NCBI GenBank assembly: GCA_028869595.1
Contig: JAGWRU010000091.1
Span: 1 to 37,477, forward strand
Direction of reading: 5' to 3'
From: Rhodospirillales bacterium
GTDB lineage: Bacteria > Pseudomonadota > Alphaproteobacteria > Acetobacterales > Acetobacteraceae
Length of the DNA stretch: 37,477 nucleotides
The position numbers and the translations under genes were made by a program. The notes beneath the pieces are model-generated. The model worked only from the letters and a program-made list of their open reading frames with translations. It was not told the DNA's origin and did not search any database. Shown one piece after another: positions 1-37,477 of this stretch. Position 1 is the first letter of the stretch; each line of letters begins with the position of its first letter.

Positions 1-519
1 GGAGTAGCAGTTGGAGCCACCCGACGACCCCCAGCCGCCCTGGTTGGAGTCGGACCCGCCCCAGGAGTTGCCGCTCGACCCGCCATAGCAGTTCGAGCCG
101 GAACCGTAGCTCGACCCGCCGGAGTAGCAATTGGACCCGCCCGACGACCCCCAGCCGCCCTGGTTGGAGTCGGACCCGCCCCAGGAGCTGCCGCTCGACC
201 CGCCATAGCAGTTCGAGCCGGAACCGCCCCACGACCCGCCGGAGTAGCAATTGGAGCCGGAACCGTAGCTCGACCCGCCGGAGTAGCAATTGGACCCGCC
301 CGACGCCCCCCAGCCGCCCTGGTTGGAATCAGACCCGCCCCAGGAGTTGCCGCTCGACCCGCCATAGCAGTTGGAGCCGGAACCGCCCCACGACCCGCCG
401 GAGTAGCAATTGGACCCGCCCGACGACCCCCAGCCGCCCTGGTTGGAGTCGGACCCGCCCCAGGAGTTGCCGCTCGACCCGCCATAGCAGTTGGAACCGG
501 AACCGCCCCACGATCCGCC
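1..519 (-). repeat. 120-bp tandem coding repeats (40-aa Gly/Ser/Cys units)
   Basis: Four near-identical 120-bp copies lie at 1-120, 121-240, 280-399 and 400-519, in frame with the surface protein. A 39-bp partial unit at 241-279 interrupts the array. Each unit encodes 40 residues rich in Gly, Ser and Asn, with two SNCY motifs and one NQGGW motif. Copies differ at a handful of bases. The array probably continues off the left edge. Confidence 0.95.
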
Positions 520-2451
520 GCCGCAATTGGAGCCGGAGCCCGAGGAGCCGCTGCTCGGCACCGTCACCACGCCGCTGCCGGACACCGTGGTGGTCACGGT
601 GTACTGCCAGGTCTCCCCGGCGCTCAGGATGCCGTCATGGTTGGTATCGCCGACATTATAGCCGTTCTTCAGAACGGCGGTCGGGGTCACGTCGATCGGC
701 TTGCTCGCGGTGCCGATATTATCGACCAGCGACAGCTTGGTGATCGCCGTGGTGCCGGTATTGGTAACGTCGATCGTGTAGGTCTCGGTCCCGTTGGCGT
801 TGATCACCAGCGAGCCGGGCATCTTGTCGACGACGAGCTGCGGCGCTACCGGCGGCGGCGGGGCGGGCGGCACCAGCCCGGCATCGACCGTGGTGAGATT
901 CTCGCCGGAGGTCAGGGTGATCTGCGTGGTCAGCCCGGTGGTCGGGTTGGCGAGGCTGGCCGAAGAGCCGCCCTCGGGGGAGAAGGTGTAGCCGCTCGGC
1001 TCCACGAACTGCACCTCGTAGGTGCCGGGGGCGAGGTTGGCGAAGGTGTAATGCCCGTTGGCATCGGTCGTGGTGGTGGCCAGCACCGTGGTGCCGGCGG
1101 CGTTCAGCAGCTTCACCGTCACGCCCGCCACGCCGGTGGTGGTCAGCGCGCCGGTATCGGCCTTGTCCAGGAACACGGTGTTGCCGATCGAGGCCGGCTG
1201 ATACAGGCCGCAATCGGCATTGGTGATGTTCTGCCCGCCGGTCAGCGCCAGCGGATTGGTGATACCGGTGGTCGGGTTCGGCGCATCCAGCACCGTGACC
1301 GAGGTATTGGCCGGGGCGATCACGTAGCCGGCCGGCGGCACGAACTGCACCTCGTACGTGCCGGGCGGCAGATGGGTGAATTCGTACTGGCCCTGGGCGT
1401 TGGTCGTCGTGGTGGCCAGCACCGTGGTGCCGGTCGCATTCAGCAATTCCACGGTCACGCCGGCCACGCCGATGCCGGTGGGCACGCCGCTATCGGTGCT
1501 GTCCAGATAGACGGTGTTGCCGATCGTGCCGGTCGGCACCAGCCCGGCATCGACCGAGACGATATGCTGGCCGGCCGTCACCGTGATCGGCGCGGTGATG
1601 CCGGTGGTGGGGTTGGCGCTGCTGGAAAGATCGGGGTTGGAACTCGCGTTTTCGGGCGAGAACGCATAGCCGGTCGGCGAGACGAACTGCACCTCGTACG
1701 TGCCGGGCAGCAGATTGGCGAAATTGTAATCGCCATTGGCATCCGTGGTGGTGGTGGCCAGCACGGTGGAGCCGTTGGCGCTGAGCAGATTGACCGTCAC
1801 GCCCGCCACGCCCGGGCCGGCATTGACGCCGGTCTGGATGCCGGTGCCGGCCGTGTCCATGAACACGTTGTCGCCGATCGAGGCGGTCTGGGTCAGCGGC
1901 GTCGGCTTGAAGCCGAAATCGATGATCGAGAAATCATCCAGCGAGCCGGCCGGCGCATTCGCCGCGACGCTGGCGGTGACGGTCACATCGACATGCAGAT
2001 TCTGATAGGCGGCGAACATCGGCAGATCGCCCGGCTGGCTACCCGGCGTGCCGGTCGTGTCGCCGAGATTGAGGTTCTCCTCCCCCACCAGATTGCCGGA
2101 CGTGTCATAGACCTTCTCCACCACATTGATGGAGATGCCGGAGCCGGCCTGCGCATCGGGCTGGAAGGCGGCGAACATCTGGCCCAGCCCTTGGGTCGGG
2201 TCGGTGCTCGCCACGTCGAAGCTGAAATTCAGCGTGGTCGAGGAACCGGGCGCATAGGCGCCGGCCTGAAACCCCTGCCATTCCAGCCCCTGATAGGCGC
2301 TGACGCCCACGATCGGCACGTTCTGCGCCGCAAAGGCCATCGGCGAGGCGGTGAAGGATCCCACCGTCCCCACATCCGTCTCGGTGACCGAGATGTTCGA
2401 GAAACTGGCAATGCCGAACGTCGTGTTGGCGAATGTCAGGGTCGAAGACAT
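1..2451 (-). CDS. SdrD_B-like multidomain surface protein, C-terminus beyond window edge
   Basis: Open frame from ATG at 2451 to the left edge with no stop (at least 817 aa, so partial). A GGAG ribosome site lies about 9 nt upstream. Residues 1-185 form a beta-rich N-terminal region without an obvious signal peptide. Three SdrD_B/prealbumin-like modules follow, each opening with SIGD or SIGN then VFxD/VYLD and closing with PGTYEVQF (starting near residues 188, 308 and 419). A DUF11-like module (about 535-635, with the NGYNVGDTNHDG motif) comes next, then a low-complexity Gly/Ser/Asn/Trp/Tyr/Cys region built from 40-residue repeats. Such proteins are extracellular stalks or adhesins (family knowledge). 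The missing signal peptide suggests type I secretion or a C-terminal sorting signal outside the window (inference). It lies 104 bp downstream of a PEP-CTERM gene on the same strand. Confidence 0.85.
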   Translation of the reverse strand, partial: MSSTLTFANTTFGIASFSNISVTETDVGTVGSFTASPMAFAAQNVPIVGVSAYQGLEWQGFQAGAYAPGSSTTLNFSFDVASTDPTQGLGQMFAAFQPDAQAGSGISINVVEKVYDTSGNLVGEENLNLGDTTGTPGSQPGDLPMFAAYQNLHVDVTVTASVAANAPAGSLDDFSIIDFGFKPTPLTQTASIGDNVFMDTAGTGIQTGVNAGPGVAGVTVNLLSANGSTVLATTTTDANGDYNFANLLPGTYEVQFVSPTGYAFSPENASSNPDLSSSANPTTGITAPITVTAGQHIVSVDAGLVPTGTIGNTVYLDSTDSGVPTGIGVAGVTVELLNATGTTVLATTTTNAQGQYEFTHLPPGTYEVQFVPPAGYVIAPANTSVTVLDAPNPTTGITNPLALTGGQNITNADCGLYQPASIGNTVFLDKADTGALTTTGVAGVTVKLLNAAGTTVLATTTTDANGHYTFANLAPGTYEVQFVEPSGYTFSPEGGSSASLANPTTGLTTQITLTSGENLTTVDAGLVPPAPPPPVAPQLVVDKMPGSLVINANGTETYTIDVTNTGTTAITKLSLVDNIGTASKPIDVTPTAVLKNGYNVGDTNHDGILSAGETWQYTVTTTVSGSGVVTVPSSGSSGSGSNCGGGSWGGSGSNCYGGSSGNSWGGSDSNQGGWGSSGGSNCYSGGSWGGSGSNCYGGSSGNSWGGSDSNQGGWGASGGSNCYSGGSSYGSGSNCYSGGSWGGSGSNCYGGSSGSSWGGSDSNQGGWGSSGGSNCYSGGSSYGSGSNCYGGSSGNSWGGSDSNQGGWGSSGGSNCYS

Positions 2452-2529
2452 GGGCGATTACTCCGCACTCTAACCCTCCCGGAAGGCCGCGCTGCCCCGG
2501 AGGTGTTCAGAACGTGACGATCCGGCACA

Positions 2530-2549
2530 GGCGGCGTTCGCGCGCCGCC
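2530..2549 (-). terminator. candidate stem-loop after PEP-CTERM gene
   Basis: GGCGGCG (2530-2536) and CGCCGCC (2543-2549) can form a 7-bp all-GC stem with a 6-nt loop, 6 nt beyond the PEP-CTERM stop. No U-tract follows on the minus strand, so this may be only an attenuating hairpin between the two surface genes. Confidence 0.35.
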
Positions 2550-2555
2550 CTGTTG

Positions 2556-3248
2556 TCAGCCGAAAGCGGCGACTCGTCGGCGCATGGAACGCAGCGCGTC
2601 CCGCAGCGCGGTGGAACGGAACCCGGCCAGCGACAGCAGGCCGAGGAAGAAAAGACCGATGCTGGCCGGTTCCGGCACCATCGACAGGGTCTGCGTCACC
2701 GAGGTGACGGACGCGCTGTTGCCGGTGCCGATGGCGAAGGTGGTGATGTCCTTCGACAGATAGACCAGCGACTGGGCGGCGAAAGCGATGGTCTGCGAGG
2801 TCGTGCCGCCGACCTTCACGTTCAGCGCGCCGAGCGACGTCGAGCCGTCGCTGGCATAGACCGTCTCGCCGGTGGAGGCCGAGGAGGACGCGCCGACGCT
2901 GGAACCGGCGATGCCGAGCGACACGCCGTTGATGCCCGAACCCGACGCCGAGAATTCGACGCTGAGGTCATGGCTGGTGCCGGGATCGGAAACGATCGAG
3001 GAGGAGGTGCCGGAGATGGTGATGCCGGGCGCCGAGCCGCCGGAGGACACGAATGTCGCCTGCGATCCGCAAGCCGTGCCGCCGAAGGAGCAGGCGGTGA
3101 CAGTGAAGGTCACGCCGTCGGAGACCAGCGACTGGCCAATCTGCAGCGGCGTCGCCTGGGCCGCGCCGGCCAATGCCAGCGACAAAGCCGCAGCACCCAG
3201 CCCCGCCACGCCGTAGCCCCGCATCCGCGACCGGATCATCCCCTGCAT
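2556..3248 (-). CDS. PEP-CTERM sorting-domain protein
   Basis: 230-aa exported protein. The N-terminus has basic residues and a hydrophobic signal peptide ending near AQA (residues 1-32). The mature part is Ser/Thr/Gly-rich and beta-strand-like, with two Cys near residues 53 and 60. The C-terminus has the tripartite PEP-CTERM signal: VPEP, a hydrophobic helix (IGLFFLGLLSLAGF), then an Arg-rich tail. Proteins with this tail are recognised in the inner membrane by exosortase and linked to exopolysaccharide-related surface export (established for the family). No exosortase gene is in the window. The start is uncertain: ATGs at codons 1, 4 and 9 are all possible and none has a strong ribosome site. 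It is followed on the same strand by the SdrD_B-like gene, so both may be surface components (inference). Confidence 0.88.
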   Translation of the reverse strand: MQGMIRSRMRGYGVAGLGAAALSLALAGAAQATPLQIGQSLVSDGVTFTVTACSFGGTACGSQATFVSSGGSAPGITISGTSSSIVSDPGTSHDLSVEFSASGSGINGVSLGIAGSSVGASSSASTGETVYASDGSTSLGALNVKVGGTTSQTIAFAAQSLVYLSKDITTFAIGTGNSASVTSVTQTLSMVPEPASIGLFFLGLLSLAGFRSTALRDALRSMRRRVAAFG

Positions 3249-3358
3249 CCGACTACGTCCCTATGCCGTCATCGTGGTTCACGAAAATCTGACGCACATT
3301 CACCGATCGTCATCGATCAACCGAATGGCCTAATCCTTCTGTCGCAATTTGATATCGC

Positions 3359-3380
3359 AACTTTCACGGGTTGTAAAGTT
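3359..3380. promoter_or_regulatory. inverted repeat, possible operator
   Basis: AACTTT (3359-3364) and AAAGTT (3375-3380) are exact reverse complements separated by 10 nt, 111-132 bp upstream of the PEP-CTERM start. The spacing suits a dimeric regulator. No family assignment is possible. Confidence 0.3.
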
Positions 3381-3448
3381 AAGGTGCGTTGTGACTCAAA
3401 AAAGAATCACATGAGGAAATTGCTAGGGTTTTTGGGCAATGGCGCCTA

Positions 3449-3462
3449 TTCGGCGTGCCGAA
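3449..3462. promoter_or_regulatory. 14-bp palindrome TTCGGC-GT-GCCGAA
   Basis: Perfect 6-bp arms with a 2-nt centre, followed on the plus strand by an A-run and on the minus strand preceded by a T-run. It is too tight for a hairpin and fits a protein-binding site better. Function unknown. Confidence 0.3.
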
Positions 3463-3655
3463 AAAATAATAACGAACTATGAAAAAGATATTAGTATCAT
3501 AAATTAGGCGATATTCCCTTCAAAATGGTATCTGGTTGCCGGTCCGCTCGCCTGTTCGTTGCGTAAGCGGGACGCGGCTTCGTACGCGCCGCGTGACAAT
3601 CCGGGGCTTTGGTCATCACGAATCCGCGATGGTGTACGAAATCCGATGCCGCGCC

Positions 3656-3673
3656 AGGGCGCGCGGGCGCCCT
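3656..3673 (-). terminator. candidate terminator hairpin of polA
   Basis: AGGGCGC (3656-3662) and GCGCCCT (3667-3673) form a perfect 7-bp stem with a GCGG loop, 12 nt beyond the polA stop codon. There is no U-tract, which is common in GC-rich alphaproteobacteria. Confidence 0.5.
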
Positions 3674-3685
3674 CGGGGGGCGGTA

Positions 3686-6484
3686 TCAGTGCGCCTCGGC
3701 CCAGGATCGCCCGGTGCCGGTTTCCACCACCAGCGGCACGGCCAGCCGCGCCGCGCCCTCCATCGTGGTGCGGGCGATCGCGGCCAAGGCCGGGGCGGAT
3801 TCTTCGGCGACTTCGAACAGCAGCTCGTCATGCACCTGCAACAGCAGCCGCGCCGCCTCGCCCAGCCCCGCCATCGCCGCCGGCATCGCCACCATGGCCC
3901 GCTTGATGATATCCGCCGCCCCGCCCTGCAGCGGCGCATTGATCGCCTGGCGTTCGGCATAGGCCCGCCGCGCGCCGTTGCGATCGGCGATCCCCGGCAC
4001 GAAGCAGCGCCGTCCGAAGGGCGAGGTCACGAAACCCTGGCTGCGCGCCTCCTCCTTGCGCGCCTCCATGTAATCGAGGATCGCCGGGTAGCGGCGGAAA
4101 TAGGCCTCGATATAGCCGCGCGCCTCGCCCGGGCCGATGCCCAGCTGGCGCGCCAGGCCGAAGGCGCTGATGCCGTAGATGATGCCGAAATTGATCGCCT
4201 TGGCGCGCCGGCGGGTCATCGGGTCCATCCCCTGCATGGGAATGCCGAACACCTCGCTCGCGGTGCGGGCGTGGATATCCTCGTTGTTGCGGAAACTCTC
4301 CCGCAGCGCCGGGATATCGGCGACATGGGCGAGCAGGCGCAGCTCGATCTGCGAATAATCCGCGCTCAGCAGCACATGGCCGGGCGCGGCGACAAAGGCG
4401 CGGCGGATGCGGCTGCCTTCCTCGGTGCGGATCGGGATGTTCTGCAGATTGGGATCAGTGGAGGAAAGCCGCCCGGTACTGGCGATGGCCATCGCGAAGC
4501 TGGTGTGCAGCCGCCCGGTCGCGGGATTGATCTGCTCGACCAGCGCATCGGCATAGGTCGATTTCAGCTTCGCGAGCTGGCGCCATTCCAGCACCTTGGC
4601 CGGCAGATCGTGGCCCTGCTCGGCGAGGCTCTGCAACACCGAGGCATCGGTGCCCCAGGCGCCGGTCTTCATCCGCTTGCCGCCGGGCAGGCTCATTTCG
4701 TCGAACAGCACCTCGCCCAGCTGCTTCGGGCTGGACAGGTTGAAGGGATGGCCGGCCAGGGCATGCGCCTCGGCTTCCATCACCTCCATGCGGGCGGCGA
4801 AATCGGCCGAGATGACGCGCAATTCCGCCGCATCGACGGCGATGCCGGCCTGCTCCATCGCCAGCAGCACCGGCACCAAGGCGCGTTCCTCGTGCTCGTA
4901 CAATGCCAGCGCTCCGGCCTCGCGCAGGCGCGGGCGCAGCAGCGCCCAAAGCCGCAGCGCGATATCCGCATCCTCCGCCGCATAGGCGGTGGCCTGTTCG
5001 AGCGCGACCTCGGCGAAGCTGATCCGGTTGCGCCCGCTGCCGGTCACCGCGTCATAGGGGATCGGTGTGTGCCCCAGATGCAGCTGGCTCAGCTCGTCCA
5101 GCCCGTGCCCATGCATCCCGGCTTCCTGGGCGTAGGAGATCAGCATCGAATCGTCGATCGGCGCGATGGCGGGAAACCCGGCGCGGGTCAGCACCAGCAT
5201 GTCGAATTTGGCGTTCTGGAAGATTTTCAGCACGCAGGGATCGGCCAGCAACGGCCCCAGCAGCGCGATCGCCTGCTCCGGCTTGAGCTGCGGATCGAGC
5301 ACGGCATGGGCCAGCGGCACGTAACAAGCCCGCCCCGGCGCGGTGGCCAGAGAAAATCCGATCAGCCGGGCGCGCATCGCATCCAGCCCGTCGGTTTCGG
5401 TATCCACGGCGACGATGCCCGCTGCCGCCGCCTCGGCGATGTAGCGGGCCAGGGCCGCCTCGGTGGTGACGGTCTCGTATGGGCCGAACGGCGCATCCGG
5501 GCCGGCGGCGGGCGTTTTCGCCGGCGGGACGGCAGTGGTGGCGACGGCAGCGCTGGCGAGGGGCACGGCGGCAGGCGCGGCCGGTGCCGGGGGGGGGCCG
5601 TCCAGGCCGAGCCGGCTCATCAGGCTGCGAAACCCCTGTGCCGCCAGGAACGCACCCAGCCGCGCCGGGTCGGGCGGGCAGGCGGCGAGATCGGCGAGCG
5701 GACGGGGCAGCGGCACGTCCTGGCACAGCGTGACCAGTTGCAGCGACAGGCGGGCCTTGTCGGCATGTTCGATCAGCACGTCCCGCCGCTTGGAGGGTTT
5801 CATGCCCGGCGCTGCCGCCAGCACCGCCTCCAGATCGCCGAATTCGCCGATCAGCTGTGCTGCGGTTTTCGGCCCGATGCCGGGCACGCCCGGCACGTTA
5901 TCGGTGGAATCGCCCATCAGCGCCTGGGCATCGGCCATTTTTTCCGGCGGGACGCCGAATTTCTCCATCACCTCGGCCGCGCCGATGGGTTTCTGGCGGA
6001 TCGGGTCCAGCATGGCGATGCCGGGGCGGAGCAACTGCATCAGATCCTTGTCGGAGGAGACGATGGTCGCCTGTCCCCCCGCCGCCACCATCGCCGCCGC
6101 GTAGGAGGCGATCAGGTCATCGGCCTCCCAATCCGCCAGCTCGATCGCCGGCACGCCGAACGCCTCGGTCGCTTCGCGCACCAGGGCGAATTGCGGCACC
6201 AGCTCCTCCGGCGCGGGGGGGCGATGGGCCTTGTACTCCGGGTAGATGCGGTTGCGGAACGTCGCCCGGCCGGCATCGAAAATTACCGCAACCGCATTGC
6301 CCTCCTGATCCTTCAGCAGGCGCGAGAGCATGTTGCTGAAGCCATAGACCGCATTGACCGGCACGCCGTCCGGGCGCGTCATCGGCGGCAAGGCATGGAA
6401 GGCGCGGAAGATGAAGCCCGATCCGTCGATCAGGATCAGGTGATCGGGCGTCTTGGCCGCCGGATCCTTGCCCGAGGCGGTCAA
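3686..6484 (-). CDS. polA: DNA polymerase I
   Basis: 932 aa, the usual length for the full three-domain enzyme. It fills gaps and removes RNA primers in replication and repair. The N-terminal 5'-3' exonuclease domain (about 1-290) has LIDGSGFIFRAF, the acidic WEADDL and SSDKDLMQL motifs, and the GDSTDNVPGVPGIGPKTA helix-hairpin-helix. A Pro/Ala linker follows (about 295-330). The 3'-5' exonuclease (from about 355) keeps DTETDG, NAKFD and AEDAD, so proofreading looks intact. The polymerase domain has motif A (SADYSQIELR), motif B (RRRAKAINFGIIYG) and motif C (QVHDELL). The start is a TTG overlapping the TGA of the upstream zinc-finger gene (TTGA); no in-frame ATG lies before the first conserved motif. 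A 9-base C tract lies in the linker (5589-5597). Confidence 0.97.
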   Translation of the reverse strand: MTASGKDPAAKTPDHLILIDGSGFIFRAFHALPPMTRPDGVPVNAVYGFSNMLSRLLKDQEGNAVAVIFDAGRATFRNRIYPEYKAHRPPAPEELVPQFALVREATEAFGVPAIELADWEADDLIASYAAAMVAAGGQATIVSSDKDLMQLLRPGIAMLDPIRQKPIGAAEVMEKFGVPPEKMADAQALMGDSTDNVPGVPGIGPKTAAQLIGEFGDLEAVLAAAPGMKPSKRRDVLIEHADKARLSLQLVTLCQDVPLPRPLADLAACPPDPARLGAFLAAQGFRSLMSRLGLDGPPPAPAAPAAVPLASAAVATTAVPPAKTPAAGPDAPFGPYETVTTEAALARYIAEAAAAGIVAVDTETDGLDAMRARLIGFSLATAPGRACYVPLAHAVLDPQLKPEQAIALLGPLLADPCVLKIFQNAKFDMLVLTRAGFPAIAPIDDSMLISYAQEAGMHGHGLDELSQLHLGHTPIPYDAVTGSGRNRISFAEVALEQATAYAAEDADIALRLWALLRPRLREAGALALYEHEERALVPVLLAMEQAGIAVDAAELRVISADFAARMEVMEAEAHALAGHPFNLSSPKQLGEVLFDEMSLPGGKRMKTGAWGTDASVLQSLAEQGHDLPAKVLEWRQLAKLKSTYADALVEQINPATGRLHTSFAMAIASTGRLSSTDPNLQNIPIRTEEGSRIRRAFVAAPGHVLLSADYSQIELRLLAHVADIPALRESFRNNEDIHARTASEVFGIPMQGMDPMTRRRAKAINFGIIYGISAFGLARQLGIGPGEARGYIEAYFRRYPAILDYMEARKEEARSQGFVTSPFGRRCFVPGIADRNGARRAYAERQAINAPLQGGAADIIKRAMVAMPAAMAGLGEAARLLLQVHDELLFEVAEESAPALAAIARTTMEGAARLAVPLVVETGTGRSWAEAH

Positions 6485-6675
6485 TGCCCGTGATCATCCC
6501 CGGCGCCGGGGTTGAGGACATAAAGGCGCGAGCAATACGGGCACATCACCTCGCTGCCGACGATGCGCAGGAAGACGCGCGGATGGCCGAGCGCGCCGTC
6601 GCCGCCATCGCAGGCAATCGTGCGCTCGTTGACGTGCAGGATCTCGGTGGGCATGGGCGCGTTGCCGTCCGGCAT
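6481..6675 (-). CDS. small zinc-finger domain protein (zf-CHCC type)
   Basis: 64 aa. It contains a CDGGDGALGHPRVFL segment and a MCPYCSRLYV segment. This gives Cys, His, Cys, Cys in the order expected for the zf-CHCC family related to the NDUFS6 subunit of mitochondrial complex I, which is common as a small stand-alone protein in alphaproteobacteria. The start at 6675 was chosen because AAGGA lies about 9 nt upstream; longer versions of the frame have no similarity. Its stop overlaps the TTG start of polA, so the two are probably co-transcribed and translationally coupled. It is divergent from the hydrolase gene with only 53 bp between starts. Role not established; a zinc-binding partner in respiratory-complex assembly is the family-level guess. 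Confidence 0.85.
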   Translation of the reverse strand: MPDGNAPMPTEILHVNERTIACDGGDGALGHPRVFLRIVGSEVMCPYCSRLYVLNPGAGDDHGH

Positions 6676-6728
6676 GGCGTGGTCCTTAAGGGATCTAAGA
6701 GGGGCGCGCTGGTCGGCAGCGCGGCGGG

Positions 6729-7751
6729 ATGATAGCGATGCGGCCCATGCTTTCAACCATTCGTATCGTTCCGGCGGTGATCCTGGCGCTGCTGCTGGCC
6801 GCCTGCACGACCCATCTGGCAAGTCCCGGGCCTTCCGTGCAGGCTCCCGCCATGACCGACGGGTTCTTCACGATGGCCGACGGGGCGCGCCTGCCCTATC
6901 GCCGCTGGATGCCGCCCGCGGGCACGCCGCTTCGTGCCGTCGTGCTGGCGCTGCACGGCATGAATGACAGCCGCGATGCCTGGGAATACCCGGCCCCGGA
7001 TTTCGCCGCCGCCGGGATCGCCGTCTATGCCCCGGACCAGCGCGGCTTCGGTGCCGCCCCGGGGCGCGGCTACTGGCCGGGCAGCCAGGCGCTGGTCGAC
7101 GATGCCCGCCAGATGGCCGCGCTGATGGCCGCGCGCTATCCGCATCTGCCGCTGATCCTGATGGGCGAGAGCATGGGCGGGGCGGTGCTGATGAAGCTCG
7201 CCACCGAACCCGATGCGCCGGCGCATGTGCGCTACGTGCTGGTCGCGCCGGCGGTCTGGGGACGCCAGGACATGAACTGGGCGATCCGCGCGGCGCTGTG
7301 GGTGACGTATCGGCTGTTGCCCGGGCTGCGTCTGTCCGGCGCCGGGGCGCATCGCGTGGCATCCGATAACCGCGAGGCGCTGATCCGCCTGTCCGAAGAC
7401 CCGCTGACCCTCCTGGAAACCCGCGTCGATGCGATCCACGGGCTGGTCGATCTGATGGGCAGCGCGCAGCGCGCGGCGGCGCATTTCCGCGCTCCGGCCC
7501 TGTTCCTGTACGGCGGGCATGACGAGTTGGTGCCGAAACGCGCCATGGCGGCGACCTGGCGGGCGTTGCCGGCCGGCGCGCGGCTGGCCTTCTATCCGCA
7601 TGGCTATCATTTGCTGCTGCGCGACCTGGATCGGAAAGTGCCGATCGACGACATCATCGCCTGGATCGAGGATCCCGCCGCGCCGCTGCCTTCCGGCGCC
7701 GGCGAGACGGCGCGGGAATGGCTGGCGGAGCGGGCGCTGATCCATCGCTGA
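6729..7751 (+). CDS. alpha/beta-hydrolase lipoprotein, lysophospholipase/monoacylglycerol lipase-like
   Basis: 340 aa. The N-terminus is a lipoprotein signal with lipobox LLAAC, so the protein is probably acylated and held in the cell envelope. The alpha/beta-hydrolase core has LALHGMNDS (oxyanion region), PDQRGFG, the nucleophile elbow GESMGG, the acid region GGHDELVP and the catalytic His in YPHGYHLLLRD. These features match the serine aminopeptidase/lysophospholipase (Hydrolase_4) family, whose members hydrolyse lysolipids or monoacylglycerols. The exact substrate cannot be read from sequence. The start is ambiguous among ATGs at 6729, 6738 and 6747; all keep the signal peptide. It is convergent with the CDF transporter gene, 34 bp away. 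Confidence 0.88.
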   Translation: MIAMRPMLSTIRIVPAVILALLLAACTTHLASPGPSVQAPAMTDGFFTMADGARLPYRRWMPPAGTPLRAVVLALHGMNDSRDAWEYPAPDFAAAGIAVYAPDQRGFGAAPGRGYWPGSQALVDDARQMAALMAARYPHLPLILMGESMGGAVLMKLATEPDAPAHVRYVLVAPAVWGRQDMNWAIRAALWVTYRLLPGLRLSGAGAHRVASDNREALIRLSEDPLTLLETRVDAIHGLVDLMGSAQRAAAHFRAPALFLYGGHDELVPKRAMAATWRALPAGARLAFYPHGYHLLLRDLDRKVPIDDIIAWIEDPAAPLPSGAGETAREWLAERALIHR

Positions 7752-7785
7752 CGGGATTAAGGATGGCGCGCGGACCTTTCCCGCC

Positions 7786-8376
7786 CTATCCCGCGCGATG
7801 CTCCCGCCGCGCCGCCTGCCAAACCTCCCGCGCCGCATCGAGGTTCATCGCGCCGATGCCCAGCCCGACCAGCAGATCGGGCCAGATCGACGGCGCGGCC
7901 AGCGTCACCAGCCCGGCGGCGATGATCGCGAGATTGGCCAGCACATCGTTGCGCGCCGACAGGAAGGCCGCCCGCGTCAGGCTGCCGGCATGGTCGCGGA
8001 AGCGGGCCAGCATCAGCGCGCAGGAGAGGTTGACCGCCAGCGCGCCCAGGCCGGTGGCCGACAGGGCGAACGGATCAGGCGTGTGCGGGGTGGAGAATTT
8101 GGCGAGCGCTGTCCACAGCGTGGCCAGCCCTGGCACCAGCAGGATGCCGGCCAGCACCATGCCGAGTTTTGCCCGCCGCCGCGCCGCCCAGCCCAGCGCC
8201 AGCAGGATCAGCAGATTGACCGAGGCATCCTCCAGGAAGTCGATGCTGTCGGCGAAGAGCGAGACGGAACCGATGGCGAACGCTACGGCGAACTCCACCC
8301 CGAAATAGGTGAGGTTGAGAATAGCGACGCGGCGGATGACGCGGCGCAAGGCAGGGCTTTCAGAGTGCGGAACCAT
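7786..8376 (-). CDS. short cation-diffusion-facilitator-like membrane protein
   Basis: 196 aa with about six predicted membrane segments, resembling only the membrane domain of CDF metal exporters (YiiP/CzcD). The cytoplasmic C-terminal domain (about 80-100 aa in full CDFs) is absent. Helix 2 keeps ADSIDFLED, i.e. a DxxxD pair as in YiiP. In helix 5 the usual HxxxD is SARND, so the His is replaced by Ser. Short proteins of this type are frequent in alphaproteobacteria and are annotated as cation transporters, but their metal has not been defined to my knowledge. The gene is divergent from the gamma-glutamyltransferase gene with a 136-bp gap. Confidence 0.8.
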   Translation of the reverse strand: MVPHSESPALRRVIRRVAILNLTYFGVEFAVAFAIGSVSLFADSIDFLEDASVNLLILLALGWAARRRAKLGMVLAGILLVPGLATLWTALAKFSTPHTPDPFALSATGLGALAVNLSCALMLARFRDHAGSLTRAAFLSARNDVLANLAIIAAGLVTLAAPSIWPDLLVGLGIGAMNLDAAREVWQAARREHRAG

Positions 8377-8512
8377 GACTTCACCATGGCAGGATGCGTG
8401 CTGCTGGGAAACCGATGCCGGACTTCAAACTAAGACCCAACCGCTACCCCCTCGATTGACGCACCGCCGCGTGCGGCGCCATGACATCGCTGTCCCATTC
8501 AGGAGCCTGCCC

Positions 8513-10198
8513 GTGCCCGCCAGCCATTCGACCTTCGCGCGTTTCGGTTTCACCTGCGAAAAACAGCCGGCGCTCGGCGCCAAGGGGATGGTGGTGAGCA
8601 ATCACCCGCTCGCCTCCGCCGCCGGGGCGCAGATGCTGCTGGCCGGCGGCAATGCCATCGACGCCGCCATCGCCACGCTGTTCGCCCTGACGGTGGTGGA
8701 GCCGATGATGGTCGGCGTGCTGGGCGGCGGATTGTCGCATATCCGCACCACCGATGGGCAGCATCATGTGATCGACGCGCTCAGCACCGCGCCGGGCGCC
8801 GCGCGGGCGGATATGTACCGCACCATCGCCGATACCCTGCCCGATTACCAGGAAACCGAGGGGCGGCAGAATCATCGCGGCGCACTTGCGGTGGCGGTGC
8901 CGGGCGCGCTGGCCGGCTGGTGTTCGGCGCTGGCGCGTTTCGGCACGATGCCCTTGGCCGAGGTGCTGGGCCCGGCCATTCAACTCGCCGAACACGGTTT
9001 CACCGTGACGCCCTATCTGCAAACCTGCGTGCGCGACGTGGCGGCCGATCTGGCGCGCGATCCCGCCCTTGCCGCGCTTTTCCTGCCCGAGGGCGCGCCG
9101 ATCGCGGCCGGGACGCGGCTGCGTCAGCCGGAAGCCGCCGCCTCGCTGCGGCTGATCGCCGCGACGGGGCCGGGTGCGCTTTATGGCGGGGCGATCGGGG
9201 CGGCGCTGGCCGATTGCATGACCCGCTCCGGCGGGCTGATCGGGCAGGCCGATCTCGCGGCCTATGCGTGCAAGGACCGCGCGCCGATCCACACGCAGTA
9301 CCGCGGCTTCGAGATTATCGGTCCGCCGCCGCCCGCATCCTCCGGCGTGCATATCGCGCAGATGCTGGGCATGCTGGAAGGGTATGATCTGCGCGCCATG
9401 GGCTTCGGCACCCCCGATACGGTGCATCTGCTGGCCGAGGTGCTGAAAGCCGCCTTCGCCGATCGCCGCGTCGCCACCGCCGATCCCGATTTCGTGGCGG
9501 TGCCGGTCGCGACGCTGACCTCGCGCGATTTCGCCGAACGCCGCCGGGCGGAGATCGACATGGCGCGCGCGCGCGACTGGGCCCCCGGCATCGCCCCCGC
9601 CGGTTTGGGCGAAAGCGCCAATACGACGCATGTCACGGTCGCCGATGCAGCGGGCAATGTCGTGGCCAGCACGCATACCATCAACAGCCTGTTCGGCGCG
9701 CGCGTGGCGGTGCCGGGCACCGGGCTGATCTGCAACAACTACATGTTCAATTTCGACCCTCATCCCGGCCAGGCGCTGTCGATCGCGCCGGGCAAGCGGG
9801 TCTTCACCTCCATGGCGCCGATGATGGCGCTGCGCGACGGGCGCATGGCCTTCGCACTCGGCCTACCCGGGGCGCTGCGTATTTTCCCCTCGGCGCTACA
9901 GGCGCTGATCAACCTGATCGATCATGGCATGACCCCGCAGGAAGCGGTGGAGGCACCGCGCATCTTCACCCAAGGCGATGTGCTGGAGATCGAGGCGGCG
10001 CTCTACACGCGCATCGGCGCCGATCTGGCGGCGCGCGGCCATCGTGTCGTCAGCAGCCCGCGCGTCGCCGGCGGCATGAACGCGATCGCCTTTCAGCCGG
10101 ACGGCATGATGCTGGGCGCGGCGTGCTGGCGGGCGGACGGCACGCCGGTGGCGATCGGCGGCGGGCTGGCGCGGGAAGGGGTGCGGTTCGTGATTTAA
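8513..10198 (+). CDS. gamma-glutamyltransferase family protein
   Basis: 561 aa from GTG at 8513, selected because AGGAG ends 7 nt before it; the longer frame has no family similarity. Gamma-glutamyltransferases are Ntn hydrolases that autocleave before a Thr and transfer or hydrolyse gamma-glutamyl groups such as that of glutathione. The N-terminal part has GMVVSNHPLASAAG and GGNAIDAAIA. The cleavage region reads NTTHVTVADAAGN with the nucleophile Thr near residue 371. The small-subunit segment has TSMAPMMALRDGR and GLPGALRIFPS. No signal peptide is visible, unlike periplasmic E. coli Ggt, so it may be cytoplasmic. The small-subunit residues differ enough from canonical Ggt that an acylase-like specificity is possible. 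Its stop codon overlaps the stop of the convergent MFS gene by 4 bp. Confidence 0.9.
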   Translation: MPASHSTFARFGFTCEKQPALGAKGMVVSNHPLASAAGAQMLLAGGNAIDAAIATLFALTVVEPMMVGVLGGGLSHIRTTDGQHHVIDALSTAPGAARADMYRTIADTLPDYQETEGRQNHRGALAVAVPGALAGWCSALARFGTMPLAEVLGPAIQLAEHGFTVTPYLQTCVRDVAADLARDPALAALFLPEGAPIAAGTRLRQPEAAASLRLIAATGPGALYGGAIGAALADCMTRSGGLIGQADLAAYACKDRAPIHTQYRGFEIIGPPPPASSGVHIAQMLGMLEGYDLRAMGFGTPDTVHLLAEVLKAAFADRRVATADPDFVAVPVATLTSRDFAERRRAEIDMARARDWAPGIAPAGLGESANTTHVTVADAAGNVVASTHTINSLFGARVAVPGTGLICNNYMFNFDPHPGQALSIAPGKRVFTSMAPMMALRDGRMAFALGLPGALRIFPSALQALINLIDHGMTPQEAVEAPRIFTQGDVLEIEAALYTRIGADLAARGHRVVSSPRVAGGMNAIAFQPDGMMLGAACWRADGTPVAIGGGLAREGVRFVI

Positions 10199-11409
10199 TC
10201 CGCCGCCTCGGCCAGCATCGCGGCATGGCGGCGCGCACTCGCGCGGGCCGCCATGGCGCAAACCAGGCTGGCCAGCAGCAAGGTGGCAACCAGCGCCAGC
10301 ACCAACTCCGGATGGCCGCGATCGATCAGGAAGCCGAATGGCACCGGCGTCAGCGCCGAGCCCAGCGGCAGGCCGGAGGAGACGAAGCCGAACACCTTGC
10401 CCATCTCGCTGGCCGGCACCGTATCCTTCAGCATCACGTCGCGCGGGGTGCGGCTGATGCCGATGGTCAGGCCGGCGGCCATCATCAGCGCGATGGTCGC
10501 CGCCACCGGCAGGCTGAGCAGATTGACCGCCAGCAGCAGCGCCACCGCGATCAGCGTCATGCCGACCACCAGCGACATCAGATGCTGCTTCCAGCCATCC
10601 GCGACCCAGCCGCCGATCAGCACGCCGCCCGTGGTGCCGACCATGAAGGCGGTCAGCGCGCCGGAGGCGGTGGCGATATCCATCCCCTTGACCGTATGCA
10701 GCACGGTGATCAGCCAGGATTGCACCCCGGCGCTGGCCATCGCGCCCAGCATGTAGAAGACGAAGAACATCAGCATCGGCCGGCTGAGCAGCAATGCCCG
10801 CCCGCTGCCGCCGCTATGCGCCTTCTTCTTTTTCGGATCGACGCCTTCGACCAGGATGCGGCTTTGCAGGATGATCGCGCCGACCGCCAGCACGCCGGTG
10901 AAGCCGACGATCGACAGCGCCTCTCGCCAGCCCAGCGCCAGCGTCAGGAAGGCGATGCCCGGCGCGCCGGCGGCGAAGCCCAGATTGCCGGCGAAGGTGT
11001 GCAGCCCGAAGGCGCGGCCCATCCGGTCGGGCTGGATGGAGCCGGCGAGGATCGCGTAATCGGCGGGATGGATCACCGAATTGCCGATGCCCGACAGCAC
11101 GGCAAGGACCAGGATCTGCCAGAAATGCGTGGCAAAGCCCATCATCGCGATGGAGACCGACATCAGGAAGGCGCCGCCGATCAGGAAGCGTCGTGCGCCG
11201 TGCTTATCGACCAGGAAGCCGACCGGGGTTTGCAGCAGCGCCGTGGTGCCCGACAGCAGCGCCACCGACAGCCCGACCTGGGCGAAGGTGACATGGAACT
11301 GGCGCTGCCAGATCAGGAACATCGGCGGCAGGCACAGCACATAGAAATGCGACAGGAAATGTCCCGTGCCGATCAGCAGATTAACGCGCGTGGTGCGGGA
11401 AAGCGCCAT
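10195..11409 (-). CDS. MFS transporter
   Basis: 404 aa with the hydrophobic pattern of 12 membrane helices and a central charged loop (DPKKKKAHSGG, about residue 190). Motif A between helices 2 and 3 reads GFLVDKHGARRFLIGG, typical of the major facilitator superfamily, and a degenerate copy occurs in the second half (GGWVADGWKQ). Substrate is unknown; the sequence resembles inner-membrane exporters of the fosmidomycin-resistance-like type, but that is a loose impression. The terminal TAA overlaps the TAA of the convergent gamma-glutamyltransferase gene (TTAA). It is the last native-looking gene before the AT-rich island on its upstream side. Confidence 0.88.
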   Translation of the reverse strand: MALSRTTRVNLLIGTGHFLSHFYVLCLPPMFLIWQRQFHVTFAQVGLSVALLSGTTALLQTPVGFLVDKHGARRFLIGGAFLMSVSIAMMGFATHFWQILVLAVLSGIGNSVIHPADYAILAGSIQPDRMGRAFGLHTFAGNLGFAAGAPGIAFLTLALGWREALSIVGFTGVLAVGAIILQSRILVEGVDPKKKKAHSGGSGRALLLSRPMLMFFVFYMLGAMASAGVQSWLITVLHTVKGMDIATASGALTAFMVGTTGGVLIGGWVADGWKQHLMSLVVGMTLIAVALLLAVNLLSLPVAATIALMMAAGLTIGISRTPRDVMLKDTVPASEMGKVFGFVSSGLPLGSALTPVPFGFLIDRGHPELVLALVATLLLASLVCAMAARASARRHAAMLAEAAD

Positions 11410-11670
11410 GGCCCGGTCCCCTGGAAGCCTCTGCTGCGACGCCGCGCCGTATGGCGCATCCTCGGGCCGGCATCGGGCCGGACCCTCTTGATGACCGTTC
11501 CAGGATGCGACCGGATGGGGACGGCGTCAAATCATCCGCGCCCTTCAAAATGAATTACGTCGTGACCGCGCGCAGCAATCAGGGATACTCTTCGGAGGGG
11601 ACACTGGGGGGGGGGATGGCTCGCGATCCACTTTCCGCGACCCAAGACAATGGGAACGAAGGAGCACTGG
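11410..11670. other. 261-bp intergenic region, left boundary of AT-rich island
   Basis: Lies between the divergent MFS and DUF262 genes. Composition changes from GC-rich (11410-11540) to mixed. It contains the 10-G tract at 11606-11615 and must hold the DUF262 promoter. No tRNA, integrase remnant or inverted repeat of an insertion sequence was seen. Confidence 0.6.
11606..11615 (+). repeat. 10-base G homopolymer
   Basis: An uninterrupted run of ten G lies 55 nt upstream of the DUF262 start codon and outside any gene. Tracts of this length are prone to slippage in bacteria. Confidence 0.9.
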
Positions 11671-12753
11671 ATGGCTCTAACCAGCGCGGCCGACCTGACG
11701 CTGCAACTTAGCGATCAGCGTCGATTGGTCGATTTTGATACGTCTGATATTCAGCTTCAGCAGCTAATCACTATGCTAGATGAAGGTCAGATATTGGTCG
11801 CGCCCGCTTACCAGCGTCAGTTTCGATGGGGAGATGCCCGCTGTTCCGAGCTGATCGAGTCCCTGCTGCTGGGGATCCCAGTCCCAAATCTGTTCATGGC
11901 GACCAATCCTGACGATAACACTTGGGAAGTCGTCGATGGTCTGCAGCGCTTATGTACTGTTGCCAAGTTTATGGCGAACGACGAGCTCCTGCATCGACTT
12001 AATATACAAGGCCGTTTGACCTTAACAGGTCTTAAGAAGCTTACCGAGTTCAATATGTACTCCTTTAATAAACTTCCTTCAAATATTCAGCAGCACATAC
12101 GAACGCGCTCCTTGCGAGTGGTTACCCTTAATGACAAGAGCAGTCCCGTGGTTCGGATTGATCTGTTTGAGCGCCTAAATACAGGGGGTATCATCCTGAC
12201 CCCGCAAGAAATTCGCTCAGCGGTCTTCCATGGAACATTCGCCGAAAAATTGGACGAATTGAGAGATACTCAAGATTTTAGAACGGTTGTAAGGCTAACT
12301 GAGAAGCAGAGAATAGACGGAACAGCAGAAGAGTGTGTTTTGCGGTTCTTTGCATTTCTAGAGAAATATAAATTATTTGAACATAGCGTGGGTGATTTTC
12401 TCAACAAATATATGCAAGAATCCAATATATACTTCGAATACGAGCGCCTTGAGCCAGAATTTCGTAATGTATTTTCACAGCTGGTCCACGCATTTCCGGA
12501 AGGAATACAGCGCCCTCATCGAAAGGGGACTACCCCACTTAATCTCTATGAGGGGGTTGTTGTAGGAGCTGCGCTCGCGATTAGGGAGAGGGGAAGCCTA
12601 GTTATCGACAATCTATCCGCTTGGATGAACACAGATACGCTTCGCTCCTACACTACGGGCGCTACGAACGACCGACGAAGAGTCGAGGGTAGAATTGAGT
12701 ATTGTCGCGACCGGTTCTTAGGCAGGCCGAATGTTCAAGCCCTTAAGGAATGA
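11671..12753 (+). CDS. DUF262 (GmrS/ParB-like) protein, putative defence NTPase
   Basis: 360 aa. The start at 11671 follows AAGGAG by 6 nt. All DUF262 signatures are present: YQRQFRW (48-54), DGLQR (89-93, canonical DGQQR) and FERLNTGG (166-173). DUF262 is a ParB/sulfiredoxin-fold domain that binds and hydrolyses nucleotides in the type IV restriction enzyme GmrSD and in SspE and BrxU. In those proteins a DUF1524 HNH nuclease is fused or adjacent. Here no DUF1524 HNH motif is visible in this protein or its neighbours; a HEPN protein follows instead, overlapping by 23 bp. Codon use is much AT-richer than in flanking genes, indicating recent transfer. Likely a sensor/NTPase of a defence or toxin module (inference). 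Confidence 0.92.
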   Translation: MALTSAADLTLQLSDQRRLVDFDTSDIQLQQLITMLDEGQILVAPAYQRQFRWGDARCSELIESLLLGIPVPNLFMATNPDDNTWEVVDGLQRLCTVAKFMANDELLHRLNIQGRLTLTGLKKLTEFNMYSFNKLPSNIQQHIRTRSLRVVTLNDKSSPVVRIDLFERLNTGGIILTPQEIRSAVFHGTFAEKLDELRDTQDFRTVVRLTEKQRIDGTAEECVLRFFAFLEKYKLFEHSVGDFLNKYMQESNIYFEYERLEPEFRNVFSQLVHAFPEGIQRPHRKGTTPLNLYEGVVVGAALAIRERGSLVIDNLSAWMNTDTLRSYTTGATNDRRRVEGRIEYCRDRFLGRPNVQALKE

Positions 12754-13381
12754 TATCGTTGTCAGATTCGACGCTACCAAGTCATTTTTCTCGGCCACAC
12801 GTCACCTTGATGGGGATAATGGCGCGACAGCACGCGGACTCGTATTTATTCAAATTTATGCTGCATATGAGTATGTCGTGAATAGCGTTGTTAGGATCGG
12901 TATCGATTGTATCAATGCTCACGAACATAAGATGAAAGATCTTTCTAAGACATTGCTTGCGCTATATCTTGATTCAGAATTCGATTCGGTCAGAAATTCT
13001 GGTCAAAAAAACGTATGGAGGGCTCGTCTTAACATATTTGAGAGCGCTTTTTCTGATAAAGTGATTGCGCTCCCCAATAATGTGAGGCCGCCAACCGATG
13101 GAAACCATTACCGGCGCTCCCATTTAGACATGATTCTTGAGGTATTTGGCGCAGGTCCACTTCCTATCTCACATCAGCATCTGTTTAAGATCGATGAGAT
13201 AGTTAACCACAGGAACCAGATTGCTCATGGCGGGGAGACCGCCTCCGAGGTGGGGCGCCGCTACACTATAGGTGAAGTAAGCGACATCATCGATCAGATA
13301 CACCGGATCTGTGTATCGCTTGTCGACGTTTTTGAAGTTTTTTGCGCAAACGGATCACGCCATAAAAGGCAGCAATGCTGA
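12731..13381 (+). CDS. HEPN-domain protein (MAE_28990/MAE_18760-like), putative RNase effector
   Basis: 216 aa, largely alpha-helical. The C-terminal half carries the HEPN RNase signature R-x4-H: Arg161 and His166 in the segment NHRNQIAHGG. HEPN proteins are metal-independent RNases acting as toxins in abortive-infection and CRISPR systems. The length, an early aromatic helix (IQIYAAYEYVV, 41-51) and the C-terminal position of the motif fit the MAE_28990/MAE_18760-like group. The ATG at 12731 lies inside the DUF262 gene (23-bp overlap), with GGCAGG upstream, so translation is probably coupled. The 3' end overlaps a 46-codon ORF (ATGCTGA). Same AT-rich composition as DUF262. Activity against phage is inferred, not shown. 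Confidence 0.82.
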   Translation: MFKPLRNDIVVRFDATKSFFSATRHLDGDNGATARGLVFIQIYAAYEYVVNSVVRIGIDCINAHEHKMKDLSKTLLALYLDSEFDSVRNSGQKNVWRARLNIFESAFSDKVIALPNNVRPPTDGNHYRRSHLDMILEVFGAGPLPISHQHLFKIDEIVNHRNQIAHGGETASEVGRRYTIGEVSDIIDQIHRICVSLVDVFEVFCANGSRHKRQQC

Positions 13382-13515
13382 CCACTGCAGCAACTGAAGC
13401 TGACTACGAAGAGGAGGAAGTCTCGCGCGATCGCGACTACATAATTCGCCTGATGATGAGTAGTTCGTCGCAAACGCTCGCGGGCTCAAAAGCTCCGGCA
13501 ATAGCGGCAAAATAA
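13375..13515 (+). CDS. 46-aa acidic ORF coupled to HEPN gene
   Basis: ATG at 13375 overlaps the HEPN stop (ATGCTGA) and is preceded by AAAAGG with a 5-nt spacer; TAA at 13513-13515. The protein starts with an acidic stretch (EADYEEEEVSRDRDY), then a short amphipathic segment IIRLMM and a Ser/Ala-rich tail. No family was recognised. The good ribosome site and overlap argue for expression. The small size and acidic character would fit an accessory or antidote protein, but it may also be the remnant of a longer third gene. It ends 34 bp before the convergent surface-antigen gene, at the island's right edge. Confidence 0.5.
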   Translation: MLTTAATEADYEEEEVSRDRDYIIRLMMSSSSQTLAGSKAPAIAAK

Positions 13516-13549
13516 TCTGCAGTGTTAAGCTAAAGTGGGCATTCTTCCG

Positions 13550-13939
13550 TCAGGGCGAGGCGATCTTCCACCCCTGCGGCGTATCGCACCAGCCCAGCAC
13601 CGCCGTGCGCGCAGGCGGCTGGCCGCGGCCCAGCGTGACGTAGCGCAACCGCCGGCAGGCGAAGCTGCCATGCTGGAAGGTGCCTTCGGCGATGATCGTG
13701 CCGGAGGAGCCGGTCTTGGGATTGGCCCAGCTCTGCTTGTCGCCGGCCTTGAGGTCGGGGCGCGCCAGCAGCGCACTGGCCGCCTCGCTCAACGCCTTGA
13801 AATCGGCATCCGACAGGCGCTGCGCGCTTTCCTGACGGAACGGATTGACCTGCGCCAGGGCGGGCGACGCGCGCAGCGTCATCCCGGCCCCCAGCATTCC
13901 GCCAACGGCCATCCACAGTGTCAGCTGGCGCATGCGCAT
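13550..13939 (-). CDS. exported protein with surface-antigen (COG4520-like) domain
   Basis: 129 aa. Residues 1-29 are a signal peptide (ending SPALA). The mature region contains WANPKTGSSGTI, a C-R-x-L pattern (FACRRLRYVTL) and a final GW(C)DTPQGWK. This layout resembles the C-terminal domain of the RT0821/Lpp0805 17-kDa surface antigens, in which a Trp-Asn-Pro-x-Thr-Gly motif is followed by a Cys pair. The glycine-zipper N-terminus of those antigens is missing. It begins 18 bp after the ppdK stop on the same strand, so it may be the last gene of the glyQ-glyS-ppdK operon. Function unknown; periplasmic or surface localisation is inferred from the signal peptide. Confidence 0.75.
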   Translation of the reverse strand: MRMRQLTLWMAVGGMLGAGMTLRASPALAQVNPFRQESAQRLSDADFKALSEAASALLARPDLKAGDKQSWANPKTGSSGTIIAEGTFQHGSFACRRLRYVTLGRGQPPARTAVLGWCDTPQGWKIASP

Positions 13940-13957
13940 CGTCCTTTTCTCCGTCGT

Positions 13958-16627
13958 TCAGGCGGTGCGGTCGCCGCCCGCCCCCAGCGCCGCCTGGGCC
14001 GCGGCCAGCCGCGCCACCGGCACGCGATAGGGGCTGCACGAAACGTAGTCCAGCCCGACCTGCTCGCAAAACGCAATGGAGGCCGGATCGCCGCCATGCT
14101 CGCCGCAAATGCCGAGCTTGAGGGCGGATTTCACGCCGCGCCCCTTTTCGGCGGCCATGCGCACCATCGCCCCGACCCCCTCGATATCGAGCGAGACGAA
14201 CGGATCGCGGCCCAGAATCCCGCCTTCGACGTACTGCGGCAGGAATTTGCCGGCATCGTCGCGCGACAGGCCGAACACCGTCTGGGTCAGGTCATTGGTG
14301 CCGAAGCTGAAGAAATCGGCGCGGCTGGCAATGGCATCGGCGATGATGCAGGCGCGCGGCAATTCGATCATCGTGCCGACGCTGTATTCGATGCGCTGGC
14401 CGGCCTCCGCGAACACCGCCTCGGCGATCTTGTCCACTTGCGCGCGGGTGATCTCCAGCTCGCGTTCGATGCCGACCAGCGGGATCATGATTTCCGGCAC
14501 CGGCGCCTTGCCGGTTTCGGCGGCCACCGCGATCGCGCCCTCGAACATCGCGCGGGCCTGCATCTCGTAGATTTCCGGGAAGCTGATGCCCAGCCGGCAG
14601 CCGCGATGGCCGAGCATGGGATTGGCCTCCGCCAGCTCCGCCGCGCGCCGCTCCATCGCTTCCAGATCGGTGCCCAGCGCGCTTGCCGTTTCCTGCAATT
14701 CCGCCGTCGAATGCGGCAGGAATTCATGCAGCGGCGGGTCGAGCAGGCGGATCGTCACCGGCAACCCGGCCATGATGGTGAACAGCTTGCGGAAATCCTC
14801 CCGCTGGAACGGCAGCAGCCGGGCCAGCGCCTCGCGCCGGCCGCGCTCCTCGTTCGCCATGATCATCTGGCGCACCGCGCCGATGCGGGCGGGGTCGAAG
14901 AACATATGCTCGGTGCGGCACAGCCCGATGCCCTCGGCGCCGAATTTGCGCGCCGTCTCGGCATCCAGCGGGGTTTCCGCATTGGCCCGCACCTTCAGCC
15001 GCCGGCAGGCATCGGCCCAGCCCATCAGGGTGGCGAAATCGCCCGACATGGCCGGTTCGATCATCGCGACCGACCCGATGAAAACCTCCCCGCTCGCCCC
15101 GTCCAGGGTGACGATCTCGCCCGCCCGCACGCTCTGCCCGCCGGCCGAGAGGGTCTGCGCGCCGTAATCCACCGTGATGCCGCCGGCACCCGCGACGCAG
15201 GGCCGGCCCATGCCGCGCGCCACCACGGCGGCGTGGCTGGTCATGCCGCCGCGCGTCGTCAGGATGCCCTTCGCGGCATGCATGCCGTGAATATCCTCGG
15301 GGCTGGTCTCGATACGCACCAGGATCACCGCCTCGCCCTTGGCGGCACGGCTTTCCGCCTCATCGGCGGAAAACACCACCGCGCCCGAAGCCGCGCCGGG
15401 GCTGGCTGGCAGCCCCTTGGCCAGCAGCTTGCGCGGCGCCTTCGGGTCGAGCATCGGATGCAGCAATTGATCGAGCGCGCCGGGATTGACCCGCTGCACT
15501 GCTTCGCGGCGGTCGATCAGCCCTTCATTCGCCATCTCCACCGCGATACGCAGCGACGCCGCAGCGGTGCGTTTGCCGTTGCGCGTCTGGAGCATGTACA
15601 GCGTGTTCTGCTGTACCGTGAACTCGATATCCTGCATGTCGCGGTAATGCGCTTCGAGCTTGGCGCGCACCGCCATCAACTCGGCATAGGCGCCGGGCAT
15701 GGCGCGTTCCATCGAGATCTCGCCCGGCTTGGCGCGCGATTCCGACAAAGGCTGCGGCGTGCGGATGCCGGCCACCACATCCTCGCCCTGCGCGTTCACC
15801 AGATACTCGCCGTAGAACATGTTCTCCCCGGTGGAGGGATCGCGGGTGAAGCACACCCCGGTCGCGCAATCCTCGCCCATATTGCCGAACACCATGGCCT
15901 GGACGTTGACGGCGGTGCCCCAGTCGGCGGGGATGTCGTGCAGGCGGCGATAGGTGTTGGCGCGCGGGTTCATCCAGCTGCCGAACACCGCGCCGATGGC
16001 ACCCCAGAGCTGATCCTCCGGCGCCTGCGGGAAGGGCTTGCCGGTGGCTTCGGCCACCATCTCCATGTAGCCGGCGGCGACGCGCTGCCAATCCTCGGCG
16101 GCAAGCGCGGTATCCTCGATCGCGCCGGTCTCCATCTTCACCTGCTCGATGATCTCCTCGAAGCGATGGTGATCGACGCCGAGCACGACGGAGCCGTACA
16201 TCTGGATGAAGCGGCGATAGCTGTCCCAGGCGAAACGGGCATCGCCGGATGCGCGGGCGAGCCCGGCCACCGTCGCATCGTTCAGCCCGAGATTGAGCAC
16301 GGTATCCATCATCCCCGGCATGGAAACCCGCGCGCCGGACCGCACCGAGACCAGCAAAGGCTTGTCGGCATCGCCGAAACGCAGCCCGACCGCCTGCTCG
16401 ACCCGCGCGAGCGCGGTTTTCACCTGCGCGGCAAGGTCGGCGGGGTAATGCCGGTCATTGGCGTAGAACGCGGTGCAGACTTCGGTGGTGATGGTGAAGC
16501 CGGGCGGCACCGGCAGGCCGATCGAGGCCATCTCGGCGAGGTTCGCGCCCTTGCCGCCCAGCAGGTTGCGCATATCGGCGCGGCCTTCGTTATGCCCAGC
16601 GCCGAAGCTGTAGACCCATTGCGTCAT
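13958..16627 (-). CDS. ppdK: pyruvate, phosphate dikinase
   Basis: 889 aa, the usual length. Catalyses reversible conversion of pyruvate, ATP and phosphate to phosphoenolpyruvate, AMP and pyrophosphate, linking glycolysis and gluconeogenesis. The N-terminal nucleotide-binding domain begins MTQWVYSFGAG and has GGKGANLAEM and GFTITTEVC. The central swivelling domain has the phospho-His motif GGMTSHAAVVARGMG. The C-terminal TIM barrel has GTNDLTQT, GICGEHGGDP and the catalytic Cys in YVSCSPYRVP. It starts 9 bp after the glyS stop, giving glyQ-glyS-ppdK, an arrangement known in other alphaproteobacteria. Unlike plant enzymes, no regulator gene is adjacent. Confidence 0.97.
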   Translation of the reverse strand: MTQWVYSFGAGHNEGRADMRNLLGGKGANLAEMASIGLPVPPGFTITTEVCTAFYANDRHYPADLAAQVKTALARVEQAVGLRFGDADKPLLVSVRSGARVSMPGMMDTVLNLGLNDATVAGLARASGDARFAWDSYRRFIQMYGSVVLGVDHHRFEEIIEQVKMETGAIEDTALAAEDWQRVAAGYMEMVAEATGKPFPQAPEDQLWGAIGAVFGSWMNPRANTYRRLHDIPADWGTAVNVQAMVFGNMGEDCATGVCFTRDPSTGENMFYGEYLVNAQGEDVVAGIRTPQPLSESRAKPGEISMERAMPGAYAELMAVRAKLEAHYRDMQDIEFTVQQNTLYMLQTRNGKRTAAASLRIAVEMANEGLIDRREAVQRVNPGALDQLLHPMLDPKAPRKLLAKGLPASPGAASGAVVFSADEAESRAAKGEAVILVRIETSPEDIHGMHAAKGILTTRGGMTSHAAVVARGMGRPCVAGAGGITVDYGAQTLSAGGQSVRAGEIVTLDGASGEVFIGSVAMIEPAMSGDFATLMGWADACRRLKVRANAETPLDAETARKFGAEGIGLCRTEHMFFDPARIGAVRQMIMANEERGRREALARLLPFQREDFRKLFTIMAGLPVTIRLLDPPLHEFLPHSTAELQETASALGTDLEAMERRAAELAEANPMLGHRGCRLGISFPEIYEMQARAMFEGAIAVAAETGKAPVPEIMIPLVGIERELEITRAQVDKIAEAVFAEAGQRIEYSVGTMIELPRACIIADAIASRADFFSFGTNDLTQTVFGLSRDDAGKFLPQYVEGGILGRDPFVSLDIEGVGAMVRMAAEKGRGVKSALKLGICGEHGGDPASIAFCEQVGLDYVSCSPYRVPVARLAAAQAALGAGGDRTA

Positions 16628-16636
16628 GACCAGTTC

Positions 16637-18709
16637 CTAAGCTTCGATCTGCGAGAAATCGGCGACGCCATCCATGATGGCACGGACGCGAGCGAGAAGT
16701 TGTAAACGATTGCGGCGCAAGGCGGGATCCGGCGCATTCACCGTGACATCGGCGAAGAACGCATCGAGCGGGCCGCGCAGGCTGGCCAGGGCGGTCATCG
16801 CGGTGGCGTGGTCATCCGCCGCGCAGGCAGGGCCGATGCGCGCAGCGGCCGCCTCGGCAGCGGCGGCCAGCGCATGCTCCGCCGGTTCGGCGAACAAGGC
16901 GGCATCGGGCGCGCCCTCGAACGGGCCGTCCTTGCGGCTTTCGATGCGCAGAATATTCATCGCCCGGCGCGCGCCGGCCAGCAGATCGGCGCCTTCCGGC
17001 GTTGCCAGCACCGCCTCCAGCGCCGTCATGCGGGCGAGCAGATGCGGCAGCGCATCGTCGGTACCGGCGGCGAACACGGCGGCCAGGATGTCGTGGCGTT
17101 TGCCCTGGGCGCGCAACTGCACGCGCAGGCGTTCGATCAGGAAGGTGAACACCTCCTCGACCAGTGCCGGGCGGGCGGCGTCGCTGACGATGCTGCTGGG
17201 ATATTGTTCGCTGGCCTGGGCGATCAGGCCGCGCAGCCCGGCGCCCAGCCCGTTCTCCGTCAGGATGCGGATCACCCCCAGCCCGGCGCGCCGCAGCGCA
17301 TAGGGATCGCCGCTGCCGCCCGGCTTTTCGCCGATGGCGAAGAAGCCGACCAACTGATCGAGCTTGTCGGCCAGCGCGAGCGCGATCGAAACCGGCGCGC
17401 TCGGCACCGCATCGGACGGGCCGCGCGGGGCGTAATGGTCGCGGATCGCATCCGCCACCGCCGCCGGCTGGCCGAAATGCAGCGCGTAATAGCGCCCCAT
17501 CACGCCTTGCAGTTCGGGGAATTCGCCGACCATGCCGGTGGCGAGATCGGCTTTCGACAACAGCGCGGCCTGGCTGGCGAGATGCGCATCGGCGCCCACC
17601 GCCGGGCCGATCCCGGCGCAGGCGGCAACCAGGCGGCGCACGCGCTGGCCCTGGGTGCCGAGCTTGGCGTGAAACACCACGTTCTCCAGCGCCTCGTTGC
17701 GCCGGACCAGCCGGATGGTGCGATCGAGGTCCCAGAAATGCCGCGCATCGGCGAAGCGTGCGCGCAGCACCCGCTCATTCCCCGCGATGATCTGCGCGCC
17801 GCCATCCGGGGCGTCGATATTGGCGGCGAAGGCAAAGGCCGGCGCGGCCGCGCCATCGGCGGTGCGCAGCGCGAAATAGCGCTGATTGACCCGCATCGAG
17901 ACCTGCATGACCTCGGGCGGCAGGTCCATATACGCCGCATCGATCCGCCCGAGCAGCACCACCGGCCATTCCACCAGCCCGGTCACTTCGTCGAGCAGCC
18001 CGTCATCGGCCACCACCCGCAGCCCCGCCGCGCCGGCCACCCGGGCCAGACCCTCGGCGATGGCGGCGCGCCGCTCGGCAGGATCGGCCAGCACGAAGCG
18101 ATTGCGCAATTCCGCCTGCCAGGAATCAGCGTTGTCCACGATGAACCAGCCGGGGGCGTGAAAACGATGGCCCTCGCTGCGATGATCGGCAGCCAGGCCA
18201 TGCGCGTCGTCGCCGTCCTCGGCCAGGGTGAAGGGCACCACCGCGCCGTCCAGCAGGCAGGTGATGCGGGTCAGCGGGCGGACCCAGGTGAACGGGCTGG
18301 CACTGCCCCAGCGCATCGATTTCGGCCAGGGAAAGCGCCGGATCAGCCCGGGCAGCACGGCGGCGATCAGCGCGGCGGCGGGCTGTGCCGGGCGGGTGCG
18401 CGACAGCAGCCAGTAGCCATCCTGTTCGCGCACGTCCTCGCGCGCGGCGGCATGCTTGCGCAGAAACCCTTCCAGCGCGGCGGCCGGCGCGTTCAGGCGC
18501 GGGCCGCGTTCCTCGATCCGGGTCTCCGCCACGCTCTCGGCCAGTTCCAGCGCCAGCGCGATGCGGCGCGGGCCGTAGAAGCGCCGCGCCGCCCGGGGGG
18601 CGAGCGGGGCCAGCGCCTCGGCCACCAGACGTTCGAGGTCTTCCGCCCCGCGCGCCTGCATGCGGGCGGGGATTTCCTCGCTGAACAATTCCAGGAAGAA
18701 GGCGGCCAT
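16637..18709 (-). CDS. glyS: glycyl-tRNA synthetase beta subunit
   Basis: 690 aa from the ATG at 18709, which gives the conserved N-terminus AFFLELFSEEIPARMQ; an upstream extension of the frame overlaps glyQ and is not similar to the family. The beta subunit recognises tRNA-Gly and pairs with GlyQ in an alpha2beta2 enzyme that charges glycine. Visible landmarks are FYGPRRIAL, the KSMRWG segment (PKSMRWGSASPFTWVRP), VMQVSMRVNQRYF, and HFWDLDR in the HD-like region, with ADKLDQLVGFFAIGEKPGGSGDPYALRR and the C-terminal anticodon-binding region. The gene begins 2 bp after the glyQ stop, so the subunits are made together. Confidence 0.97.
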   Translation of the reverse strand: MAAFFLELFSEEIPARMQARGAEDLERLVAEALAPLAPRAARRFYGPRRIALALELAESVAETRIEERGPRLNAPAAALEGFLRKHAAAREDVREQDGYWLLSRTRPAQPAAALIAAVLPGLIRRFPWPKSMRWGSASPFTWVRPLTRITCLLDGAVVPFTLAEDGDDAHGLAADHRSEGHRFHAPGWFIVDNADSWQAELRNRFVLADPAERRAAIAEGLARVAGAAGLRVVADDGLLDEVTGLVEWPVVLLGRIDAAYMDLPPEVMQVSMRVNQRYFALRTADGAAAPAFAFAANIDAPDGGAQIIAGNERVLRARFADARHFWDLDRTIRLVRRNEALENVVFHAKLGTQGQRVRRLVAACAGIGPAVGADAHLASQAALLSKADLATGMVGEFPELQGVMGRYYALHFGQPAAVADAIRDHYAPRGPSDAVPSAPVSIALALADKLDQLVGFFAIGEKPGGSGDPYALRRAGLGVIRILTENGLGAGLRGLIAQASEQYPSSIVSDAARPALVEEVFTFLIERLRVQLRAQGKRHDILAAVFAAGTDDALPHLLARMTALEAVLATPEGADLLAGARRAMNILRIESRKDGPFEGAPDAALFAEPAEHALAAAAEAAAARIGPACAADDHATAMTALASLRGPLDAFFADVTVNAPDPALRRNRLQLLARVRAIMDGVADFSQIEA

Positions 18710-18711
18710 GC

Positions 18712-19617
18712 TCAGGCCCCCGCCGCAGCAATGGCAGCGGCAGGCGGCGCGGCGCTGCCGGCGAGATAGGCTTCGCAGCAGGCTTTCGCCAGCGCCCGCA
18801 CCCGGCCGATATAGCTGGCCCGTTCGGCCACGCTGATCACCCCGCGCGCATCCAGCAGGTTGAACAAATGGCTCGCCTTGATGCACTGGTCATAGGCGGG
18901 CAGCGGCAGCTTCGCCGCGATCAGGGCGGCGCATTCGCCTTCGGCATCGGCGAAATGCCGGGTCAGCAGGGCGGTATCCGCACGCTCGAAATTGAAGGCG
19001 GAATATTCCCGCTCGGCGCGCAGAAACACGTCGCCATAACTGACGCCGGCGCCGTTGAAGTCGAGGTCGTAGACATTCTCGACGTTCTGCACATACATCG
19101 CCAGACGTTCCAGGCCATAGGTCATCTCGAAGCTGGGCAGCACCACCGGGATGCCGCCGACCTGCTGGAAATAGGTGAACTGGCCGACCTCCATCCCGTC
19201 GCACCACACCTCCCAGCCCAGCCCCCAGGCGCCCAGCGTCGGGCTTTCCCAGTCATCCTCGACAAAGCGGAAATCATGGTGCAGCGGATCGAGGCCCAGC
19301 GCGCGGTAGCTGTCCAGCAGCAGCGCCTGCGCATTGGCCGGGCTCGGCTTCATGATGACCTGATACTGGTAGTAGTGCTGCAACCGGTTCGGGTTGTCGC
19401 CATAGCGCCCGTCCGACGGGCGGCGGCTGGGCTGGACATAGGCGGCCCGCCAGGGGGTTTCGCCCAAAGCGCGCAGCGTGGTGGCGGGGTGGAAGGTGCC
19501 GGCGCCCATTTCCACATCGTAGGGTTGCAGGATGACGCAGCCCTGCGCCGACCAGAAATCGTGCAGCCGCAGGATCAGCGACTGGAAGCTGGGCTTGGTG
19601 GGCGTTGCCTGATCCAT
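18712..19617 (-). CDS. glyQ: glycyl-tRNA synthetase alpha subunit
   Basis: 301 aa, the expected size of the class II catalytic subunit. The start at 19617 has AGGGA about 7 nt upstream; an alternative ATG at 19644 would add nine residues. Landmarks are [18 protein letters not shown] near the N-terminus, [38 protein letters not shown] and [13 protein letters not shown], which carry the class II fold motifs and ATP-binding residues. It forms glycyl-AMP and transfers glycine to tRNA together with GlyS. First gene of the operon; its promoter should lie in 19618-19800. No glycine riboswitch or T-box was recognised there. Confidence 0.97.
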
Positions 19618-19800
19618 GAATATCCCTGCGGGGCAGCCATTCATATGCGCCTTGCTGCGGCGCGGCGCCCATAAAGCATCCCGTTCCGGGCGCGGCAAGG
19701 CGCGTTTGCCGGCGCGGCGTAACCTGTCAGCGCGTTGCCGCGACGCCACCGGGGAGGGGGGGCGCGGCGATCCCGTCGGGCCGGATCGCTAGGATCGCTA

Positions 19801-21291
19801 TCAGGCGGCGCGCCGCGCGCCGGCCCCGGCCAGCACCAGCAGCAGCCCGGCGCAGAGCCAGGCGGGACGGTCGGCCAGCCCGCCATGCACGGCGATGGCA
19901 CAGGCGCTTGCGCCCAGCCCTGCGGCCAGCACCGCGCGGATCGCGCGCGGCCCGGCCGGCACCGTGCCGGCCAGCGCCGCCAGCCCGGCGAGCGCCAGCA
20001 GCGGGGTGGGCAGATCGCGATAGCGCGGCCACAGCGCGACTGGCACCGAGACGGCCAGCGCCAGGACCAGGAACGCCAGCGCCAGCCAGGCATGCAGGCG
20101 TCGCGCTTGCGCCCGGCCCAGCGTGATGGCGAGCCCCGCCTGCCCGGCCAGGGCGAGGGCGGCAAGCGCCAGCCGCGCCGGGGTGAAAGCGAGGGCGGCG
20201 AGCGCCTGATCGGCCGCCACCAGCAGCCCGCCCGCCGCGCAGGCCAGCAGAACGCGGCGCCCATGGCTGCGATCCCCGGCAGGACGATCCCAGAATGCCG
20301 CCAGCAAGGCTGCCAGCGCCAGCGCGAGTGCTGCGTGCAGCGGCCAGTCCGGATCGCGGGCCACGGGGCCGGTGCGGCTGAATTTGGCGTGCCGATCCGC
20401 GCTCCACAGGCCCCAGGCGGTGCCGACACTGCCCTCGGTCGCGACTTTCCAGTGCTGATCGAAGGCTTCGATGATGTTGTAATCCCAGTGCGCGGCGGCG
20501 GCGCGATCCAGGAAGGCGCGCAGAAACCGCGTCTGCGCGACCCGCCCGGGGGCGGCGGCGCCGCGCCAATGGCCGCGACTGGGCCAGCCGGTTTCGCCCA
20601 GCACGATCGGCTTGCCGGGAAATTCCTGGGCCATGCGCGCCAGCACCCGGGCGATATGGGCGACGGCGCGGTCCGCCGGCACGGGATGGTTCTCCCAATA
20701 GGGCAGGACATGCACCATCATCTGATCGACATGCGCGGCGAGCGCGGGGTTCTTCGCCCAGAATTCCCAGACATCGGCATAGGCGACGGGCTGGCGCACG
20801 GCGGCGCGCACGCGATCGAGCATGGCGGCCAGCGCCGGTTCGGTAAGATCGCCGCGCAACAGCACCTCGTTCCCGACGATCACGCGGGTGATGGTGTGGG
20901 GATGGGCACGGGCGAGCGCGATGCCGGCGGCGATTTCGCGCGCATTGGCCGCCGCATCGGCCGACAGCCAGATGCCCTGCCAGACATGCAGCCCGGCGGC
21001 GCGCGCCAGCGCCGGCAGATCGTAGGCGCCGCCGATGGCGCCATAGGTGCGGATGGCGCGGGTTTTGCCGGCGAGCAGAGCGAGATCGGCGGCGACCTGC
21101 GCCCGGCTGGGCCAGCGCGCCGGGGCGAGGGGGGATTGGCCGGGGCGGAAGGGCGCGTAGGACAGGCTTTCGATCGGCGCGGTGCTGCGCATGGGCGGGA
21201 CGAACACCGCGTGGCCGCGCGCCCAGAAGGCGAGCAGCAAAAGAACGGCGCCTGCCAGCCAGCCCGCCGTGGATCGCACCCTGCCTGCCAT
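19801..21291 (-). CDS. membrane-anchored GH17-like beta-1,3-glucan hydrolase/transferase
   Basis: 496 aa. The N-terminus is a signal anchor (WLAGAVLLLLAFWARG). A catalytic domain of about 280 residues follows and resembles bacterial glycoside hydrolase family 17 (COG5309-like): RTYGAIGGAYDLPALA opens the barrel, VGNEVLLR carries the acid/base Glu and VLGETGWPS carries the nucleophile Glu. The C-terminal third (about 330-496) is a run of seven or so hydrophobic helices. GH17 enzymes cleave or remodel beta-1,3-glucans, so trimming or branching of an exported glucan at the membrane is plausible (inference). The start at 21291 was chosen because the longer frame only adds sequence antisense to the CoA-binding gene. 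It lies 183 bp upstream of glyQ on the same strand. Confidence 0.8.
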   Translation of the reverse strand: MAGRVRSTAGWLAGAVLLLLAFWARGHAVFVPPMRSTAPIESLSYAPFRPGQSPLAPARWPSRAQVAADLALLAGKTRAIRTYGAIGGAYDLPALARAAGLHVWQGIWLSADAAANAREIAAGIALARAHPHTITRVIVGNEVLLRGDLTEPALAAMLDRVRAAVRQPVAYADVWEFWAKNPALAAHVDQMMVHVLPYWENHPVPADRAVAHIARVLARMAQEFPGKPIVLGETGWPSRGHWRGAAAPGRVAQTRFLRAFLDRAAAAHWDYNIIEAFDQHWKVATEGSVGTAWGLWSADRHAKFSRTGPVARDPDWPLHAALALALAALLAAFWDRPAGDRSHGRRVLLACAAGGLLVAADQALAALAFTPARLALAALALAGQAGLAITLGRAQARRLHAWLALAFLVLALAVSVPVALWPRYRDLPTPLLALAGLAALAGTVPAGPRAIRAVLAAGLGASACAIAVHGGLADRPAWLCAGLLLVLAGAGARRAA

Positions 21292-21370
21292 CCCCCTGCG
21301 ATAGCCCGGCCCAGTGAGGCGATCCAGCCTGTGTCTGGTCAGCCTCGGTCGGGCGGCGCAGAATATCGCC

Positions 21371-21799
21371 ATGAGCATCGACGGGCTGAGCGACGCGGCG
21401 ATCCGCGACATCCTGACCACCACGCGGCGCATCGCCATGGTCGGCGCCTCCGCCAAGCCGGAGCGGCCATCCTATGGCGTGCTGCAATTCCTGCTGGAGC
21501 ATGGCTACGACGTGACGCCGGTAAACCCCGGCCTGGCCGGCGGCACCATTCTGGGCCGGCCCGTGGTTGCCCATCTGGCCGATGCCGCGCCGGTGGAGAT
21601 GGTGGATATCTTCCGCGCCGCCGATCAGGTCGGCCCGGTGGTGGAGGAGGCGATTGCCGCCGGCGCGCGCATCGTCTGGATGCAGCTGGGCGTGATCAAC
21701 CAGGCCGCCGCCGCCGCCGCCCGCGCGGCCGGGCTGGTCGTGGTGATGGATCGCTGCCCGGCGATCGAAAGCGCGCGGCTGGGGCTTGCCGAACATTAA
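21371..21799 (+). CDS. CoA-binding (YccU-like) protein
   Basis: 142 aa, a single Rossmann-fold CoA_binding domain. It has the nucleotide-binding start RRIAMVGASAKPERPSYGV, followed by GYDVTPVNP, the VDIFRAADQVGPVVEEAI strand-helix unit, IVWMQLGV and VMDRCPAIE near the C-terminus. These are hallmarks of the small succinyl-CoA-synthetase-related family that includes E. coli YccU. Its members bind CoA in vitro but have no agreed cellular role. The start at 21371 fits family N-termini. It is divergent from the GH17 gene (79 bp between starts) and 87 bp before the DUF2076 gene. Confidence 0.88.
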   Translation: MSIDGLSDAAIRDILTTTRRIAMVGASAKPERPSYGVLQFLLEHGYDVTPVNPGLAGGTILGRPVVAHLADAAPVEMVDIFRAADQVGPVVEEAIAAGARIVWMQLGVINQAAAAAARAAGLVVVMDRCPAIESARLGLAEH

Positions 21800-21886
21800 C
21801 CGCGCGGCGGGCGCGATTGCGATTGAAGTCCCGCCCGGTCTGCGCCACATCGCCCACAGGGGATCGGCCCCGATCGAGGTGCGCCC

Positions 21887-22858
21887 ATGACCAACGAAGA
21901 ACGCGACATCATCGCTGCTTTCATCGCCCGCGTGTCCGGCGCGGCACCGGCGACGCCGCCGGGCATGGCCGCCGGCTCGGTGCCCGCCACCGCCGCCGCG
22001 CCGATGCCGCCGGTGGACCCGGAAGCCGATGCGCTGATCGCCCAGCTTTTCGCCCGCTATCCGGAGGCGCGCTATCGCCTGACCCAGCTGGCCTTCGTGC
22101 AGGAGCACGCGCTGGCGGAAGCGCAGAACCGCATCCAGCATCTGGAATGGCAGCTCCAGCAGGCCGCCCAGCAGCAGCAGGCAGCGGCGCAGCAGGCCCA
22201 GCCGCAGCAGGGCGGCGGCTTCTTCTCCGGCCTGTTCGGCGGCGGGCGGGCGGCACCGCAGCCCGGCCCCGGTCCGGTCTGGAACCAGGGCGGTGCGCCG
22301 CAACCGGGCTATGGCCAACCGGGATATGCCCAGCCTGGCTATGCCCAGCCCGGCTACGCACCGCCGCCGCAGCAGCAATACGCGCCCGGCTATCAGCCGG
22401 GCATGTTCCAGCGCGGCGGTTCGGGCTTTCTCGGCTCCGCCCTGACCACGGCGGCCGGGGTGGCCGGCGGCATGGTGGCCGGCAATCTGCTGATGGACAT
22501 GTTCTCCCCCGGACGCGGCATGGGCGGCGGGATGATGGGCGGCGGCTTCGGCGGCATGCCGATGGGCGGCGGCAATCCCGGGGGGGGTAATCCCTGGGGC
22601 GGCGATGCCGGTGCCGGCCAGGGCGCCATCGATCAGGGCGCCTGGACGACGCCGAGCGATCCTGCCGGTGGCGGCGGTACCGGCTGGGGCAGCGATCCCG
22701 GCCAGGCCGGGGCCGATCCCGGCTGGGGAGCCGATCCGGGTAGCGCCGATCCGGGCGGGGCGGACCAGAGCGGCGGGGATTGGGGCAGCGATCCCTCCGG
22801 TGGCGGCGACAGCGGCGGCGATTGGGGCGGCGGCTCGGACGACGACACCACGATCTGA
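21887..22858 (+). CDS. DUF2076 family protein
   Basis: 323 aa. The N-terminus MTNEERDIIAAFIARV and the block LIAQLFARYPEARYRLTQLAFVQE with a following Gln-rich coiled-coil helix (ALAEAQNRIQHLEWQLQQA) are typical of DUF2076. The middle is a Pro/Gly/Tyr/Gln region with PGYAQ repeats, then a hydrophobic Gly-rich segment (LGSALTTAAGVAGGMVAGNLLMDM) that could sit in a membrane. The tail is Gly/Asp/Ser/Trp-rich. DUF2076 proteins are described as periplasmic ligand-binding-sensor-like, but no function is established. GAGG lies 8 nt before the ATG. An 8-G tract (22580-22587) lies in the Gly-rich part and could cause slippage. Confidence 0.88.
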   Translation: MTNEERDIIAAFIARVSGAAPATPPGMAAGSVPATAAAPMPPVDPEADALIAQLFARYPEARYRLTQLAFVQEHALAEAQNRIQHLEWQLQQAAQQQQAAAQQAQPQQGGGFFSGLFGGGRAAPQPGPGPVWNQGGAPQPGYGQPGYAQPGYAQPGYAPPPQQQYAPGYQPGMFQRGGSGFLGSALTTAAGVAGGMVAGNLLMDMFSPGRGMGGGMMGGGFGGMPMGGGNPGGGNPWGGDAGAGQGAIDQGAWTTPSDPAGGGGTGWGSDPGQAGADPGWGADPGSADPGGADQSGGDWGSDPSGGGDSGGDWGGGSDDDTTI

Positions 22859-22876
22859 ACGAAACCCGTCGCGCCA

Positions 22877-22910
22877 GTCAGCGAGGTTCCATCGTCAGCG
22901 AGGTTCCATG
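22877..22910 (+). repeat. 17-bp tandem duplication covering ribosome site and start codon
   Basis: GTCAGCGAGGTTCCATC at 22877-22893 is repeated at 22894-22910 with only the last base changed to G. The unit carries a GAGG ribosome site. The first copy ends in ATC, the second in ATG, which is the start of the 65-aa gene. Confidence 0.9.
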
Positions 22911-23105
22911 CATCCCCCATCGGAGGCGCCCCTGCGCGCCGAGTTGCAGGCGGCGATTGCCAAGGTCCGCCATCAGATCGACGTGCAGCAGAACGCCGAT
23001 CACTATATCGGCTCCGGCCCCATCGCCCAGCGCGCGGTGCGCGAGCTGGAAGTGGAGCTTGCCCAGTTGGAGGCGGCGCTGGCCGGGCTGGGCAAACCGG
23101 GCTGA
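22908..23105 (+). CDS. 65-aa small coiled protein
   Basis: 65 aa from ATG at 22908, with GAGG 5 nt upstream inside a duplicated 17-bp unit. The sequence is predicted to be almost entirely helical: a first helix (LRAELQAAIAKVRHQIDVQQ), a short NADHYIGSGPIAQ turn and a second helix (AVRELEVELAQLEAALAGLG). Heptad-like Leu/Val spacing suggests a two-helix hairpin or coiled coil. I do not recognise a named family. It lies 49 bp after the DUF2076 gene on the same strand, so the two may be co-expressed. Coding potential is supported by codon bias and by the start-site context. Confidence 0.65.
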   Translation: MHPPSEAPLRAELQAAIAKVRHQIDVQQNADHYIGSGPIAQRAVRELEVELAQLEAALAGLGKPG

Positions 23106-23123
23106 GGGTTGGATGATGTTATA

Positions 23124-23149
23124 AATTGATCCTTGTCTGGGGATCAATT
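23124..23149. promoter_or_regulatory. 9-bp inverted repeat upstream of LysR gene
   Basis: AATTGATCC (23124-23132) and GGATCAATT (23141-23149) are exact reverse complements with an 8-nt spacer, 44 bp before the LysR start codon. A TATAAA-like -10 box overlaps the left arm. It fits autoregulation; a weak hairpin terminating the 65-aa gene is the alternative. Confidence 0.55.
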
Positions 23150-23193
23150 AGCGTAGCGCAATACGTGCCGCCCGCCACGCGCCAGGAGCCGCC

Positions 23194-24078
23194 ATGCGCT
23201 ACCCCGATCTGGATGTCGATCTGCTGCGCTGCTTCGTCGCGGTGGCCGAGCATGGCGGCTTCACCGCCGCCGGCAACGTGCTGGGCCTGACCCAATCCGC
23301 CGTCAGCCTGAAGATCAAGCGGCTGGAGGATATGGTCCGCAAGCGCGTCTTCCAGCGCACCAGCCGCAGCCTGTCGCTGACCCATGATGGCGAGGTGCTG
23401 CTGGTCTATGCCCGTCGCCTGCTGGCTTTGAACGACGAGGCGGTGCGCCGCATGGTGGCGCCCCCGGTGCACGGGCATTTGCGGCTGGGCGTCGCCGATC
23501 ATTTCGTGCCGCAGCATCTGGCGCCGATCCTGGCCCGCTTCTCTCGCACCTATCCGGATGTGCAGTTGGAGGTGGAGGTCGGGCGCAGCCATGAATTGCG
23601 CGCCGCCTGCGAACGCGGCCAGCTCGATCTGGTGATCGGCAAAAGGCGGGAGGGGGAGACGGCGGGCACGCCGATCTGGACCGAAAGCCTGGCCTGGGCC
23701 GCCGCCCCCGGCTGGGCGCCCCCGGATGCGGAGGATGGCGGGCGGGCGGTCAAGCTTGCCATGCTGCCGCCCGGCTGCATGTTCCGCGACCGGGCGCTGG
23801 CGACGCTGGCGCGGGCCAATATCCCGCATGAGATCATCTATACCTCGGCCAGCCTGCTTGGCGTGATCGCTGCCGCCGAGGCCGGGCTTGCGGTGACGCT
23901 GCTGGGCCGTTCGACCCTGCCGGCCGGGCTGCGCGAAGTGGCGAGCCTGCCGCCGCTGGGCACGGCGGAGATGGCGATCTTCGGCGATGCCGATGGCCGG
24001 CTGGCGCTGGTCGATCCGCTGGTCGGGTTTATCCGGGAGAGTCTGGCGGCGACGGTGACGTTGCGGCCGGCGGCGTAG
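23194..24078 (+). CDS. LysR-family transcriptional regulator
   Basis: 294 aa, normal LysR length. The N-terminal winged helix-turn-helix (about 7-67) reads DLLRCFVAVAEHGGFTAAG, LTQSAVSLKIKRLE and VFQRTSRSLSLTHDGE. The C-terminal periplasmic-binding-like effector domain begins near residue 93 (GHLRLGVADHFVP). GGAG lies 5 nt before the ATG. The effector cannot be predicted. Its neighbours are the 65-aa gene upstream and a toxin-antitoxin pair downstream on the same strand, neither an obvious target. The inverted repeat at 23124-23149 is the probable autoregulatory site. Confidence 0.93.
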   Translation: MRYPDLDVDLLRCFVAVAEHGGFTAAGNVLGLTQSAVSLKIKRLEDMVRKRVFQRTSRSLSLTHDGEVLLVYARRLLALNDEAVRRMVAPPVHGHLRLGVADHFVPQHLAPILARFSRTYPDVQLEVEVGRSHELRAACERGQLDLVIGKRREGETAGTPIWTESLAWAAAPGWAPPDAEDGGRAVKLAMLPPGCMFRDRALATLARANIPHEIIYTSASLLGVIAAAEAGLAVTLLGRSTLPAGLREVASLPPLGTAEMAIFGDADGRLALVDPLVGFIRESLAATVTLRPAA

Positions 24079-24111
24079 GGACCAAGGCCGGAACCGGGCG
24101 GCGCGGGCTTC

Positions 24112-24139
24112 TTGTAGAACGATGGCAATTTTCTATATT
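24112..24139 (+). promoter_or_regulatory. candidate sigma70 promoter of vapBC/fitAB-like operon
   Basis: TTGTAG (24112-24117) and TATATT (24134-24139) are separated by 16 nt. The -10 box touches the 36-bp inverted repeat that follows, so repressor binding would block transcription. Confidence 0.5.
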
Positions 24140-24174
24140 GATATCATCGCAATCATTTCTGGATGATGATATCA
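24139..24174. promoter_or_regulatory. 36-bp FitAB-like operator
   Basis: TGATATCATC (24139-24148) and GATGATATCA (24165-24174) are perfect 10-bp arms separated by 16 nt. The total span of 36 bp recalls the 36-bp inverted repeat bound by gonococcal FitAB (from memory). The right arm ends on the A of the antitoxin ATG. Autorepression by the toxin-antitoxin complex is the expected use. Confidence 0.7.
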
Positions 24175-24428
24175 TGTCCGCCGTCACCATCCGCAACCTC
24201 TCCGAGGAGACGCATCGCGCGTTGAGGCTTAGGGCGGCGCGGCATAATCGCAGCACGGAAGCGGAAATACGCGCGATCCTGGACGAAGCGGCGCGTCCGG
24301 AAGGCCGGTTGCGCCTTGGTTCCGCGCTGGCGGAAATGAGCCGGAAGATCGGGCTGACCAACGCCGATGTCGAAGCGCTGGAACAGGCGCGCGAGGCCGC
24401 GCCCGCCGAGCCGCTGCGGTTCGAATGA
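24174..24428 (+). CDS. vapB: ribbon-helix-helix antitoxin (FitA/VapB type)
   Basis: 84 aa. The N-terminus MSAVTIRNLSEETHRALRLRA forms the DNA-binding beta strand and first helix, and RSTEAEIRAILDEA forms the second helix of a FitA-like Arc/MetJ fold. The C-terminal half (from about 45) is the toxin-neutralising tail. The start at 24174 lies directly at the end of the operator, leaving little room for a ribosome site (a GGA sits about 11 nt upstream). The stop overlaps the toxin start (ATGA). It should neutralise the PIN toxin and repress the operon jointly with it. Confidence 0.9.
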   Translation: MSAVTIRNLSEETHRALRLRAARHNRSTEAEIRAILDEAARPEGRLRLGSALAEMSRKIGLTNADVEALEQAREAAPAEPLRFE

Positions 24429-24844
24429 TCCTGCTGGATACCAATGTCATCTCCGAGATGATGAAGCCCGAGCCGGCGCCCGCCGTCAGGACGTGGCTCG
24501 ACGCGCAAATGGCGGAGACGCTGTACCTCTCAAGCGTCACCGTCGCGGAACTGATGTTCGGTATCGGCGCATTGCCGAAGGGCCGCCGCAAGGACGCGCT
24601 GGGCGCGATCCTCGACGGCCTGCTGGGCATGTTCGAGGGGCGTATTCTGCCCTTCGATACGAATGCGGCACGCCACTACGCCGCGTTGGCGGTTCAGGCG
24701 CGCGCGGCGGGCAGGGGCTTCCCGACGCCCGACGGCTATATCGCCGCGATTGCCGCCGCGCACGGGTTTGCCGTGGCGTCGCGCGACACCGGCCCGTTCA
24801 TGGCGGCGGGATTGAGCGTGATCGATCCGTGGCGCGCGGCGTAA
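24425..24844 (+). CDS. vapC: PIN-domain toxin (VapC/FitB type)
   Basis: 139 aa PIN-domain ribonuclease. The acidic metal-binding residues are present: Asp5 in LLDTNVISEM, Glu in TVAELMFG (about 41), Asp in TPDGYIAAIA (about 104) and Asp in ASRDTGPF (about 122). The pattern LLDTNVISE and the final DPW match the FitB branch. VapC/FitB proteins cut RNA, typically tRNA or rRNA, when free of antitoxin; this member's target is unknown. Translation is coupled to the antitoxin through ATGA. Composition matches the host genome. All catalytic residues are intact, so the toxin is likely active. Confidence 0.93.
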   Translation: MILLDTNVISEMMKPEPAPAVRTWLDAQMAETLYLSSVTVAELMFGIGALPKGRRKDALGAILDGLLGMFEGRILPFDTNAARHYAALAVQARAAGRGFPTPDGYIAAIAAAHGFAVASRDTGPFMAAGLSVIDPWRAA

Positions 24845-24848
24845 ATCC

Positions 24849-24873
24849 GTCAGCGCGGCATGGCGCCGGCCGA
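24849..24873 (+). repeat. left copy of perfect 25-bp direct repeat
   Basis: Identical to 25561-25585. It lies 4 bp after the vapC stop and, with its partner, brackets the RelE/antidote module. The core contains GGCGCCGGCC. Confidence 0.92.
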
Positions 24874-24916
24874 TCCCAGGTCATGATCGACGTGTTGTTC
24901 ATCCGACTCCAACCCT

Positions 24917-25219
24917 TCAGGCCGTCACATTTGCCTTATGCGGTTTCGCCGCAAGCGCGATCCCCAGCGCCTTCATCACAGCCAGCGTCGTTTTCAGCGT
25001 CGGATTGCCCGCCTCGCTGAATGAACGATAGAGCTGTTCGCGCGAAAGGCCGGTATCCTGGGCAATCTGTGCCATGCCTTTGGCACGCGCGACGATCCCA
25101 AGTGCGCGCGCGATATAGCCGGCATCGCCCGTTTCAAAGGCGTCGGTCATGAAGGCCGCGATTTCCTCGTCATCGACCAGTGCCGCCGCCGGATCGTACG
25201 TTGTCAGTTTCTCAGCCAT
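24917..25219 (-). CDS. HTH antitoxin (COG3636 addiction-module antidote)
   Basis: 100 aa. The N-terminal YDPAAALVDDEEIAAFMTDAFETGD is characteristic of the COG3636 antidote family, and the helix-turn-helix is MAQIAQDTGLSREQLYRSFSEAGNPTLKTTLAVMKALG (split here as two helices plus a C-terminal support helix). It neutralises the adjacent RelE-like toxin and probably represses the operon. The start at 25219 overlaps the toxin gene's stop by 8 bp (ATGGCTGA), so antitoxin translation is coupled to toxin translation. The toxin-first order is like higBA. It is convergent with vapC. Confidence 0.92.
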   Translation of the reverse strand: MAEKLTTYDPAAALVDDEEIAAFMTDAFETGDAGYIARALGIVARAKGMAQIAQDTGLSREQLYRSFSEAGNPTLKTTLAVMKALGIALAAKPHKANVTA

Positions 25220-25523
25220 GCAAGGCACTCCATTCTTTCGCCAGTTTTTTGGCAGTCGCGATGTCACGGGCCTGGCTGCTTTTTTCGCCGCCACAAAGCA
25301 GCACGATCACGACGGCGCCACGCTGCTGGAAGTAGATGCGATACCCGGGGCCGTAATGGATACGCAGTTCGCTGACACCTTCGCCCACCGGCTCCACATC
25401 CCCGGGCAAACCATGCGCCAGTCGCGCCAGCCGTGTCGCGATGAGGGTCCTCGCCCGCTTGTCGCGGAGACGGGATTCCCACTTCGCGAAGGTTTCCGTC
25501 TGCTTTAGCTCGACCACATTCAC
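25212..25523 (-). CDS. RelE/ParE-superfamily toxin (COG3657)
   Basis: 103 aa. Landmarks of the COG3657 killer-protein family are TETFAKWESRLRDKRARTLIATRLARL, GDVEPVGEGVSELRIHYGPGYRIYFQQRG and VVIVLLCGGEKSSQARDIATAKKLA. RelE-fold toxins of this kind usually cleave mRNA on ribosomes; activity here is inferred. The start is a GTG at 25523; upstream the frame closes at a TAG within the operator, so the start cannot be far away. No ribosome site is visible, suggesting leaderless or very short-leader translation. Together with the antidote it forms a complete module between two copies of a 25-bp direct repeat. Confidence 0.9.
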   Translation of the reverse strand: MNVVELKQTETFAKWESRLRDKRARTLIATRLARLAHGLPGDVEPVGEGVSELRIHYGPGYRIYFQQRGAVVIVLLCGGEKSSQARDIATAKKLAKEWSALHG

Positions 25524-25524
25524 G

Positions 25525-25544
25525 ATGTAGTCTAAAAACTACAT
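25525..25544. promoter_or_regulatory. operator-like inverted repeat at toxin start
   Basis: ATGTAGT (25525-25531) and ACTACAT (25538-25544) are exact reverse complements with a 6-nt spacer. The element ends 1 nt before the toxin GTG. The position suits autorepression by the antidote HTH protein. Confidence 0.65.
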
Positions 25545-25560
25545 TCATTCAAGCCCCGGG

Positions 25561-25585
25561 GTCAGCGCGGCATGGCGCCGGCCGA
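25561..25585 (+). repeat. right copy of perfect 25-bp direct repeat
   Basis: Identical to 24849-24873. It lies 8 bp beyond the metW stop, in the intergenic region between metW and the TA module. Confidence 0.92.
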
Positions 25586-25593
25586 GAAACTGC

Positions 25594-26235
25594 TCACCCC
25601 ACCCGTCGCAGCAGAAACAGCGCCTGTTCCCCGAACAGATTCGCCAGCCTCGGAAACCGCCGCCACGGCGCGCGCCGCCCGGCATCGTCGGCGGCCAGCC
25701 ATTGCTCCACCGCATACCCTTCCACCTCGCACAGCGCGAAGAAATCGCGGATCGTGCAGGGGTGGATGTTCGGCGTCTCGTACCATTGCCGGTCCCAGGT
25801 CGGCGTCATCGGCATCCGCCCGCGCGAGAGCAATTGCCAGCGCAGCAGCCAATGGCCGAAATTGGGAAAGCTCACCACCGCGCGGGTGCCGATGCGCAGC
25901 ATCTGGCGCAGCACCTCGCGCGGGCGTTCCACTGCCTGCAGCGTGCGCGACAGCACCACGTAATCGAAGGCCGCATCGGGGTAATGCGCCAGATCGCTAT
26001 CGGCATCGCCATGCATCACCGGCAGCCCGTGCGCCACGGCGCGGGTCACTTCGGCCATGTCGATCTCGATGCCGCGCGCATCGCAGCCTTTGGTGCGGAA
26101 CAGATGCTCGATCAGCATGCCGTCGCCGCAGCCGATATCCAGCACCCGCGTGCCGGGCGCGATCATGCCGGCGATCAGGCGCAGATCGAGGCGCATATTC
26201 TTCGCCACCGGCTGGATCTTTTCCATCGCGTTCAT
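25594..26235 (-). CDS. metW: methionine biosynthesis protein MetW
   Basis: 213 aa, usual MetW length. SAM-dependent methyltransferase fold with [15 protein letters not shown] (SAM-binding motif I), ARGIEID, the QGDAD-like HGDADSDL segment, [24 protein letters not shown] and the conserved [15 protein letters not shown]. MetW associates with MetX to form the active homoserine O-acetyltransferase unit in many proteobacteria; its own methyltransferase activity is doubtful. It overlaps the metX stop by 4 bp (ATGA), so the two proteins are co-translated. Downstream lies one arm of the 25-bp repeat. Confidence 0.96.
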
Positions 26236-27422
26236 GCCGCGATCCCGGCATGCACGGCGCAGCCATTCAGAAACCCGGCCAGGGTGCGGTGGAAATCCGG
26301 CTCGTCCAGCAGGAAGGCGTCATGGCCCTTGTCGCTTTCGATCTCCACGAAACTGACATTGGCGCCTGCCCGGTTCAGGGCGCGCGCGATGGCCCGGCTC
26401 TGCGCCGTCGGAAACAGCCAGTCGGAGGAAAACGAGGCGAGGCAGAAGCGCGTCCTGCTGCCGGCGAAGGCGGCGGCCAGATCGCCGCCATGATCGGCGG
26501 CGAGATCGAAGTAATCCATCGCCCGCGTGATGGTCAGATAGGAATTGGCGTCGAAGCGGCGCACGAAGGTGCTGCCCTGGTGTTGCAGGTAGCTCTCCAC
26601 CTCGAACATGTCGCCGAACAGGCTGCTGGCCTGGCTGGGGCTTGCCGGCCCGGTACCGGCGCCTTGCAGGCGGCGGCCGAATTTACGGCTCAATGCCTGT
26701 TCCGACAGATAGGTGATGTGCGCGCACATCCGCGCCACCGCCAGGCCGCGCGCCGGGATCGTGTCCTGTTCCCAGTAGCGCCCGCCGCGCCAATCGGGAT
26801 CGGCGAAGATCGCCTGCCGCCCGACCTCGTTGAAGGCGATGTTCTGCGCCGAATGATAGGCGGCGGTGGCCACCGGCACGGCGGCGAACACCGCGTCCGG
26901 ATAGCGCGCCGCCCATTCCAGCACCTGCATGCCGCCCATCGAGCCGCCGACCACGGCGAATAGCCGTTCGATCCCCAGATGATCGATCAGCCGGCGCTGC
27001 GCGCGCACCATGTCGGCGATGGTGATCGGCGGGAAATCGGTGCCCCATAGCGCGCCCGGGGCCACTTCCGGGCCGGGCGGGCGCGGGCTGCGCGGGCCGG
27101 TGCTGCCCATGCACCCGCCCAGCACATTGGCGCAGATGACGAAGAAACGCGCGGTATCGACCGGCCGGCCCGGCCCCACCACCTGATCCCACCAACCCGG
27201 CTTGCCGGTCAGCGGATGGCGTTCGGCGACATATTGATCGCCGGTCAGGGCGTGGCAGATCAGCACCGCGTTGCTGCGCGCGGCATTCAGCGTGCCATAG
27301 GTGCGATAGGCGACGGTCATGTCCGGCAGCGCCATGCCGCAATCGAGTATCATCCCGTCGGCGAAAACGACGCGGGTTGGCTCGGCTCCGGCGGGCGGGG
27401 ACTGGTCCATGGCGTGTTGCAT
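26232..27422 (-). CDS. metX: homoserine O-acetyltransferase
   Basis: 396 aa alpha/beta-hydrolase-fold acyltransferase that activates homoserine with acetyl-CoA, the first committed step of methionine synthesis. The nucleophile is Ser in [12 protein letters not shown], the acid Asp is in FSSDWLFP and the His is in [23 protein letters not shown] and [12 protein letters not shown] are further family marks. The start may be the ATG at 27422 or the one at 27410; neither has a strong ribosome site. Divergent from the chorismate mutase gene (120 bp between starts). No SAM-responsive riboswitch was recognised in that gap. Confidence 0.95.
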
Positions 27423-27507
27423 AGGCCGCCAAGGGGGATCGGATCAACAGAGGGGGAAGGTTTGCAGGACGGGCTGCTTCGGCTATCTGTTCCGCCTCCC
27501 TATTCGC

Positions 27508-27522
27508 GGGGTGCCGCACCCC
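27508..27522. promoter_or_regulatory. 15-bp palindrome GGGGTGC-C-GCACCCC
   Basis: Perfect 7-bp arms around one central C, 21 bp upstream of the chorismate mutase start, in the divergent promoter region shared with metX. It could be a repressor site or a tight hairpin in the leader. Confidence 0.4.
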
Positions 27523-27542
27523 CGCCCCAGCCGGCAGGATCG

Positions 27543-28472
27543 ATGTCCAGTTCCGCCCCCTCCTCGCCCTCGGGCAGCCCGCAAGCCAGCCCCGATGCGG
27601 GCGGCGCGCCTGCCAGCCCCGATCACTGGCGGGCCGGCCCGCCCGATCTCGCCGCCCTGCGTGCCCGCCTCGACGGGATCGACGATGCCATGCACGACCT
27701 GCTGATGCAGCGTGCCGGGGTGGTTGCCGATGTCGCGCGCGCCGGCAAGCCCGCCGCCTTCCGCCCGGGGCGGGAAGCCTCGATGCTGCGCCGCCTGCTC
27801 GCCCGCCATCATGGCCCGCTGCCGGCCCGCGCCATCGTGCGCATCTGGCGCGAATTGCTGGCCGCGACCACGGCGATGCAGGGCAGCTACGCGGTGGCGG
27901 TGTGCGAAACCGACCGCAATGGCGGCTTCACCCAGGCGGCGCGGGAGCATTTCGGCGCGCTGACGCCGCTGCTGGTGCATGGCGGGCCGGCCCAGGCGCT
28001 GGCATCGCTTTCGGGCGGGGCGGCGGCGCTGGCGGTGCTGCCGCTGCCGTCGGAAACCGAAAACCTGCGGGATGCGTGGTGGCTGTCGCTGCTGCAAAAG
28101 CAGGAATCGCGGATCTATGTCATCGCCCGCCTGCCCTTCTGGGCGCAGCGTCCGGACGGCACGACGCAGGTGCAGGGTTTCGTGCTGGCCGCCACCGCGC
28201 CCGATGCCTCCGGCCAGGATCGCTCGCTGATCGGGCTGGAATGCGATCCCGATTTCAGCCGGGCGCGACTGGTGGCGGCGCTGACCGCGGCCGGGCTGGC
28301 GCCGCAATCGATCCTGCTGCGCCGCGATCCCGGCGCGCCCGCTTTGGCGCTGGTGGAGGTGGACGGCTATCTGGCCGAGGACGATCCCCGCCTGTCCGCC
28401 ATCGCCGCCCTTGCCCGCCCGCCCGTGCTGCTGGGTGCCTATGCCGTGCCCGTCGGCGGAGAAACGCCATGA
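27543..28472 (+). CDS. chorismate mutase with degenerate prephenate-dehydratase-like and ACT-like regions
   Basis: 309 aa. The AroQ-type chorismate mutase domain (about 35-120) shows [23 protein letters not shown] and [15 protein letters not shown], with the Arg/Lys/Glu residues that bind chorismate. The remaining 185 residues follow the order of bifunctional PheA. There is a shortened segment resembling the start of the dehydratase domain ([12 protein letters not shown]) and a C-terminal ACT-like part ([18 protein letters not shown]). The dehydratase TRF catalytic motif is not visible, so only the mutase is probably active and the tail may bind an amino acid (inference). AGGA lies 5 nt before the ATG. 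It overlaps hisC by ATGA. Confidence 0.85.
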
Positions 28473-29566
28473 CCGAGCCTGCCCCACGCCCCGAGATCCT
28501 GCGCATCTCCCCCTATGTCGGGGGCGAAAGCGACGTCGCGGGCGTCAACCGCGTCTATAAACTGTCCTCCAATGAGGGCGCGTTCGGCGTGCCGCCCGGC
28601 GCGGTGGCGGCGGCCAAGGTGGTGGCGGAGGAGTTGTTCCGCTACCCCGACGGTTCGGCGGCGGCGCTGCGCAAAGCCATCGGCGCGCGCTTCGGCCTCG
28701 ATCCCGCGCGCATCGTCTGCGGCGCGGGGTCGGACGATATCATCTACCAGCTCTGCCTCGCCTATGGCGGCGCCGGGCGCGACATCATCATGAGCGCGCA
28801 CGGGTTTTCGATCTATCAGATCGCCGGCACCTATGCCGGCAGCCAGGTGATCAAAACGCCGGAACGCAACCTGACGGCGGATGTCGATGCCATGCTGGCC
28901 GCCGTCAGCGCCTCCACCCGGCTGGTGTTCCTGGCCAATCCGAACAACCCCACCGGCAGCCTGCTGCCCGCGGCGGAGGTGCGCCGCCTGCGCGCCGGCC
29001 TGCCGCCCGAGGTGCTGCTGGTGCTGGACGCCGCCTATGCCGAGTATGTGGAGCGCCCGGATTACGACCCCGGCGCCGCGCTGGTCGATGAGACCGGCAA
29101 TACGATCATGACGCGCACCTTTTCCAAGATTTTCGGCCTCGGCGGGGCGCGGGTCGGCTGGGCCTATGCGCCGGCCGCGGTGATCGATGTGCTGAACCGG
29201 GTGCGCTCGCCCTTCAATGTCTCGGTCGCCGCCCAGGCCGCCGCGATCGCCGCGCTGGCCGAGCCGGGCTGGGTGGAGAAGGGCCGCGCGCATAACCGCG
29301 AATATCGCGCGATCCTGGCGGCGCGGCTGGTCAAAGCCGGTATCAAGGTCTGGCCGAGCGAGGGGAATTTCGTGCTCGCCGATTTCGCCACGCCGGAAAA
29401 AGCCGATGCCGCCAATGAATTCCTCCGCAAACGCGGGCTGATCGTGCGCGGCGTGAAGGGCTATGGCCTGCCGCATTGCCTGCGCATCACCGTCGGGTTG
29501 GCCGAGGAAGTGGCGCTGGTCGCCGATGCGCTGGATGCGTTCATGGCGGGTGCCGCCCATGGTTGA
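28469..29566 (+). CDS. hisC: histidinol-phosphate/aromatic aminotransferase
   Basis: 365 aa, fold type I PLP aminotransferase of the HisC family. Visible marks are [36 protein letters not shown], the NPNNPTGS loop, LDAAYAEY and the PLP-lysine motif [15 protein letters not shown], with RITVG near the C-terminus supplying the Arg for the substrate carboxylate. Lying between chorismate mutase and tyrA, it probably makes tyrosine and phenylalanine (or arogenate) and may also serve histidine synthesis. This is the common arrangement in acetic acid bacteria. The start at 28469 overlaps the mutase stop (ATGA) and its end overlaps tyrA by 8 bp. Confidence 0.95.
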
Positions 29567-30461
29567 GACGGTTGGCGGCGAACCCCTGTTCCGCCGTCTG
29601 GCGCTGATCGGCATCGGGCTGATCGGCAGCTCGGTCGCGCGCATCGCGATGGAGCGCGGCGATCTCGCCGCCGAAGTGGTGGTCAATGCGCGCACGCAGA
29701 AGACGCTGGACCGGGTGATGGAACTCGGCATCGCGCATCGGGTGGAGATCGACCCGGCGGCGGCGGTGCGGGGCGCCGATTGCGTGATGCTGTGCGCGCC
29801 GGTCGGCGCCTTCGCGGAACTGGCTGCGGCGATCGCGCCGCATCTGGCGCCCGGCGCGATCCTGACCGATGTCGGTTCGACCAAGCAATCGGTGATCCGC
29901 GATGTCGGTCCGCTGGTGCCGGAAGGCGTGCATTTCGTGCCGGCCCATCCGCTGGCCGGCACCGAATTCTCCGGCCCCGATGCCGGTTTCACCACGCTGT
30001 TCGTCAATCGCTGGACGCTGCTGACGCCGCCTGCCGGCACCGACCCGGAAGCGGTGGAGAAAACCGCCGAACTCTGGCGCCGCTGCGGTTCGATGATCGA
30101 GACGATGGAGCCGGGCCATCACGACCGGGTGCTGGCGATCGTCAGCCATCTGCCGCATCTGATCGCCTTCACCATCTGCGGCACGGCGGATGATCTGGCC
30201 GATGAAAGCCGCCAGCAGGTGACGAAATTCGCCGCCTCCGGCTTTCGCGATTTCACCCGCATCGCGGCCTCCGATCCGGTGATGTGGCGCGACGTGTTCC
30301 TCAATAACCGGGAGGCGCTGCTGGAGATGCTGCAACGCTTCATGGAGGATGCGCAGGCCATGGCGCGCGCCGTGCGCTGGGGCGATGCTTCCTACATCGA
30401 GGACAAGGTGGAACGCGGGCGGAAGATCCGCCGCAGCCTGATCGAGCAGAAGCAGGCTTAG
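29559..30461 (+). CDS. tyrA: prephenate/arogenate dehydrogenase
   Basis: 300 aa, NAD-dependent oxidative decarboxylase of tyrosine synthesis. The Rossmann motif is [16 protein letters not shown], followed by [38 protein letters not shown] and [10 protein letters not shown] (catalytic His). The C-terminal helical region has [19 protein letters not shown] and the [10 protein letters not shown] segment. No ACT domain is attached, so feedback control may be absent or may come from the ACT-like tail of the upstream mutase (speculative). The start at 29559 lies in ATGGTTGA, overlapping hisC by 8 bp. Its TAG overlaps the stop of the convergent TM2 gene by 4 bp. Confidence 0.95.
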
Positions 30462-30805
30462 GCTTCAAGCCGGCTGATCAGCGCGTTGTTGTAACCGCGC
30501 ACCATGCCGGGGATCAGGAAGGCATCGACCAGCACCCAGATGCCGACGATCAAGTAGCCGAACACGCCGATGCCGATGAAGGCCAGCGGGATGGAAATCA
30601 GGGTGATCACCAACTGGGCGATCGCGCTGCCGGTGCGCTTCAGATAGAAGCGATGGACGCCGAAAATGCCCACGAAAAACCACAGCAGATAGGCGATCAG
30701 CGTCGAGCGCTTATTGGCGTCGTAGCGCATCAGCATGGCCGCGTCGCTGCCCGGCGCCGCGGCGTGCGGATGGGCGGCTTGGATCGGCGGTGGCATGTCG
30801 GACAT
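30458..30805 (-). CDS. TM2 domain membrane protein
   Basis: 115 aa. The N-terminus is Pro/Ala/His-rich and probably cytoplasmic. The TM2 domain (about 45-110) has two hydrophobic helices: STLIAYLLWFFVGIFGVHRFYL with the conserved FGxHRFYL motif, and a longer region IGVFGYLIVGIWVLVDAFLIP with the W-x-L-x-D pattern. TM2 proteins are small inner-membrane proteins of uncertain function. The start at 30805 has a perfect AGGAGG 5 nt upstream; longer versions of the frame are rejected. It overlaps tyrA's stop (TTAG) in convergent orientation. Confidence 0.9.
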   Translation of the reverse strand: MSDMPPPIQAAHPHAAAPGSDAAMLMRYDANKRSTLIAYLLWFFVGIFGVHRFYLKRTGSAIAQLVITLISIPLAFIGIGVFGYLIVGIWVLVDAFLIPGMVRGYNNALISRLEA

Positions 30806-30867
30806 GGGCGCCTCCTGGCGGTTCGGCATGACGCTAACAATGATCCGATTCGGCAACAAGCGCGCCG

Positions 30868-31848
<981 letters not shown>

Positions 31849-31868
31849 CGGCACGGAGCCTGGGCGCG

Positions 31869-32489
31869 ATGGACGCGAGTGACTGCATCACCGATCTGGC
31901 CACGCTGGAGGCGGTGTACGGCACGCCCTCCGCCCCGGCGCTGGCCAAGGAGATCGATTTCCTCCACCCGCATTATCAGGCGATGATCGCGACCTCGCCT
32001 TTCATGGTGCTGGCAACCTCGGGGCCGGACGGCATGGATTGCTCGCCGCGCGGCGATCCGGCCGGCTTCGTCACGGTGGCCGATGCGCGCACGCTGCTGA
32101 TCCCCGACCGGCGCGGCAATAACCGCACCGACAGCCTGCGCAACATCCTGGCCGATCCGCGCGTCGCTTTGCTGTTCCTGATCCCCGGTATCGGCGAGAC
32201 GCTGCGGGTGAACGGGCGGGCGGAGATCGTGATCGCCCCGGCGCTGCTGGAGCAGTTTCGCGAACAGGGCAAGCTGCCCCGCTCCGTCCTGCGGGTGACG
32301 GTGGAGAAGGCCTATTTCCAGTGCCCGAAAGCACTGGTGCGCTCGCGCCTGTGGGACCCGTCGCTGCATCTGGCGCGCAGCAGCCTGCCCAGCACCGGCA
32401 GCATCCTGGCCGATCTTTCCGCCGGTTCGATCGATGGCGGCGAGTACGACCGCGCCTATCCGCAGCGGCTGAAGGAGACCATCTACTAG
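31869..32489 (+). CDS. FMN-binding PPOX-fold flavoprotein (MSMEG_1061-like)
   Basis: 206 aa, split-barrel pyridoxamine-5'-phosphate-oxidase-like fold. HYQAMIATSPFMVLATSGPDG, CSPRGDPAGF, LLIPDRRGNNRTDSLRNILADPRVALLFLIPG, ETLRVNGRAEI and VEKAYFQCPKAL are the characteristic strands and FMN-contact regions of the COG3576/MSMEG_1061 group. Members are thought to be flavin-dependent oxidoreductases, but the substrate is unknown. GGAG lies 9 nt upstream of the ATG. The gene ends in CTAG, overlapping the convergent TPR gene by 4 bp. Confidence 0.88.
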   Translation: MDASDCITDLATLEAVYGTPSAPALAKEIDFLHPHYQAMIATSPFMVLATSGPDGMDCSPRGDPAGFVTVADARTLLIPDRRGNNRTDSLRNILADPRVALLFLIPGIGETLRVNGRAEIVIAPALLEQFREQGKLPRSVLRVTVEKAYFQCPKALVRSRLWDPSLHLARSSLPSTGSILADLSAGSIDGGEYDRAYPQRLKETIY

Positions 32490-33829
32490 CCGTGCCATTG
32501 CGCGGCCTCGGCATAGCCGATGCGGCTTCCGGCGGGCGCGCCGTACAGCGCGCCGGCGTCGCCCAGCATGGCGGCCACCAGATCGCGCGCGCCGGATCGC
32601 ATCGCCGATACCAGCAGCATCTGCAGCACCACGTCGCGCTGCGCGTTGCTGCCGCCCAGGGCGCGCAATTCCGCCCGCCGCGCGCCCAGCAGCGCCACCA
32701 CGCGGGCATGCTCGCCCTGCCCATGCGCCAGCACCGCCGCGCAGGCGGTCAGCACGATGCCGCCCAGCGCATCGGCGTTCCAGCGCCCTGGTGCCGCGTC
32801 GCGCAGCGCGTTCAGGAAATGCCGCGCCGCGCCGATCCGCCCGGCCGCCACCAGCGCCATCATCAGATGCGGCAGCAGCAGGATATGGCCGGGATCGCCG
32901 GCGCGCGCCTCGGCCTTGTCGGCCAGCTCCTCCCAGCGCGCGCCCACCGCGACACCGTGGCGGGACAATCGCCATAACAGCGAAGTCGCATTCACCAGAT
33001 CGACGAAATGATCCGGTGCGGCGCGGGTCATCGGCGCGTCGAGATTGCGCACCTCCGCATCGTACAAGGCCAGCACCGCCTCGAAGCGCCGGCATTCCAG
33101 ATCGAGCAGGGCGCGATGCCACCACAGATGATGGATCAGATTGCTGCCCTTGCCCCAATGCGCCACCTGGGCGGCCATGAAGGCCGCGCCCTCCTCGGCA
33201 CGGCCGCCGCGTTCCAGCAGATGCGCCTTGACGTGATGGGCGAAGTAATGGGTCGGATCCTCGGCCAGCGCCGCATCGATGGCGGCTTCGGCGGGGGCGG
33301 TCTCGCCATCCTCCTCCTGCGCGAAGGCGCGGATCGTGGCGAAGCTGTGATAGCCGGGCAGGGCGGGCGACCAGAACGGTGCGGCCGCTTCCGCCTGGGC
33401 CCGCACATCGCGCGTCATGCCATGGCGAAACAGCGTGTTATCGGCCAGGCGCAGCGCGAACAGATCGGTCGGGTAGTCCGCCAGAAGCTGGCGCCACACG
33501 GCGAAGGCATGCGGCAGATCGCCCGCCTGCCAGGCGGTGACGGCGGCCAGATGCATCCGCTCGCGCGGCGTTGCGCGAGCGGCATGCGCCGTCGCCGCAT
33601 CCAGGCAGGCGGCGATGGCGGCGCGGTCGGCGCGGTTGAAATTGGTCAGCAGCAGCCCGGCCCGCATGCATCGGGCCAGCACGCAGCCCGGATCGGCGGC
33701 GATGGCGGCGTTGATCAGCGCCATCGTATCGGCATGCGCCATGAGGTAATGCGCAGTGCCGAGATCGAGGGCGGCAACCGCCGCATCGCTGTCGGTGGCA
33801 AGCATCAGGCCGCGCGCATCGCGTTTCAT
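32486..33829 (-). CDS. tetratricopeptide-repeat protein (TTC38-like)
   Basis: 447 aa, all helical. The start at 33829 has GAGGAT 7 nt upstream, and the protein opens MKRDARGLMLATDS. Repeated Ala/Leu/Tyr-rich helix pairs are visible, e.g. AAIDAALAEDPTHYFAHHVKA and MRAGLLLTNFNRADRAA. The block HLAAVTAWQAGDLPHAFAVW matches the TTC38-like protein family, in which the TPRs are degenerate. No enzymatic motif is apparent. It is the third gene of the hydantoinase operon, overlapping the small upstream gene by 4 bp (ATGA), so a role with the dihydropyrimidinase is plausible. Similar TPR genes are found beside hydantoinases in other proteobacteria (from memory). Confidence 0.8.
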   Translation of the reverse strand: MKRDARGLMLATDSDAAVAALDLGTAHYLMAHADTMALINAAIAADPGCVLARCMRAGLLLTNFNRADRAAIAACLDAATAHAARATPRERMHLAAVTAWQAGDLPHAFAVWRQLLADYPTDLFALRLADNTLFRHGMTRDVRAQAEAAAPFWSPALPGYHSFATIRAFAQEEDGETAPAEAAIDAALAEDPTHYFAHHVKAHLLERGGRAEEGAAFMAAQVAHWGKGSNLIHHLWWHRALLDLECRRFEAVLALYDAEVRNLDAPMTRAAPDHFVDLVNATSLLWRLSRHGVAVGARWEELADKAEARAGDPGHILLLPHLMMALVAAGRIGAARHFLNALRDAAPGRWNADALGGIVLTACAAVLAHGQGEHARVVALLGARRAELRALGGSNAQRDVVLQMLLVSAMRSGARDLVAAMLGDAGALYGAPAGSRIGYAEAAQWHG

Positions 33830-34077
33830 CGGCGATCCTCCATTGCCGCGCGCAGCACCAGCAGGGCCGCGCCGATCGAGGCGGCCGCGCGCGGTCCGCG
33901 CCCCGCCGCACGCCGGGCCGGTGTGCCGATCCGCCAGCGCAGCGGGGCCGGCGCGGGGTGCAGGGTGAAGCGCCCGGCCTCGGTCGTCAGCGCCAGCCCG
34001 TCGCCGTCTGCTTGCACCTGCCCGCCGCATTCCCAGAGTTCCAGACAGTCCTGCAACAGCAGGGCGATGTCCTGCAT
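33826..34077 (-). CDS. 83-aa protein in hydantoinase operon
   Basis: 83 aa from ATG at 34077 (ATG at 34089 would overlap hydA by 10 bp). It opens MQDIALLLQDCLELWECGG, continues through a beta-strand-like LALTTEAGRFTLHPA and RWRIG, and ends in a helix, ALLVLRAAMED. I recognise no named family, but the layout (helix, strands, helix) and its place between hydA and the TPR gene suggest a small operon-specific accessory protein. It is sandwiched with a 2-bp gap after hydA and an ATGA overlap with the TPR gene. No good ribosome site is visible, so it probably depends on coupled translation. Confidence 0.65.
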   Translation of the reverse strand: MQDIALLLQDCLELWECGGQVQADGDGLALTTEAGRFTLHPAPAPLRWRIGTPARRAAGRGPRAAASIGAALLVLRAAMEDRR

Positions 34078-34079
34078 GG

Positions 34080-35507
34080 CTACAGGCATGGCGTGGCGCG
34101 CAGGGCCGGGTCGATGCGGCGATGCTGCCATTGCCCGTCGCGCAGGCTGCCATGCCAGACGCCGCCATCCATCACCACGCGCCCGCGCAGGATCGTCATC
34201 GCCGGCCAGGCATCGACCTGCCAGCCCTCCCAGGGCGTGTAGTCGCTTTCATGCAGATCGCCCGACGTCAGGATGCGCGCCAGCGCGGGATCGAGCAGGC
34301 AGAGATCGGCATCCGATCCCACCGCGATCGCGCCCTTGCGCGGATACAGCCCCATGATCTTCGCCGCGTTCGTGGCGATCAGATCGACGAAACGCTCCAG
34401 GGAAATGCCGCGCCTGCCCACCATCTCGGTGAACATCAGCGCCACGCGCGGCTCCACCCCTGCATTGCCGCCGGTCACGTCGTCGATGCCGCTACCTTGC
34501 AGCTTGGTGGCCAGCGTGCAGCAGATCGCATCGGTGGCCACGCAATGCAGCGCCCCGCCGCGCAGCCCCTCCCACAAGGCGGCCTGATCCGCGGGCGATT
34601 TCAGCGACGGGTAGGTGTGGAATTTCTGCGCCCCCGGCCTGCGATAATCGTCGCTGGTGTAGAGCAGGTACTGATGCAGCGTCTCGCCATAGATCGGCAC
34701 GCCGCGCGCCCGCGCCTCGGCGATGGCGGCAACGCCGCTGGCGGCGGAGGTGTGCATCATATAAAGCGCCGTGCCCGTCACCTGTTCGGCCAGACGGATG
34801 ATGCGGCGGAAGGACAGATCTTCGGACAGCGTGTTATGAACCTCCGCCATATGCGCGAAGCCGGTGCGGCCTTCCCCGATCAGCTTGCCGTACATGTGCA
34901 TGACGATGTCGTTATCCTCGGCATGGATCACGCCGAGGCCGCCGGCTTTCGCCAGCACCTGAAACACCTCCCAGATATCGCCGAAATCGACCATCCGCCC
35001 CTTGCGGCTGGGGGTGATGTCGGTGGTGAAGATCTTCACCGTGGGAAACCCGGCCTCGATCGCCTCGGCCAGTTCGCCGAACAGCCGGGGCGGCAGATCG
35101 CCTTCCACCATGATGTGCTGGGCATAATCGCAGGCGGCGTGCCCGGCCCAGTCCTGCTCGCGCGTTGCGATGGCCTCGCGCAGGCTGCTGCCCTGGCTGG
35201 CCCGGGTGAAGTCGATCACCGTGGTGGTGCCGCCGAAGATCGCCGCCCGGGTCACGATATCCGGCGGATCGGTCAGGCCCGCCGTGCCGTCCGGATTGGG
35301 CAAATGCCATTTGCAATGGACATGCGGATCGATGCCGCCGGGGATGACGATTTTGCCGCCGGCATCGATCACCCGCGCGGCATCGGCGGGGCCGAACGTG
35401 CCCGGCGCGGCCAGGGCGGCGATGCGGCCATCGGCGATGGCGATGTCGAAGGCGCCGGTGCCTTGCGGCGTCACCACGCGGTCGGCGCGCAGCAGCAGAT
35501 CGAACAT
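34080..35507 (-). CDS. hydA: dihydropyrimidinase/D-hydantoinase
   Basis: 475 aa, amidohydrolase-superfamily cyclic amidase that opens dihydrouracil, dihydrothymine or hydantoins. The metal ligands are all visible: DPHVHCKW (first two His), the carboxylated Lys in FPTVKIFTT, VIHAEDN, MMHTS and ATDAIC (Asp). Usual length for the family. The Lys-containing motif supports a binuclear zinc enzyme. The downstream 83-aa and TPR genes are co-transcribed, whereas no dihydropyrimidine dehydrogenase or beta-ureidopropionase gene is in the window. The upstream divergent neighbour is trxB, with a palindromic element between (35580-35614). Confidence 0.92.
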   Translation of the reverse strand: MFDLLLRADRVVTPQGTGAFDIAIADGRIAALAAPGTFGPADAARVIDAGGKIVIPGGIDPHVHCKWHLPNPDGTAGLTDPPDIVTRAAIFGGTTTVIDFTRASQGSSLREAIATREQDWAGHAACDYAQHIMVEGDLPPRLFGELAEAIEAGFPTVKIFTTDITPSRKGRMVDFGDIWEVFQVLAKAGGLGVIHAEDNDIVMHMYGKLIGEGRTGFAHMAEVHNTLSEDLSFRRIIRLAEQVTGTALYMMHTSAASGVAAIAEARARGVPIYGETLHQYLLYTSDDYRRPGAQKFHTYPSLKSPADQAALWEGLRGGALHCVATDAICCTLATKLQGSGIDDVTGGNAGVEPRVALMFTEMVGRRGISLERFVDLIATNAAKIMGLYPRKGAIAVGSDADLCLLDPALARILTSGDLHESDYTPWEGWQVDAWPAMTILRGRVVMDGGVWHGSLRDGQWQHRRIDPALRATPCL

Positions 35508-35579
35508 GCCTTCCCCCTCGGCCTTCTTGCCCGGATGCTGGTCCGCACCGGTCCTGCTGGCAAGATCAGGCGGGGCAAG

Positions 35580-35614
35580 ATCGGGGGCTTGTTCGCGAAC
35601 GCCCGTCCCCCGAT
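35580..35614. promoter_or_regulatory. nested palindrome between hydA and trxB
   Basis: Outer arms ATCGGGGG (35580-35587) and CCCCCGAT (35607-35614) are exact reverse complements. They enclose a perfect 10-bp palindrome GTTCGCGAAC (35591-35600). The element lies 36 bp upstream of trxB and 72 bp upstream of hydA, a position suited to a shared operator or cruciform. Confidence 0.6.
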
Positions 35615-35650
35615 ATTCCGCCTCCCATTGCCGCGATCGAGTTGCCCCCC

Positions 35651-36607
35651 ATGAGCCAGACCCACCGCAGCCGCGTGCTGATCATCGGCGCCGGCCCCGC
35701 CGGCTACACGGCGGCGATCTATGCCGCGCGCGCCGGGCTTTCCCCGATCCTGGTGGCCGGGCTGCAGCCGGGCGGGCAATTGACCATCACCACCGATGTG
35801 GAGAACTACCCGGGCTTCGCCGAGGCGGTGCAGGGGCCGTGGCTGATGGAGCAGATGGCCGCCCAGGCCGGCCATGTCGGGGCGCGGCTGATCGACGATG
35901 TGATCGTCGCCACCGACCTCACCGGCCCGGTGTTCACCGCGACCGGGGATTCGGGCGATCGCTACGAAGCCGATGCGGTGATCATCGCCACCGGCGCCGC
36001 GGCACGTTGGCTGGGATTGCCGTCGGAAAAGCGCCTCGCCGGGGCCGGGGTGTCCGCCTGCGCCACCTGCGACGGGTTCTTCTTTCGCGGCAAGCGCGTC
36101 GCCGTGGTCGGCGGCGGCAACACGGCGGTGGAGGAGGCGCTGTATCTGACCCATCACGCCAGCCACGTCACGCTGATCCATCGCCGCGACAATTTGCGGG
36201 CGGAGAAGATTCTCCAGCAGCGGCTTTTTGCCCATCCCAAGGTCTCGGTGCTTTGGAACCAGGCGGTGGAGGAGGTGCTGGGTGCCGGCACGCCGGAGAC
36301 CGTGACCGGCCTGCGTCTGCGCGCCACCGATACCGGCGCGATGCAGGAGATCGCCGTGGACGGGCTGTTCGTGGCCATCGGCCATACCCCGAACACGGCG
36401 ATTTTCCACGGCCAGATCGGCATCGATGCCGAGGGCTATATCCGCACCACACCGGGCAGCACGGCCACCGACCGGCCCGGCGTGTTCGCCGCCGGCGATG
36501 TGCAGGACAAGGTCTATCGCCAGGCGGTGACGGCGGCCGGCACGGGCTGCATGGCGGCGCTGGAGGCGGAGAAATACCTCGCCGCCCGCGATCATGCCGC
36601 GTCGTGA
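35651..36607 (+). CDS. trxB: thioredoxin-disulfide reductase
   Basis: 318 aa, typical bacterial low-Mr type. It uses NADPH and FAD to reduce thioredoxin. The FAD-binding motif is IIGAGPAGYTAAIYAARAG, the NADPH-binding motif is GGGNTAVEEAL and the redox dicysteine is CATC (in SACATCDGFFF). The GVFAAGDVQD and AVTAAGTGCMAALEAEKYL segments close the FAD site. The ATG at 35651 is chosen over the upstream in-frame TTG; a GAG lies about 10 nt before it. No thioredoxin gene is adjacent. It is followed by a LysR gene 136 bp downstream on the same strand. Confidence 0.97.
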   Translation: MSQTHRSRVLIIGAGPAGYTAAIYAARAGLSPILVAGLQPGGQLTITTDVENYPGFAEAVQGPWLMEQMAAQAGHVGARLIDDVIVATDLTGPVFTATGDSGDRYEADAVIIATGAAARWLGLPSEKRLAGAGVSACATCDGFFFRGKRVAVVGGGNTAVEEALYLTHHASHVTLIHRRDNLRAEKILQQRLFAHPKVSVLWNQAVEEVLGAGTPETVTGLRLRATDTGAMQEIAVDGLFVAIGHTPNTAIFHGQIGIDAEGYIRTTPGSTATDRPGVFAAGDVQDKVYRQAVTAAGTGCMAALEAEKYLAARDHAAS

Positions 36608-36743
36608 CGATTTGGTGCGTAATTTTGGCTGATTTCGACCCGGAAAAGCGTGCCGCATCCGCGAAATATCGGTTACGGTCCTGAATAGTATGGTGCGCGC
36701 GCCGATTCGCGCCGCCACGGCCCACGGGAAGGGTGGCTGAACG

Positions 36744-37477
36744 ATGGACTGGGACAAGCTGCGCGTGTTTCACGCGGTGGCCGAGGCGGGCAGCTTCACG
36801 CATGCCGGCGATACGCTCAACCTCAGCCAATCGGCCGTCTCCCGCCAGATTTCGGCGCTGGAGGAAGCCCTGCAGGTGCCGCTGTTTCACCGCCATGCGC
36901 GCGGCCTGATCCTGACCGAGCAGGGCGAGGCGCTGAACCGCACGGTGCGCGACGTCTTCGCCAAGCTGGCGATGACCGAGGCGCAACTGACCGAAAGCAA
37001 GGAAAAACCGGCGGGGCGGCTGAAAGTCACCACCACGATGGGCTTCGGCTCCTCCTGGCTGGCGCCGCGCCTGCATGAATTTCTGCACGCCTATCCGGAT
37101 GTCTCGGTCTCGCTGCTGCTCGATGATGCCGATCTCGATCTGGCGATGCGCGTCGCCGATGTGGCGATCCGCATGCACCAGCCGAAGCAGCCCGATCTGG
37201 TGCAGCGCCACCTCATGAGCATCAACTGGCTGGTCTGCGCCTCGCCCGACTACCTCAAGCAATACGGCATGCCGCAGCGGCCGGAGGATCTGGACGCGCA
37301 TCGGCTGATCCTGTTCGGTGATTACCACCCCCCGGTGCACGACATTAACTGGCTGGCCGATGCCGGCAGACGCTCCGGCATGCCCCGCCGCGCGGCGCTG
37401 GAGGTCAATTCGATCCACGCCGTGCTGCTGGCGATGGAATGGCATGTCTGCGCGAGCGAGGACTACGTGCGCAAGCA
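36744..37477 (+). CDS. LysR-family transcriptional regulator, partial at right edge
   Basis: At least 244 aa; the C-terminus lies beyond the window. The winged helix-turn-helix (about 1-62) reads MDWDKLRVFHAVAEAGSFTHAG, LNLSQSAVSRQISALE and LFHRHARGLILTEQGE. The effector-binding domain begins near residue 92 (GRLKVTTTMGFGSSWLAPRL). The final segment VNSIHAVLLAMEWHVCASEDYVRK lacks the usual A-x-G-x-G-I-A run before the PDY-like motif, so this region is divergent. It may regulate trxB or a gene outside the window; nothing in the sequence decides. Many alphaproteobacterial LysR genes next to trxB have this type of HTH. Confidence 0.88.
   Translation, partial: MDWDKLRVFHAVAEAGSFTHAGDTLNLSQSAVSRQISALEEALQVPLFHRHARGLILTEQGEALNRTVRDVFAKLAMTEAQLTESKEKPAGRLKVTTTMGFGSSWLAPRLHEFLHAYPDVSVSLLLDDADLDLAMRVADVAIRMHQPKQPDLVQRHLMSINWLVCASPDYLKQYGMPQRPEDLDAHRLILFGDYHPPVHDINWLADAGRRSGMPRRAALEVNSIHAVLLAMEWHVCASEDYVRK

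Follow-up and report, generated by a model that had tools for sequence, protein, structure and literature searches.

Gene content of the locus

The window (the whole stretch of DNA that we analyzed, 37,477 nucleotides) starts at base 1 of contig C41, inside a repeat array; the draft genome consists of 256 contigs. At the left end, an open frame on the minus strand runs from an ATG at 2451 off the window edge and encodes 817 amino acids. A second gene on the same strand lies directly upstream. When the part encoded on another contig of this draft genome is included, the domain order of the large protein is an N-terminal beta domain, three SdrD_B modules, the start of an Ig-like domain, the repeat array, the last strands of the same Ig-like domain, and DUF7467.

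The three SdrD_B stalk modules occupy 862..1884 on the minus strand (about 1540-1884, 1195-1539 and 862-1194). SdrD_B-like modules had been proposed in the original prediction, and their presence is clear: PF17210 matches three stretches with 255.1 bits against a gathering score of 29.7 (E 8e-77), the modules also appear as a 336-bp DNA repeat in Tandem Repeats Finder, and the fold of the stalk matches that of SdrD (Z 15.2, rmsd 2.3, 114 residues) and also that of UafA. The first strands of an Ig-like domain of the DUF11/DUF7507/CARDB type follow at 556..843 (minus strand), as assigned by Pfam and orthologue fold comparison; the array is an internal loop of this domain. The Pfam matches of the segment in the window are both below the curated cut-off (DUF11, E 1e-4; DUF7507, 0.0076), and in the L064 orthologue DUF7507 is above it (31.4 vs 27).

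The N-terminal beta domain (1885..2451, minus strand, about 190 aa) is conserved in orthologues and well folded in the AlphaFold model. It belongs to no Pfam family, and the fold search returned one weak match, Bd1399 (Z 8.8, 5% identity), from which no known ligand-binding fold can be assigned. By eye it resembles the product of the upstream gene, and we do not claim common ancestry of the two (hhalign probability 3.7, P 0.011). A signal peptide was not found: an in-frame stop lies three codons 5' of the ATG, and the first 40 residues are weakly hydrophobic, with no positive n-region. Likewise, the first 40 residues of 12 orthologues contain no signal-like hydrophobic stretch after a positive charge. 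Among the window protein and these 12, the most hydrophobic N-terminal stretch (2.0) is that of L036, with no positive charge before it.

The repeat array and its continuation on a second contig

Tandem Repeats Finder reports periods of 120, 159 and 279 at window positions 1-520, with scores up to 935, and the minus-strand translation bears out the 120-bp repeats coding for 40-aa units with two SNCY motifs that had been described from the letters of the sequence. The array had also been placed at 1-519; a repeat array is indeed present there, and its edge lies slightly further to the right, at 555, so the in-window part of this Gly/Ser/Asn-rich array (1..555, minus strand) makes up the final 185 residues of the frame. 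This is the 5' part, and the rest is found in contig C25 (L007:3-356). By composition, the translated array is 37% Gly, 33% Ser, 9% Asn, 6.5% Tyr, 5.5% Cys and 5% Trp.

The true units are two types of module, each ending in SNCY: one of 27 aa, GGSSGNSWGGSDSNQGGWGSSGGSNCY, and one of 13 aa, SGGSSYGSGSNCY or SGGSWGGSGSNCY. A pair of both gives the 40-aa (120-bp) unit with its two SNCY motifs, and the extra 39-bp piece is one 13-aa module. We count four 27-aa modules, four 13-aa modules and two 12-aa leader modules in the window, while contig C25 adds two 27-aa modules, two 13-aa modules and degenerate end modules; a few modules of 12-14 aa lie at the array ends. Over both contigs, a pair of 27-aa modules differs on average at 3.5 of 81 nucleotides (53 differences in 15 pairs), and a pair of 13-aa modules at 3.6 of 39 (54 differences in 15 pairs). 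A recent expansion of the array is plausible. Changes are synonymous in six of the eight variable codons of the six 27-aa modules (expected about 28%, p 0.007), which argues that the protein sequence is maintained as well; the corresponding figure for the 13-aa modules is three of five and is not significant.

Contig C25 begins inside the array in the matching frame and carries the further modules and the C-terminus. The ends of C41 and C25 share an exact overlap of 41 bases, and from these sequences the order C41-C25 is likely. A comparable overlap is absent at the other end of the window, so the 41 bases alone are no proof of adjacency within a repeat. Each contig is broken within the repeat, which makes the copy number of the array a lower bound. 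After the modules, C25 encodes a short Ser/Thr linker, a segment VADTVTATGTTATGATVTASDSSDIVVL, and a C-terminal domain that ends in GGHLVS before the stop. This C-terminal domain is DUF7467 (PF24269, 52.4 bits vs a cut-off of 27). A search of PDB sequences with the DUF7467 alignment gave no match, and Foldseek with a model of the Ig-like domain plus DUF7467 gave broad beta-sandwich matches only. The original prediction had suggested a search of the C-terminus, beyond the left edge, for a secretion or sorting signal. In the C-terminus encoded on C25 (...GSLKVAGYVGTAGGHLVS) neither an LPXTG nor a PEP-CTERM motif is seen by eye, and there is no NCBIfam match.

A predicted loop within an Ig-like domain

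In the original prediction, the array was a tail of the protein. The C-terminal part in contig C25 rules this out: the array sits within an Ig-like domain, and the final strands of that domain, followed by DUF7467, come after it. In orthologues with both halves, strands of the GETWxYTxTV type precede the insert and strands of the TVTATDTKEVQVL type follow it, and both are conserved. The insert itself cannot be aligned among orthologues, most of which have a different insert at this position.

We modeled the fold of L075 (on the L032 contig), which has the shortest insert among orthologues with both halves. The AlphaFold model (overall pLDDT 67) contains strands at 79-87, 152-163 and 168-180, and the insert, residues 90-154, has pLDDT under 50, with values of 23-31 reported. 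Single Ig/CARDB folds cover residues 1-182 of this model across the gap (3idu_B: Z 9.7, rmsd 2.4, 95 of 110 residues), and so the strands that flank the insert would belong to one domain. The model, made for an orthologue while the window protein has its halves on two contigs, supports the view that the array is a loop inserted in one Ig-like domain. Residues 625-816 of the window protein, which cover the array, have pLDDT values of 23-28 and no secondary structure in the AlphaFold model, and the array is therefore predicted to be intrinsically disordered.

Relatives and distribution

Among 397 genomes from the same bacterial family, 20 encode an orthologue with DUF7467, and the source genome is one of these 20. 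The source genome is the sole match in a class-wide sample of 385 genomes, and a phylum-wide sample of 398 genomes contains one other genome with DUF7467. The orthologue set used below comprises the 20 genomes plus L064, L074 and L076; 13 other loci that we found repeat contigs already included. Named records with family members are metagenome-assembled genomes (MAGs) of Acetobacteraceae, Rhodospirillales or 'Proteobacteria'. Two members, L075 and L078, come from MAGs recorded as Nitrosovibrio sp. Nv4 and as Asaia bogorensis, names that may be misassigned. Searches of viral contigs, phages and plasmids found no relatives, and we set aside a mobile or viral origin.

Where they are long enough, the orthologues mostly show the N-terminal domain, a stalk of SdrD_B and/or DUF11-like repeats, the Ig-like domain, the insert, the remaining Ig strands and DUF7467. 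L046 departs from this order, with no such Ig-like domain via the anchor that we used. In L036 (7192-11262, minus strand), DUF7467 is followed by two CBM60 carbohydrate-binding modules, and L074 (7759-9672) looks by eye like the same arrangement. A distant DUF7467 protein from elsewhere in the phylum (L083, genome G991) has an apparent N-terminal Sec signal and a Lys-rich end; DUF7467 is thus not tied to proteins that lack a signal.

Cysteines in the inserts

The window protein contains 16 Cys in about 291 residues of array and two in the 857 residues outside it (p 2e-8). We extended this comparison to 22 rows, i.e. the orthologue set minus the window's own protein; the boundaries of two inserts were placed manually (the start in L045, both ends in L046), and where a locus lacked the Ig anchor, we counted from the beginning of the frame. 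The insert is enriched in Cys (p<0.05) in 16 of the 22 rows; the rows without significant enrichment are L041, L043, L044, L045, L046 and L047, several of which are truncated. Lack of conservation of the cysteines outside this copy would have counted against the original prediction. Most relatives do have them, and arrays whose units are unlike contain about one Cys per unit; exceptions are L043, whose insert has none, and L033, whose insert has few. In several of these arrays, each unit has about one G-x-N-C: GANCDT recurs every 54 aa in L037, GQNCDT every ~55 aa in L040 and GANCSP every 48 aa in L048, with SSNCAT in L044 and GSNCY in the window array as further contexts. As sister lineages, L037 and L040 are not independent of each other. 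Size variation between strains had been predicted in the note; between species of one genus the loop length does vary, for example from 606 aa in L037 to 551 aa in L040.

The array might be a neutral spacer driven by slippage, for which any hydrophilic low-complexity loop would suffice and in which Cys would simply have been copied along. Such a spacer would be in line with the G/S-rich repeated DNA, with an insert sequence that differs in most lineages, and with the Cys-free insert of L043; the recurrence of Cys about once per unit, in the same G-x-N-C context, in unlike arrays argues against it, as do the mainly synonymous variation of the modules and the rarity of Cys elsewhere in the protein. 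We consider this explanation unlikely. We give still less credence to a loop that sequesters or is loaded with metal, whose Cys would bind iron, copper or zinc or buffer redox in the matrix. The regular single Cys with adjacent Asn, Asp or Tyr in a flexible Gly-rich sequence would be compatible with this role, but the array in the window has no CxxC or His-Cys clusters, metals are not usually bound by single Cys at intervals of 13-27 residues, and some of the partner proteins described below suggest floc or matrix functions over metal functions.

In 11 of the 22 orthologues, a pattern count finds a different, Cys-rich module of about 190 aa at the insert site (e.g. L064:8249-8860 and 9491-10040). 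Its pattern is TAWL..F.PTSC.DGATY, CWVTTLPA, NPGNVFLSG and DYNQIGVK.CDN, and the two copies that we searched gave no Pfam match at E<=10.

A PEP-CTERM gene next to the stalk gene

The upstream gene (2556..3248, minus strand) encodes a protein of 230 aa with a signal peptide and a PEP-CTERM sorting motif. TIGR02595 matches it with 17.8 bits against a cut-off of 16, PF07589 is just below its cut-off (19.7 vs 20.7), and a hydrophobic stretch follows positive residues at the N-terminus. A PEP-CTERM gene with a signal peptide lies directly upstream of the stalk gene in 12 of the 13 loci with an intact start (the window, L032, L033, L034, L036, L037, L040, L042, L043, L046, L048, L064 and L076), L032 being the one without. 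L039, whose start is broken, also has no PEP-CTERM neighbor; the nine remaining loci are cut or broken and stand outside the count. Since the 12 genomes searched have just 11-55 PEP-CTERM matches each, such pairing is unlikely to arise by chance. The two genes are 62-123 bp apart in eight of ten measured loci and 643-664 bp apart in the other two; in the window the gap is 104 bp. It contains no terminator-like match, and one such match lies inside the partner gene.

Sigma-54 promoters have been reported for PEP-CTERM genes, and we found no convincing site of this kind before the gene pair in 10 loci. Most PEP-CTERM genes form single-gene operons, according to PMC1569441. Genes for PpiC/SurA-like peptidyl-prolyl isomerases lie just upstream of the gene or the pair in L032, L033 and L064; the one in L033 matches the SurA model below its cut-off, and those in L032 and L064 were recognized by eye.

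Exosortase was detected in the source genome and in 16 of the 20 DUF7467 genomes, compared with 120 of 377 others (p 2e-5, with related genomes counted separately; because the genomes compared are related, p-values of this kind are too optimistic). One of the four DUF7467 genomes without detected exosortase is G131, where a PEP-CTERM partner is present at the locus. At E<=1, the partner encoded in the window is not matched by the model of the floc protein PepA, NF033554 (cut-off 80 bits); of nine orthologous partners, five give weak matches of 15.8-31.7 bits, below the cut-off. In Aquincola, according to PMC9850573, floc formation is restored and the amount of bound exopolysaccharide rises when PepA is overexpressed.

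The alignment of partner proteins (A2) contains one invariant Cys, C47. This residue would fit an adhesin in the narrow sense, in which the N-terminal beta domain (or the CBM60/DUF7467 ends) would be a ligand-binding tip displayed by the stalk, and the loop would do no more than anchor the other end in the envelope, e.g. by a disulfide to the PEP-CTERM partner. The well-folded N-terminal domain, stalk modules typical of adhesins, and the two CBM60 modules of L036 would suit such a protein as well. The lack of an assignable ligand-binding fold in the N-terminal domain, for which Bd1399 is the sole and weak match, weighs against it, and we regard this adhesin as possible but rather improbable.

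Export route

Absence of an N-terminal signal, a feature of type I secretion substrates, is observed in the window protein and in the 12 orthologues. A gene for HlyD, above cut-off, with an adjacent HlyB-like gene is present on contig C8, unlinked to the stalk gene. From the missing signal peptide and these HlyD/HlyB-like genes elsewhere in the genome we infer that the stalk protein is secreted, probably by a type I system. Every one of the 35 genomes searched has transporter matches, and co-occurrence with type I systems therefore does not discriminate. RTX repeats are usual in type I substrates, though not universal, and RTX nonapeptide repeats are absent among the Pfam matches of both protein halves. 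DUF7467 is not a known secretion signal. We rejected an ABC transporter gene near L045 as a type I component; its best match is the lipid exporter model MsbA, below cut-off.

Proposed function

We favor, with a little more confidence than doubt, a secreted stalk protein of the extracellular matrix or cell surface whose disordered, thiol-bearing loop cross-links chains, and which is produced together with a PEP-CTERM partner. The large stalk protein would be exported and become part of the extracellular matrix or of the cell surface. The SdrD_B modules would form a rigid stalk, DUF7467 would close the protein, and the Ig-like domain would carry the array as a loop just ahead of its final two strands, in which thiols follow one another at intervals of 13-27 residues. 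Outside the cell, this loop could serve as a flexible linker that gives reach, and its regularly spaced Cys (and Tyr/Trp) could join neighboring chains, the thiols being oxidized, most likely to intermolecular disulfides. Chains cross-linked in this way may hold flocs or a biofilm matrix together. The PEP-CTERM partner would be sorted to the envelope by exosortase, may bind the stalk protein or exopolysaccharide, as PepA does elsewhere, and might thereby help hold the polymer to the cell.

If this is true, repeated thiols that cross-link a bacterial matrix would be a testable route to tough flocs, with natural variants (Cys-rich, Cys-poor and Cys-free loops) available in one scaffold, and PEP-CTERM proteins, few of which have known molecular partners, would gain a candidate partner encoded next door. 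A broader reading, which we put forward tentatively and consider doubtful, is that one Ig-like domain near the C-terminus has served in evolution as an insertion site, where lineages have built differing, very long loops (about 80-690 aa) that are disordered or rich in Cys and have converged on one thiol per repeat. Together with the co-encoded PEP-CTERM protein, this would make up a matrix system of Acetobacteraceae not described before, in which two proteins take part and thiols form the cross-links.

Comparison with known systems

Tandem SdrD_B modules with the same fold (Z 15.2) are shared with the staphylococcal Sdr MSCRAMMs (SdrC/SdrD). Unlike those, the window protein has no signal peptide, LPXTG, SD repeats or recognized A region, and its low-complexity part sits inside an Ig-like domain and contains Cys; it scores 142 with the NCBIfam SdrD model, against a cut-off of 2500. 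The window protein is not an Sdr MSCRAMM: the signal peptide and the LPXTG motif were looked for and not found. By analogy, it may work like a fibrillar matrix adhesin. Large Gram-negative fibrillar adhesins and matrix proteins exported by type I secretion are exemplified by LapA-like proteins. With these it shares a long Ig-like stalk, the absence of a signal peptide and the presence of HlyB/HlyD-type genes in the genome, whereas it differs from them in that no RTX repeats were matched, the export genes are not adjacent, and the loop is rich in Cys.

The PEP-CTERM/exosortase floc system (PepA, Zoogloea, Aquincola; PMC9850573, PMC1569441) resembles the present locus in having a partner with a signal peptide and a PEP-CTERM motif and an exosortase in the genome. 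Compared with the PepA system, the PEP-CTERM protein of the window differs in being paired with a giant stalk protein. DUF7467 members of the Acetobacteraceae type are C-terminal in stalk proteins. Among the papers covered by our literature search, DUF7467 is not mentioned, SdrD B-like and Acetobacteraceae do not occur in one paper, and, under the terms used, Cys-bearing repeats in large type I adhesins did not come up. Two papers list PEP-CTERM alongside Acetobacteraceae.

Two other features of the window lie on the plus strand. A long open frame with short tandem repeats (15-, 18- and 42-bp units) spans 19735-23105, where the plus-strand frames tested gave no Pfam match. At 11650-12753, near an MFS transporter gene, there is a gene for a GmrSD_N (DUF262-type) protein, possibly a restriction or defence gene.
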